Positions 1 through 54,961 of a stretch of 54,961 nucleotides of DNA are shown one piece after another; the first letter of the stretch is position 1, and each line of letters starts with the position of its first letter. Location of the stretch: NCBI RefSeq assembly GCF_902788255.1, contig NZ_CADAJR010000002.1, forward strand, positions 1 to 54,961. The letters run 5' to 3'. The DNA is from an uncultured Methanobrevibacter sp. (GTDB taxonomy: Archaea; Methanobacteriota; Methanobacteria; Methanobacteriales; Methanobacteriaceae). The notes beneath the pieces were generated by a model. The model was not told the DNA's origin. It was given only the letters and a program-made list of their open reading frames with translations, and searched no databases. The translations under genes were made by a program, and so were the position numbers.

Positions 1-638
1 ACAGGAAAGAATTGTGCTCAATGCTTAAAATTGCGGTTCCATCTGTTCTTCAGCAGTCCACAGTGTCAATTGGCATGATGATAGTACAGGCAGTTGTCAA
101 TCCTTTCGGTACACAGGCACTTGCAGGTTATGCTGCGACAATGAGAGTAGAAAATGTTTTTTCGTTGATATTTGTATCAATCGGTAATGCAGTTTCACCA
201 TATGTTTCCCAGAATCTGGGTGCAAAGAAAATTGAACGTATCAAAAAAGGATATCATGCGGCACTTGTGTTAGATATATGTTTTGCAATTCTTGCATTTA
301 TAATCATTGAAACACTGCACACTCAGATTTCCTCATTGTTTCTGGGTAAAGATGGAACTGCCCTGGCATATCAGGTATCAGGTGATTACATGAAATGGAT
401 TGGATATTTCTTTATTTTTATGGGGATTAAAATGGCAACAGATGGAGTGCTTCGTGGACTTGGAATCATGCGTCCATTTCTTGTTGCTAATATGGTAAAT
501 CTTGCTATTAGATTGACAGTTGCTTTGATTTTTGCACCGCGTTTTGGTATTGCATTTGTCTGGCTTGCTGTACCAGCCGGCTGGCTTGCAAATTTTTTGA
601 TTTCATATGTGGCACTCAGAAAATCGTGGCCGGAATAA
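1..638 (+). CDS. MATE family multidrug/Na+ efflux transporter, C-terminal part (cut by window edge)
   Basis: The reading frame is open from the first bases of the window, so this is the C-terminal part (about 210 residues) of a longer protein. It is hydrophobic, with several membrane helices, and has the MATE C-half pattern: a region around TQALAGYAATMRVEN, then SIGNAVSPYVSQNLGAKK, then DGVLRGLGIMRP. MATE proteins export drugs or metabolites using H+ or Na+ gradients. The TTG at position 12 is probably internal, because the frame continues upstream of it. The substrate cannot be told from sequence. It differs from the second, complete MATE protein at 22259-23629. Confidence 0.85.
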   Translation, partial: RKELCSMLKIAVPSVLQQSTVSIGMMIVQAVVNPFGTQALAGYAATMRVENVFSLIFVSIGNAVSPYVSQNLGAKKIERIKKGYHAALVLDICFAILAFIIIETLHTQISSLFLGKDGTALAYQVSGDYMKWIGYFFIFMGIKMATDGVLRGLGIMRPFLVANMVNLAIRLTVALIFAPRFGIAFVWLAVPAGWLANFLISYVALRKSWPE

Positions 639-706
639 AACTTTTAAAGCAGGATTGCATTCAATTAAATTAAAGCCACAATAGCTATATTTTAATCATG
701 TTATGT

Positions 707-720
707 GTTAATATATTAAC
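707..720. promoter_or_regulatory. perfect 14-bp palindrome between MATE and HAD genes
   Basis: GTTAATATATTAAC is a perfect inverted repeat just upstream of the HAD gene and after the MATE gene. It lies in a TATA-like AT-rich stretch, so it may be an operator or only low-complexity sequence. The regulator is unknown. Confidence 0.3.
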
Positions 721-755
721 ATAAAATATTTAAGTTAAATATATCAGGAGAAACA

Positions 756-1282
756 ATGAAAATATATATAGATTTTGATGATGTAATATGTGAGACTGCA
801 AAATATTTTACGAAAATTGCTAAAGAACTGTTCGGAATTGATGTGCCTTACAGGCAGGTCCAGTTTTTTAATCTTCAGAAATCATTTGATTTAAGCGATG
901 ATCAGTATGATAAATTAATGGAAGCGGGACATCTGCAGGGCATGAGGTTTTTATTATTACAGGAAGACCTTTTAATTCGTATGAGCCATCCAGAAAATGG
1001 CTGGACGAACATCATCTGGAGAGAGTGCCTTTGTTTTGTGTCGATAAATATGGCCGTGAAATATTCGAGCATGAATATGAATATAATATGACGTTAGAAC
1101 AGCTTTACAGCATGACATTTGATTTTGCAATAGAGGATTCGCCATCTGCTTTTGAACATGTTTTGCATTTTCATAATTGTAAGGTTGCTGTATTTGACCG
1201 TCCGTGGAACAGGCAGGCAGAATTTCCTAATGACAATTTTGTAAGATGCAAAAACTGGAATCAGATAGATAAGGTATTTTAG
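756..1282 (+). pseudogene. 5'(3')-deoxyribonucleotidase-like HAD protein, internally deleted and frameshifted
   Basis: The N-terminus (MKIYIDFDDVICETA) has the HAD nucleophile motif DxDD. The C-terminal half is readable in another frame: FIITGRPF, then SRKWLDEHHLERVPLFC, then FDFAIEDSPSAFEH with the HAD motif-IV acidic residues, then YDRPWN-like FDRPWNRQAEFPN. The frames change near 935-950. There the text jumps from EAGH almost straight to HEVFIITGRP, so the stretch between domain halves appears to be missing as well as out of frame. The first frame runs on to a false end at 1091. An intact protein of this family dephosphorylates deoxynucleotides. An SD-like AGGAGA precedes the ATG. The gene is probably non-functional unless the lesion is an assembly error. 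Confidence 0.75.
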
Positions 1283-1305
1283 GAATATGCCGGAAATGTC
1301 GGATA

Positions 1306-2199
1306 AATAATGATTTATTATCCAGCCAATCTGATTCTGAAAGTTTAAATGTGCCGGAATCAGGGTATCCGAAATTATCAGAGCCTTGTCAGCCTCCTCC
1401 AATGGTTGTTGAAGGTAATAATTTTGTAGTAGTGAATAAATACTGGGAAGGTAATTATTCAGGAAATATTGAAGAAATTGAAATCCAATTATTAAAAAAA
1501 TTAAATCCAACATATGACCCAGTTCCACCTGTACCGTCTCCATGTCCTCCAAAATGGAAAGCTTCTCCTGATGATTTGGAACCTGATAGTAACGGAGAAA
1601 GTTACGATTCAAATTTATTGTCAGGTTCTATTGGAGATATAGTTATTTTGCCTGATGAAAATGGTGTTTTAACTGCTTATACCATTGTTCAAACTGTTAA
1701 AATTACTAAAGTAAATGGTTGGAAATATATTTTCAGAAACTTAACATTTGATTCCGCTTCATTAATTTCTGATAAGTGGAATTTAGGGGATACTGGTGAG
1801 TACGTTATTCGTGAAATTAATATTCCTGTAAATGTGGGAGTTGTTTCTTCAACATTTGTTAAGTACTTTACCTGTCCTGTTGATGGTGGGTTGAAGGTAT
1901 TCTGGAATTTAACAAACAGAATCATTGAAAACAAAACTAATGAAACAACAAACAACACAAATGAAACCAATGAAGTAAAAAATGAAACAAATAAAACCGA
2001 AACATTTGAAGATGTACCGGTTTATTCCAATCGTTCAAGAGGACCTGAACCTTCTGAAACTCCTGAAAAATCACAAAAAGAAAGTACAGAAAAGAATGTT
2101 AATAAAAATGTGGACGTAAGTAACGCTACTGGAAATCCATTATTCATATTATTAATTGTTTTAGCACTTTTAATAGCTCCAGTATTGCGTAAAAAATAA
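1306..2199 (+). pseudogene. A1: Cna_B-type surface protein, 5'-truncated (signal peptide missing)
   Basis: This is the first of three paralogous A genes. It shares with A2 and A3 the strand NKYWEGNYSGNIEEIEIQLL, a short Pro-rich linker, GDIVILPDENG, the WNLTNR strand, a stalk of N-x-T sequons and the C-terminal anchor ATGNPLFILL...RKK. Similarity to A3 begins abruptly near 1306 (NNDLLSSQSDSES). The signal peptide and promoter seen in A2 and A3 are absent. The longest ORF would begin at GTG 1351, which has no ribosome binding site. The Cna_B triad Lys, Glu and Asn is still present, so the damage is limited to the 5' end. It is followed 25 bp later by B1. It is most likely a deletion remnant joined to the damaged HAD gene. 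Confidence 0.7.
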
Positions 2200-2224
2200 T
2201 TAAATAGTAAATATGGTGATTTAA

Positions 2225-3877
2225 ATGATTAAAAGATTAATGATTGTCAGTATGATACTACTGACTATTTTATCCATTACCGCTGTAAGTGCAGCGGAAA
2301 ACATGACAGACACGAGTCTTGAAATTAATGAAGTAGATGAAGAAATCAATGTTGAAAATGAAATTAGTGAAATGGACGAATCAGTTGATGGGAATAATGT
2401 TTTGAGTAGTGAAAATTCAGAAAGTGAAGTAAAAGAGTCAATAGAAGACAAAGTTGTTTTTTACCAATTCTCCGATTTAGACTATTATTATGATGAGATT
2501 ATATCTATTGATGATCTTTATGTTGAAGAGGGTAATGTTAGCATTGTCATTGAAGATGAAGAAGTGTACAATAAGCCGATTTCAAAATATACTTCTATTT
2601 ATCCAAGAGATTTTTCAAAATTATTCATTGGCATTCATAATGTAACATTTTCATATACTGGTGGTAATTATTATGCCCCATTTACTAATACATTTACTGC
2701 AGAGTTCACTCATGGTTTTGGTGTAAATAGTGGATTTAACTATGATATTAATGAGTATGTAATTGAATTATTATTACCTGATTTTGCAACAGGTGTGGTT
2801 AAGATTGATATTAACGATAAATTCTATGCAAATGTGGATTATAATAGCAAAAAATTCTATATACCAATGGATTACTTTAGATTAGGCAGTAATAATATTG
2901 TTTTTACGTATCAGCCAAACCCAAATTATTCAAAATCTATTACTCGATCTTTTTACCTTAATCCGGTCTTTAAAACTCCTGATTATTTCATAATTGGGGA
3001 TGAAGAGGCATATGTTTCAGTACTTGTTCCAAAAAATGAATCCGGTCTATTTGTTGTATATTGGACGTATGGGGAGTCCTCTTATGAATTAGACCCTCAG
3101 CATGAATTCCAACAGATAATTCCTGTTGAAAACGGTATTGCTAAAGTTAAGCTTCCTAAATTGTGTGATATTTCCGATGAGTTCAGTATTGAGTTTATCG
3201 GTAATGCCAGTGATTATACATACTTTACTGTTGAGTATGTTGAACATAATAATGCATTCCAGGCTTTTATAAATAAAGAAACTATTAAAAAAGGTGATGA
3301 GGCTATAATTCAAGTATTTACTAATTACACTGAATCCGACTCTTATTTCAATCTTTTCATTGATGGCAAACAGATTTTAGATACTCATAAACTAACTAAT
3401 GGGTTAAATTTTATAATGCCTAAATTAGAGGTTGGAACACACCAGGTCGTAATTAAATCAGTTCGTAAATCATGGTATGAGCCATCCCCTATTCATTTCT
3501 ATAAAATGTTTAATATTACTGTTGAAGATAAAGTAATTGATAATAGTTCTGTTAAGGAGGATAAATCTCCAGGTAAGATTCCTAATAAAGTACAGAATAA
3601 AGTATCTTTAAAACTTAAGTCCGTTAAAGTTAAAAAATCAGCTAAAAAACTTGTGATTACTGCAACTTTAAAAATCAACGGTAAATTGGCTAAATCAAAG
3701 AAAGTTATTTTCAAATTCAATGGAAAAACTTATAAGATTAAAACCAATTCTAAAGGTATTGCCAAATTAAAAATCAAAAAATCCATTCTTAAAAAGCTTA
3801 AGGCTGGAAAGAAAGTAAAATACCAAGTTTCTTATGGAAAAAATACTGTTAAAAAAACTGCAACTATTAAAAAATAG
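2225..3877 (+). CDS. B1: secreted adhesin-like protein with Lys-rich Ig-like C-terminal domain
   Basis: 550 residues. A Sec signal peptide (residues 1-23, ending VSAAE) is followed by an acidic low-complexity segment (about 24-75). Then come several beta-rich repeats of roughly 100 residues with GIHNVTFSY and GSNNIVFTY type motifs. The last about 90 residues form a strongly basic Ig-like domain (KKSAKKLVITATLKING, then KVKYQVSYGK). There is no C-terminal membrane helix, so it is either released or held by the basic domain on the cell wall. It pairs with A1 (25 bp gap) exactly as B3 pairs with A3. The SD GGTGAT lies 4 bp before the ATG. Ligand unknown. Confidence 0.85.
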   Translation: MIKRLMIVSMILLTILSITAVSAAENMTDTSLEINEVDEEINVENEISEMDESVDGNNVLSSENSESEVKESIEDKVVFYQFSDLDYYYDEIISIDDLYVEEGNVSIVIEDEEVYNKPISKYTSIYPRDFSKLFIGIHNVTFSYTGGNYYAPFTNTFTAEFTHGFGVNSGFNYDINEYVIELLLPDFATGVVKIDINDKFYANVDYNSKKFYIPMDYFRLGSNNIVFTYQPNPNYSKSITRSFYLNPVFKTPDYFIIGDEEAYVSVLVPKNESGLFVVYWTYGESSYELDPQHEFQQIIPVENGIAKVKLPKLCDISDEFSIEFIGNASDYTYFTVEYVEHNNAFQAFINKETIKKGDEAIIQVFTNYTESDSYFNLFIDGKQILDTHKLTNGLNFIMPKLEVGTHQVVIKSVRKSWYEPSPIHFYKMFNITVEDKVIDNSSVKEDKSPGKIPNKVQNKVSLKLKSVKVKKSAKKLVITATLKINGKLAKSKKVIFKFNGKTYKIKTNSKGIAKLKIKKSILKKLKAGKKVKYQVSYGKNTVKKTATIKK

Positions 3878-3895
3878 ATGTTAAACTCATCTATT
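3873..3895 (+). terminator. hairpin terminator after B1
   Basis: AATAGATG pairs with CATCTATT (8-bp stem, 7-nt loop), overlaps the B1 stop codon and is followed by a T-rich run. Confidence 0.65.
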
Positions 3896-4383
3896 TACTT
3901 TTCTTTTTTTTGTTCATCATAATCTATTATGCATTGTTTAATATATAATTAGTTAAGAATCATGTTTTTTTAGTGTTAATATAAATTTGCTGATGAAGAA
4001 TTTGTTTAGTGAAAAATATTTTTTTTAATTTGTTGGATATTTTTCATTTTTTTTATTATAACTTTTCTTATTTGTGAACTCTTTCCACTTAACTTTGTTA
4101 TATTTGAATTATTTCAAATATACAATTCGATAATTTTTTTTAAAATTAATTTTCAGTTTAATTAAAAATATAAATTTTTTATTAATTTGTATAATATTTT
4201 AATAATCTTTATATACTATTAAACTAATACTATTATTACTGATATAAGATGATTAAATAAATTATAAAAATCTTTTTTTGCTCTGTAGTAAGGGGATATA
4301 ATCAACGATTAGTGATTTTTATAAACATTGCTCAATTCTATTTTTATATTTACTTCGAATCATCAAATTAGTATAATTAAATA
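3896..4383. other. AT-rich intergenic region upstream of A2
   Basis: There is no ORF or RNA gene that I can support in this gap. It holds the B1 terminator tail, a 120-bp block shared with the region upstream of A3 (see repeat entries) and a TATA-like CTTTATATA near 4207-4215. If that is the promoter, the A2 mRNA would have a long leader of about 150 nt. Confidence 0.6.
4091..4215 (+). repeat. duplicated upstream block, copy 1 (before A2)
   Basis: It starts with AACTTTGTTATATTTGAAT, continues through a poly-T/A stretch to TTTTTTATTAATTTGTATA and ends at a TATA-like element. The same order of elements recurs at 7504-7630 before A3, showing that the promoter region was duplicated together with the cassette. 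Confidence 0.65.
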
Positions 4384-4395
4384 ATGGTGATTAAA

Positions 4396-5553
4396 TTGAA
4401 AAAAATAATTCTTACGGCATTATTTGTTGTATTATTCATTTTTTCCATTTCTTCAGTTTCATCCGTCGATATGGATAATGAAAATATAATTGCTGCTAGG
4501 CATGAATCATTTGATTTATCCGAAGTAAGTGAAGAGACGCATATAGCTTCAAATGAAGCTTTGAGTGATAAAAATTTAGCAAGTGATGATGATTTATTTT
4601 CCGACCAGGATGAATCATCGATTTTAACTGGACCTAAAGTTAAAGGAGATGTTGATGTAAGTCTTCCTAAAGGGGACGATGATATTGGAGGACTTGATGT
4701 AGATATTAAAGGACCTAAAGTAGATATTGATGTTCCTGATGTGGATGTTGAAGGGCCTGATTGGAATTCATCAAGTGACCAACTTATTGTGAAAAAAATA
4801 TGGGAAGGTAATTATTCAGGAGATATTGAAGAAATTGAAATACAATTGTTAGTGATTTTAGGTTTTGGGCCAAAAATTTATGGGGATGTTGATGTTAGTC
4901 TTCCTAAAGGTGATTTCCAATTTCAACAACAGGCAACTTTTAATGATTATACAAATCAGGGTCTTTCATCTGATAAAAGCAGTGAAGTTGTTATTTTAAG
5001 CAATGGTGAAGGTGTTTTAACTTCGTATAGTGTTGTTGAAACAGTTAAACTCACAAAAAATAATAACTGGACACATGTTTTTAATGTAAGTTATTCAGCG
5101 TATAAAGACAGTAGTGGAGAGTGGGTTTTGTCTAATTCTAATATGTATATGATCAATGAAATCACTCCTAACAATACAATATTGGTTTCATCAAAACTTG
5201 TTAAATACATTGTTTCTCCTGATGAGAAAATTACGGCTTTTTGGAATTTAACAAATAGGGTTATCCCAAATGAAACTAATAACGAAACAACAAATAAGAC
5301 CCCAGAAACCAATCAAACAGTCAATGAAACAGAATCATTTAATGAAACAGAAGAAGATGAATTTGAATTTGTAGAACCTGGATTTGGAAAAGGACCTGGA
5401 TCTTCTAATGAGACTCCTTCTGGATCAACTGAAGATTCATCAAGTACTGTAAGTAAAGAAAATGTTGGCAAAACTGCGACAGGAAATCCAATATTTGTAC
5501 TATTAATCGTTCTTTTTTCAATGATTCTTGTTCCAACATTGCGCAAAAAATAA
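4396..5553 (+). CDS. A2: Cna_B-type surface protein carrying an AHNAK-like segment
   Basis: I place the start at TTG 4396: a GGTGAT ribosome binding site lies 3 bp upstream and the protein then begins like A3 (MKKIIL). An in-frame ATG at 4384 has no such site. This gives 385 residues: signal peptide 1-24; acidic segment 25-75; AHNAK-like segment 79-123; Cna_B first strand (VKKIWEGNYSGDIEEIEI); a second AHNAK-like block 158-173 inserted inside the Cna_B domain; then the NNWTHVFNVS, YMINEITPN and WNLTNR strands; a stalk rich in N-x-T sequons; and the anchor TGNPIFVLLIVLF...RKK. Lys, Glu and Asn of a Cna_B isopeptide bond are present. It is predicted to be exported, glycosylated and membrane-anchored. 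Partner or ligand unknown. Confidence 0.85.
   Translation: MKKIILTALFVVLFIFSISSVSSVDMDNENIIAARHESFDLSEVSEETHIASNEALSDKNLASDDDLFSDQDESSILTGPKVKGDVDVSLPKGDDDIGGLDVDIKGPKVDIDVPDVDVEGPDWNSSSDQLIVKKIWEGNYSGDIEEIEIQLLVILGFGPKIYGDVDVSLPKGDFQFQQQATFNDYTNQGLSSDKSSEVVILSNGEGVLTSYSVVETVKLTKNNNWTHVFNVSYSAYKDSSGEWVLSNSNMYMINEITPNNTILVSSKLVKYIVSPDEKITAFWNLTNRVIPNETNNETTNKTPETNQTVNETESFNETEEDEFEFVEPGFGKGPGSSNETPSGSTEDSSSTVSKENVGKTATGNPIFVLLIVLFSMILVPTLRKK
4630..4764 (+). repeat. AHNAK-like coding segment, copy 1
   Basis: It encodes GPKVKGDVDVSLPK, a short acidic spacer, DIKGPKVDIDVPDVDV and EGPDW. As I recall it, the vertebrate AHNAK/desmoyokin repeat has the same words in the same order. A1 and A3 have nothing comparable here. 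The similarity is read by eye against remembered family sequence. Confidence 0.75.
4867..4914 (+). repeat. AHNAK-like coding segment, copy 2
   Basis: It encodes GPKIYGDVDVSLPKGD, a near copy of the start of the first segment. It replaces the Pro-rich linker found at this place in A1 and A3. It falls between two strands of the Cna_B domain. Confidence 0.7.
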
Positions 5554-5570
5554 TTAGATAATTAAATATG

Positions 5571-5598
5571 AAATAGTGAGATACCTTTCTTACTATTT
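5571..5598 (+). terminator. hairpin terminator between A2 and B2
   Basis: AAATAGTGAG pairs with CTTACTATTT (one G-U) around an 8-nt loop and is followed by TTTTTT. The other two A-B pairs have only 23-25 bp between the genes and no hairpin, so B2 probably has its own promoter or is attenuated. Confidence 0.6.
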
Positions 5599-5650
5599 TT
5601 TATAATATTATTTAACAAATATATTATCATATACTCGAGTTGGGATATTC

Positions 5651-7402
5651 ATGTTAAAAAAATTAATCATTGTCATTATTGTTTTTATAGGCATTTTTTC
5701 TATAGCTACCATAAGTGCATCTGATAATATCACCTATTCAGATTTGGAAGTTTCAGATGTTAAAGAAGAGTTTTCTATTGAAAAAGTGGATGATTTTTCT
5801 TCATTGGATTCAAATGAAGAATCAGAATCAATAGACCCATATGTTGAGATATCTGATGAAGTTCTTATTGATGATTATGGTGGGTCTAAAATTGTTTATT
5901 TTTCTGATGTGTCACCTGAGGCCAGTGAAAATATTACGATGCTACTTGATGGAGAAAAAGTTTATTGCAATAAACTTGAGAGTTATCAATCTATTCTTCT
6001 TTTAGATTTGTCAAATCAGCCAAGTTATGGAATTCATAATATTACAATCTCTTCGCCAGGGGGTTTTTATCAGCCATTCAATAAAACATTCATGGTAAAC
6101 TTCACTTATCCTTTTGAAGTTTATAGATTATATGGTGAAGATATAGATAAATTTAACTTTGAAGTATACATGCCGTCAGACAATACAAAAATGATTAATT
6201 TAACATTGAACAATAAATTTTATGGCATCGTTAATTTGGATGAGAATTCTTGCTTTAAAATAGATATCAATGATTTGAAATTAGGGGATAATATTCTTGT
6301 TGCCACTTATTCTGATTTGAATCGACCTAAAAAATCTGTTTCATGTATTTTTCAGGTATATCCTTTGTTTAACTTACCTGATGAATTAATATTTGATGAT
6401 TCACAAGCCAATGTGTCCGTTCGAGTACCGGTTAATGAATCAGGTATTTTTGAATTGTACAGTGTTGATGAAAATAATGAATTGGTGCTTATAAACTCCA
6501 CTAGCGCAGTAAATGGTTTCGCTTCTTTTAATTTGTCTAAAAGCTTCAATAAAACTAATTATTGTGTTAAACTCATTGCAAATGAAACTGATGAGATGTA
6601 CTTTTCACTTTATTTTGTCGAAAGCTCTGAGCTATTTGATGCAATTGTCCCGACTGAAGCCAATAATACTGCCGGTTTAACCATTCAACTGTTCAATTTA
6701 AACGATGATTATCTATGTTATTTTGATGTTCTTGTAGACAATCAGACTAAAATAAACTACAGATTTTTAAGCGGTGAATTGAATGTGACTGTTCCTGTTG
6801 AACCTGGGCTGCATGAAGTCATTATTCGTCCTTCATATTCCCTGGATATTTTTGCTCCTAGTTCATCTTTTGTCAGGGTATTCCAAGTCAATGTTGAGAA
6901 CACAACTGATGAAAGTTCCTCCGGTGGCAGTATTTGGGATGAAATTGAAAATGGACTTATAGATTTAAATGACTTGGGGGATGATGACAATCCGAATGGT
7001 AATGTGAATTCATCAACAAACGTAACCAATTCCACTTCTGAAACTGAAAATCATTCAAATTCAGATCCTCCTGCACAGGATATCAAAACCACTCCTGTAA
7101 AACCAACAGTTAAAACTGTTAAAAAAATATCTTTGAGCCTTAAATCTGTAAAAATTAGAAAATCTGCAAAAAAACTAATTTTAACAGCTACTTTGAAGAT
7201 AAATAATAAAAAAGCTAAAAATAAATTAGTTATTTTTAAATTCAAGGGTAAAACCTATAAGAAACGGACAAATAAATACGGAATAGCAAAATTAACAATA
7301 AAAAAGTCTGTTCTGAAAAGGCTTAAGGTGAAAAAGAAAGTTACCTATCAAGTGTCTTATGGTAAAAAAACTATAAAAAAGAGGGCTGTTGTCAAAAAAT
7401 AG
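5651..7402 (+). CDS. B2: secreted adhesin-like protein with Lys-rich Ig-like C-terminal domain
   Basis: 583 residues, paralogous to B1 and B3. Signal peptide 1-23 (ending TISAS), acidic segment, then beta-rich repeats with the shared motifs YGIHNITISSPGG and LGDNILVATYSD. Next is a Ser/Asn/Thr-rich linker with N-x-T/S sequons (about 430-480), then the basic C-terminal domain (KKSAKK, then KKKVTYQVSYGKK). There is no membrane anchor. It is separated from A2 by a terminator and a 97-bp gap, unlike the other pairs. It lacks the PEV repeat insertion seen in B3. Role inferred as a cell-surface adhesin partner of A2. Confidence 0.85.
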   Translation: MLKKLIIVIIVFIGIFSIATISASDNITYSDLEVSDVKEEFSIEKVDDFSSLDSNEESESIDPYVEISDEVLIDDYGGSKIVYFSDVSPEASENITMLLDGEKVYCNKLESYQSILLLDLSNQPSYGIHNITISSPGGFYQPFNKTFMVNFTYPFEVYRLYGEDIDKFNFEVYMPSDNTKMINLTLNNKFYGIVNLDENSCFKIDINDLKLGDNILVATYSDLNRPKKSVSCIFQVYPLFNLPDELIFDDSQANVSVRVPVNESGIFELYSVDENNELVLINSTSAVNGFASFNLSKSFNKTNYCVKLIANETDEMYFSLYFVESSELFDAIVPTEANNTAGLTIQLFNLNDDYLCYFDVLVDNQTKINYRFLSGELNVTVPVEPGLHEVIIRPSYSLDIFAPSSSFVRVFQVNVENTTDESSSGGSIWDEIENGLIDLNDLGDDDNPNGNVNSSTNVTNSTSETENHSNSDPPAQDIKTTPVKPTVKTVKKISLSLKSVKIRKSAKKLILTATLKINNKKAKNKLVIFKFKGKTYKKRTNKYGIAKLTIKKSVLKRLKVKKKVTYQVSYGKKTIKKRAVVKK

Positions 7403-7763
7403 CTTATTTTTTTTAATTCTCATAATTTTTTTCATAACTTCCATTTTATGAATATTATCTAAAATTTTAATTATAACATCGTTAATTCTGAATGATATCT
7501 ACATAACTTTGTTATATTTGAATATTGTCTATTATACAATATGATATATTTTTTTAAAATATATTTCCAATTTGTTTAAAAATTTTAAATTTTTATTAAT
7601 TTGTATACTTTTTCCCATACATTTATATATGAATAAAATAAAACTATATGTAATTATGTTATTGTAAAACATATACATAATTTTTAAAAAAATATTTATC
7701 AAAAATTTTTTTACAATATTTAATTGTTCAAATTTTTTTTTAAATAATGTAGGGGGATTTTTT
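7403..7763. other. AT-rich intergenic region upstream of A3
   Basis: No ORF or structured RNA is evident. It contains the second copy of the duplicated upstream block and a TATA-like ATTTATATAT at 7621-7630, followed by a long leader and a strong AGGGGGATT ribosome binding site before A3. Confidence 0.6.
7504..7630 (+). repeat. duplicated upstream block, copy 2 (before A3)
   Basis: AACTTTGTTATATTTGAAT, then a poly-T/A stretch, then TTTTTATTAATTTGTATA and a TATA-like element, matching 4091-4215 in order and spacing with many point differences. Confidence 0.65.
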
Positions 7764-8870
7764 ATGAAAAAAATTATATTTTCAATAATTTTAATATTAT
7801 TCTTGATCGGTTCAATAAGTGCTGTTAGCTCAGCCGAAAGTACTGATGCAATGGAAAGTGATATCGATGAGACGATAGACTTATCGAATGTAAACGATGA
7901 AACGCAGTCTATTGAAAATGCAAATGTAAATAATAATGAGAATCTGTTGGGTTCCAGTTCCGATGATGGTTCTTTAGGTCAGCCAGATGGAGCACAACAG
8001 CAACATGATGATTCTCAAGATTCTGGTAATGAAAAGAATTTTGTAGTGGTAACTAAAAATTGGGAAGGAAACTATTCCGGAGATATAGAGGAAATCGAAA
8101 TTGAATTATTAAAAAAATTAAATCCTAATATTGATAATCCAAAGGTACCAGAACCTTGCCATCCTAAGGTTCCGGAACCTTGCCATCCTAAAGTGCCAGA
8201 ACCATGTCCTTCCCCAGTAGTCCCAGGACCGGCACAACAACAAACTAAACAAAAAGCCAGTCTTGATGATTCAAATATTAATCAAAACATTTTAGCAAGT
8301 GCAATTGGAGACATTGTAATCTTGCCTGATGAAAACGGTAACTTAACTTCTTATGTAGTAGTTCAAAAAGCCAAACTAACCAAAGCAAACAATTGGAAAC
8401 ATGCCTTCAAGAATCTAACCTTTGCATCAGCATATAGGGATAATGAAGGTCAATGGGTTTTATATGATGCCGGCGAATATATGGTGCGTGAATTCACTCC
8501 TGATAATACTGAGTTAATTTCATCACATTTCGTAAAATACTTTACATGTCCGGCTGACAACGGTTTAAAAGTATTTTGGAATTTGACCAATAGGGTTGTC
8601 CCGAATGAAACTACTAACGAAACCACCAATAAGACCCCGGAAACCAATCAAACAGTCAATGAAACAGATGAAGACGAATTCGAATTTGTAGAGCCTGGAT
8701 ATGGAAAAGGGCCGGGATCTCCTAAAAATGAGACTCCTTCTGAATCTAGTGAAGATTCACCAGCTCCAAGTAAAGTGAACGTAAGCAAAACCGCAACAGG
8801 AAATCCAATATTCCTAATATTGATTGCATTATTTGCTATGATTATACCAACATTACGTAAAAGGGAATAA
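7764..8870 (+). CDS. A3: Cna_B-type surface protein with Pro/Cys repeat insert
   Basis: 368 residues. Signal peptide 1-24; acidic Asn/Asp/Ser/Gln-rich segment 25-90; Cna_B-like domain about 93-280. In it, K98 lies in VTKNW, E243 in YMVREF and N276 in WNLTNR, positions expected for a Lys-Asn isopeptide bond helped by Glu. Between the first and later strands sits an insert with three PKVPEPC(H) units (126-148). A stalk of N-x-T sequons (281-300) and an acidic/Gly-Pro segment lead to the anchor TGNPIFLILIALF and a basic tail. The SD is AGGGGGATT. It is co-transcribed with B3, 23 bp downstream. The stalk DNA is very close to that of A2, suggesting recent duplication or conversion. Confidence 0.87.
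   Translation: MKKIIFSIILILFLIGSISAVSSAESTDAMESDIDETIDLSNVNDETQSIENANVNNNENLLGSSSDDGSLGQPDGAQQQHDDSQDSGNEKNFVVVTKNWEGNYSGDIEEIEIELLKKLNPNIDNPKVPEPCHPKVPEPCHPKVPEPCPSPVVPGPAQQQTKQKASLDDSNINQNILASAIGDIVILPDENGNLTSYVVVQKAKLTKANNWKHAFKNLTFASAYRDNEGQWVLYDAGEYMVREFTPDNTELISSHFVKYFTCPADNGLKVFWNLTNRVVPNETTNETTNKTPETNQTVNETDEDEFEFVEPGYGKGPGSPKNETPSESSEDSPAPSKVNVSKTATGNPIFLILIALFAMIIPTLRKRE
8139..8207 (+). repeat. three 24-bp coding repeats in A3 (PKVPEPCH)
   Basis: Units at 8139-8162, 8163-8186 and 8187-8207 (last one partial) encode PKVPEPCH, PKVPEPCH and PKVPEPC. Third-position differences show they are not a fresh slippage product. Each unit carries one Cys. Confidence 0.85.
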
Positions 8871-8893
8871 GTGCAGTTGGCAGGTGGTTAATA

Positions 8894-10729
8894 ATGTTTA
8901 AAAAAATTATTATAGTGAGTTTACTTTTACTTGCTATTTTTTCAATTAGTGCTGTTAGTGCAGCGGAAAACATATCTGACACTACCATAGAGAATCCGGA
9001 AATTAATGAAGTATTAAGTGTTGAAAATAAAATAGAAGATAATGATGTTGAAGATGAAGATTTGTCTTCTGATAATGTAGATGATGATCTTTTGTCTGAT
9101 GAGTCTAGTGAGGATAAATTAGGGGCTCATGAAGAATCTGTTCTTAAAGGTCCTTCCATTGAAAGTTATATAAGAGTTAGTGATACAGTTCATGTTGATG
9201 AATATGGTTATTCAGATACAGTACTATACATTAGTAATATATATTATTATGCGGAGGGCACTATTTCAATTGATATAGATGGTGAAAAGGTTTACTCTTC
9301 ATCAGTTTCTAGATATAAATATATTTATTCTGAACACCTTTCCAAAACACCTGGTTATGGAATGCATAATCTAACAGTTTCCTACAAGGGTTCATATTAT
9401 GACTCTTTTACAAAAACATATCAAGTTTACTTTACATACCCATTCAATGCGTATGCAGATTATTGGGATTTCTCCTACTTTCATGTAGAATTGCCAAATG
9501 CAGCTCTTAATAATACAGTCAATGTTCAAGTAAACGGAAAAAATTTGGGAAATAGGCCTTTAGATAATTATAGACGTTTTTATTTAGATTATGAGAATTA
9601 TAATTTAGGATACAACTTAATTACTGTAAGTTATGAAGATTCAATACATCCTAAAAGCTCTGTTGATATAAATTATCATGTTAATCCAATATTTGATGTT
9701 CCTTCAGGATATATTATCGATGATGAGGAAGCTGCTGTTACTGTGACCGTTCCTCGTCATGAAAATGGAATATTGGTTCTTTATAAAGTATTAAGGGAAG
9801 CTCAAGTGCCAGAAGTGCATGTAGAATCTGTAGTACCTGAAGTGCAAGTTGAATCTGAAGTGCCAGAAGTGCATATAGAACCTGATAATGTGTTAAGTTC
9901 ATATCGTGAATTCTTAACTTCAGTTCCTGTAGTAAATGGTACTGCATCCATAAAAATTCCAAAATCAGATCAATTACAATATTATGCGGCAGAATTCATT
10001 GGAAATGAGAGATTTGATGTGAATTTTAATGTTGAATTTATCTCAAATAATCCTTCAATAATTATTGATTATCCTAGTGAAGTAACTGAAGGACACAACT
10101 TTAAAATTCAAATAGAGAATATTGCTGATGAAATGTTAAACTTTAATGTTTATATTGATGGTCAAATTGCTCTTCATAGTCACTATCTTTTAGATAATAT
10201 ATCAATTTCAATTCCAAAATTAAGTGTTGGAACCCATGAAATACTAATCAGGTCAATTGATCCTTATTATGAAAATGAAAATCATGTACATTTCTATAAA
10301 AAATTCAACATTACTGTAAATGAAAAAGAAGTTGTAGATGATGTTAACTCTACTGTTGGTTCACAGGAGGATATTATAAAAAATAATGATCCTAACAAGG
10401 ATAATAATGTAGAAAAATCTAAAAAAGATAATAAACCTGTTAAAAGTAATAAAATTGTAGTGTCTCTTAAAAAAGTTAAAATTAAAAAATCAGCTAAAAA
10501 GCTTGTTATTACTGCGACTTTGAAAGTGAATGGTAAATTAGTAAAATCCAAAATTTTAACCTTTAAGTTCAACGGAAAATCCTACAAGGTTAAACTGAAT
10601 TCAAAGGGTTTGGCCAAGCTTACCATTAAAAAATCTGTTCTTAAAAAACTTAAGGTCGGTAAAAAAGTCAAGTATCAAGTTTCTTATGGTAAATATGTGG
10701 TTAAAAAAACTGCAACTGTTAGGAAATAA
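8894..10729 (+). CDS. B3: secreted adhesin-like protein with PEV repeat insert and Lys-rich C-terminus
   Basis: 611 residues, the longest B protein. Signal peptide 1-24 (ending VSAAE), acidic segment to about 90, then beta-rich repeats (YGMHNLTVSYKG, LGYNLITVSYED). A 27-residue insert (304-330) of three 9-residue units around VPEVHVES sits in a loop that is short in B1 and B2. After further beta repeats and a basic linker, the C-terminal domain has KKSAKKLVITATLKVNG and KVKYQVSYGK. There is no membrane anchor. The SD GGTGG precedes the ATG. It is translated 23 bp after A3, so the two are very likely co-expressed. Confidence 0.86.
   Translation: MFKKIIIVSLLLLAIFSISAVSAAENISDTTIENPEINEVLSVENKIEDNDVEDEDLSSDNVDDDLLSDESSEDKLGAHEESVLKGPSIESYIRVSDTVHVDEYGYSDTVLYISNIYYYAEGTISIDIDGEKVYSSSVSRYKYIYSEHLSKTPGYGMHNLTVSYKGSYYDSFTKTYQVYFTYPFNAYADYWDFSYFHVELPNAALNNTVNVQVNGKNLGNRPLDNYRRFYLDYENYNLGYNLITVSYEDSIHPKSSVDINYHVNPIFDVPSGYIIDDEEAAVTVTVPRHENGILVLYKVLREAQVPEVHVESVVPEVQVESEVPEVHIEPDNVLSSYREFLTSVPVVNGTASIKIPKSDQLQYYAAEFIGNERFDVNFNVEFISNNPSIIIDYPSEVTEGHNFKIQIENIADEMLNFNVYIDGQIALHSHYLLDNISISIPKLSVGTHEILIRSIDPYYENENHVHFYKKFNITVNEKEVVDDVNSTVGSQEDIIKNNDPNKDNNVEKSKKDNKPVKSNKIVVSLKKVKIKKSAKKLVITATLKVNGKLVKSKILTFKFNGKSYKVKLNSKGLAKLTIKKSVLKKLKVGKKVKYQVSYGKYVVKKTATVRK
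9803..9883 (+). repeat. three 27-bp coding repeats in B3 (xVPEVxVES)
   Basis: The units QVPEVHVES, VVPEVQVES and EVPEVHIEP are contiguous at 9803-9829, 9830-9856 and 9857-9883. They occupy a loop between two beta strands that are adjacent in B1 and B2. Confidence 0.85.
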
Positions 10730-10742
10730 CTGATTTAAGTAT

Positions 10743-10764
10743 TGGGAAAAATATACTTTTCCCA
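10743..10764 (+). terminator. hairpin terminator after B3
   Basis: TGGGAAAA pairs with TTTTCCCA around ATATAC and is followed by a poly-T run. It ends the surface-protein island. Confidence 0.7.
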
Positions 10765-11018
10765 TATTCTTATTTTTTTTAAATAATTTTCATCTCATTT
10801 AAATTAATATAGCTATCATAATTTTGATGCATTCACATTATCCATTATTTTAAACTACTTCTATTTGCATTAAATTTGTTTTTAAGAATCAATCCCTTCA
10901 AATTCACAACATGATGCATACTCACCAGTCAAATCATTGAAATTATCAATTCATTCAAATATTTTAAAAACGATTAAATAAATATATATTAATGATTTGA
11001 TTAAATTTGTGTGATTAA

Positions 11019-12668
11019 ATGAAAAGTGATAATGTAAAAAAAGGAATTCAAAGAGCACCTCACAGGTCTCTTTTAAGGGCTTGTGGGCTTGACGATGATG
11101 ATTTTAAAAAACCTTTCATCGGTATTGCAAACAGTTTCACAGACATCGTGCCTGGACACATTCACCTAAAGGAACTTGTTGAATTTGTCAAAGAGGGTAT
11201 CATAGCTGCCGGAGGTATACCTTTCGAGTTTGACACCATGGCTGTCTGTGACGGTATCAGTATGAACCATGAAGGTATGAAATACTCACTTCCTTCAAGG
11301 GAAATCATTGCAGCAACTGTCGAATCAATGACCAAGGGACATGCTTTCGACGGACTGGTATTGATACCAAGCTGTGACAAGGTTGTTCCTGGAATGATTA
11401 TGGGAGCTGCAAGGGTAAACGTTCCGTCAATTGTCGTTACCGGCGGACCTATGCAGTCCGGTGAATACAACGGCAAACCTGCCGATTTGATTACTGTTTT
11501 TGAAGCGGTCGGTGCATACTCTGCAGGCAAGATGACAGAAGAGGAAGTAAACGAGCTTGAAAGATGTGCATGTCCTGGTGCCGGAAGCTGTTCTGGGCTA
11601 TTTACAGCTAATACAATGGCATGCATTACCGAAACATTCGGTCTTTCACTTCCTACCTGCGCTACAACCCATGCAAGAACAGAGGAAAACAACAATATCG
11701 CATTCGAGTCAGGTAAACAGATCATAAAGCTGGTTGAAGACGACATCAAGCCGTCAGACATCCTGACCCAGGAAGCATTCAACAATGCAATTGCTGTTGA
11801 CATGGCACTTGGAGGTTCATCCAACACAGCACTCCACATTCCGGCTATTGCAAGTGAAGTTGAAGGAATCAGCGTTGATTTGGAACTCTTTGATGAGATT
11901 TCCCGTAATGTTCCTCACATCGCTTTAATCTCACCTGCCGGTGAAGACTCCATGATGGACCTGCACCTTGCGGGAGGTATTCAGGCTGTTCTTAAAACAC
12001 TTGGGGACAAGATTGACACCAATCAGCTGACAGTTACCGGAAAAACCATTGAAGAAAACCTTAAGGATGTCGAAAACAAAAACACCGATGTCATACACAC
12101 TCTTGAAAATCCTGTTCATGCCGACGGTGGAATTGCAATACTTAAGGGTAATCTTGCACCAAACGGCAGTGTTGTCAAAAAAGGTGCTGTTGCAGACCAT
12201 CTCATGCATCTTAAGGGACCTGCAAAAGTCTATAACTCTGAAGAAGATGTTACAAAGGCAATATTTGACCATGAAATCGAAGAGGGTGACATTGTTGTAA
12301 TCCGTTACGAAGGTCCTAAAGGAGGTCCGGGAATGCGTGAAATGCTAAACCCAACTTCAGCGCTTGCAGGTATGAACATCAAGGATGTTGGACTAATCAC
12401 CGACGGAAGATTCTCAGGAGGAACACGTGGACCATGCATAGGTCACGTATCACCTGAAGCAAGGGAGGACGGACCGATTGCAGCAATACAAAACGGTGAC
12501 ATCATTGAAATCGACATCGAAAACAGACTGATCAATGTCGAGCTGTCCGATGAGGAAATCGAGTCAAGACTAAAAGAGGTAAAACACCCTGAAAGTGAAG
12601 TGTCCGGCTGGCTGGCATTATATCAGAAACTGGTTCACTCAGCTGATACCGGAGCTATCTTAAGGTAG
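11019..12668 (+). CDS. ilvD: dihydroxy-acid dehydratase
   Basis: 549 residues, normal for IlvD. It dehydrates dihydroxy-isovalerate and dihydroxy-methylvalerate in valine and isoleucine synthesis, using an Fe-S cluster. Visible family motifs: the [15 protein letters not shown] start region, SCDKVVPGM, the cluster region [28 protein letters not shown], and near the end [16 protein letters not shown]. The start ATG has GTGAT 3 bp upstream and a TATA-like AATATATATT near 10980. hisD follows after 7 bp. The other ilv genes lie elsewhere in the window (27560-31373). Its base composition is less AT-rich than the adhesins before it. Confidence 0.97.
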
Positions 12669-12675
12669 TGCTAAT

Positions 12676-13953
12676 ATGGATATCTTAAAATACAGTGAGA
12701 TAGATTTGGCCGAGACAATAAAAAGGTCAGAGCAGGATGTCAACAACGTTTTGGGAACCGTTTCCGATATTTTGGAAAATGTTCGTGTAAACGGTGACGG
12801 GGCTATTCGCGAATATACAGAAAAATTTGACGGTGTATTGATAGAAGATTTGAAAGTGTCAAAGGATGAAATCAAAGAGGCATATGACACATTGGATGAT
12901 GATTTGCTTGCCGCTTTGAAAAATGCTGCCGATAATATCAAAAGATTTCATGAAAAGCAGATTCCATCAGACTGGAACATGGAAGTGAATCCTGGTGTTG
13001 TTGCAGGCCAAATCGTAAGGCCAATCAACTCTGCAGGATGCTACATACCTGGCGGTAGGGCTGCATATCCCTCATCAATTCTGATGACAGTAATCCCCGC
13101 AAAGATTGCAGGGGTTGAAAAGGTAGTTTGCGTAACCCCTCCTCAAAAGGACGGCAAGATTCTTGACGCTATTCTTGTTGCTGCAGACATTGCAGGTGCA
13201 GATGAGATTTACAAGGTCGGTGGAGCACAGGCCATTGCCGGACTTGCATATGGAACCGGATCCATACCTCGTGTGGAAAAGATTGTTGGTCCGGGTAATA
13301 TATTCGTTACCGCCGCAAAGAAACTTGTATATGGTCAAGTAGATATTGAGTTTCCGGCCGGCCCTTCAGAAGTGCTTATTTTAGCTGATGAAACAGCAAA
13401 CCCTGAATTTTTGGCAACAGACATTTTGGCACAGGCTGAACACGACCCCAATGCATCATGCTTTTTGGTTACCGACTGTGAAGATCTGGCGATTAAAACC
13501 GATGAGTTTGTAAAACAACTCACCGAGATTGCACCTAGACGCGAAATAATTGAGGAATCATTGTCCAAAAGTGGAAAAATCATTATCACAGACACATTCA
13601 AAGAGGCTATTCACGTTACCAACGAATATGCTCCTGAACATTTAATCATATCCACTCAGGATGATGATGAAACATTATCACACATCAACAATGCAGGTTC
13701 AATCTTTTTGGGAGCCTACTCACCTGTTGCAGCAGGAGATTATGGATCCGGTACAAACCATGTTCTTCCAACCGGTGGTGGAGCCAAAATGTATTCCGGA
13801 CTGTCCACAGAGGCATTCATCAAAAAGCCAACAGTTCAAAGGCTTACAAGGGAAGGTCTTAAGGAACTTTCAAAGACTTCAGTTCCTATTGCCGAGTATG
13901 AAGGATTCTTCGCTCATGCAAACTCATTCAAAACAAGATTAAGGGATGATTAG
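12676..13953 (+). CDS. hisD: histidinol dehydrogenase
   Basis: 425 residues, usual for HisD. It carries out the last two steps of histidine synthesis, L-histidinol to L-histidine, with NAD and zinc. Seen motifs: RPINSAGCYIPGGRAAYPSS, VGGAQAIAGLAYGT, KIVGPGNIFVTAAK, FPAGPSEVLI, LAQAEHDPNA, and NEYAPEHLII with the conserved Glu-His pair. It starts 7 bp after ilvD, and its stop codon is directly followed by the ATG of the acetyltransferase, so the three genes form an operon. hisB begins at the far end of the window and is not linked to it. Confidence 0.97.
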   Translation: MDILKYSEIDLAETIKRSEQDVNNVLGTVSDILENVRVNGDGAIREYTEKFDGVLIEDLKVSKDEIKEAYDTLDDDLLAALKNAADNIKRFHEKQIPSDWNMEVNPGVVAGQIVRPINSAGCYIPGGRAAYPSSILMTVIPAKIAGVEKVVCVTPPQKDGKILDAILVAADIAGADEIYKVGGAQAIAGLAYGTGSIPRVEKIVGPGNIFVTAAKKLVYGQVDIEFPAGPSEVLILADETANPEFLATDILAQAEHDPNASCFLVTDCEDLAIKTDEFVKQLTEIAPRREIIEESLSKSGKIIITDTFKEAIHVTNEYAPEHLIISTQDDDETLSHINNAGSIFLGAYSPVAAGDYGSGTNHVLPTGGGAKMYSGLSTEAFIKKPTVQRLTREGLKELSKTSVPIAEYEGFFAHANSFKTRLRDD

Positions 13954-14499
13954 ATGGATTTTGAAAGAGTCAATATGGATGATATAACCGAAGAGGAATT
14001 GCAGGAAGCATTCCGCATGAATGAATTGTTGTTTAAGCTCAATCACACAATGCCAATGACACCGGAATATGAGGAAGTTTTACATGAACTCTTCGGTGAC
14101 AATATCGGTGAAAACTCAACAGTTCAGGCACCGCTTGCAGGGGCCGCATTGGACAAGATGGTTATTGGAAACAATGTTTTCATCAATTCAAATTGTCTTG
14201 CTATGGCCCGTGGTGGAATAACAATCGAGGATGATGTGATGCTTGCGGCCAATGTTCAATTGCTTTCAAACAACCATGATGAGTATGACAGAAACGTTTT
14301 GCTCTGCAAACCGATTCACATTAAGAAGGGTGCCTGGATTGGTGCCGGAGCAAGCATATTGCCTGGTGTTACAATTGGGGAGTATGCCATTGTAGGTGCC
14401 GGAGCAATCGTTACCAGAGATGTTGGTGACTATGAGGTTGCTGTTGGTGTTCCTGCAAAGATAGTCAAGACACTTGATAAGGATAAGTTTAAAAAATAA
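13954..14499 (+). CDS. hexapeptide-repeat O-acetyltransferase (maltose/galactoside acetyltransferase type)
   Basis: 181 residues. The C-terminal two thirds form a left-handed beta-helix: MVIGNNVFINSNCLAM, then QLLSNNHDE with the catalytic-type His, KKGAWIGAGASILPGVTIGEYAIVGAGAIVTRDV, and the closing VGVPAKIVK. Such trimers move acetyl groups from acetyl-CoA onto sugars or small molecules. The N-terminal helix region is acidic and differs from the usual maltose acetyltransferase start. Its ATG abuts the hisD stop, so it is translated from the same mRNA. The acceptor is unknown; a link to histidine or branched-chain synthesis is not implied by the family. Confidence 0.85.
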   Translation: MDFERVNMDDITEEELQEAFRMNELLFKLNHTMPMTPEYEEVLHELFGDNIGENSTVQAPLAGAALDKMVIGNNVFINSNCLAMARGGITIEDDVMLAANVQLLSNNHDEYDRNVLLCKPIHIKKGAWIGAGASILPGVTIGEYAIVGAGAIVTRDVGDYEVAVGVPAKIVKTLDKDKFKK

Positions 14500-14628
14500 T
14501 TTTAATTTACAATCTTTTTTATTTTTTAATCCTTTTTTTGCATATCTTTATTAAATATTAAATATAATATTTTTATTATAATGAAAATTTATCATTATTA
14601 TTTATTTTTACAACCGAGGTGAATAAAT

Positions 14629-15948
14629 TTGCAAGGTTTATTAAAAGATTGGAGAAGAACAAACTATGCAAGTGAATGTACTCCTGAAATAGCAGGTGAA
14701 GACATCACTATCATGGGTTGGGTGCACGAAATCCGTGATTTCGGTGGAATCATGTTTGTAATCATTCGTGATGTAACCGGTAGAGTTCAAATAACAGCTC
14801 CAAGTAAAAAAGTAGACGAAAAAATAATGGAAGAATTAAGAGAATTCAGAAAAGAGTCCGTTGTGGCAATCAAAGGTTTAGTACAAGAAGCTGGAAAAGC
14901 ACCAAATGGTGTTGAAATCATTCCTAAAGAAATCAGAATTCTTAACTTGGCTAACCAACCTTTACCAATGGATCCAACTGAAAAAGTTAAAGCTGGAATC
15001 GATACCAGATTAGATTCAAGATTCCTGGATATCAGAAAGGAAAATGTTTCAGCAATTTTCAAAATCAAAGGTCAAATGTTCCATACCATCCGTGATTTCT
15101 TCTATGAAAACGGATTTTATGAAATCAACACTCCTAAACTTGTAGCATCCGCTACTGAAGGAGGAACAGAATTATTCCCTATCACTTACTTTGAAAAAGA
15201 AGCATTCCTCGGCCAATCTCCACAATTGTACAAACAGATGATGATGGCTTCAGGAATGGATAAGGTATTTGAAATCGGCCAAATCTTCAGGGCTGAAGAG
15301 CACGATACCTTAAGACACTTGAACGAAGCGGTTTCCATCGATGCGGAAGCTTCATTTGCTGATGATGAGGATGTAATGAAAATCCTCAACGACATGATTA
15401 TCAATGTCTTAAAGGATGTAAATGAAAACTGCGCTGACGAACTTGAAATTCTCGGCCATGAATTGGAAGTTCCAACCGGAGATTTCCCTGTAGTCACTTA
15501 CGATGAAGCGGTTGATATCGTTAACTCAAAAGACGTAAGTATGGAATGGGGAGAAGACCTGTCCCGTGAAGCTGAAAAAGCTTTAGGTGATACCATGGGA
15601 GGATTCTACTTCCTGACCAGATGGCCTTCTGAAATCAAACCGTTCTATGTAATGCCTGTTGACGGTGAAGAACAATACTCACATGCGTTCGATTTAATGT
15701 ACAACAACTTGGAGTTATCTTCAGGTGCTACTCGTGTACACCAATACGATTTACTCGTAAAACAAATCGAAGAACGTGGATTAAACCCTGCTGGATTTGG
15801 AAGCTACTTGAAAGCATTCGAATACGGTATGCCTCCTCATGCAGGTTGGGGTGTAGGTGCTGACAGATTAACCATGGTACTTACAGGTTCCGAAAACATC
15901 CGTGAATGTGTACTCTTCCCAAGAGACAGACACAGATTAACTCCATAG
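14629..15948 (+). CDS. aspS: aspartyl-tRNA synthetase (archaeal type, possibly non-discriminating Asp/Asn)
   Basis: 439 residues, the length of the short archaeal/eukaryal form without the bacterial GAD insert. It starts at TTG, chosen because GAGGTG lies just upstream and no ATG fits. The N-terminal OB-fold anticodon-binding domain includes [19 protein letters not shown]. The class II core has motif 2 ([15 protein letters not shown]) and motif 3 ([15 protein letters not shown]). The C-terminus reads [10 protein letters not shown]. It charges tRNA-Asp. Whether it also charges tRNA-Asn depends on residues I cannot judge safely. The flavoprotein gene follows after 3 bp. Confidence 0.96.
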
Positions 15949-15951
15949 ATT

Positions 15952-17142
15952 ATGAAACAATACGATATAGCTATTATTGGTGGAGGTCCTGCCGGCATCA
16001 TGGCAGCAATTGCGGCCAGCAGAACTTCCGACGTTATTTTATTGGAAAAGAATCCCTCTTTAGGTCGCAAGTTGTTGTTGACAGGAGGGGGAAGATGCAA
16101 TATTACCAATAACAAACCAATAAAACAGCTATTAACTTTTTTTAACAATAAAAACTTTTTGAAGCACTCCTTTTATTCATTTACAAATGAGAATCTCTTT
16201 TCTATTTTTGATTTTGACTTTGTCGAGGAGGATGACAACAGGATTTTTCCCGAAAGCGGAAGGTCCAAGGATGTCCTTGACGGGTTGACGGATAAGTTAG
16301 ATGGTGTAAGTATAAGTTATAACTTTGAAGTTAAAAGCATCAGTGAAGATTTTGTTATAAATGATAAGTTAAAAGCCGACAGGATTATCATCGCAACAGG
16401 CGGTGTGACATATCCTCAGACCGGATGCAGTCCGGACAATTACGCTTTGACAAATCAACCCATAACCGACATAAGATATGGTCTGTCTCCCTTGGTTACC
16501 CGAAAGGACCTTTCAGGAATTGCCGGTGTGGGCTTGAATGATGTTGTTATAAGTTATAAGAAAAGCAGGGTTCGAGGAGACATACTGTTTTCACATGTCG
16601 GACTTACCGGACCTGCCGTCATAAACCTGAGCAATGAAATCTCAGAAGGTATAACTTATAACTTATTGGAAGGCGAACCGGTAATTGATTTGGAAATTGC
16701 CATTGATTTATGTCCTGACCATTCAAGAGAGGATTTGATGGACAGGTTCACTAGGGATTTCCAGGATAAGGGAAAGACAATGCTTAAAAACTATCTGAAG
16801 CAATTTTTAACCAACAGTTTCATCGAATACTTTTTATCCGAAATCAATCTGGACGGCGATATTCAGCTGTCACGAATAAACAAGAAAAGCAAAAACCGCC
16901 TGATTGAAAACCTGAAGCGTTTTACATTTGAAATTGTTGACTTTAATTCAAAATTATCCAAGGTTACCATAGGCGGAATCGATCTTAAGTATATCAATCC
17001 AAAAACAATGGAGTCAACTTTAGTGCCGGGTTTATATTTTGCAGGTGAAGTTTTGGATTTGCATGGTCCAACCGGTGGATATAATCTGAAGATTGCCTTT
17101 TCGACAGGTTATCTTGCGGGTCTCGCAGCCGCTGAAAAATAA
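15952..17142 (+). CDS. HI0933/BaiN-like FAD-dependent oxidoreductase
   Basis: 396 residues. The N-terminal dinucleotide-binding motif is IIGGGPAGIMAAIAAS, followed by LEKNPSLGRKLLLTGGGRCNITN, the hallmark of the HI0933 family. Later motifs are ATGGVTYPQTGCS, the FSHVGLTGPAVINLS segment, and the C-terminal FAD contact LYFAGEVLDLHGPTGGYNL. Members are flavoproteins of poorly known role, often annotated as aminoacetone oxidase-like or BaiN. It is close behind aspS (3 bp) and probably in the same transcript. Substrate unknown. Confidence 0.9.
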   Translation: MKQYDIAIIGGGPAGIMAAIAASRTSDVILLEKNPSLGRKLLLTGGGRCNITNNKPIKQLLTFFNNKNFLKHSFYSFTNENLFSIFDFDFVEEDDNRIFPESGRSKDVLDGLTDKLDGVSISYNFEVKSISEDFVINDKLKADRIIIATGGVTYPQTGCSPDNYALTNQPITDIRYGLSPLVTRKDLSGIAGVGLNDVVISYKKSRVRGDILFSHVGLTGPAVINLSNEISEGITYNLLEGEPVIDLEIAIDLCPDHSREDLMDRFTRDFQDKGKTMLKNYLKQFLTNSFIEYFLSEINLDGDIQLSRINKKSKNRLIENLKRFTFEIVDFNSKLSKVTIGGIDLKYINPKTMESTLVPGLYFAGEVLDLHGPTGGYNLKIAFSTGYLAGLAAAEK

Positions 17143-17187
17143 TTTTCAACAAAATATTTAACATATATATAATTCAAAAATTATTGT

Positions 17188-17817
17188 ATGACAGACAAAA
17201 TGTTCATGGGTGCATCAACTAAACAAGGTTTGGATATTGCTAATAAAAGCCGTGAAATTATCCGTGGCCTTATAGGAGATGATGTCAAAGACTTGAAACC
17301 TATAGAAAGAGACATCGTTGAAAGGATTGTTCACTCAACTGCAGATCCTGAGTATGCAAAATTGGTTAAAATCAGTGCTGATTTTGTAGATGCAGCTATG
17401 GCTTCCCTAAAGAACAATGAAACCATTTTGACTGATATCAATATGGTCAGATATGGTATCACAAGATATGAAGGGGAAGTTGAGTGTTACATTAAAAACG
17501 AAGAAGTAGTTAAAATTGCAAAAGAAAACCAGATTACAAGAGCTGCTGCTGCAATGAGATATGCTGCGGCGAATGATTTTGAAGGTATTGTCGTTTCCGG
17601 TAATGCTCCAACTGCTGTTTTTGAAGCCATGGATTTATATGCTAAAGGCGAAATGAATCTTAAGGCAATTGTCGGAGTTCCGGTCGGTTTTGTAGGTGCT
17701 GCCGATTCAAAGGAAGCACTTCACAATTCAGATATACCTAATATCATCGTTGAAGGACCTAAAGGTGGAACACCAATTGCTGTGGCTTGTGTAAATTCAT
17801 TAATACAACATTTATAG
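17188..17817 (+). CDS. cbiC: cobalt-precorrin-8 methylmutase
   Basis: 209 residues, as usual for CbiC. It moves the C-11 methyl to C-12 of cobalt-precorrin-8 to give hydrogenobyrinate or cobyrinate, a step of the anaerobic B12 pathway. Conserved pieces: the ERDIVERIVHSTADPEYA region with the catalytic-type His, ILTDINMVRYGI, PTAVFEAMDL and VGVPVGFVGAADSKEAL, with VEGPKGGTPIAVACVN near the end. Only 9 bp separate it from hemL, which supplies the common tetrapyrrole precursor, so the two tetrapyrrole genes are likely co-expressed. Confidence 0.95.
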   Translation: MTDKMFMGASTKQGLDIANKSREIIRGLIGDDVKDLKPIERDIVERIVHSTADPEYAKLVKISADFVDAAMASLKNNETILTDINMVRYGITRYEGEVECYIKNEEVVKIAKENQITRAAAAMRYAAANDFEGIVVSGNAPTAVFEAMDLYAKGEMNLKAIVGVPVGFVGAADSKEALHNSDIPNIIVEGPKGGTPIAVACVNSLIQHL

Positions 17818-17826
17818 CGTGATAAA

Positions 17827-19101
17827 ATGTATTCAGAAGAATTGTTCAATGAATCTAAAAAGTATTTCCCTGGTGGAGTTAACTCTCCGGTAAGGGCTTT
17901 TAAACCATATCCATTTTTCGTTAAAAGTGCAGGAGGATCCAAACTCACTGACGAGGATGGTCAGACTTATATCGATTACTGTTTGGCATACGGTCCTTTG
18001 ATACTGGGCCATGCTAATCCTAAGGTTGTAAGGGAAGTTTCCAACCAACTTACCATCGGTACTGCTTACGGTACTCCAACCGAAAATGAAATCAAACTGG
18101 CAAAAGAGGTAATAGACAGAATCCCTTCAGCCGAAATGGTAAGGTTCTGTAACAGTGGAACCGAGGCTACCATGAGTGCCATCAGACTGGCAAGAGGATT
18201 TACCAAAAGAGACAAGATTGTAAAATTCGAAGGCGCATACCATGGTGCACATGACTACGTATTGGTCAAAGGAGGTTCCGGTGCTGCAACTCTACCTGAT
18301 AGTCCTGGAATTCCTGAAGACACTACCAAAAATACATTGTCAGTACCATTCAATGATGAAGAGGCCCTAACAGAGTTAATTGAAAAAGAAGGCGAAAACA
18401 TTGCATGTATCATCATGGAAGTTGTTATGGGCAATGTCGGATGTATCGAACCAAAACCTGGATTTTTAGAATTCATAAGAAAAATCACTGAAGAAAACGG
18501 TATTGTATTGATATTTGATGAGGTAATCACCGGTTTCAGGGCTTCACGTGGTGGTGCACAACAGTATTATGGTGTAACTCCTGACTTGACAACCCTCGGT
18601 AAGATTGTCGGTGGTGGCCTTCCAATGGGTGCATTCTGTGGTAAAAGAGAGATAATGGAAATGATTGCACCGCAAGGTCCAGTTTATCAGGCAGGTACAT
18701 TTTCAGGCAATCCCGTTTCCGTTCAGGCAGGACTGTCCACTATGGCACAGTTGGATGACGCTTTCTATAAGGAACTTGAACGCAAGGGCAATTTCCTTAG
18801 GGGAAACATCGCTTCAATAATTGATGATGAAGGATACAATGTTCAGCCTGTGGGACTTGCATCAATGTTCCAGATATATTTCAATCCGGCTGAGGTAAAT
18901 AATTATGCTGATGCACAGGAATCTGACAGAAAACAGTTCCTGAGATACTTTAAGACTTTATTGAAGGAAGGTGTATTCATACCGCCTTCACAATTTGAAT
19001 GTAATTTCATATCAAACGCTCATAGTATGGAAGATTTACAAAACACTTCCGATGCTATAGAATTGGCTTTAAAGGAAGCATTTAGAAAAAGAAGAAGGTA
19101 G
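17827..19101 (+). CDS. hemL: glutamate-1-semialdehyde 2,1-aminomutase
   Basis: 424 residues. It converts glutamate-1-semialdehyde to 5-aminolevulinate with PLP, the entry to siroheme, F430 and cobamides. Motifs: [12 protein letters not shown] near the N-terminus, [43 protein letters not shown], and [19 protein letters not shown] with the PLP Lys. Start ATG after GTGATAAA. It lies between cbiC and a signal peptidase gene, with spacings of 9 and 5 bp. Confidence 0.97.
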
Positions 19102-19106
19102 TTTAA

Positions 19107-19532
19107 ATGGAAATAGATTTTAAAGAGGTTTTTTCATACGCAATTATTCTGGTAATTGTATTGATTGCCGCTCAACATTTGAATGTTGTCGTTTCAGGCA
19201 GTATGGAACCTGTATTCTACAGGGGAGACATAGTTCTTGTGCAAAAGGACAACTTCATGGGCATAAACGAGTTTGACCCTACCACTGTGGAAGTGGGTGA
19301 TGTTGTTGTTTATGATGCGGCATGGTATGACCAGCCTGTAATTCATAGGGTTATCAATATTACTGATATTAATGGAACTACTATGTATATGATCAAGGGA
19401 GACAATAATAACCGTCCTGATCCTTATTATGTTAAAGCCGACCAAATCCATGAAAAGGTTGTTACTTTAGGGGATAATTTGGTCATAATTCCAAAAATAG
19501 GTTATCTTTCCCTCTGGTTAAGAGGATTATAA
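19107..19532 (+). CDS. archaeal signal peptidase I (S26B)
   Basis: 141 residues. One N-terminal membrane helix (about 9-24) is followed by VVSGSMEPVFYRGDIVLVQK with the nucleophile S32. The box-D-like segment has PVIHRVIN (H80) and KGDNNNRPDPY. Archaeal and ER-type enzymes use Ser-His rather than Ser-Lys, and His is what is seen here. It cuts Sec signal peptides outside the membrane and would process the exported adhesins and the CobN-like protein in this window. It sits 5 bp after hemL and 19 bp before argS. Confidence 0.9.
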   Translation: MEIDFKEVFSYAIILVIVLIAAQHLNVVVSGSMEPVFYRGDIVLVQKDNFMGINEFDPTTVEVGDVVVYDAAWYDQPVIHRVINITDINGTTMYMIKGDNNNRPDPYYVKADQIHEKVVTLGDNLVIIPKIGYLSLWLRGL

Positions 19533-19551
19533 TGATTATTAAGGTGAGTTA

Positions 19552-21252
19552 ATGTATTTTGAAATTGAAAAACAAGCTATTGATGCCATTAACAAGGCAT
19601 TGGATCAATATGATGTAGAAGTCGACAGGGATTTTAGATTGGACTTTCCGCCTAATCCTAACTTGGGTGATCTTGCAAGTACCATTGCATTTGCACTCAC
19701 TAAAAAGTTAAAGACTTCCCCTCCGGAAGTTGCTGCTGATTTGGTTGAAAAAATTGAGGTTCCTGAAATATTTTCCAAAGTTCAGAACTTCGGTCCTTAT
19801 GTAAATTTCTTTATTGATTATAACAAATTCTCAAAAATGTTATTGGATAAGGTTGACGAAAACTATGGTCAGCTTCCGGCATATGATGAAAAGATAGTTC
19901 TCGAGCACACTTCAGCCAATCCAAACGGCCCTTTACATATTGGACATATTAGAAACTCCATTTTTGGTGATTCTCTTGCAAGACTTTTAAAATTGGCCGG
20001 AAGAGAAGTTGAAACTCAGTATTATGTAAATGATATGGGCAGACAAATCGCAATCATCGTTTGCGGTATTACCGAACTAGGTCTTAAGATTGAAGATTAT
20101 GAAGGAGAAAAACTCGACCATAAAATCGGTAAGCTTTACTTCGATGCCAACAAGGCTGTTGAAGAAGATGAAAATTTAGCGGCTAAGGTAGATGAACTCA
20201 TACAGAAATATGAAAATGGCGACGATGAGGAATTAAATAAAATCTTCGAGCATGTAGTTTCAAGTTGTCTGTCTGGAATGAAGCAGACACTTCAAAGAAT
20301 CAATATAAATCATGATGATTTCGTATGGGAAGGCAAGTTTGTAAGAAGCGGTGAAGTTGATGACCTTGTAAACTACATCCAAAGGGAAGGTTTCACCCGT
20401 GAAAACGATGTGCTCTATATCGATTTGACAGATTTCAATATCGAAAAGGAATTCGTTTTAAGACGTTCAAACGGAACATCACTCTACTCTACCCGTGATT
20501 TGGCATACCACAAGTATAAGGCAACCTTAGGAGATACTGTTTTAGATATTTTAGGTTCAGACCATAAACTGGCTGCAGAACAAATCAGAGTTATCTTTGA
20601 GGAAATCTTAAGACAGGAAGCACCTGAAGTGATTTTTTATGAATTCATCACATTGCCTGAAGGATCCATGTCAACAAGAAGAGGTAAATTCGTTTCAGTT
20701 GATGAACTGATTGACGAAGCAGTTTTAAGGGCAACTGATGAGATTAAATCAAGAAACCCAGATTTATCTGATGATGAAGTTGCTTCAATGGCTGAAGAGA
20801 TTGGTATCGGAGCTGTTAGATTCTTCATTGCAAAGCTCTCTCCTGAAAAGCACCTTACATTCAAGTGGGATGAGGCATTAAGCTTTGAGAGAGGATGTGC
20901 ATCTATCCAGTATGCACATGCAAGGGCATGCAAATTGCTTAAAAAATCAGGTAAGGACGTATCTTCATTAAGTATTGCTGATGAATGGGTGCCTGATGAG
21001 GTTGAACAGGACTTAATCAGACAAATCGCCAAGTTCCCACAGGTTGTTGAAGACTGTGCAAACAAGAAAAGGGTTCACAACATCACACAATACTGTCAGG
21101 ACTTAGCAGGTTCATTCAACAAGTTCTACAAAGATGAACAGGTTATTGGTTCTGATGTGGAAGATACCAGATTAATATTGGTTGATAGAGCAAAAACAAC
21201 CATTAAAAATGCTTTAGATATTTTAGGTGTTAGTGCACCTGAAAAAATGTAG
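19552..21252 (+). CDS. argS: arginyl-tRNA synthetase
   Basis: 566 residues, class I. The N-terminal Add-1-type domain is followed by HTSANPNGPLHIGHIRNS with the HIGH motif and YYVNDMGRQ. Later come YSTRDLAYHKYK, GSDHKLAAEQIRVI, EGSMSTRRGKFVSVDEL in the KMSKS-like region, and the C-terminal anticodon-binding helices (QYAHARACKLLKKSGK). The ATG has the SD AAGGTGAG. It is the last gene of the hemL cluster and ends at a hairpin terminator. Confidence 0.97.
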   Translation: MYFEIEKQAIDAINKALDQYDVEVDRDFRLDFPPNPNLGDLASTIAFALTKKLKTSPPEVAADLVEKIEVPEIFSKVQNFGPYVNFFIDYNKFSKMLLDKVDENYGQLPAYDEKIVLEHTSANPNGPLHIGHIRNSIFGDSLARLLKLAGREVETQYYVNDMGRQIAIIVCGITELGLKIEDYEGEKLDHKIGKLYFDANKAVEEDENLAAKVDELIQKYENGDDEELNKIFEHVVSSCLSGMKQTLQRININHDDFVWEGKFVRSGEVDDLVNYIQREGFTRENDVLYIDLTDFNIEKEFVLRRSNGTSLYSTRDLAYHKYKATLGDTVLDILGSDHKLAAEQIRVIFEEILRQEAPEVIFYEFITLPEGSMSTRRGKFVSVDELIDEAVLRATDEIKSRNPDLSDDEVASMAEEIGIGAVRFFIAKLSPEKHLTFKWDEALSFERGCASIQYAHARACKLLKKSGKDVSSLSIADEWVPDEVEQDLIRQIAKFPQVVEDCANKKRVHNITQYCQDLAGSFNKFYKDEQVIGSDVEDTRLILVDRAKTTIKNALDILGVSAPEKM

Positions 21253-21270
21253 ATGGGTAATTACTCATCT
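21251..21270 (+). terminator. hairpin terminator after argS
   Basis: AGATGGGTAATTACTCATCT is a near-perfect palindrome (G-U tolerated) overlapping the argS stop and followed by T-rich sequence. Confidence 0.6.
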
Positions 21271-21322
21271 TTAATTTCTTTTTTTACTTAATTTTTTATT
21301 TGAAACTTTAAAAAAATAAGAT

Positions 21323-21856
21323 TTAATCCACATAGTGGATGTAATCTTCTTTTCTTGGCAATGGCTCAGGCGCTTCCATATCTGGATAGCCCAAAACCAC
21401 ATGGCCGATTCCCTCATATCTTTCAGGAATTCCCCATTCTTTTAAAAGTTCCTTGCCTTTAGGGCTTTGGAATTCATCATATGCCCTGTGAATCTAGCAT
21501 GATCCAACACCTATCGCATGGGCCGCATTTACAAGTACGGCCAGCACACTTGAACCGTCCTCTTTCCATGTTGGCACTTCACTGTCGGCCAAAACTATCA
21601 GCAATGTTTTTGCACCGTAGAAAGGATCCATATCCTCTGGCATTTCAGTTGGGAAAAAGCTTCTGTTCCATGCTGACAATTCCTTGATGGTATCTGGATT
21701 TTGTATTACGACTATTTTTGGGGCTTGAAGGCCTCTTCCGGTTGGAGCATAGGTTCCAGCTTCCAGAATGGTCTTTAATTCCTCGTCGGTTATTTGTTCG
21801 TCTTTGAATTTTCTTATGCTTCTTCTTGTTTTTAGGTTTTCAATAGTTTCGTTCAT
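21323..21856 (-). pseudogene. nitroreductase family protein interrupted by an in-frame TAG
   Basis: The N-terminal 120 residues carry the FMN-binding start TRRSIRKFKDEQIT and GTYAPTGRGLQAPKIVV. At 21494-21496 a TAG stops the frame right after HAIGVGSC. The same frame then continues with IHRAYDEFQSPKGKELL, GIGHVVLGYP and a final stop at 21323. Relatives usually have Trp in this GSCWIHRA motif, so a TGG to TAG change is the simplest reading. TAG is a normal stop in many genes here, so readthrough is unlikely. The ATG at 21856 overlaps the MarR stop (ATGA). An intact protein would be about 177 residues. Confidence 0.8.
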
Positions 21857-22269
21857 TTTAAGTCCTCGCATATTTTTATAAGCGTTTTTCTGAAATTTTC
21901 ATACTCATCTGGGGTGATGTATTTTTTAATTACATTGTCCCATTCATCATCATAATCCATTATTGTCTGGGCTATTTCTGCACCTTCATCTGTAACATTA
22001 ATAATTTTTTTCCTTTTTTGAGGAGTTTTTGTTATCAATCCTTTCTTTTCGAGCTTTTCAAGGTTTCTTGTGACAGTACTCTCGTTGATGTGCAGGGCTT
22101 CGGCAAGCTCTTCCTGACTGATTCCCTTGTTTTTGTAGGTTTTGACAAGCAGGGGATACAATCCCGCACTCAGGTTTACATCTTTCAGTTTCTTGTTGAG
22201 GAATGTGTTCTGTCTTCTGTGCAGGAGCGAAACCAGTGGTGGAGTGGGAATGTCATCATCAAACGGCAT
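21853..22269 (-). CDS. MarR family transcriptional regulator
   Basis: 138 residues with a winged helix: the ISQEELAEALHINESTVTRNLEKLEKKGLITKT region (about 54-87) contains the recognition helix, followed by the wing KRKKIINVTDEG. MarR dimers bind palindromes and usually let go when a small ligand binds. The gene overlaps the end of the MATE gene by 11 bp and the nitroreductase start by 4 bp (ATGA), giving a tight MATE-MarR-nitroreductase operon. The two palindromes before the MATE gene are its likely targets, so it probably represses its own operon. Confidence 0.92.
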   Translation of the reverse strand: MPFDDDIPTPPLVSLLHRRQNTFLNKKLKDVNLSAGLYPLLVKTYKNKGISQEELAEALHINESTVTRNLEKLEKKGLITKTPQKRKKIINVTDEGAEIAQTIMDYDDEWDNVIKKYITPDEYENFRKTLIKICEDLK

Positions 22270-23629
22270 TGCCCCTTCCCCTTATAAGCTTGTTGATGTA
22301 GAGTTCGATACATGCGTAACATATGAGTGATCCGATTCCTCCTCCAAGAAGCATTCCGCAGTAAATTCCAAACTCTCCCATATGGAATGTGAAACCCAAA
22401 AGGTATGCAAAGATAAGTACCAGTATGAATTCCCTGAATGTTGTCAAAAGGAAGGATATTGTTCCCTTTCCGACTCCCTGGAACACGTTACCTGCACTTG
22501 CACCGAATGGAACGTACAATATGAAGAGACTCATTATCTGAAGGAACCCAGCTATTGCCGGCGCGAGTTTTGCACTGCTTTCGGAATATGAGAATATGAC
22601 TGCTATCTGATTTGAGAATACTATTAGAATCACACACACGATTATTGAAGCTATCAATGCCACTTTCACTGCATATCTTGCAACAATTCTTAAATTTTCA
22701 TATTTTCTGGCACCGAATGCAACTCCAGCTACTGATATTGCTGCGGTACCTACTCCGATTGCCGGAAGCATTCCAATGTTTATTATTCTCCATCCGGCTG
22801 TATATACTGCCACGGCCACAGGTCCGGATACGATTGTAAGCATGAAGTTTACAAATATTGTCAAAACGGAAAGAACCAGCTGTTCTAAGCTTGCTGGAAT
22901 ACCGACCACTAATATGTCCTTGTACATTGAAAGGTTATTGTGGAAGTCTTTCCTGTTGTATGAAAGATAGGTGTCCTTTTTGACGAATATCCAGTAAAAC
23001 ATCAAAAGTAAACTTATGAACGGCCCGAGGGCTGTTGCCCATGCGGCTCCCTGAATTCCCATGTTCAGGGTGTAGATGAATATAGGATCCAGAATCATGT
23101 TGATTATTGCGGCCAGAGCAATAGGCACTGTGGCTCTTTTTATGTCTCCTTCCGCCCGGAAGGCTCCTCCAACTATTGGTGGCATTAAAAGACCGAATGT
23201 CCATGCGAATATTATGAATGCATAGTCTGTTGCATAACCGATTACTGATGATGCTCCCATAAGCATAAGTAAAGGCTTTAGAAACGCCAAAAAGATGATT
23301 GTGATTACTATTGACACTACCGCACTTAATATCAGGTTGTGTATTGCGGCATTGTTTGCTGATGATTTGTCTTCCGCTCCGATATATCTTGATATGAGGG
23401 AGTTACCACCGGCTCCAAGTCCGTTACCGAATCCCACCATTATCATGAAGAGCGGGGTAACGTATCCAAGTGCCGCCAATGGGTCCGGTCCGAGTCCTGC
23501 TACCCATATGCTGTCAATGATATTGTTTGCAAATATCAGAAACATACTTGCTATAATCGGTATTGACAGTTTGTTTATCGCCTTTTTAGGGTCTCCTGTA
23601 ATCATTTCTACATTTTCATTCTTTTCCAT
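22259..23629 (-). CDS. MATE family efflux transporter
   Basis: 456 residues from ATG 23629, which I prefer because GAGGTTA lies just upstream; an in-frame codon at 23653 would fall inside the operator. Twelve hydrophobic segments are expected. Visible motifs: PIIASMFLIFANNIIDSIWVAG at the start (split pattern typical of MATE), GLGAGGNSLISRYIGAED, the central GLLMPPIVGGAFRAEGD, and FGASAGNVFQGVGKG in the second half. It exports cationic drugs or toxic metabolites. The first gene of an operon with MarR and a nitroreductase, so it is probably induced by a toxic ligand. Confidence 0.93.
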   Translation of the reverse strand: MEKNENVEMITGDPKKAINKLSIPIIASMFLIFANNIIDSIWVAGLGPDPLAALGYVTPLFMIMVGFGNGLGAGGNSLISRYIGAEDKSSANNAAIHNLILSAVVSIVITIIFLAFLKPLLMLMGASSVIGYATDYAFIIFAWTFGLLMPPIVGGAFRAEGDIKRATVPIALAAIINMILDPIFIYTLNMGIQGAAWATALGPFISLLLMFYWIFVKKDTYLSYNRKDFHNNLSMYKDILVVGIPASLEQLVLSVLTIFVNFMLTIVSGPVAVAVYTAGWRIINIGMLPAIGVGTAAISVAGVAFGARKYENLRIVARYAVKVALIASIIVCVILIVFSNQIAVIFSYSESSAKLAPAIAGFLQIMSLFILYVPFGASAGNVFQGVGKGTISFLLTTFREFILVLIFAYLLGFTFHMGEFGIYCGMLLGGGIGSLICYACIELYINKLIRGRGNAV

Positions 23630-23640
23630 AATTAACCTCT

Positions 23641-23653
23641 CTTGCATATGCAA
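23641..23653. promoter_or_regulatory. palindromic operator 1 (probable MarR site)
   Basis: TTGCATATGCAA (23642-23653) is a perfect palindrome in the leader between the predicted start of transcription and the MATE ribosome binding site. Confidence 0.65.
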
Positions 23654-23660
23654 TTATACT

Positions 23661-23674
23661 CTTGTATATGCAAG
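23661..23674. promoter_or_regulatory. palindromic operator 2 (probable MarR site)
   Basis: CTTGTATATGCAAG is a palindrome with one mismatch, centred 20 bp (two helical turns) from operator 1. It sits between the TATA box and the predicted start of transcription. Confidence 0.65.
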
Positions 23675-23678
23675 TGTT

Positions 23679-23690
23679 GATATATAAATG
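23679..23690 (-). promoter_or_regulatory. TATA box of the MATE-MarR-nitroreductase operon
   Basis: On the minus strand the sequence reads CATTTATATATC. About 25 bp downstream is near 23659, between the two operators, so a bound repressor would block initiation. Confidence 0.55.
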
Positions 23691-23700
23691 TAATCTAAGT

Positions 23701-23712
23701 TATTTATAAATA
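23701..23712 (+). promoter_or_regulatory. TATA-like element of purD
   Basis: TATTTATAAATA lies about 38 bp before the purD ATG, with AAAGGAGA as ribosome binding site between them. Confidence 0.45.
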
Positions 23713-23749
23713 TTTCAAAAAATATAATTTTGATAAAGGAGACTAAATT

Positions 23750-25060
23750 ATGAAGGTTTTAGTTGTTGGAACTGGTGCCCGTGAACATGCAATTGCAGAC
23801 GGTTTAAAAGACGATGTGGAATTATATGTTTACATGAGTAAAGTAAACCCTGGAATGAGCAAAATCGCCGAATTCAAACAAGGCGATGAAGGAGAAGTTG
23901 AAAAGGTAGCCGAATATGCAGTTGAAAATGACATTGACATTGCATTCATCGGTCCTGAAGCTCCACTCGGAAAAGGAATTGTTGACGAGCTTGAAAAGAA
24001 CGGAATCAAATGTGTAGGACCTACCCAAAGTGCAGCACGTATTGAAACCGATAAGTCATTCATGAGAAAACTCTTTGAAGACTATGAAATCGAAGGATCA
24101 CTAATATACAAAGTATTCGATAATTCCAAGGACGTATCTGAATTCTTGGATGATTTTGACAGACAGGTCGTAGTTAAGCCTGTAGGATTGACCGGTGGTA
24201 AAGGAGTAAAAATCGTAGGTGACCACCTTAAGGATAATGAAGAGGCAAAAGAATACTCATGCGAAGTAATCGACAATGTCATGGGAGGATTTGCACAGGT
24301 AATCATTGAAGAAAGATTGATTGGTGAGGAATTTACCATCCAGGCATTCTGTGACGGTGAACATTTGGCACCAATGCCTGCAGCACAGGACCATCCTCAT
24401 GCATTTGAAGGGGATGTCGGAGCAATCACCGGTGGAATGGGTTCATATTCCGATGTAGGTGGATTATTACCATTCTTAAGCCAGGATGATTATGACAAGG
24501 CTGTAGGAATCATGCAGGATACCATCAAAGCTATTGCCGAGGAAGCAGAACCGTACAAAGGTATTCTTTACGGACAGTTCATGCTTACAGCTGACGGTCC
24601 TAAACTCATTGAATACAATGCAAGATTTGGAGACCCTGAAGCAATGAACGTTTTACCTTTACTTAAAACTCCATTGGTTGATGTATGTCAGGCCATTGTT
24701 GACGGAACATTGGATAAGGTCGAATTTGAAAACAAGGCCAGTGTATGTAAATACATCGTACCTGACGGATATCCTGAAACCGAATATGCCGGTGAATTGA
24801 TTGAAGTGGATGAAGAGGCCATCGAGGATATGGGCGCTAAAGTGTTCTATGCTGCCGTATCTGCCGAAGATGATGGAATTCACCTTTCAGGTTCAAGGGC
24901 ATTGGGTATTGTAGCCAGCGGAGATTCCATTGAAGAGGCTGAAAAGATAGCCGAAAAGGCATGTGAATTTGTCAAAGGTAACGTGTACCACAGAAGGGAT
25001 GTCGGTACCTCTGAACTTGTAAACAAACGTGTCGAACACATGAAAGAAATTTTAAACTAA
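23750..25060 (+). CDS. purD: phosphoribosylamine-glycine ligase (GAR synthetase)
   Basis: 436 residues, normal for PurD. An ATP-grasp enzyme that joins glycine to phosphoribosylamine in purine synthesis. Seen: the N-terminal [31 protein letters not shown], the ATP-grasp loop [16 protein letters not shown], the GSR motif-like [26 protein letters not shown], and [18 protein letters not shown] single gene with its own TATA-like element, ribosome binding site AAGGAGA and a terminator. It is divergent from the MATE operon, with 120 bp between the start codons. Confidence 0.97.
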
Positions 25061-25068
25061 ATTTCTTT
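25043..25068 (+). terminator. hairpin terminator at the end of purD
   Basis: AAAGAAATTT pairs with AAATTTCTTT around TAAACT and runs into a T tract. It overlaps the last purD codons and stop. Confidence 0.65.
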
Positions 25069-25113
25069 TTTTATTTTTTTGGTGATACTATTTCAAATGA
25101 TCCTGATCAAGAG

Positions 25114-25920
25114 TTGGAGAATTTAAAATCAGAAATTGCAATCCAACTTGACGATTTAAGTGAAAATGTCGATGACGAAACTCTTGTAAAAATAAACAAA
25201 CTTAAAGAGAGGCTGAAAGAAAAGTCACAGGATAAGACTGTAGACGAAAATATCGACCGTCTCAATAAGGTAAACAAGGGCTTAAGTTTTTATCAGCGTT
25301 TCAAACAGTCATTTGAAAGCGACCTAAGCATTGACCCCGGAAGGCTTATGGGACTCACTGACGGAATCTTCGGAATGGTAATGACCCTTTTGATATTTGG
25401 TATTGCCCTGCCGGAAATGCAGATTGCAAACTATTCGGATTTTATCTCATTCATAACATCTTTGGCTCCAACCGTGGGAGTCACCATTGTCAGTTTTGTT
25501 TTAATCAGCTCATTTTGGGTCTATCATCATGAATTCATCAAGGTCAACAGATTGAACATACCTTATCTTTGGTATAACATTTTCTTTTTGATTTGCATAT
25601 CATTCATACCGTTTACGACTTCTCTGATTGGTCATTACTCTCAGTTTTTCCTTTCAGAATTTATTTTCGGATTAAACATATTTTTAACATTAATAACATT
25701 TCTGATCATATTCAGATATGCTTATAATAGGGGATTTTTGGAAAACAAGCCTTCAAAAAGGGAGAAAAAATACATCTATAACACTTTTTTCATCATAATG
25801 GGGCTGACAGTTATAGTTAATCTCCTCGATTTCAATGTTTCAAATAATTTCATTTACCTGTTCCTTTTGGTTCCTGTAATATCCACTATTCGGGACATCA
25901 ATTTTAGAATGAATTCATAG
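25114..25920 (+). CDS. TMEM175-like (DUF1211) potassium channel family protein
   Basis: Up to 268 residues from TTG 25114. A charged N-terminal cytoplasmic region (about 1-70, helical, Lys/Glu/Asp-rich) precedes the signature helix LTDGIFGMVMTLLIFGIALPE, a variant of the FSDxxxAIAxTLL motif. SFWVYHHEFIKVNRLN and further helices complete one TMEM175 repeat of six membrane segments. The family forms K+-selective leak channels as tetramers in prokaryotes. The start is uncertain: a good GGTGAT lies at 25081-25086, in frame with an ATT at 25090 at the spacing used by other genes here. It follows purD behind its terminator. Confidence 0.82.
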   Translation: MENLKSEIAIQLDDLSENVDDETLVKINKLKERLKEKSQDKTVDENIDRLNKVNKGLSFYQRFKQSFESDLSIDPGRLMGLTDGIFGMVMTLLIFGIALPEMQIANYSDFISFITSLAPTVGVTIVSFVLISSFWVYHHEFIKVNRLNIPYLWYNIFFLICISFIPFTTSLIGHYSQFFLSEFIFGLNIFLTLITFLIIFRYAYNRGFLENKPSKREKKYIYNTFFIIMGLTVIVNLLDFNVSNNFIYLFLLVPVISTIRDINFRMNS

Positions 25921-25984
25921 AAACATTTAATATGTATAAATAAGATATATTTATTTTTGTTACTATTATTTAGGGGAATTAATA

Positions 25985-26893
25985 ATGGGTAGTTTATTAT
26001 CAGTCAGTGATATTAAGGACGATGTTAAATACATCCTGGAAGTGGCCAGTAAAATCAAAGCAGGTGAAATGGAAGAAAAGCCTTTAGAAGGCAAGACTTT
26101 GGCAATGATTTTTCAAAAGTCTTCAACCCGTACCAGAGTCTCATTTGATGTTGGAATGTACCAGTTAGGTGGAAGAGCGATCTTTTTGTCATCCAACGAT
26201 TTGCAGATGGGAAGGGGAGAACCTATTTCCGATACCGCTAAGGTTTTAAGCCGTTTTGTTGACGGAATTATGATTCGTGCAATTAAACATGCTGATGTTG
26301 AAGAACTTGCCAGACATTCTGATGTGCCTGTTATTAACGGATTGACCGATCTTGAACACCCTTGCCAGGCATTGGCCGATATGTTGACAATAAAAGAACA
26401 TCTCGGTGATTGGGAAGGTAAAAAAATCTGTTTTGTCGGTGATGGAAACAACGTTTCAAATTCCCTTTTATTAATCGCTCCACTTTTAGGAATGGATATG
26501 TCACTTGCTTGTCCTAAAGGCTATGAGCCTAATGAAAATATCCTAAAAACCGCAAATGAATATGCAGATGAAAACGGTACCGAAATCACCATAACCGATG
26601 ATATAGGACTTGCCCTGCAGAATGTCGATGCGGTCTTTACCGATGTTTGGGTAAGTATGGGTGATGAAGCCGAAAAGGCAAAAAGAGAATTGGATTTTGC
26701 ACCATTCCAGGTTAACTCTGATTTAATGAGTCTTGCCAATGATGGAGCCATATTCTTGCACTGCTTGCCTGCAATAAGGGGTCAGGAAGTAACCTCCGAG
26801 GTTATTGACGGGCCGCAATCCGTAATCTATGATGAAGCGGAAAACAGAATGCACGCCCAAAAAGCAGTTTTATACTATTATATGAAAGATTAG
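25985..26893 (+). CDS. argF: ornithine carbamoyltransferase
   Basis: 302 residues. It makes citrulline from ornithine and carbamoyl phosphate in arginine synthesis. Carbamoyl phosphate loop SSTRTRVSFDVGMYQLGG; the HPCQALADMLT motif; the ornithine site VSMGDEAEK; and the C-terminal HCLPAIRGQEV with the catalytic Cys. The ATG follows TTAGGGGAAT. The stop codon overlaps that of the convergent zinc-ribbon gene (shared TTAG, 26890-26893). Confidence 0.97.
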   Translation: MGSLLSVSDIKDDVKYILEVASKIKAGEMEEKPLEGKTLAMIFQKSSTRTRVSFDVGMYQLGGRAIFLSSNDLQMGRGEPISDTAKVLSRFVDGIMIRAIKHADVEELARHSDVPVINGLTDLEHPCQALADMLTIKEHLGDWEGKKICFVGDGNNVSNSLLLIAPLLGMDMSLACPKGYEPNENILKTANEYADENGTEITITDDIGLALQNVDAVFTDVWVSMGDEAEKAKRELDFAPFQVNSDLMSLANDGAIFLHCLPAIRGQEVTSEVIDGPQSVIYDEAENRMHAQKAVLYYYMKD

Positions 26894-27144
26894 ATGTGGA
26901 ATATTGCTCCAAATATTCCAAACACTATAAATACCACAATTACACATAAACAGCAGCTCATCCAGTCTGAACTGTTATTTTTTGATGAAGTGGTTGTTGT
27001 ACTTTCATGATTGGTATTGTAGTCTGTTTTTGAAGGAGTGTCTATCACTTCAGCTTTTTTAACATCTTCTATTAGTTTTGTACCGCAGTTTCTACAGAAT
27101 ACCGCATTGTCGGGATTTTCTTCACCACATTTTCTACAATACAT
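26890..27144 (-). CDS. small zinc-ribbon membrane protein
   Basis: 84 residues. The N-terminus MYCRKCGEENPDNAVFCRNCG gives a CxxC-x10-CxxC zinc ribbon (C3, C6, C17, C20). A polar Ser/Thr/Asn-rich linker follows, and one membrane helix (about 62-82, VFIVFGIFGAIF) ends the protein. The zinc ribbon should face the cytoplasm. Function unknown; such proteins are common in Methanobrevibacteriaceae. The start overlaps the end of the DUF2085 gene by 11 bp, so both are translated from one mRNA. Confidence 0.8.
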   Translation of the reverse strand: MYCRKCGEENPDNAVFCRNCGTKLIEDVKKAEVIDTPSKTDYNTNHESTTTTSSKNNSSDWMSCCLCVIVVFIVFGIFGAIFHI

Positions 27145-27466
27145 TTATTATCCATCCTATAACTATTTTTAAAAATATTATTAATCCTACACCGCCAATA
27201 AAGCCGGTTATAAACCTGAGGGTGTTTGTGCTTTCCCTTGGGCCGAAATACTGTGTTACACCATCTATTGCCACAGGCACCATCAGCAGCATTGAAATAA
27301 TCAGCATCCTTAAATCATGGGGATGTCTGAAAAAGAAGTTGAAAATCAGATAAACCACCAGACCGGTATAAAAACCTGTGCATCTGGCACAAACCGGAAA
27401 CTGATGACCTTTAATAAAAAAGCTCCGTTCAGGGATTCTGTGACATAGGTATTTGGTGAAATTCAT
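27134..27466 (-). CDS. DUF2085 membrane protein
   Basis: 110 residues with about three membrane helices. The N-terminal motif LCHRIPERSFFIKGHQFPVCARCTG, with conserved Cys and His residues, is typical of DUF2085. Later pieces are MLLMVPVAIDGVTQYFG and FIGGVGLIIFLKIVIGWI. Function not known; the Cys/His pattern suggests metal binding. It is the first gene of a two-gene unit with the zinc-ribbon protein and diverges from ilvB, with 93 bp between. Confidence 0.85.
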   Translation of the reverse strand: MNFTKYLCHRIPERSFFIKGHQFPVCARCTGFYTGLVVYLIFNFFFRHPHDLRMLIISMLLMVPVAIDGVTQYFGPRESTNTLRFITGFIGGVGLIIFLKIVIGWIINVL

Positions 27467-27559
27467 TTGTCCTCACAAGTTAATATCATTAAGATAATTA
27501 TATATATCTTTTTATTCATAAGTAATTGTATAATATAAGATTAAAAAAAGGTTTTTACA

Positions 27560-29254
27560 ATGAGAGGCGGAGAAGCGATAATTGAATCCCTCAAAAATAT
27601 GGGGGTTAAGACAATATTTGGTTATCCTGGCGGACAGACCATACCATTCTATGACATGTTATATGATGCAGACATTGATCATATACTTGTAAGGCACGAA
27701 CAGTGTGCGGCTCATGCGGCTGACGGTTATGCAAGGGCTTCAGGTGAAGTGGGTGTGTGTTTGGCAACTTCAGGACCTGGTGCAACCAATCTTGTAACTG
27801 GTATTGGAACTGCTTATATGGATTCCTCTCCTATTGTGGCTATTACAGGTCAGGTTCCTACTCATTTGATAGGAAATGATGCATTTCAGGAAGCGGACAT
27901 TGTTGGAATTACAATGCCTATTGTTAAATATAGCTATCAACCTAAAAATCCGGATTTGATTCCTTCAATTGTTAAATCAAGTTTTGAAATAGCATCAACT
28001 GGAAGGCCTGGACCCGTATTAATTGACGTTCCCAAAGAGGTTCAGGAAGGTGAACTTACAGGATTTGACGATTCTTTAATCGAAACACCGGGTTACAATC
28101 CAACAATCAAGGGTAATCTCAGACAGATTAAAAAGGCTCATGACTTAATTAAAGAAGCTAAAAAACCAATGATATTGGCCGGTGCCGGTGTAATTATAGC
28201 AAATGCATCTGAAGAGTTGACAAAACTTGCCAAAACAATAAACGCACCTGTAATGACTTCACTTTTAGGTAAAGGTGCCTTTGACGAAACTGATGATTTG
28301 GCACTGGGAATGCTTGGAATGCATGGAAGAAAGGTTTCCAATGATTATGTAAACGAATCCGATTTGTTGATTGCTGTAGGTATAAGGTTTTCAGACAGGA
28401 CTACAGGCAGATTGGACAGTTTCGCACCTGATACAAAGATTATTCACATTGATATAGATCCTGCGGAAATCGGTAAAAATGTTGAAGTTGACTTGCCGAT
28501 TGTAGGGGACGCTAAAAATATTTTATCCTCATTGAACAAGGTATTTAAAATCTATAAACCATCAAATGAGGTTAATCAGTGGACCGATATGATAAAGGCC
28601 AAAAAACAGGAACTTTTACCAAGAGTGACTTATGATGATGTGCCTTTAAAACCGCAAACTGTAATAAAAGAGATTTCAGAGGTCCTGACAGCTGATTCAA
28701 TTCTGACAACTGATGTAGGTCAAAACCAAATGTGGGCGGCTCATTTCTTTGATACACAAAAACCGCGTAAGTTCATATCCTCCGGAGGTCTTGGGACAAT
28801 GGGATTCGGATTCCCTGCGGCCATTGGTGCAAAAATTGCATGTCCGGATGATCCTGTTGTATCAATAAATGGTGATGGCGGATTTTTAATGGTATGTCAG
28901 GAACTTGCCACTGTGCGTGAATATGATATCCCGGTTATTGCGGTTGTCCTTGAAAACAGGACCCTGGGAATGGTATATCAATGGCAAAGCCTGCTTTATA
29001 ATGAAAGACATTCCCAAACATTGCTTGGAAACAGTCCAGACTTTGTAAAACTCGCAGAAAGTTTTGGCATAAATGGTGTTAGAGTTGAAAAACCTGGTGA
29101 GACAAAAGAGGCTCTTTCAAGTGCAATTAAGGATAATGAACCAGTCTTGTTGAATGTTGTAGTTGACTCTGAAGAGGCACTTCCTATGCTTCCTCCGGGA
29201 GCCGGAATCAATGAGATGATTGGTGAATACAAACTCGAGAAGGATGTGATTTAA
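27560..29254 (+). CDS. ilvB: acetolactate synthase, large (catalytic) subunit
   Basis: 564 residues. A ThDP and FAD enzyme that condenses pyruvate with pyruvate or 2-oxobutyrate at the head of branched-chain amino acid synthesis. The N-terminal FGYPGGQTIPFYDML and RHEQCAAHAADGYARA contain the catalytic Glu. The central domain has VGIRFSDRTTGRLDSF. The ThDP-binding motif is GDGGFLMVCQELATVREYDI, followed by ENRTLGMVYQWQ. ilvN starts at the next base after the stop codon. ilvN and a carbonic anhydrase gene follow in the same operon. Confidence 0.97.
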   Translation: MRGGEAIIESLKNMGVKTIFGYPGGQTIPFYDMLYDADIDHILVRHEQCAAHAADGYARASGEVGVCLATSGPGATNLVTGIGTAYMDSSPIVAITGQVPTHLIGNDAFQEADIVGITMPIVKYSYQPKNPDLIPSIVKSSFEIASTGRPGPVLIDVPKEVQEGELTGFDDSLIETPGYNPTIKGNLRQIKKAHDLIKEAKKPMILAGAGVIIANASEELTKLAKTINAPVMTSLLGKGAFDETDDLALGMLGMHGRKVSNDYVNESDLLIAVGIRFSDRTTGRLDSFAPDTKIIHIDIDPAEIGKNVEVDLPIVGDAKNILSSLNKVFKIYKPSNEVNQWTDMIKAKKQELLPRVTYDDVPLKPQTVIKEISEVLTADSILTTDVGQNQMWAAHFFDTQKPRKFISSGGLGTMGFGFPAAIGAKIACPDDPVVSINGDGGFLMVCQELATVREYDIPVIAVVLENRTLGMVYQWQSLLYNERHSQTLLGNSPDFVKLAESFGINGVRVEKPGETKEALSSAIKDNEPVLLNVVVDSEEALPMLPPGAGINEMIGEYKLEKDVI

Positions 29255-29740
29255 ATGACCAATAACTATCACGTTATTTCAACACTTGTAGAGGATAAAC
29301 CAGGGGTTTTACAGAAAGTAGCTGGAATGTTCAACCGCAGAGGATTCAACATTGACAGTATCACAGTTGGAAATTCAGAAGTTGAAGGCCTATCACGCAT
29401 GGTAATCACTGTACATGCGGATGAGAAAGGTTTGGAGCAAGTCACAAAACAATTAAATAAATTAATTGATGTTATCAAGATTAAAGATATCACTGAAAAG
29501 GCAGTCAAAAGGGAATTGTGCCTTGTTAAGGTCAGTATCCCTAATGCGAAAGCAAGAGCAGAAATAATGCAATACTCAAACATCTTCAGGGCTCATATAT
29601 TGGATGTTACAGAACAGACATTGATGATTGAGCTTACCGGAGATAAGGAGAAAATCAATGCTTTCATATCTTTAGTAGAGCCATTTGGCATAAAAAGAAT
29701 AGCCCGTACTGGTCTTACAGCTATGTCAAGGGGAGTATAA
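29255..29740 (+). CDS. ilvN: acetolactate synthase, small (regulatory) subunit
   Basis: 161 residues, with an N-terminal ACT domain (VISTLVEDKPGVLQKVAGMFNRRGFNIDSI, about 4-75) that senses valine, and a C-terminal domain (LVKVSIPNAKARAEIMQYSNIFRAHILDV). It binds IlvB and gives feedback control. Its ATG is directly after the ilvB stop, and the carbonic anhydrase gene starts 1 bp after its own stop codon. Confidence 0.96.
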   Translation: MTNNYHVISTLVEDKPGVLQKVAGMFNRRGFNIDSITVGNSEVEGLSRMVITVHADEKGLEQVTKQLNKLIDVIKIKDITEKAVKRELCLVKVSIPNAKARAEIMQYSNIFRAHILDVTEQTLMIELTGDKEKINAFISLVEPFGIKRIARTGLTAMSRGV

Positions 29741-29741
29741 A

Positions 29742-30269
29742 ATGACTATATTAGAAAACGTATTAAAAGACAATAAGGAATTTGTAGAAAACTTTGAAGG
29801 CGAAGAAATGTCACACCATGCAGCTAAAAAATTAGCTATCCTAACATGTATGGACTGTAGACTAATCGACTTTTTCGAACCGGCACTTGGTCTTAAAAGA
29901 GGAGATGCAAAAATCGTCAGAAACGCAGGAAACTCCATTGTGGGAGAAGATGCAATAAGATCAATCGGTGCAGCTTTATACAACCTTGGCGCTGAAGAGG
30001 TAATGGTTGTAGGACACACTGAATGTGGTATGGCAGGAGCTGACGCTGAAGCATTGAAAGAAAAAATGCTCTCACGTGGAATCAAAGAGGAAGACATTGC
30101 TAAATATGATCTTGCTGAATGGATTGGTGGATTTGAATCCGAAGAGGAAAACGTCAAAAACGTTGTGGAAAAAATCAAAAACCACCCATTAATCCCTGAT
30201 GTGCCTGTTCACGGCTTAATCATTGATATTGTAACTGGTGAGTTGAAAGTTTTAGTAGATGGTTACTAA
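29742..30269 (+). CDS. beta-class carbonic anhydrase
   Basis: 175 residues, a short beta-class enzyme of the archaeal Cab type. Zinc ligands C36 (TCMDCRL), H92 and C95 (VGHTECGM), with the D38-R40 pair in CMDCR. It interconverts CO2 and bicarbonate in the cytoplasm. It is embedded between ilvN (1 bp upstream) and ilvC (about 110 bp downstream). The ilvBN reaction releases CO2; a methanogen also needs CO2/bicarbonate balance for methane formation and carboxylations. The gene ends at a hairpin terminator. Confidence 0.92.
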   Translation: MTILENVLKDNKEFVENFEGEEMSHHAAKKLAILTCMDCRLIDFFEPALGLKRGDAKIVRNAGNSIVGEDAIRSIGAALYNLGAEEVMVVGHTECGMAGADAEALKEKMLSRGIKEEDIAKYDLAEWIGGFESEEENVKNVVEKIKNHPLIPDVPVHGLIIDIVTGELKVLVDGY

Positions 30270-30278
30270 TTCCATCTA
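30256..30278 (+). terminator. hairpin terminator after the carbonic anhydrase gene
   Basis: TAGATGG pairs with CCATCTA around a 9-nt loop that contains the stop codon region, followed by a long T run. Confidence 0.65.
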
Positions 30279-30380
30279 TTCATTTTATTTTTTTTTCAAT
30301 TAAAAAGTTACTTTTATAAACATAGAAAACATATTTATAATGTGATATTTTATATATCTTAATTTTTACAAGTGATTATT

Positions 30381-31373
30381 ATGAAAATGTATTACGACGA
30401 CGATGTAAGTACAGATGCTTTAGAAGGTAAAACCATCGCTGTTATCGGTTATGGTTCCCAAGGTAGAGCACAATCTAGAAACATGGCTGACAGTGGAGCT
30501 GACGTTATTGTTGGTGTAAGAGAAAACGGTAGTTCCTGGAACTTAGTTAAAGAAGATGGAATGACAGTAAAAACCATCGAGGATGCGGCTAAAGAAGCTG
30601 ACATTATCCACATTTTACTTCCTGATGAAATCCAGGAAAAAGTCTACAATGAACAAATCGCACCATATGTTGAAGCTGGTAACACCATTTCATTCTCTCA
30701 CGGTTACAACATTCACTTTGAATTAATCAAACCTGGTGAAGACGTTAACATCGTAATGTTTGCACCTAAAGGACCAGGATCCATGGTAAGAAGAACCTAC
30801 GAAGAAGGATTCGGTATCCCTGGTTTAGTAGCAGTTGAACAAGACGCTACCGGTGACGCTTTACAGTTAGCATTAGGTATGGCAAAAGCTTGCGGTTTAA
30901 CCAAAGCAGGTGTTTTAGAAACCACTTTCAAAGAAGAAACCGAAACTGACCTGTTCGGTGAACAAACCGTATTATGCGGAGGTATCACTGAACTCATCAA
31001 CGCTGGATTCACAACTTTAGTTGAAGCTGGTTACCAACCTGAAATCGCTTACTTTGAAACCTGTCACGAAGTAAAACTCATCGTTGATTTAATCTACGAA
31101 AAAGGTTTTGCTGGAATGTGGACAGATGTAAGTAACACTGCTGAATACGGTGGATTAACCAGAGGTAATAGAATTATTACTCAAGAAGCTAAAGACGGTA
31201 TGAAAGCTGTTTTAAAAGAAATCCAAGATGGTACTTTCAAAAAACAATGGGCTGATGAAAACGCTACCAACGGCGCAAACTTAAAAGAAATGAGAGCTGC
31301 TGAAGGTCAAAAAGACATCGAAATTGTTGGAGAAAGACTCAGAAAAGCTTGTGGATTACAAAAAGATGACTAA
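30381..31373 (+). CDS. ilvC: ketol-acid reductoisomerase
   Basis: 330 residues from ATG 30381; an upstream in-frame GTG at 30372 is part of the GTGAT ribosome binding site. It isomerises and reduces acetolactate to dihydroxy-isovalerate with NADPH and Mg. Rossmann motif [37 protein letters not shown]; the metal-site region [11 protein letters not shown]; and [23 protein letters not shown]. It is a short class I form. It has its own promoter region after the carbonic anhydrase terminator. Confidence 0.97.
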
Positions 31374-31385
31374 ACCTCATCTTTT
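31361..31385 (+). terminator. hairpin terminator after ilvC
   Basis: AAAAGATGA pairs with TCATCTTTT (9 bp) around a 7-nt loop, followed by a T run. It covers the ilvC stop. Confidence 0.75.
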
Positions 31386-31471
31386 AAACTTTTTTTTATT
31401 ATAATTCTATTTTTGTTAAGATAACCTTTTTAACTATTGATTTTAATATTATTTTTTAGGAGAATTTTTAT

Positions 31472-32476
31472 ATGGTATTTATTGGAATGGATCATGGTAC
31501 AACTGGAATCTCATTTTGTATCATGGCTCAAGATGGTGAAATAATCGATATTTTTAAAATCGATAGGGAGGATTCCAAAAGCGGCAAGGTATCCGCCATT
31601 GAGGAATTGTCAAAAAGGGTCGATTTGGATTCTGTCAAGCTGATGGCAATCACTTATGCAATGGGTGACGGTTTCAATAAGATTTTGCCTATTGATAAGG
31701 TCGAAGACAGGGGAATTCTATCCATTGGCGGAGCAGGTAAGGTGACCGGAGGAGGAACATCCGTCTTTTCCGAGCTGGAAAATTCAAACATTCCAACAAT
31801 AATGATACCTGGTCTTCACAAGGATTCAGATTCTCTTGATAAACTATTTAATGCAGCCTATTCACATCAGGCAAGTCCTGAAAAGGTAAGCATTTCATAC
31901 AATGCAATGAAGGAAACCGGATGGAGCAACTACATCGTTGCAGACATTTCATCCAACAGTGTGGACATTCTGGTTGAGGACGGTAAAATCAGGGGTGCCA
32001 TCGATGCGTGTCTGGGTGCAATGGGCGTCGTTCACGGACCGATCGATTTGGAAATGATACGCGACATCGATGAGGGAAGACGCACTGCCAACGAATGCTT
32101 TTCACATGCGGGGGCAATCAAGATTGCAGGTATTGACGGCAAGGTTGCCAATATGAAGAATCAGCTTTTGGAAAACTATGTAAATGGCGATGAAAAGGCT
32201 GAACTGGCTATTGATACATTAATCATGACCGTTGCAATGGAAATTGCAGGTCTGGATATAGTCTGTGAAAATGAGATAGAAGGAATCGTATTGACAGGTT
32301 CAATAGGTTCTGCAACCGAACCTTTCAACTTCAAAGACAAAATCAACAAATACTTTAAAGACAAGTATGAATTAAAAACTATTTCAAAAGAATCAGGAGC
32401 TATCGGTGCAGCTCAAATAGCAATGGATGTTTATGGTGGTAGAAAAGAAATATTAGGTATTGAAGTTAATATCTAA
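31472..32476 (+). CDS. methanogenesis marker protein 12
   Basis: 334 residues. An ASKHA-type (acetate/sugar kinase, Hsp70) fold is suggested by FIGMDHGTTGISFCIMAQDGE at the start and VADISSNSVDILVEDGKI in the second half, with LTGSIGSATEP near the end. The length and sequence fit methanogenesis marker 12, a protein conserved in methanogens whose role is unknown. The ATG has AGGAGAATT upstream. Its TAA overlaps the TAG of the convergent LSm gene in CTAA (32473-32476). Confidence 0.9.
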   Translation: MVFIGMDHGTTGISFCIMAQDGEIIDIFKIDREDSKSGKVSAIEELSKRVDLDSVKLMAITYAMGDGFNKILPIDKVEDRGILSIGGAGKVTGGGTSVFSELENSNIPTIMIPGLHKDSDSLDKLFNAAYSHQASPEKVSISYNAMKETGWSNYIVADISSNSVDILVEDGKIRGAIDACLGAMGVVHGPIDLEMIRDIDEGRRTANECFSHAGAIKIAGIDGKVANMKNQLLENYVNGDEKAELAIDTLIMTVAMEIAGLDIVCENEIEGIVLTGSIGSATEPFNFKDKINKYFKDKYELKTISKESGAIGAAQIAMDVYGGRKEILGIEVNI

Positions 32477-32670
32477 TCTTCTTTTAAACTAATGAATATA
32501 ATATTTCCGCCTTTTAAGGTTTCAATACCGTTATCGTTTTCCAATACGACATTTAGATAATTGTCAATTGCTATAACTTTACCTTCGGTTTGATAATCTC
32601 CTCTTAAATCAACACTTACATATTTGTTCTTAAATTGGGTAAAAAGTTTGTTTACATTATCGTCGCTCAT
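32473..32670 (-). CDS. LSm (Sm-like) RNA-binding protein
   Basis: 65 residues, a single Sm fold. Sm1 motif region NKYVSVDLRGDYQTEGKVIAIDNYLNVVLEN and Sm2-like ETLKGGNIIFISL. Archaeal Sm proteins form heptamer rings that bind U-rich RNA. The short length and the GGN in place of the RGxxV of classic Sm2 suggest a divergent paralog. Stop codon shared with marker 12 on the opposite strand. Confidence 0.9.
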   Translation of the reverse strand: MSDDNVNKLFTQFKNKYVSVDLRGDYQTEGKVIAIDNYLNVVLENDNGIETLKGGNIIFISLKED

Positions 32671-32747
32671 TTTTTCAAATCCTTGAATATTCTATTTTTA
32701 TTTTATATCTTTCAACTTTAAATACTTTAATGTTCATAGTATATAGT

Positions 32748-32891
32748 ATGGCAATTAATCAATTAGAAAGCAATTTAGAAGCTATTACTCGTACTATAGC
32801 TCAACTTAAAAAAGACGGATGTACTGATGAGAAAGTTTTAGGCGAACTTAGAGCTGAAAGGGATAAAATACTTAAGGATTTAAATCTATAA
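32748..32891 (+). CDS. 47-residue helical protein, probably from a leaderless mRNA
   Basis: ATG 32748 to TAA 32889-32891. The protein (start MAINQLESNLEAITRTIAQL, end RDKILKDLNL) is charged and helical with one Cys. There is no Shine-Dalgarno sequence, but TTTAAATAC lies at about 32719-32727, some 25 bp upstream, as expected when transcription starts at the ATG. Good coding look (no rare start, balanced charges). No family recognised. It is convergent with surE (gap of 5 bp). Confidence 0.7.
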   Translation: MAINQLESNLEAITRTIAQLKKDGCTDEKVLGELRAERDKILKDLNL

Positions 32892-32896
32892 GTATT

Positions 32897-33673
32897 TTAC
32901 TTTAACCATTCACGCATTAAATTCATATCACTGGTCAAATCTATTTTTATCGGTGTTATGCTGGTTTTTCCAAGACTGTGCAAAGCATGACCATCACTTC
33001 CCGGACTGTGTGATTCGTACTGTTCACCGCCAATCCAATAGTATGGCTTTCCACGAGGATCAAGTCTTGTATCGATGACTGGAAGATACATCCTTTCGCT
33101 TAAATTTGCAACTTCAAATTCATCATCTGAAGGGTTTTCAGGAACATTTACATTCAATAAGTCAATTCCTTCAGGCAATCCTTTTTTTAATACTATTTTT
33201 ACCAGTTTATTGAGCATCTTTTTAGCAAATTCAAAATCAACCTCATTTTCACCGTTCTCGAATTTGATATCGTCACGTGTCACTTCCTGTGATATTGCAA
33301 TGGTGGGTATTCCGAAGCTTGCCGCTTCAATTGCGGCTCCAAGTGTTCCGGATGTTGTAAGTTCTGCCTTTCCAATGTTGTAACCTGTATTAATCCCTGA
33401 AATCATGATGTCAGGCTTTTCATCCATTATCTCAAACAGTGCCAGGGTTACGGCATCGGTTGGTGTTCCGCTTACTCCATATCCTTTGCTGCCGTCCTTT
33501 AGTGTGTGTTCGTTTATTCTTAACGGTTCATATAATGTTAATGCATGACCGATTCCGCTCTGCTGGGTTTCAGGTGCAACAACATATGTTTCGCATAAAC
33601 CCTCAACCGCATTTTTTGTTGCAAGTATTCCGGAAGCGGTTATTCCATCGTCATTACTAATCAATGCTTTCAT
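32897..33673 (-). CDS. surE: 5'/3'-nucleotidase SurE
   Basis: 258 residues. SurE removes phosphate from nucleoside monophosphates and uses Mg or Mn. The N-terminal LISNDDGITASGI has the metal-binding NDD; further conserved pieces are VVAPETQQSGIGHALTL, VSGTPTDAVTLALFEI, PDIMISGINTGYNIG, SGTLGAAIEAASFGIPTIAIS and VNVPE. The start ATG has no clear ribosome binding site; a TATA-like stretch is close upstream, so the mRNA may be leaderless. Confidence 0.95.
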   Translation of the reverse strand: MKALISNDDGITASGILATKNAVEGLCETYVVAPETQQSGIGHALTLYEPLRINEHTLKDGSKGYGVSGTPTDAVTLALFEIMDEKPDIMISGINTGYNIGKAELTTSGTLGAAIEAASFGIPTIAISQEVTRDDIKFENGENEVDFEFAKKMLNKLVKIVLKKGLPEGIDLLNVNVPENPSDDEFEVANLSERMYLPVIDTRLDPRGKPYYWIGGEQYESHSPGSDGHALHSLGKTSITPIKIDLTSDMNLMREWLK

Positions 33674-33904
33674 ATATTAGTATAAAGTATTACTTTGTTA
33701 AAATAATTTTAGGTTTTTTTGTTAATTGAACTTTATTTACTTTAAACAAATTTGATGTCTCAGTTTAACAATTTAAGGATTATTTACCAATTATATTGAA
33801 TATTGGTCCCTATTTTTTCTTTTTTAAAATTCAATACAAACCTTTAATAACAATTTTATGTATAAAATATAATATTATTGAATAAATCACATACGGGTGG
33901 AAAC

Positions 33905-34807
33905 TTGGAAAAACCACAATTGATTAATTTTATAGCAAAAGTAATGGAGGATTCAGGTTTTAAGATTTACAAGAATTTTAAAACCTCGCAGAAGGTCATT
34001 GATATATATGCTGTTCTACCTACAACAATTGGGGATTTTGGGGTAGTTGTAGCATGTGACAATCATGATAAGGAATCGCAAATTGGTGTAGATGTATTAA
34101 GGGATATGGAAAGGGTGCAGGCATCCATCAAGGCCTCTAAGGTTTTGGTTGTAACTTCAGCCTATTTTTCAGAGCAGGCAAGAAACTATGCTCTTAGAAG
34201 AAACATCAAACTGGTTGACAGGGACAAGTTACTTGAGATGGCTCGAAAGTATCAGGACAGGACCAATCAGACAACTCTTGACAATACTCCTTACGATGGC
34301 GGTGCATCCGCTTATATCGAGGAGGAATATCCTGAATACAACTATGATGCTTCCGATATGGAGTACATAATGCAGAGAAGGGATGCAAATCCTAATGTCT
34401 ATAAAAACACATTGTATAGGCAGGTTGATGAACCTCATGTTCCTAGAAATTTAGATTTCATAAACCGGATTCGCATGCCTTCAAGGGGGTCTTACGGTCA
34501 AACAAATCTCTACAATTATGATGCCCGTCCAAGCAGGTTCGCTCCGGGTACTCCACTATTCAGGCTGATCAGCAATCCTATCGTTTTAATACTTCTGGTT
34601 GTAATATTCTCATATCTTATTTCATTCATTGCAGGCAGACTTTTAGGAATGGATTCAGGAATAACAGGCATGATTGAGATGTTTGTTGCACTTGCATTGT
34701 CCTACGGATTGTCATTGTATACAGACAGAAATGCGGACTTTATTGTAAAAGGAACATTCATATTCTTCATTTCATTGATAATATTAATAATTTTAATATT
34801 CGTTTAA
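33905..34807 (+). CDS. membrane protein with N-terminal Mrr-like restriction-endonuclease fold
   Basis: 300 residues from TTG 33905, chosen because GGTGG is 4 bp upstream; an upstream in-frame TTG (33878) has none. Residues 1-125 look like an Mrr/PD-(D/E)xK domain (INFIAKVMEDSGFKIYKNF, VIDIYAV with D33, VLVVTSAYFSEQARNYA). The place where active enzymes have ExK or QxK reads ACDN, so cleavage activity is doubtful. A polar Tyr/Asn/Arg-rich linker (about 125-215) leads to three membrane helices at the C-terminus. It may bind DNA at the membrane; the role is unknown. It ends at a hairpin terminator. Confidence 0.75.
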   Translation: MEKPQLINFIAKVMEDSGFKIYKNFKTSQKVIDIYAVLPTTIGDFGVVVACDNHDKESQIGVDVLRDMERVQASIKASKVLVVTSAYFSEQARNYALRRNIKLVDRDKLLEMARKYQDRTNQTTLDNTPYDGGASAYIEEEYPEYNYDASDMEYIMQRRDANPNVYKNTLYRQVDEPHVPRNLDFINRIRMPSRGSYGQTNLYNYDARPSRFAPGTPLFRLISNPIVLILLVVIFSYLISFIAGRLLGMDSGITGMIEMFVALALSYGLSLYTDRNADFIVKGTFIFFISLIILIILIFV

Positions 34808-34824
34808 AATTAGTTGTGGATTAT

Positions 34825-34841
34825 GTGGGAATTACTCCCAC
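34825..34841 (+). terminator. hairpin terminator after the Mrr-like gene
   Basis: GTGGGA pairs with TCCCAC around ATTAC, followed by a T-rich run to 34861. Confidence 0.7.
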
Positions 34842-34861
34842 TACCCGTTTTTCTTTTTTTT

Positions 34862-35896
34862 CTATTTTTTAAGACTTAAAATCAGATATATTACACCAAT
34901 CAGATATAAGAACCATATCATAATGTCAGTTGGGCCTGTTTCTATCCAGATTACTGTATGTGTCAGAATAAACGCATATATTCCGATTCCAGCAGCATTT
35001 TTAACCTTATGGATTATTCCAAGAAACGCTCCCATAAAAAGCATTTGGATTGTCAGTCCCACATATCCAAAGTCAAGCATCACCGGTCCGAAAATTGTTG
35101 AAGTCAGACACACGTTGTAGTGCAGGACATATTCTCCGATGAATGTTCTCGGACTTCCTGATGAGAATATCATTGATAGGATTTTTCCATGTGTTGTGCC
35201 TGCAAGAGGTATGATCTTTTCAAAGACCTCAAGTGTGAATGCGGCACGATAGAATACAAGCTCCAGCGGGTTCAGTGTCCAGTGCTGGCTTGCAATTGAT
35301 TGGGATGCGATATATCCCACAGCCATAAGGCCAGCCGCAATGACTGCAATGAATATGATGCCGACCTTTCTTGAAATCTTGTCTAGATAGTAGAGTGTGA
35401 TGAATGAGCTTCCCAGAATTCCCAAAACTGATGTTCTGTATCCGTTTAGGCCAAATACCAATGCGCCCAATAAAACAAATATCAGATATTTGCGGTTGTA
35501 GAATTTGGCAAGCAGCAGATTGATTGTTATTAAAAAGAGTGGATAGGCAATTCTCCAGATGTTTGTTGTTGCATTTGCCTTTAGAGTGGAGTTGAATAGT
35601 GGTATTCCTCCAAGCAATATCATGTTGGCTGTTTGAAGTATTAAAGCAATAATTACAAGTATTATCAATAGTTTTTCGCTTAAAATGTTGACCTCATTTG
35701 TTTTCAATGTGATTTTGCGGTTGACTATAAGATAGCCTGCGGCAAAAACAATACATGAGAAAATGACTGTTAAAATAACTTCAAGTTTTAGAGGGTCTTC
35801 AAATCGGTAGTTGAATGATCCGACATATCCCATAGAAAGAAATGCCAGAATGGCCACCACCACAATCAGCGGGTTGAAAAGGTCATATTTTTTCAT
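34862..35896 (-). CDS. polytopic membrane protein, O-antigen/oligosaccharide polymerase-like
   Basis: 344 residues with about ten to eleven membrane helices. Between them are GLNGYRTSVLGILGS and the long extracytoplasmic loop SIASQHWTLNPLELVFYRAAFTLEVFEKII, a layout like Wzy/oligosaccharide repeat polymerases. Such enzymes join lipid-linked sugar units outside the membrane, which in this organism could serve surface glycans or pseudomurein. The assignment rests on topology and loose motifs. It lies 1 bp after cfbB (same strand) and is likely co-transcribed with it. Confidence 0.6.
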   Translation of the reverse strand: MKKYDLFNPLIVVVAILAFLSMGYVGSFNYRFEDPLKLEVILTVIFSCIVFAAGYLIVNRKITLKTNEVNILSEKLLIILVIIALILQTANMILLGGIPLFNSTLKANATTNIWRIAYPLFLITINLLLAKFYNRKYLIFVLLGALVFGLNGYRTSVLGILGSSFITLYYLDKISRKVGIIFIAVIAAGLMAVGYIASQSIASQHWTLNPLELVFYRAAFTLEVFEKIIPLAGTTHGKILSMIFSSGSPRTFIGEYVLHYNVCLTSTIFGPVMLDFGYVGLTIQMLFMGAFLGIIHKVKNAAGIGIYAFILTHTVIWIETGPTDIMIWFLYLIGVIYLILSLKK

Positions 35897-35897
35897 T

Positions 35898-37247
35898 TTA
35901 ATCTCCCAGTTCCCTTGCTGAAATTGTCAGATTGCCTGCAAAGTTAGGCATTGCAGCAACATGTGTGTGGACATAGCTTGCAAGGGTATTCTTTTCCATA
36001 AATCCGTCCATATTGTTGTAGGAACCTTTTCCTCTTGTAACCTTGAATGCCAGTTTGTTTTTCAAATCGTCCACAATGACCTTTGAATAGTGGAATTCAT
36101 GTCCATGGAAGACCTCGCCCTTTTTGGAGATGATGTTGTCTTCTTGAACTTCGGCTATTGTGTATTTAAGTGCCTGTACACGGTCTGTCAGGACTGATTT
36201 GTAGGGGTAGATGTCTACTACCTTATCGTCATGAATTGAATTCATAAGATACATCAGGCCTCCGCATTCTGCAAAGATGGGTCTTGATTCATTGTGGAAC
36301 TGCTTTATGTCCTTTAACATTTGACTGTTATTTGAAAGCTCTCTTGAAAAGAGTTCGGGATATCCTCCGCCGATATATAATCCGTCAACATCAGGCAGGC
36401 TTTCATCATTAAGTGGTGAGAAATACTCGATTTTAGCATTGTTTGCCTCCAGTGCTTCAATGTTTTCCTTATAGTAGAAATTGAATACCTCATCATATGC
36501 CACACCAATTTTAACAGGTTGTTTGTTTAGCCTGTTCCAGATCGGTATTCTTTCAGAGGTGATTTTAGGTGCTGATTTGGCTATTTCAACCAGGCGGTCC
36601 AGATTGATGGATTCCTGAATGGTTTTTGACCATATGTCAATGAATTTTATTGAGGTTTCCCTTTCACGTGCGGGAACAAGGCCCAAATGTCTCTGTTCGA
36701 TTGAGATGTTGTCATCCCTTTTGATACCACCAATAACCTCGGTGTTTGTTATCTCCTCTATTGACCTTTTTGTCTTTTCATAGTGTGCCCTGTTTTTGAC
36801 CTTGTTCAGGATCACACCGGCAATGTTTATTTCAGGATCAAGTGCCTTGAAACCCAATACCAGTGCGGCTGCACTTTTAACGAGGCTTCTTGAGTTAATG
36901 ATAAGGATTACCGGTGCCTGCAGAGACTTTGCAACTGAAGCGGTACTTCCGATATCATTTATTGAATCGATTCCTTCGTATAATCCTCTAACTCCTTCAA
37001 TGACTGCAATGTCATGTCCTTCCATCCCCTTGAGGAATGAGTCTCTGACTTGCCCCTCCTTCATGAAAAATGAATCCAGGTTTCTTGAGGTGTTTCCGGT
37101 GGCTAGAGTATGGTATGACGGATCAATATAATCAGGTCCTACCTTAAATGGCTGGACATCGTATTTTTCGCTTAATGCCTTCATTATTCCGGTGGCGATT
37201 GTTGTCTTTCCAACCGCACTGCCGGTTCCCGCTAAAATTATTCTCAT
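35898..37247 (-). CDS. cfbB: Ni-sirohydrochlorin / cobyrinate a,c-diamide synthase (CfbB/CbiA)
   Basis: 449 residues from ATG 37247, where [22 protein letters not shown] begins with the P-loop; the frame extends upstream but without conserved sequence. [12 protein letters not shown] and [11 protein letters not shown] follow. The C-terminal glutamine amidotransferase domain has [26 protein letters not shown] with the nucleophile Cys, and GHEFHYSKV. It amidates the a and c side chains of Ni-sirohydrochlorin (F430) or cobyrinate. Methanogens often use one such enzyme, so both roles are possible. There is no clear ribosome binding site; ATATATTTAAAG about 25 bp upstream suggests a leaderless mRNA. 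Confidence 0.9.
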
Positions 37248-37622
37248 AATAATTATATTATTTTGCTTTAAATATATTTTTAATGTAACATTTTTTTCAA
37301 AAATTGGTAACAATGTATGTACAATATGTTAGATTTTTTTTACTTAAACTTCTGATGGTTAATATTTTTGAATTTCTATTACTTTTTTTATCTTTTATGT
37401 AGATTACCAAAATCAACAATCGCTATTTATCTCAACAAATTAATTAAATTTAACGAATTATTAATAATTTAATGGTTCCATACAAAACAACTTATTTACT
37501 CATATCTAAAATCAATTTAATCAATGTTATTCGGCAGGGCATAAATCGATTAAAACATGCAATTACTAATTTTTATATAGCATTAAAAATAGAAATTAAA
37601 TCATTAATATATTGGTGATTAA
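37248..37622. other. intergenic region between divergent cfbB and thrS
   Basis: 375 bp, AT-rich. It holds a TATA-like element for cfbB near 37260-37275 (minus strand) and TTTTTATATAGC near 37570-37581 for thrS, with GGTGATTAA as the thrS ribosome binding site. I see no RNA gene or ORF in it. Confidence 0.5.
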
Positions 37623-39446
37623 ATGAGAATACTTCTTATTCATTCTGATTATTTAAACTACACTGTGAAAAAAGAGACACCTGTAGCTGAAGAAATCGAA
37701 GAAGCCAAAAAAGAAGGTTCATTTGACGATTCTTTAGTAGTATTTACAGCTGTTGAAAAAGACGATGAAAATAATCCAGAAGGTATTGTTGAAAATTTAG
37801 TTAAAGAAGTTCTAAAAACTAATGAACAAGTTAAAGCAGAAAATATAGTATTATATCCATATGCTCACTTGTCTTCATCATTAAGTTCTCCAAAAGTCGC
37901 TGTTCAAATCTTAAAAGATGCAGAACAGGCACTTTTAGCTAAAGACTTAAATGTCAAAAGAGTACCTTTCGGATGGTATAAAGCATTTGAAATTTCCTGT
38001 AAAGGACACCCATTAAGTGAGCTTTCAAGAACAATCACTGCTGATAAAGAGGAAGAGAAAGTCGAAAGGAAACCTTCCAAATGGCAAATCCTTGAAGGGG
38101 ATAAGATTACACAGATTGATGATTTTAACTTTGAAAACCATGCATTCAAGCAATTGGTTGACTATGAACTTGGACGTGGTGCATCCGATGAGGGTGAACC
38201 TCCACATGTTAAAATCATGCGTGAAAAGGAAATCTGTGACTATGAGCCTGCTTCAGATGTAGGTAACCTCAGATGGTACCCTAAAGGAAAACTCATAAGA
38301 GACCTTCTTGCAGATTACGTTTATGACCTTACAGTTGATCGTGGAGCAATGCCTGTTGAAACTCCAATCTTCTATGACCTGGACAATCAGGCAATCTACG
38401 AGCATGCTTACAAGTTTGGTGAAAGGCAATACAGAACCGACACCAAAAAGAATTTAATGCTCAGGTTTGCAGCATGTTTCGGTGCATTCAGACTCATGTC
38501 CGATTCATACCTGACCTGGAAAAACTTGCCTGCAAAAATCTTTGAACTTACCAGATACAGTTTCCGTTACGAGAAAAAAGGGGAAGTTGTTGGACTTAAA
38601 AGATTAAGGGCATTCACAATGCCTGATTGTCACTCATTCTGTACTGATGTACAGGCATCCCTTCAGGAATTCTCCGAACAAACCGACATGTGTATGCAGA
38701 CCGGTGTTGACTTGAACCTTGACTTCGAAGTGATCTTCAGGGCAACCCAAGACTTCTTTGAAGAAAACGAGGAATGGATGTATGAAATCGCAAGAAAATT
38801 CAACAAACCTATCCTTTTAGAGATTTTACCTGAAAGACACCACTACTGGGTATGTAAAATCGACCTTGCAAACATTGACGCATTAGGAAGACCAATCGAA
38901 AATCCTACAGTTCAGATAGATGTTGAAAGTGGTAAAAGGTTTGACATCACCTACCTTGGTGAAGACGGCAAACAGCACAACCCAACAATCCTGCACACTT
39001 CCCCAACCGGAAGTATCGAAAGGGTTTTATGTGCAATGCTTGAGAAAACCGCAATTGAACTCGATGAAAGAGCTCCAATGCTTCCAACCTGGTTAAGTCC
39101 GATTCAAGCAAGAATCCTAACTATCAGTGAAGCACACAAGGACTTTGCAGAAGAACTCTACAGCAAAATCAATGCAGCAAACATCCGTGTGGACATTGAC
39201 GACAGGGATGAAAGTGTAGGTAAAAAGATTAGAAATGCATCCAAGGAATGGATTCCGTACATTTTCGTTGTTGGAGACAAGGAAATGGAATCCGGTAAAT
39301 TCCAAGTGACTGTACGTGAAACCGGTGAGAAAATAGACATGACAGTCGATGAATTAATAGATGAAATTAATGCTAAATGTGAAGGAAAACCTTACAGAAG
39401 ATTACCTTTACCAAAAGATATCTCAAAAAGGATTAACTTCCAATAG
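37623..39446 (+). CDS. thrS: threonyl-tRNA synthetase (archaeal type)
   Basis: 607 residues. The N-terminal editing domain (1-140, [13 protein letters not shown] start) is the archaeal D-aminoacyl-tRNA deacylase-like type rather than the bacterial TGS/SAD type. The class II core carries [49 protein letters not shown] (motif 2) and [18 protein letters not shown] (motif 3). The C-terminal anticodon-binding domain is near the end ([29 protein letters not shown]). It charges tRNA-Thr. Fae-hps follows after 43 bp. Confidence 0.97.
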
Positions 39447-39489
39447 TTTATTAAAAATAAAAATTATAGTATAATATGGAGGAAATTTA

Positions 39490-40740
39490 ATGGACCCAAT
39501 GTATAGAATAGGAGAAGCTCTTATTGGAGACGGCCCAGAATTAGCACACGTTGATTTATTAATCGGTGATAAGCAAGGACCAGTTGGACAAGCTTTCGCT
39601 AATGGTTTATCTAACCTTTCCGTAGGCCACACTCCACTAACAAGTGTAATTAGACCTAACTTAATGACCAAACCGGCAACTTTAATTATTCCTAAAGTAA
39701 CCGTCGGTGATTTAGATGACGCAAGTAAAATCTTTGGACCTGCACAAACCGCAGTTGCAAGAGCAGTTGCTGATGCAGTGGAAGACGGATACATTTCAAA
39801 GGATATCGTAGAGGATATTGTAATCAATGTAAGTGTATTCATTGATCCTTCAGCTGAAGATTACAGAAAAATCTATCAATACAACTATGGAGCAACCAAA
39901 TTAGCTATCAGAAGAGCAATGGAAGGTTACCCATCAATCGAAAAAGTGCTTGCAGAAAAAGACCGTGGAACCCACCCAATCATGGGATTCAAAGTCAAAA
40001 AACTCTGGAGTCCACCATACTTGCAAGTTGCACTTGACCTTGACAATGAAGCTGCAATGGAAAGAATCATCAATGATTTACCAGACAACGACAGAATCTT
40101 ACTCGAAGCAGGTACTCCACTTGTTAAAAAATTCGGTGTTGGAATTATTGGAAAAATCAGAGCTTTACGCCCAGATGCATTCATCATTGCTGACTTAAAA
40201 ACTTTAGACGTAGGTCGTGTGGAAGTTAAAATGGCAGCAGATGAAACCGCTGATGCAGTTGCAATTTCCGGTCTCGGTACCGTTGAATCCATTGCAAAAG
40301 CGATTCACGAAACCCAGAAACAAGGTATCTATTCCATCTTAGATATGATGAATGTTGCTGAGTTTGAGAAAAAACTTGCAAAATTGCCTGAAGACTTAAA
40401 ACCAGACATTGTATTGTTACACAGAAATGTTGATATGGAAACCTACAGGGCAGAACACGGTGAAGACACCAGTGACATGACCGAATGGGGTAACATCAAG
40501 GATATCAAATCCGCACTTGGTCCTAAAGGACTTGTTGCTGTTGCAGGTGGTATCAAACCTAACAATGTTGAAGAGGCTATCACTAAAGGTGCCAACATCA
40601 TTATTGCAGGTAGATACATCATCGGTTCAAGAGATGTAAGAAGAGCTGCACAAGACTTCTTAGAACACTTTGACCCAGATCCAGACAACATGAGACTTGC
40701 AATGGATGAAGATGAAAATATTGAAGTGAAAGACGACTAG
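39490..40740 (+). CDS. fae-hps: bifunctional formaldehyde-activating enzyme / 3-hexulose-6-phosphate synthase
   Basis: 416 residues in two fused domains. Residues 1-160 are the Fae domain ([35 protein letters not shown]), which joins formaldehyde to tetrahydromethanopterin. Residues about 165-390 are the HPS barrel ([72 protein letters not shown]). In archaea without the classical pentose phosphate pathway this fusion makes ribulose 5-phosphate from hexulose phosphate and captures the released formaldehyde. The ribosome binding site is GGAGGAAAT. It ends at a terminator. Confidence 0.96.
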
Positions 40741-40765
40741 TAAATTAGATTAAATTCTAATTTAC
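40740..40765 (+). terminator. hairpin terminator after fae-hps
   Basis: GTAAATTAGA pairs with TCTAATTTAC (10 bp) around TTAAAT, followed by a T run at about 40772-40781. Confidence 0.75.
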
Positions 40766-40792
40766 ATTACTATTTTTTTTTAGGTGTTTATT

Positions 40793-41074
40793 ATGGGATT
40801 TTGTAATTCATGCGGAAGACCTATTGTAAAGGAAGATTACGGTACAAACAAGGACGGCAGTCTCAATCCTGAGTTTTGTAAGGATTGCTATCAGGATGGC
40901 GAATACACTGAACCTGATATAACTCTTGAGGAGATGATTGTCAGAAAAACAAAAGAGATGATGGAGAAAAATCCTAGACTTCCGGAAACCCAGGCAACTG
41001 GTATTACCGCACTGTTTATTCCAGGATTAAAAAGGTGGAATCCGGAGTTTCAAGATGACTATAAGACTCTCTAA
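40793..41074 (+). CDS. small zinc-ribbon protein
   Basis: 93 residues from ATG 40793 (ribosome binding site AGGTG, 9 bp before). The N-terminus GFCNSCGRPIVKEDYGTNKDG followed by FCKDCYQDGEYT has two CxxC pairs for zinc; an acidic helical middle part (TLEEMIVRKTKEMMEKN) and a conserved-looking tail (LPETQATGITALFIPGLKRW) follow. It resembles the putative zinc-ribbon proteins found in many bacteria and archaea, role unknown. Its TAA overlaps the TAG of the convergent coiled-coil gene in CTAA (41071-41074). Confidence 0.82.
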   Translation: MGFCNSCGRPIVKEDYGTNKDGSLNPEFCKDCYQDGEYTEPDITLEEMIVRKTKEMMEKNPRLPETQATGITALFIPGLKRWNPEFQDDYKTL

Positions 41075-41925
41075 CTCCTGTTTAACATAAATTCTTTAAC
41101 TTTATTTGCTATGAATTCATCATGTGATTGATGATTCTTAATATTGTATAATTCTTCCTGTACATCGTTGAATTTATCGACCAGTTCGTTATATTCAACT
41201 AAAAGGGAATCATAATCTTTTTCTAAGCCTTCATTTATTTCATAAATTTCGGCATAGCTAGTTTTAGTGTTGAGGTTTTCCTGCTTAAGGTGATCGTATT
41301 TTGTGGAAACCTGATTGTAACTTTCACGAATGTTTGCATGCTCTTCACGAAGTGTGGAACATTTTGTCTTCAAGTTTTTGTTTTCCTCTTTGATGCTTGA
41401 ATACTTGGTCTTCAGGTTTTCGTTTTCGGTTTTGATATTAACGAATTTGGTTTTGAGGTTTTCATTTTCAACAATAAGTTTTGAATGCTTGTCACGGATG
41501 GTTTCATTTTCCTTTTTAAGTGAATCAAGACTGTCCTGTTGCAAATCTCCATATTTAGTTTCCATATCACTTAATGCTGCATTCTGCTCATTGATTTTCG
41601 CCTTGAGCTCTTCGATTTGTTTTTCATATTCCAAAGTAGATGAGTTGTTATTATTTTCCTCTAATAGTTTCTCCAATTTTTTCACTTCCTCGACATATAA
41701 ATAATTAGCTACTCTCAACACTTCTATTTCTTCCTCTCTACTTTTAAACTCTTCTATTTCAGAATTAGGGATAATCAAGACTTCTTCCTTGTTTTCGTAT
41801 ATGTCTTCGTTTTTGGGTACTGTAATCTGGATTTGCTCAGTGGTGTATTTCTTACGCTCTCCGTTTTTCAGTGTTCTGTTATACTCTCTTGAATACTTTT
41901 TTACAATACCATTCCCGAATTTCAT
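41071..41925 (-). CDS. long coiled-coil protein with 14-residue repeats
   Basis: 284 residues. The N-terminal 60 residues (MKFGNGIVKKYSREYNRTLK, then QIQITVPKNEDIY) look like a small basic beta domain. Residues 65-262 form a nearly continuous coiled coil rich in Glu, Lys and Asn. Its core repeats with a period of 14: L157, L171, L185, I199 and L213 lie in ENLKTK-like units. The C-terminus is short and charged. There is no signal peptide or membrane helix, so it is cytoplasmic. The ribosome binding site is AGGGGATT. No family recognised; a structural or chromosome-associated role is possible. Confidence 0.8.
   Translation of the reverse strand: MKFGNGIVKKYSREYNRTLKNGERKKYTTEQIQITVPKNEDIYENKEEVLIIPNSEIEEFKSREEEIEVLRVANYLYVEEVKKLEKLLEENNNNSSTLEYEKQIEELKAKINEQNAALSDMETKYGDLQQDSLDSLKKENETIRDKHSKLIVENENLKTKFVNIKTENENLKTKYSSIKEENKNLKTKCSTLREEHANIRESYNQVSTKYDHLKQENLNTKTSYAEIYEINEGLEKDYDSLLVEYNELVDKFNDVQEELYNIKNHQSHDEFIANKVKEFMLNRS
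41260..41505 (-). repeat. 14-residue coiled-coil coding repeats
   Basis: Residues 141-222 of the coiled-coil protein contain about five 42-bp units, each with a hydrophobic residue at the same place in ENLKTK-like text. Confidence 0.65.
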
Positions 41926-41991
41926 ATAATCCCCTAATCGTTAATGATTAATTTATGATTTTTGGATTTAATAAATATTATGCAAAGCGTC

Positions 41992-42033
41992 GTAATACTT
42001 TTTCATCAATTTTTCTTCTTTAAGTAATACTTT
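41992..42033. promoter_or_regulatory. two GTAATACTTT boxes upstream of the CobN-like operon
   Basis: GTAATACTTT occurs at 41992 and again at 42024 in the same orientation, 32 bp (about three helical turns) apart. The same word occurs after the operon. A regulator site is possible, with no proof. Confidence 0.4.
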
Positions 42034-42097
42034 CTAAAAACTTATTATTAATGAAAATTATAAAATTATAATGTTAATCAATAATTTAAGGTGAATC

Positions 42098-45000
42098 ATG
42101 AAAAAAAGATATTTTTTAATATTCATTATATTATCATTTTTCATTTTTGCGCAGACATGCTTTGCCGAGGACTGTGATAATAACGTAACTTTGGAGGAAA
42201 CTCCTCTAGATAATATAGAAAAAGCCCCTGTGGCTGATGAAAAAACGATTTTCATAATATCGGACAACCCAGGCACCAACATCATAGATTCTGCAAGCGA
42301 TGAGATATGCAATCAGGATAATCTAACAGGATTCAATCTAGTTGTTCGAAGCGGTGAACAGGTAAAGGACATGGATGAAGAGGAACTCCATTCCTTGTTT
42401 GAAAAGTCAGATGCATTCATAGGCGAATGGATTAGTACTGATGTCGATTCAGTCTTGACAAGCCTTTTGGGCAAATATCCTGAACTCTCCCATAAGGAAT
42501 TGTTTTTGATACTTGAGCTTCCTTCAGGTAACCTGAATTCAGATTCCACATCAATAAATCTTATAAGAAACAATACCTTAAATTATGATAAAATCTTTAA
42601 ATCATTAACAAACGATGAAATAATAAGTTACTTTAAAAATACGAAAAGGGGAACCTCCTTTAATGATGTAAACACCTACATTACAGGCACTGGTTCAAAA
42701 TTCGGTGATTTTTTTAATAAATTGGTTTTATATAAGGATATAAATGACAAGCAAAACCTCAAAAACCAGATATTATGTGCCTTGAATTATCTGGGCTATG
42801 ACTTTGCATATTCTGAACCTAATTTCACCGGAACCAAAAATTATGGAATATACCGTGACAGGTGGTATTCACTGGAGGAATACATTGCGACATATTTCGA
42901 CAAGTCCAAAACACGCACAATTGGTATACTTGAAAGTACAATGTATGTTTCATCACAACAGCTCCATCCGACTTATGCCATAATCGAATCTTTGGAATCA
43001 AAAGGCTATAACGTAATTCCTGTCTATGCAGCTGGAGGGTCTGCCGAACAGTTGAGGGTAATGGTTGAGTCATGGACCGGTGCAGGTAGTGATATTGCAG
43101 GATTTTTAGCAGATTCCTCAAAATATGATACCTATGTTGATGCCATAGTGTCAATGGTTGCCTATGGTGTCGGTGGTGAAAACTTCACAAAGGCCACCGA
43201 CTTTTTCGAAGAACTTGGAGTGCCAGTATTCAGGGCGGTTCACTCAGACTATGTTTCAAACGAAATGTGGGAGTTGGGATCAACTGGACTTACAACCGAA
43301 AAAAGTGACAAATGGTGGCACATTACCATTGCAGAGACCCAGGGTATTATAGATGCCACATTCGTTGGAGGTCAGGCAAGCTACATTTCAAACCTCACAG
43401 GGGCTAGAATCGTTACCTACATTCCTTATAAGAGAAACATTGACCTTTTAACTGATAGAATAGACTCTTGGGTTGACCTCAAATACACTCCTAATGCTGA
43501 CAAGCTATTGTCCATAATCTATTACAACTATCCTCCGGGAAAACAGAACATCGGTTCCAGCTATTTAGACACCATAAAGAGTATCTACAATATTCTCTAC
43601 ACCTTAAAGGCCAACGGCTATAATGTGGGTGAGCTTCCAAAAAGTGTCAGTGAACTTGAGGATTTGATGTTGAAATGCGGTATCAACGTTGCTACATGGG
43701 CACCAGGAGAGCTTGAAAAATTGGCAAACCAGTCAGGAATTACCTTGTTGTCAGTTGATGAATACAACAGATGGTTTGACAGTTTGGATGAAATCGTAAA
43801 GATTCAAGTTCGTGAAGGGCCTGTTGCCTATATCGGTGAGCTTTCAAGAAGGGCAGTGGAACTTGACTATACCCTAACAATCGGTGACACAATTGATGAC
43901 TGGTACAATCAGGTTGTGGCACTTTTACCAGAAAACAATTCAGCAAAATCAAAAGAGGTCTTGGGAAATATTGTCAGTGCTCTTAAACAGTTTACTCAAA
44001 CAAAGGACATAACTTACTATAATCAATTCCTGCAATACTTTGATGAATTCAAAAAACTTAAAATTCAAGGTTTGAACGGTTGGGGAGAAGCACCAGGAAA
44101 TGTAATGGTCGTTAACAGGAACGGTAAGGATTACTTTGTAATTCCTGGCCTGACATATGGCAACATTTTCATTGCACCCGAACCTCAGAGGGGATGGGAG
44201 TCCGACATAGAAAATCTTTACCACTGTACTGCTGTAGCGCCGACACACCAGTATCTGGCAGCTTACTATTATATGCAGACCAAGTATCCTAATGCAATGA
44301 TTTTCACTGGTAGGCATGCAACCCACGAATGGTTGCCTGGAAAGGAAATTCTTCTTTCTGCAACTGATTATGGATCTGTTGTAGTTGGTGATGTTCCACA
44401 ATTATACTTCTATATCGTGGACGGTTTAGGTGAAGCTATTCAGGCTAAAAGAAGAGGTTTTGCAGTTATTATTTCACATTTAACCTCGCCTATGTCATTT
44501 ACTCATTTATATGGTAATTTGACCAATTTGGCCGGTTTGATAGAGAACTATAAAACTAGTCCTAGTGATGATACAGTAAACCAGATTCGTGAATTGATTA
44601 TATCCAATGACTATTCAATGAACATTGGTCTTACCAAGGAGGAAGTTCAGACACTCTCAGGCAATCTACTTGTAGACAAGGTCAACACTTTCCTTGTTGG
44701 AATGCAGTCCACATTGTATCCTTTGGGTCTTCATGCTTTGGGTGAGATGTGGTCTGAAAACGACTTGGCAAGTACAGTTTCCGCAATGCTTTCATATGAC
44801 TATGTACTTGGCGACAACCTTGGGACAGTCAATCTCTTCACAGAGCTTTCAAACTATTATTACTCAAAACCCTACAATGACCTTACAGCATTCGAAAGGG
44901 AATTCATACTTAACAAATCATATGATATAGTCAAGTCACTCATCTACTGGGATGTTGATACGGTCAATGGTTTATTAATCTCACAAAATGAAAAATTCAA

Positions 45001-47089
45001 CAATCATACCTTTTTGGCTGCACTGAACCTTGCCAAAAAATACATCGAACTGATACAGTTCAGTATACAGAATGAACTTGACGTGATGCTTGACGGTCTA
45101 AACGGAAAGTATATTCCTGTTGGAGAAGGTGGGGAGGTTGTAGTAAAACCGGCAGTTCTTCCGACAGGAACCAACATGTTCCAGGACCAGTCCTCAGAGC
45201 TCCCGACAATGGAGGCATGGGAATATGCAAAAACCTTGGCTTTACTGACACTTGCAGATTTGAACGACACAACAGAAAAGATCATCATGGGAATCTGGTG
45301 TGTTGAAACCGCAAGGGACGACGGTGCGCTGGTATCTACAGTATTGTATCTATTGGGTATGAAACCGGTGTGGACAGACTCATCAAGTGCAGGGTATGAC
45401 GATGAGGGAAACCCTACAGGTAAAAAGGTGGGGGCAATGCCAGAGGTAATCAAATTGGATGACCTTACCCGTCCTGACGGCTGGGCCAAAAAAAGGATTG
45501 ATGTTACAGTGATTACCAGTGGTCTGTTCCGTGATTTGTACTCATCACAATCCATACTGATGGACAACGCTTATCGTGTTGCACTTGCAAGATCATACCT
45601 TACATTAATCAACAATCCTACTATAAAAAGCAATCAAAACTTGAAATATGCTTTGGAAGCTGTGATGAAAAGTATTAATTATTATGGTGTTTCAAATGAG
45701 CCATTGGAGTCTAATTATGTGGCACAACACTGGATGGAGGATGCACTGTACTATTTAAGCACAGGATACAATGCGACCTATGCCGGTGAGTGTGCAATTA
45801 CAAGAATATTTGCACCTCCGAACGGGGATTACGGTGCGGGAATATCAAAACTAGTTTCAATGTCTTGGACATGGAATGATACAAGTGAATTGGCTGACTT
45901 CTACCTTGGAAGAATGGGCAACATGTATTCAAAAAACTACTGGGGGGATACAAATCCTTTGGTATTCTTCAGGGCACTGTCAAATTCAGATACTATAGTT
46001 GCAAGCCGTAACACCAACCAGTATGGTGTGCTGGACAACGATGACTTCTTTGACTACTGGGGTGGTCTCTCCATGACAGTTGAGGAAATCTCCGGTAAGG
46101 CTCCAAAGTTCAATGTATTGATGTATGCTGACAACAGCAACCCTTACATTTCAAGTCTGGAAGAGGTAATGTATAAGGAAATCGCAGCAAGATACGATAA
46201 CCCTGAATGGATTAGCGGAATGATGAAGGAAGGATACAGTGGTGCACGTTACATGTCAAATAAGTTCATAAGTAACCTTCACGGTTGGCAGGTCACAAGG
46301 TCTTCAGCCGTAACAGATGACTTGTGGAACAGAATCTACAATACATATTACAATGACAAATATGGTTTGGGTGTAAAAGAATGGCTGATGAGCGGTAACA
46401 ATGCATATTCATTGATTTCAATGAGTGGTACTATGCTCACAACTATCCATGATGGTTATTGGAATGCTGATAAGGCAACAATAAGCGACATAGCAAACAC
46501 TTGGGCACAGGCTACTGTACAGAATGGTGTTGCATGCTGTGACTGCAGTTGCGGAAACATTGCAATGATGCAATGGGCTGTTCAATACGTCAACCCGGAT
46601 ATTTTGGCACAATTGCTTCCTAAATTATACGAGGCAACCAAAAATCCCGTATTTGCTAACAATACCCAAACTACAGTGCCACCTGAAAGCGATACAAGTA
46701 ACAAAAACCAGAAGGAGGCTTCAACAATAAATCCTGTTGAGGGTTCAATGTCCTCTTCAACCGTAAGAACAAATTCAAGCTCTTCAACTCAACAGGTTAC
46801 TGCTCAACAGGGAAGCAATCCTCAAGGGGATGCATTTTCAAGTGTTGGTGAAGGTTCAGAATCAGTTGAAGCAGGTAATTCACAGGCCGAGGGGGCTGAC
46901 GTTAAAAAGTCAGTTGAAATCAATCCAATCACTTCACAGTCAGCAAGTGAAGTCGGATTATCAATTATTGCTGTTCTTGCAATTCTATGTCTCATTATGG
47001 TAGTGGCAGTAGGATACTTTAGGGACAGTGATAAAACCAATAAAACTCAAGATTTAGACAAATTATTCAATGAAAAGATAGGGGAGTAG
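42098..47089 (+). CDS. exported, membrane-anchored CobN-like metal chelatase subunit
   Basis: 1663 residues, larger than typical CobN. Signal peptide 1-24 (FIFAQTCFAED). The long middle and C-terminal parts are CobN/BchH-like: RHATHEWLPGKEILLSATD near 738, GDVPQLYFYIVDGLGEAIQAKRRGFAVIISHLT, and GMKPVWTDS, then RIDVTVITSGLFRDLY. A CDCSCG stretch near 1485 could bind metal. A Ser/Thr/Gln-rich stalk (about 1520-1615) leads to a C-terminal membrane helix (SIIAVLAILCLIMVVAVGYF). The catalytic body is therefore outside the cell. CobN normally inserts cobalt with CobS and CobT, which are not here. It heads an operon with DUF2162, ExbB-like and DUF2149 genes. The substrate is unknown. Confidence 0.88.
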   Translation: MKKRYFLIFIILSFFIFAQTCFAEDCDNNVTLEETPLDNIEKAPVADEKTIFIISDNPGTNIIDSASDEICNQDNLTGFNLVVRSGEQVKDMDEEELHSLFEKSDAFIGEWISTDVDSVLTSLLGKYPELSHKELFLILELPSGNLNSDSTSINLIRNNTLNYDKIFKSLTNDEIISYFKNTKRGTSFNDVNTYITGTGSKFGDFFNKLVLYKDINDKQNLKNQILCALNYLGYDFAYSEPNFTGTKNYGIYRDRWYSLEEYIATYFDKSKTRTIGILESTMYVSSQQLHPTYAIIESLESKGYNVIPVYAAGGSAEQLRVMVESWTGAGSDIAGFLADSSKYDTYVDAIVSMVAYGVGGENFTKATDFFEELGVPVFRAVHSDYVSNEMWELGSTGLTTEKSDKWWHITIAETQGIIDATFVGGQASYISNLTGARIVTYIPYKRNIDLLTDRIDSWVDLKYTPNADKLLSIIYYNYPPGKQNIGSSYLDTIKSIYNILYTLKANGYNVGELPKSVSELEDLMLKCGINVATWAPGELEKLANQSGITLLSVDEYNRWFDSLDEIVKIQVREGPVAYIGELSRRAVELDYTLTIGDTIDDWYNQVVALLPENNSAKSKEVLGNIVSALKQFTQTKDITYYNQFLQYFDEFKKLKIQGLNGWGEAPGNVMVVNRNGKDYFVIPGLTYGNIFIAPEPQRGWESDIENLYHCTAVAPTHQYLAAYYYMQTKYPNAMIFTGRHATHEWLPGKEILLSATDYGSVVVGDVPQLYFYIVDGLGEAIQAKRRGFAVIISHLTSPMSFTHLYGNLTNLAGLIENYKTSPSDDTVNQIRELIISNDYSMNIGLTKEEVQTLSGNLLVDKVNTFLVGMQSTLYPLGLHALGEMWSENDLASTVSAMLSYDYVLGDNLGTVNLFTELSNYYYSKPYNDLTAFEREFILNKSYDIVKSLIYWDVDTVNGLLISQNEKFNNHTFLAALNLAKKYIELIQFSIQNELDVMLDGLNGKYIPVGEGGEVVVKPAVLPTGTNMFQDQSSELPTMEAWEYAKTLALLTLADLNDTTEKIIMGIWCVETARDDGALVSTVLYLLGMKPVWTDSSSAGYDDEGNPTGKKVGAMPEVIKLDDLTRPDGWAKKRIDVTVITSGLFRDLYSSQSILMDNAYRVALARSYLTLINNPTIKSNQNLKYALEAVMKSINYYGVSNEPLESNYVAQHWMEDALYYLSTGYNATYAGECAITRIFAPPNGDYGAGISKLVSMSWTWNDTSELADFYLGRMGNMYSKNYWGDTNPLVFFRALSNSDTIVASRNTNQYGVLDNDDFFDYWGGLSMTVEEISGKAPKFNVLMYADNSNPYISSLEEVMYKEIAARYDNPEWISGMMKEGYSGARYMSNKFISNLHGWQVTRSSAVTDDLWNRIYNTYYNDKYGLGVKEWLMSGNNAYSLISMSGTMLTTIHDGYWNADKATISDIANTWAQATVQNGVACCDCSCGNIAMMQWAVQYVNPDILAQLLPKLYEATKNPVFANNTQTTVPPESDTSNKNQKEASTINPVEGSMSSSTVRTNSSSSTQQVTAQQGSNPQGDAFSSVGEGSESVEAGNSQAEGADVKKSVEINPITSQSASEVGLSIIAVLAILCLIMVVAVGYFRDSDKTNKTQDLDKLFNEKIGE

Positions 47090-47093
47090 AAAG

Positions 47094-47801
47094 ATGGATG
47101 CAATAAATATTTTATGGCAGGTCGGTATTTTGTCAGCCGTTTTGATATTTGGAATCAAATTAGGTCTGGCAACTGGTCTTGCAAACATGTCAAAGAGATA
47201 TTTGGCATTGGTGACAATAGGCTATGGTGGAGGAGTTTTGATATTGACTGAAATTTCTTCATTCTTTACACAACAGATTACAGACTTGATTTATACTTAT
47301 AATTTTGAATTCTTCTTAATTATGGCTGCAATAATGATTCTTGCGGGTATATTTACAATACGCGAATACAAGGTTTTTGAAAAGAATACTACGGCTGCAA
47401 CATGCATGGCTGTTGTTGCTCCTTGTCCGTGTTGTTTTGGATCAATCATTGTAAGTATCATGCTTGTGGCACCGAGTGTCGGTTTAGGACTGATGGATTT
47501 GAGTTTCGTCGTAGCCGGAGCATTGATGTTAACAATTGTTTTAACATACTATGCATCCAATTACCTTGTCAAATTCATTGATAAGCCATATCCGATTGTA
47601 CTGGGCAATTTCATGTTCTTTTTGGGAATCTATTTCCTTTTATCAGCACTGTTCTTGCCTAATATAACTGCAATGATAGCAAATCCTATGGATGCAATAT
47701 CAATTTCATCTCCATATTCACTTATTGGAGCCTTGGTGATGATTCTTGTGATTATTGCTGTAGGTGGAATAATATCCAAGAGGAACAGTAATTTCAATTA
47801 G
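47094..47801 (+). CDS. DUF2162 polytopic membrane protein with CPCC motif (putative metal transporter)
   Basis: 235 residues with six or seven membrane helices. Between helices 3 and 4 is VVAPCPCCFGSIIVSI, with three Cys in four residues, which could bind a metal. Start pattern ILWQVGILSAVLIFGIKLGLATG. It is known as DUF2162, a family often annotated as a predicted transporter. Its ATG is 4 bp after the CobN-like stop and its own stop is 8 bp before the ExbB-like ATG, so translation is coupled. Confidence 0.85.
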   Translation: MDAINILWQVGILSAVLIFGIKLGLATGLANMSKRYLALVTIGYGGGVLILTEISSFFTQQITDLIYTYNFEFFLIMAAIMILAGIFTIREYKVFEKNTTAATCMAVVAPCPCCFGSIIVSIMLVAPSVGLGLMDLSFVVAGALMLTIVLTYYASNYLVKFIDKPYPIVLGNFMFFLGIYFLLSALFLPNITAMIANPMDAISISSPYSLIGALVMILVIIAVGGIISKRNSNFN

Positions 47802-47809
47802 GTGTTTAC

Positions 47810-48454
47810 ATGGTTACAACAATTCCTGGAAGCGAAGTATTAACATCAACACTGAACATGATTTCACAGAGTCTTCAGATTCCTGTTATCATATTTCTTG
47901 TAGTATTTGCGGTTTTTGCCGTATTGGCAATCGGTGGGCTTGTGGCTGAGTATACCTCGAAAAAAAAGGTCACACCCGAATTAATCGAGGAGCTCATTTA
48001 TGCAATTTCAAATGCTTCAAGCCTAGATGAGATTAAAAATGTCATCAAAAGTGCTAAAATCTATGAATCACAAAAAGTAGTATTGATAAAGATTTTACGT
48101 GCCAGTGAACTCACAAGTGATTCAAGACATGCCTTGGCCAAAAAACTTATCGAGTTTGAAGAAACCAAATTTACAAAAACAATTGAAAGGACTGATGTCG
48201 TTACACGTATCGGACCTACTCTGGGGCTTATGGGGACCCTGATACCGATGGGTCCGGGACTTGCTGCCTTGGGTGCGGGAGATGTTAACACGTTGGCCAA
48301 TGCAATCATTGTAGCATTCGATACAACCGTTGTGGGTATCGGTGCAGGGGCCGTTGCCTATTTTGTATCAAAGGTTAGGCGCAGATGGTATGAGGAATAC
48401 CTATCAAACCTAGATGCGATTGCGGATGCACTTCTTGACAAACTTAATCAATAG
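47810..48454 (+). CDS. MotA/TolQ/ExbB family proton channel
   Basis: 214 residues. Three membrane helices with the family layout: one near the N-terminus (IPVIIFLVVFAVFAVLAIGGLVAEY), a long cytoplasmic helical region, and two near the C-terminus with RIGPTLGLMGTLIPMGPGLAAL and AIIVAFDTTVVGIGAGAVAYFVSKVRRRWYEEY. Such channels use proton or sodium flow to drive a partner (ExbD, TolR, MotB). The partner here is probably the next gene product. Ribosome binding site AGGTG. Confidence 0.93.
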   Translation: MVTTIPGSEVLTSTLNMISQSLQIPVIIFLVVFAVFAVLAIGGLVAEYTSKKKVTPELIEELIYAISNASSLDEIKNVIKSAKIYESQKVVLIKILRASELTSDSRHALAKKLIEFEETKFTKTIERTDVVTRIGPTLGLMGTLIPMGPGLAALGAGDVNTLANAIIVAFDTTVVGIGAGAVAYFVSKVRRRWYEEYLSNLDAIADALLDKLNQ

Positions 48455-48462
48455 GTGGGCAT

Positions 48463-48792
48463 ATGGTTCGTGACAAATCCAAAAAAAGATTCGCTGAGGG
48501 TGAAGAGGATCCGATGGCCGGAACCTCCAACCTTGTTGATGCAATGCTTGTAATTGCAGTTGGACTATTGATATTTGTGGTTATAAGTTGGAATATGCAA
48601 AGTGTTGTTTTTCAGGATAACCAGCAACAGCAGGCCCTTGATGAATCATCTCCTGATGTGACAGAAGTCTCAGAAGGACAGGTTCTCAACGAAACACCCG
48701 ACACTTCAGACAGTTCAGGTCAGGGATATATGGAGATGGGTAAGGTCTACAAGGACCCTTCAACGGGCAAGCTTATCATGGTTGAAGGGTGA
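48463..48792 (+). CDS. DUF2149 protein, ExbD/TolR-like partner
   Basis: 109 residues with one membrane helix (about 24-44). The start of the helix reads SNLVDAMLVIAVGLLIFVV, and D26 sits where ExbD and TolR have their ion-carrying Asp. A short cytoplasmic basic N-terminus and an extracellular acidic, Gln/Ser-rich C-terminal part complete an ExbD-like topology; the C-terminal domain is shorter than in ExbD. It would convert ion flow into motion toward the CobN-like protein outside. The gene follows the ExbB-like gene by 8 bp and ends the operon. Confidence 0.85.
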   Translation: MVRDKSKKRFAEGEEDPMAGTSNLVDAMLVIAVGLLIFVVISWNMQSVVFQDNQQQQALDESSPDVTEVSEGQVLNETPDTSDSSGQGYMEMGKVYKDPSTGKLIMVEG

Positions 48793-48831
48793 GTAATACT
48801 TTTTATTGGGTATTTTTATCTAAAAGTATTA
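48793..48831 (+). terminator. possible terminator / repeated GTAATACTTTT-AAAAGTATTA element after the operon
   Basis: GTAATACTTTT (48793) and AAAAGTATTA (48822) are inverted with about 18 nt between; a T-rich run follows. Further AAAAGTATTA and AGTATTAC copies lie at 48854 and 48911, so this may be a regulatory array instead of a terminator. Confidence 0.45.
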
Positions 48832-49007
48832 TCATTTTTCTTATTTTTTTCTAAAAAGTATTATTTTATATAAAGACTCTATTTTTAGCTCAAATAACAA
48901 CATTTATTATAGTATTACTTTAAATTAATATTGTACTAATTAAATTAATAAAATTTTTATTAATTTTATTACACATGTACTACGAAATATTTCAAAAGGG
49001 GATTATT

Positions 49008-51623
49008 ATGAGAATTAAGAAAATGTTGTTTATATCTATTTTTGTTTTCATGATGGTGCTCTCAATTGGTGCAGTATCTGCTGAAGATGCAGATGATGCA
49101 ATTGTATCCAGCGATGAAGATATTGTCTTAACAGATTCGGAACCAGTTTCTGGAACTGTATCAGGTGATGTTGATGTTGTAACTGAAAATCCATGGAGTA
49201 ACAATGGGGAATTGAGTTATGACATTCCTTCCGATGCAAAAACAATTAAGAGTGCGGATGTATATGTAAATGTTTATAGTGGTAGTGCTCAGCCTACTTA
49301 CGGCGCTAATGCCAATGTGACTATTACCACAAATAATGGAAAAACTAATTATTCTGAATCATTGTGGATAGAAGATGGAAGTACTGACGGAACAGTTTAT
49401 CCCGTAAACGACCATACCACCAAATGTTACTCTGATTACATGATTCACTATGATATTACCAGTTTGTTAAATGGTTTGAACGGGTCAAGCTTGAAAATTA
49501 ATGTTGATACATTTCAAATGGATGGCAAACAATTTGACGGTAAAATCAAATTAATAGCATTGGTTTTAGCTTATGATGACGGTGATGATGATTCAATTGG
49601 ATATTGGATTAATAGTGAGCAATTATGGTCAAAATCAAATGTTAATGTAACATTCAACACTGAAAGTCTAACCAATATTTATGGCACTTCATTAATTAAT
49701 GTTGTTCTTTCTAGTGGAGATGGTGTTTACAGAATAAACAATGAAATAATTGGGGATGCAGATACTCATCAAAGTGGCAACTATTACCAATATAATAAAT
49801 GGAATGATGTATCTAGTTTTATCAAAGCTAATGATAAAAACACTCTCAATGTTGCTTATGCGGGAACTAGTGCCTATGGATCGATTAAAAACGTACTTTC
49901 AGTTTTAACTGTAAATAGTTTGATAACAGACTTGTCATTAAAAACCGAATATACATCTGTTCCTTCAGCTTATGCAGGAACTAACAATACATTAACTGTC
50001 ACTGTAAGTACCAATAAGGCAGGAAAATACACTTTAAGATTATTGGCCGACAATGTTCTTGTTAGTGAAATTGAACAAGATTTAATAAGTGGTTCCAATA
50101 CAGTTTTATTGACTGATCCTACAATTAGAGCGGTTGACGAGACCACAGTTAATGGAGCAACTAACAATAAAGTTAACTATACTGTTAGTTTAATTTTTGA
50201 AGGCAATCAAATCAAAAACGAATCAGTAGTGTTACCAATATTATACAATGGTAATTTAGGAAAAGACCTAGCTTATCCTTCTGGAGGATATGAATCATTT
50301 TCAAACATCACAATCAACGGTGACATTGTCATTGATGTTAAAGATGTTGCTTCTTATTTGGGTGCTGCTGTAATGAACAGGGAAGATGTTTGGACCATTA
50401 ACTTGGATTCCAAATCAAGCATAGTCAAATCCTATATTTATGTTCCATATAATTGGTTTAACCCGAATTTAGCTACTGAAGATATTTCTATGTTTAATAC
50501 CACATTTAATGGCGTAAAAGTTATTCCTGTGGCATTTTACAGAGATCAGGGTAACCTAGGTAACTACGGTAAATATGGATATGGTGTATTGGTTTATGAT
50601 GTAACCGACTTGACCAAAACCGGTGAAAATTCATTTAATTTAACAAAACTTGCAAAAACTCCTGCTGTTTATCCTAGTGTACTGGTTTACATGTACAATA
50701 CAACCGGCAGTGCAGTGGTTAAAAATGTATACATATCAAACGGTGCGGACTTGCTTGCAGGAACCTCAAACAACATTGCAAAAAGACCTGTACATTCCGA
50801 TTCAACAATTGATGTAACTTCTATTGCAGATACCGCAAAATTGTACATACTCGCTGCTAGTGCTCAAGCTGGTGAGGGTAATATAGTATTTAATGGTCAG
50901 ACCTATGAGAATGTCTGGAGTGGAACTTCCTCCTCAACTGAATTATATGAATTAGACATTACAGATTCAGTTAAAAACAGCAACAACATATCATTTGTTG
51001 CAACCGGCTCCACTATATTGGCCTTACAACAAATAATAGTCACAACCCAAAAAGCTCCAACTGTAATCACAGCACCTAGTGCAACTGTTGTATACGGCAA
51101 TGCTAAAAACTTGGTTGTAACCTTAAAAGATGTAAAAGGCAATGCAATTGTAAATGCTAAGATCTCTGTTGTTTTAAACGGTAAATCTACAACCTTAAAC
51201 ACTAATGCCAAAGGTCAGGCTACTTTAGCTATTCCAACCAATTTGGTGCCAAAAACTTATGCATTAACAATCAATTATGCTGGTGATGATACACATATCA
51301 AATCTTCTTTAACAACAACCAAAGTCACTGTCAAAAAGGCTAGTGTAAAGCTGACCGCTAAAAAGGCTATATTCAAGGCTAAAAAGAAATCCAAAAAATA
51401 TACTGTAACTCTGAAAAACAACAAAGGCAAAGCAATGAAAAAAGTTAAACTCACCTTGAAAGTCAAAGGTAAAACCTATAAGGCAACAACAAATGCTAAA
51501 GGTAAAGCAATATTCAAACTTAAACTAACCAAAAAAGGAACATTTAAGGCAAAAATTACCTACAAAGGTGACAAATACTTTAACAAACTTGTTAAAACAG
51601 TTAAAATTAAAGTAAAAAGATAG
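49008..51623 (+). CDS. DUF3344 adhesin-like surface protein with Lys-rich Ig-like C-terminal domains
   Basis: 871 residues from ATG 49008, with AGGGGATT just upstream; an in-frame ATG at 48975 has no such site. Signal peptide 1-23 (SIGAVSAED). DUF3344-type domains follow: TIKSADVYVNVYSGSA, DYMIHYDITSLLNGLNGSS, IGYWINSEQLW, and a second similar part with VKSYIYVPYNW and YGVLVYDVTDLTKTG. The last about 190 residues are two Ig-like (Big_1-like) domains, the final one almost all Lys/Ala/Thr (FKAKKKSKKYTVTLKN, KGTFKAKITYKGDKYF). There is no membrane anchor. Likely an S-layer or adhesin-type protein. Confidence 0.85.
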   Translation: MRIKKMLFISIFVFMMVLSIGAVSAEDADDAIVSSDEDIVLTDSEPVSGTVSGDVDVVTENPWSNNGELSYDIPSDAKTIKSADVYVNVYSGSAQPTYGANANVTITTNNGKTNYSESLWIEDGSTDGTVYPVNDHTTKCYSDYMIHYDITSLLNGLNGSSLKINVDTFQMDGKQFDGKIKLIALVLAYDDGDDDSIGYWINSEQLWSKSNVNVTFNTESLTNIYGTSLINVVLSSGDGVYRINNEIIGDADTHQSGNYYQYNKWNDVSSFIKANDKNTLNVAYAGTSAYGSIKNVLSVLTVNSLITDLSLKTEYTSVPSAYAGTNNTLTVTVSTNKAGKYTLRLLADNVLVSEIEQDLISGSNTVLLTDPTIRAVDETTVNGATNNKVNYTVSLIFEGNQIKNESVVLPILYNGNLGKDLAYPSGGYESFSNITINGDIVIDVKDVASYLGAAVMNREDVWTINLDSKSSIVKSYIYVPYNWFNPNLATEDISMFNTTFNGVKVIPVAFYRDQGNLGNYGKYGYGVLVYDVTDLTKTGENSFNLTKLAKTPAVYPSVLVYMYNTTGSAVVKNVYISNGADLLAGTSNNIAKRPVHSDSTIDVTSIADTAKLYILAASAQAGEGNIVFNGQTYENVWSGTSSSTELYELDITDSVKNSNNISFVATGSTILALQQIIVTTQKAPTVITAPSATVVYGNAKNLVVTLKDVKGNAIVNAKISVVLNGKSTTLNTNAKGQATLAIPTNLVPKTYALTINYAGDDTHIKSSLTTTKVTVKKASVKLTAKKAIFKAKKKSKKYTVTLKNNKGKAMKKVKLTLKVKGKTYKATTNAKGKAIFKLKLTKKGTFKAKITYKGDKYFNKLVKTVKIKVKR

Positions 51624-51639
51624 GGATATTAATCTCTAT
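51620..51639 (+). terminator. hairpin terminator after the DUF3344 adhesin
   Basis: ATAGGGAT pairs with ATCTCTAT (one G-U) around a 4-nt loop, overlaps the stop codon and is followed by a T run. Confidence 0.6.
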
Positions 51640-51694
51640 TCCTTTTTTCTTTTTTTACAAAATTATTTTAATCAATTCAGATAAACTACTTTTC

Positions 51695-52270
51695 ATGAAA
51701 GTCTTTGGAATATGTGCAAGTCCAAGAAACGGCTCAACCCAATATGTTCTAAAACAGGCATTGGAAAATCTTGACTGTGAAACAGTAATGTTCTCATGTC
51801 AGGGAAAGGATTTAAAACCCTGCATGCACTGTGACTACTGTTTAGAAAACAAGGAATGCATAATTAAGGATGACATGGGTGAGGTCTATGAAAACTTCAA
51901 AACTTCAGATGGAATAATTCTGGCAACTCCAATTCATTCAGGCTCTGTTTCAGCACAACTGTCAATAATCATGGATCGCACAAGAGCCCTTGAAGCTGTT
52001 GACTACAATCTCCTGAGGGGCAAAATCGGCATGAGCATAGCTGTTGGAGGCGACCGTACCGGAGGTCAGGATCTGGCCCACATGACAATTATAAATTACT
52101 TCATGATACATGGAATAATCCCCGTGAGCGGTGGACCCTTCGGATCCAATCTTGGTGCCTCATTCTGGTCACAGGATTCGCTGGATGAGATAAAAAAGGA
52201 CACTTATGGCATGCAGTCCCTTGAAAGGACCCTAACAGAATTTGAAAAATTTCTTAATAAATATATTTAA
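51695..52270 (+). CDS. iron-sulfur flavoprotein (NADPH-dependent FMN reductase family)
   Basis: 191 residues. The flavodoxin-like start KVFGICASPRNGSTQYVLKQAL is the FMN phosphate loop. KPCMHCDYCLENKECIIKDDM carries a compact Cys motif (CxxCxxCx5C) for a 4Fe-4S cluster, as in the Isf proteins of methanogens. ILATPIHSGSVSAQLSIIMDRT and VGGDRTGGQDLA are further FMN contacts. Isf proteins take electrons from ferredoxin and reduce O2 or peroxide. There is no clear ribosome binding site, so the mRNA may be leaderless. Confidence 0.9.
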   Translation: MKVFGICASPRNGSTQYVLKQALENLDCETVMFSCQGKDLKPCMHCDYCLENKECIIKDDMGEVYENFKTSDGIILATPIHSGSVSAQLSIIMDRTRALEAVDYNLLRGKIGMSIAVGGDRTGGQDLAHMTIINYFMIHGIIPVSGGPFGSNLGASFWSQDSLDEIKKDTYGMQSLERTLTEFEKFLNKYI

Positions 52271-52322
52271 GTATGATAATCAATTTATAATATATTAAAA
52301 AACAATTTTTTTAGGTTTTAAT

Positions 52323-53879
52323 ATGGCGAATAAGTTAATACGAGATAGTTTTATAATTTTTATAGGTAACATAATCTTCCGTCTGGGAGGTTATATCTAT
52401 CGTTTTTTAATGGCGATACTCTTGGGACCTACCGCTTACGGAATTTTAGGAATTACACTACCGTTTCAGGGAATTTTCCAGACCTTATCTGCAGGTGGAC
52501 TTCCTCCAGCGATAGCAAAATATGTTGCTGAGTATGAAGCCGTCAACGAAAAGGACATGGCCAGACAGACCATCTACACGGCCTTGAAGATAATGGTATT
52601 TCTGGGATTCTTCTTTGGGGTATTGATGATATTTGTTGTTGCTCCATGGCTGGCGGACCATTATCTGCACAAGCCCGCTGCCCTGATACCTCTTCAGATT
52701 GTAGGTTTGATTACACCGTTCAGTGTTATTGTCGGCGCATTCAGAGGGGCTTTCCAGGGTGTCTATAAGATGGAGTACATCGTTTACACACGTGCCGTCG
52801 AACAGCTGGGTATGATTTTATTTGCTACCGCATTTGTTCTGATAGGTCTTTCAACTGTCGGAGCATTGTGGGGTACAGTTTTAGGATATTCCCTATCTGT
52901 TGTTGCTGCAGTCTATATTTTCAAGTTCCACATGGGCAAGTTCATTCCTGAAGCCACTGAAGGCTTTGTGTTTACCAAAAAGGACGAACTGAAACTTGCG
53001 GGAACACTGGTCAAGTTCTCAATACCTGTTATCATTACCGCAATTGCAGAGATGCTTATTTACAACATCTGTACAATTGTTATGGGAAGGTTTTTGACCT
53101 TTGATGACATCGGATTTTTCGCAGCTGCTGATCCTATTGCACGTTTGCCGTTGATTATTTCAATATCCATTGCAACCACTATTCTTCCGGCTTCCTCCGA
53201 AGCATTCAAGCTTAAGGATATTCAATCCCTTCAGAAATATGTTTCAGAGGCATATAAGTTCTCATTGCTCTTTGTAGTTCCAATGTGTGTAGGCCTTGCG
53301 TTGTTTGCAACACCTACTTTAAGGGTTTTATACTTCAAGAATCCGGCATATGTTGCAGGGGCAAGTGCATTGGCTATTCTGTCAATAGGTATGACATTTT
53401 ATTCAATATTTGCCATATCAACCAGTATCATTCAGGGAATTGGAAACCCTAGGATTCCTATGTACATTTTGGTTGGAGGAGCTATCGTTACAGGTATTCT
53501 AAACTGGATAATGGTTCCTACAATGGGAATTGCAGGAGGGGCATTGGCTACAAGCATCGCATGTCTTTTGATGATGATTCCTTGTATTTTCTTTGTTTTC
53601 AGACTGACAAAAACCAAGGCGCCTACGTCTGCGATTGTTAAAATCATCATATCCTCATCAATCATGGGTATTTTCGCATTAATTATTCCTAAAACCACTT
53701 TATGGCTGTTCCCAGGAATCTTTGCATGTATAATTGTTTATTTCTTTGCATTGATTTTTACAAAATTCTTCCAGAAGGATGATATTGAAAGTCTAAGGCA
53801 TCTTTCAGCTCGCTTCGGACCACTATCAAAAATTGTTAACAAGGTCTTGAACTTTGTTGAAAAGTTAGAGTTTAGATAA
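52323..53879 (+). CDS. flippase / polysaccharide biosynthesis membrane protein (MOP superfamily)
   Basis: 518 residues with about 14 membrane helices. The start FIGNIIFRLGGYIYRFLMAILLGPTAYGILG, followed by SAGGLPPAIAKYVAEY, is the pattern of Wzx/SpoVB/MurJ-like lipid-linked oligosaccharide flippases. SISIATTILPASSEAF and TSIIQGIGNPRIPM are later conserved pieces. It may move pseudomurein precursor or glycan lipids across the membrane, which would supply surface glycoproteins such as those in this window. A single gene between the flavoprotein and the ModE-like regulator. Confidence 0.85.
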   Translation: MANKLIRDSFIIFIGNIIFRLGGYIYRFLMAILLGPTAYGILGITLPFQGIFQTLSAGGLPPAIAKYVAEYEAVNEKDMARQTIYTALKIMVFLGFFFGVLMIFVVAPWLADHYLHKPAALIPLQIVGLITPFSVIVGAFRGAFQGVYKMEYIVYTRAVEQLGMILFATAFVLIGLSTVGALWGTVLGYSLSVVAAVYIFKFHMGKFIPEATEGFVFTKKDELKLAGTLVKFSIPVIITAIAEMLIYNICTIVMGRFLTFDDIGFFAAADPIARLPLIISISIATTILPASSEAFKLKDIQSLQKYVSEAYKFSLLFVVPMCVGLALFATPTLRVLYFKNPAYVAGASALAILSIGMTFYSIFAISTSIIQGIGNPRIPMYILVGGAIVTGILNWIMVPTMGIAGGALATSIACLLMMIPCIFFVFRLTKTKAPTSAIVKIIISSSIMGIFALIIPKTTLWLFPGIFACIIVYFFALIFTKFFQKDDIESLRHLSARFGPLSKIVNKVLNFVEKLEFR

Positions 53880-53941
53880 TCGATAAGTTATTTATAATAT
53901 AATCTTGATAGATAATATCATTGTAATTCGGGGGATTTATA

Positions 53942-54634
53942 ATGACTGATGTGAAAGCAGGAGTTGAATATAAAATCAATGTAGACGGTAATTCCTTTTT
54001 GCTGGATAGCAAGAAATATAACTTGCTTGTATCTATTTTGGAAACTGGTTCTTTAACTTCAGCCGCTAAGGAAATCAACGTTTCTTATAGGACTGCATTA
54101 AACTATATTGATAAAATCGAGTCTTCACTTGAAGTAAAGGTTGTCAATACAACCAAAGGCGGAAAAGGTGGGGGCGGCGGAACCACTTTGACCAGTGAAG
54201 GTTACTCCATCTTAAAGGAATGTAAAAAGATTAATGCTATTATGGAACTTCACAAGGATGTTAATGAAATTGAGGCTGAAATTGTAAGCATAAACGATGT
54301 GAAAGGGGTCATGACCATCAAAATGGAGGAATTTGAAATAAACGCTCCATTGAACAGGAACTATGAGGTTGGCGACCATATCCTGGCATTGATCAGCTAT
54401 GACAATATTTTCATAATGCTCGAACCGCAGACTTCAAGCATTAGAAATATCCTGAAGGGTCAAATTGTAGAAATGAGACTTGAAGGTGAAATAATTCGTG
54501 TCAAAATCAATGTGGGCGGTGTGACCTTGTGCAGTGACATCACCGTATCTGCCGAGAAGGAACTGAGTTTGAACATTGGTAAAGAGGTCTATGTTGGTTT
54601 CAAGGCAATGTCTGTCGCAACTTTAAAGTTATAG
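53942..54634 (+). CDS. ModE-like transcriptional regulator (winged helix plus TOBE)
   Basis: 230 residues. The N-terminal LysR-type winged helix (about 15-105) contains SILETGSLTSAAKEINVSYRTALNYIDKIE and the typical ModE wing GGKGGGGGTTLTSEG. The C-terminal part has a mop/TOBE-like segment (NILKGQIVEMRLEGEIIRVKINVGG to the end), which binds molybdate or tungstate in known members. It likely controls molybdate/tungstate uptake or formylmethanofuran dehydrogenase genes, none of which are in view. Ribosome binding site GGGGGATT. A ferredoxin gene follows 9 bp later. Confidence 0.9.
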   Translation: MTDVKAGVEYKINVDGNSFLLDSKKYNLLVSILETGSLTSAAKEINVSYRTALNYIDKIESSLEVKVVNTTKGGKGGGGGTTLTSEGYSILKECKKINAIMELHKDVNEIEAEIVSINDVKGVMTIKMEEFEINAPLNRNYEVGDHILALISYDNIFIMLEPQTSSIRNILKGQIVEMRLEGEIIRVKINVGGVTLCSDITVSAEKELSLNIGKEVYVGFKAMSVATLKL

Positions 54635-54643
54635 GTGATAAGT

Positions 54644-54847
54644 ATGCCGTTGCAAATTTTGGTCGATGAGGAAAAATGTATTGGTTGTGGAGAGTGTGCG
54701 GAGATTTGTCCAAAGTCTGCTAAAATTTGGAAAGTTGGAAGAGTTGCACGTATATTGGATTTAAGATATTGTCATGTTTGTACAATATGTGCAATGAAAT
54801 GTCCGACAGACTGTATTAAAATTATACGTCCGGGTGAAGAACCCTAA
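54644..54847 (+). CDS. ferredoxin with two 4Fe-4S clusters
   Basis: 67 residues from ATG 54644; the GTG nine bases earlier belongs to the GGTGAT ribosome binding site. Two CxxCxxCxxxCP motifs: CIGCGECAEICPKSAK and CHVCTICAMKCPTDC, the latter in the second half. A low-potential electron carrier. It follows the ModE-like regulator directly and probably shares its transcript. Confidence 0.92.
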   Translation: MPLQILVDEEKCIGCGECAEICPKSAKIWKVGRVARILDLRYCHVCTICAMKCPTDCIKIIRPGEEP

Positions 54848-54886
54848 ATTATTTAAGCTAAAATTAATTATTTGATAGGTTAGATT

Positions 54887-54961
54887 ATGGCAAGAATTTC
54901 AAACAAGTCAAGAAAAACATCAGAGACTGACATAACCATAAAGATGGATTTGGATGGAACA
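54887..54961 (+). CDS. hisB: imidazoleglycerol-phosphate dehydratase, N-terminal fragment (cut by window edge)
   Basis: Only 25 residues are present: ARISNKSRKTSETDITIKM, then DLDGT. This is the conserved start of HisB, which removes water from imidazoleglycerol phosphate in histidine synthesis. ATG 54887 after GATAGGTTA. The frame runs on past the window. Confidence 0.8.
   Translation, partial: MARISNKSRKTSETDITIKMDLDGT

Follow-up and report, generated by a model that had tools for sequence, protein, structure and literature searches.

Does the resemblance between surface proteins of a methanogen and the repeat proteins of animal stratified epithelium reflect chance, inheritance from a host or a function directed at a host? 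The question is raised by three surface-protein gene pairs (A1-B1, A2-B2 and A3-B3) that extend from about position 1300 to 10729 of the window, by which we mean the whole stretch of 54,961 nt analysed here, with ilvD downstream. The contig, C2, is 108 kb long and begins with the window; it belongs to a methanogen genome of 2.2 Mb that is 99.9% complete. A single A-B pair is found at the equivalent locus of the closest relative with the A gene family, the uncultured Methanobrevibacter RUG13115, which belongs to the same genus. RUG denotes the Rumen Uncultured Genome series, and it is from this one relative that we infer the host and habitat of the source genome. The genes are as follows.

1309..2199, + strand: A1, a sister copy without a start or a signal peptide; its slots are GYPKLSEPCQPPPM and VPPVPSPCPPKWK
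2225..3877, + strand: B1, a paired secreted adhesin-like protein with a Big_3_5-like domain
4384..5553, + strand: A2, an exported, C-terminally anchored Cna_B-like surface protein of 389 amino acids
5651..7402, + strand: B2, a paired adhesin-like protein
7764..8870, + strand: A3, a sister surface protein of 368 amino acids
8894..10729, + strand: B3, a paired adhesin-like protein that has a 27-bp tandem repeat (9797–9885)

The A proteins share a layout. After a signal peptide, lost in A1, comes slot 1, an arm that is acidic and disordered; a β domain follows, which slot 2 interrupts as a disordered loop, and the chain ends in a stalk rich in Asn, Glu and Thr and a C-terminal membrane helix. In the predicted model, the slots are low-confidence coil beside a confident β domain. 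Methanobrevibacter adhesin-like proteins form large paralogous families and combine a signal peptide with a β-sandwich domain and a single membrane anchor (PMC2812497, PMC11532034). The signal peptide and the anchor are both present in A2, where the model places hydrophobic helices at the N terminus (residues 2–23) and the C terminus (residues 369–387); a search of the source genome with the anchor segment gave 12 matches at E ≤ 10, of which several are weak. The A proteins match the adhesin-like proteins in signal peptide, β domain and anchor, and B1–B3 carry the typical Ig-like domains, but the A family differs by its Cna_B-like domain and its host-like slots; neither ‘Cna’ nor ‘mimic’ is mentioned in PMC11532034.

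The β domain resembles the pilin-type domains of Gram-positive bacteria. All six A members match the Cna_B family (PF05738) weakly, with E ≤ 0.1 and a best value of 1.6e-4, and the printed scores of A3 (17.1 bits, E = 0.0077) and RUG13115 (19.1 bits) stay below the cut-off of 22.3 bits. The best PDB matches of the domain model are pilins and Cna B domains (PitA, SpaD and Cna B1B2); Foldseek probabilities reach 1.00, but the E values are about 1e-3 to 1e-1. A comparison of profiles between the domain and a Cna_B protein encoded elsewhere in the source genome was set aside, as no more than 19 columns could be aligned. K138, E259 and N291 (A2 numbering) are invariant in the six members and lie on suitable strands of the model, a pattern that would fit the Lys/Glu/Asn isopeptide triad of Cna_B-type domains. 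Five members carry a slot-2 cysteine together with the cysteine of an FTCP motif, and A2 carries neither, as expected for a putative disulfide pair. Unlike Gram-positive pilins, the A proteins have an archaeal membrane anchor, and no sortase signal was noted in them. The domains, and the slots that concern us in A2, are the following.

4630..4767, + strand: AHNAK-like cassette of 46 residues that fills slot 1 of A2 and is predicted to be disordered
4681..4764, + strand: 21-bp (7-residue) tandem array DIGGLDV/DIKGPKV/DIDVPDV/DVEGPDW within the AHNAK-like cassette (TRF period 21, 3.9 copies, 4681–4761)
4780..5268, + strand: Cna_B-like domain of A2, split by slot 2
4867..4935, + strand: slot 2 of A2, a partial second copy GPKIYGDVDVSLPKGD (4867–4914) followed by FQFQQQA
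8037..8603, + strand: Cna_B-like domain of A3, split by the SPRR-like cassette

The original prediction had recognised the words of the vertebrate AHNAK/desmoyokin repeat in A2 and had found A1 and A3 to lack them, and both observations hold. Positions 4630–4764 read GPKVKGDVDVSLPK-GDDDIGGLD-VDIKGPKVDIDVPDVDV-E-GPDW, which corresponds to residues 83–127 if numbering begins with the ATG at 4384; the numbers 79–123 given earlier agree with a start at the alternative TTG, at 4396. Aligned without gaps to a working text of an AHNAK repeat, which published peptides support in its C-terminal third, the stretch is identical at 37 of 46 positions and agrees in heptad order, spacing and register. In 5000 shuffles of the stretch, no more than 17 identities were obtained. 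As the tail of the stretch is a 21-bp tandem array and AHNAK itself is heptad-rich, we also used a stricter null that preserves the heptads: samples that kept the real head and drew the tail from the heptad profile had 30 identities on average, and 1 of 1500 reached 37. The heptad order as found is the best of all 24 orders, and altering the spacer by 1–3 residues lowers the match from 38 to 23–27.

The working text was compared with published AHNAK peptides in its C-terminal third only. There, the peptide VDIDVPDVNIEGPDAK, assigned to AHNAK (PMC9110868), shares 12 of 14 positions with VDIDVPDVDVEGPD of A2, and 11–12 positions of the last third of the stretch are common to each of four published peptides, the others being VDINAPDVGVQGPDWHLKMPK (assigned to AHNAK, PMC10469356), MDIDAPDVEVQGPDWHLK (assigned to AHNAK, PMC12680078) and VDINTPDVDVHGPDWHLK, printed in PMC10851225 in a passage that names no protein. 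A literature search for N-terminal AHNAK words, including GPKVKGDVDVSLPK, and for SPRR words returned none of them, the peptides found all being C-terminal AHNAK ones; a sequence search of the PDB with A2 or the AHNAK repeat gave no match.

The resemblance does not make A2 a member of the AHNAK family. In place of a long array of units of about 128 residues, A2 has the 46-residue piece and a 16-residue partial copy, which the original prediction missed and which lies 237 bp away with 83% DNA identity to 4629–4676. The pieces are set, in archaeal codons, into a protein with a signal peptide, a Cna_B-like domain and a membrane anchor, and no other AHNAK domain is present.

A second host-like stretch, likewise absent from the original prediction, occupies slot 2 of A3, whereas the AHNAK-like piece and its partial copy occupy slots 1 and 2 of A2.

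8139..8255, + strand: slot 2 cassette of A3, cornifin/SPRR1-like PKVPEPCHPKVPEPCHPKVPEPCPSPVVPGPAQQQTKQK, with a 24-bp tandem array (TRF 8137–8203)

This stretch matches the Pfam family Cornifin (PF02389) with E = 4.2e-11 and 43.6 bits against a curated gathering cut-off of 34.8, a database result that is independent of the working AHNAK text. It shares with cornifin/SPRR an 8-residue repeat, PKVPEPCH, and an end rich in Gln and Lys. When the stretch was shuffled (n = 7) or reversed (n = 1), no PF02389 match was obtained. The match covers profile positions 94–135 only: rather than an SPRR head, repeat and tail spanning a whole small protein, A3 has a headless cassette that forms a loop in the Cna_B-like domain of a 368-residue surface protein of prokaryotic type.

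Both stretches are rare. With the working text of the AHNAK repeat as the query against 139 genomes of the family, A2 gave E = 2e-20 and the next best match 0.004; the AHNAK-like stretch was found in no other of these genomes, and relatives of the cassette were absent, at the sensitivity of the scans, from 84,980 GTDB species, IMG/VR, phages and plasmids. The cassette is known from a single genome, and equal matches to many unrelated prokaryotic repeat proteins, the outcome that the original prediction had named as speaking against it, were not seen. Of 152 genomes of the phylum, the source genome is the only one with the SPRR-like stretch, and of the 139 family genomes it alone passes the cornifin cut-off. 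Weak cornifin matches in two other genomes of the family (G105 and G076) were discarded, as they fall under the cut-off and both lie within other long open frames. The host-like stretches are real, they are present in two sister genes, and they are very unusual.

The repeat copies differ mainly at silent sites. The three PKVPEPC units of A3 (7 codons) show 3, 5 and 5 changes per 5 silent sites and zero amino-acid changes, and the two copies in A2 (16 codons) give a dS of 0.95 and a dN of 0.09; the A2 heptads, by comparison with each other, are unlike (dN 0.26–0.49). Samples of 7 and 16 codons are tiny, yet the conservation of amino acids between copies that are close to saturation at silent sites speaks for retention of the words.

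The explanation that we favour, while rating it somewhat short of probable, is that A2 and A3 show host-epithelium-like cassettes with a host-directed display function and work in a manner analogous to Hwp1 of Candida albicans. Hwp1 carries a Gln-Pro cassette, absent from its paralogs, that serves as a substrate for host transglutaminases and is described as ‘dropped into’ a surface protein (PMC9273023). Each is a lineage-specific disordered surface cassette that paralogs lack, and the cassettes of A2 and A3 resemble what that of Hwp1 serves as, an epithelial cross-linking substrate. Hwp1 is, however, a fungal cell-wall protein with Gln-Pro repeats and demonstrated cross-linking, whereas A2 and A3 are known from sequence and the parallel is one of analogy. 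As to the host side, SPRR proteins and transglutaminase 3 (TGM3) have been found in sheep rumen epithelium (PMC6346531), Sprr genes are highly expressed there (PMC5585965), and rumen epithelium is keratinised (PMC6346531, PMC5585965).

In the proposed mechanism, every step of which from surface display to host contact we infer, A2 and A3 would be exported and membrane-anchored, and each would expose two disordered slots, the N-terminal arm and the intradomain loop, on a single Cna_B-like (pilin-type) domain. The short repeat cassettes in the slots resemble AHNAK/desmoyokin (A2) and cornifin/SPRR1 (A3), which are repeat proteins from the stratified epithelium of animals, and a stiff anchored module may present a flexible peptide akin to host cornified epithelium. 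The cell surface might then look or react like the host cornified surface, as a host transglutaminase substrate or through a docking peptide, and the methanogen cell might thereby be held at the epithelium or tolerated there. Surface exposure, host contact and the transglutaminase or docking chemistry are putative alike.

Support for the display of host-like cassettes comes from (i) the occurrence of different host-epithelial look-alikes in equivalent slots of adjacent paralogs, (ii) the curated Pfam SPRR match, with its clean shuffling and reversal controls and the source genome alone passing among 139, (iii) AHNAK words, order and spacing beyond what heptad-preserving controls give, in an outlier among the same genomes, (iv) the amino-acid constraint in the PKVPEPC units and the A2 copies, (v) the predicted position of the slots as low-confidence coil flanking a confident pilin/Cna B-like β domain, and (vi) the RUG13115 relative, the presence of SPRR and transglutaminase 3 in rumen epithelium and the Hwp1 precedent. 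Against it, short repeats in which G/P/K/V/D or P/C/K predominate need no host in order to arise, the A2 cassette has been seen in one genome, published peptides cover the AHNAK comparison in its C-terminal third, and host and habitat are deduced from one relative. AHNAK is, moreover, mainly intracellular, which makes its mimicry by a surface protein less obvious than that of SPRR.

A somewhat unlikely alternative, and the one that survives best, is chance or physical convergence, in which exposed slots grow by slippage into repeats of favoured composition and the host resemblance is coincidental, with no host-directed function. The gene cluster contains three tandem arrays, of 21, 24 and 27 bp, the last of which has no Pfam host match, and sequence drawn from the heptad profile alone averages 20 identities to AHNAK over 46 positions. 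Simpler Pro/Cys/Lys seeds of the SPRR-like piece stand in slot 2 of relatives (PPVPELCPPKCK in RUG13115, VPPVPSPCPPKWK in A1, and SLCPPKWK and SEPCPPP in two A paralogs on contig C4); the KQKAS end of the A3 piece aligns with KWKAS of A1; and a second A-family gene of RUG13115 (5896–6282, cut by the contig end) has CPSPVVPGP in slot 1, as in the A3 cassette. These three observations indicate, and our favoured explanation likewise holds, that the SPRR-like piece probably grew within the lineage from a Pro/Cys/Lys seed, a 24-bp unit having been duplicated in tandem and altered by substitution. Convergence sits poorly, however, with an AHNAK match that is exact in order, register and spacing, with two independent host-epithelial look-alikes in sister genes, with the constraint on amino acids between repeat copies, and with the finding of nothing comparable in the 139 family genomes or the scan of 84,980 species. 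The A family has no comparable seed for the AHNAK-like piece, whose register-exact match points either to old capture with codon replacement or to strong convergence. The suggestion in the original prediction that a repeat had arisen on its own retains some probability in a changed form, the signs of in-lineage growth being those of the SPRR-like sister piece.

Its other suggestion, capture from a host, divides by age. Codon use in both pieces fits archaeal genes, with a GC3 of 0.11 (11%) in the AHNAK-like piece and 0.23 in the SPRR-like piece, and when the same protein was redrawn with human codon use, the observed archaeal codon score was never reached. The archaeal codons in both pieces exclude recent transfer, and the 108-kb archaeal contig and the diverged copy nearby also speak against it. 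Old capture, in which a host AHNAK fragment, and perhaps an SPRR one, entered in frame, its amino acids being kept by selection while its codons became archaeal, we consider unlikely. The gapless colinearity of 46 residues with the working repeat text, correct in heptad order and spacing, would be explained by such an event, and a prokaryotic intermediate was not found in the genome scans; the fully archaeal codon use counts against it, as do, for capture of a whole SPRR fragment, the in-lineage seeds, the KQKAS/KWKAS alignment and CPSPVVPGP in RUG13115.

Less likely again is a function confined to the archaeal envelope, in which Gln/Lys/Cys-rich slots are cross-linked by transglutaminase-fold enzymes of the archaeon itself or by disulfides, and the resemblance arises from both surfaces being cross-linked layers. 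The co-occurrence of the slot-2 and FTCP cysteines in five members and their joint absence from A2 are consistent with this, and seven Transglut_core (PF01841) matches over the cut-off lie in large open frames on contigs C26, C6, C10, C14 and C24. Transglut_core is, however, widespread (10 of 14 control genomes), and in prokaryotes it is mostly proteolytic; furthermore, the AHNAK-like cassette contains neither Cys nor Gln, and the word match exceeds composition.

The archaeal assembly has an estimated contamination of 2.2% and contains protein words like those of a host, which might suggest assembly error or contamination by host DNA. This explanation is very improbable, and recent contamination is rejected on the archaeal codon use; the stretches are embedded in frame within a paralogous family, a diverged second copy lies 237 bp away, and the 108-kb contig carries methanogen genes.

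To return to the display of host-like cassettes, little is understood of how methanogens hold on to animal hosts or are tolerated by them, and the partners to which adhesin-like proteins have been tied are mostly bacterial. The short stretches of A2 and A3 may be the first case of an archaeon imitating host epithelium. The fuller claim, that a gut archaeon shows imitations, one of them possibly captured, of two host epithelial proteins for attaching to or passing as cornified epithelium, and that this is the first archaeal molecular mimicry of host structural proteins, is a more doubtful one. If true, cassettes copying cornified-envelope and AHNAK repeats would constitute a concrete and testable mechanism of host contact and would give studies of methanogen retention in ruminants a target.

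Several further features of the cluster were observed. The 27-bp repeat of B3 (9797–9885) comprises 3.3 copies that read EAQVPEVHV/ESVVPEVQV/ESEVPEVHI and is absent from B1 and B2; considered as a third host look-alike, it was rejected for want of a Pfam match. A HAD/nucleotidase-like gene (756–1308) has a frameshift near 930–945 and reads on into A1, and this broken gene and the startless A1 are either decayed copies at the contig edge or the product of sequencing error. The regions upstream of A2 and A3 (4068–4233 and 7482–7647) are 76% identical over 166 nt, which suggests shared regulation of the two genes. Finally, at the end of the domain, 5239–5333 of A2 and 8574–8668 of A3 are 92% identical at the DNA level over 95 nt, far exceeding the remainder of the genes, and this suggests gene conversion between them.
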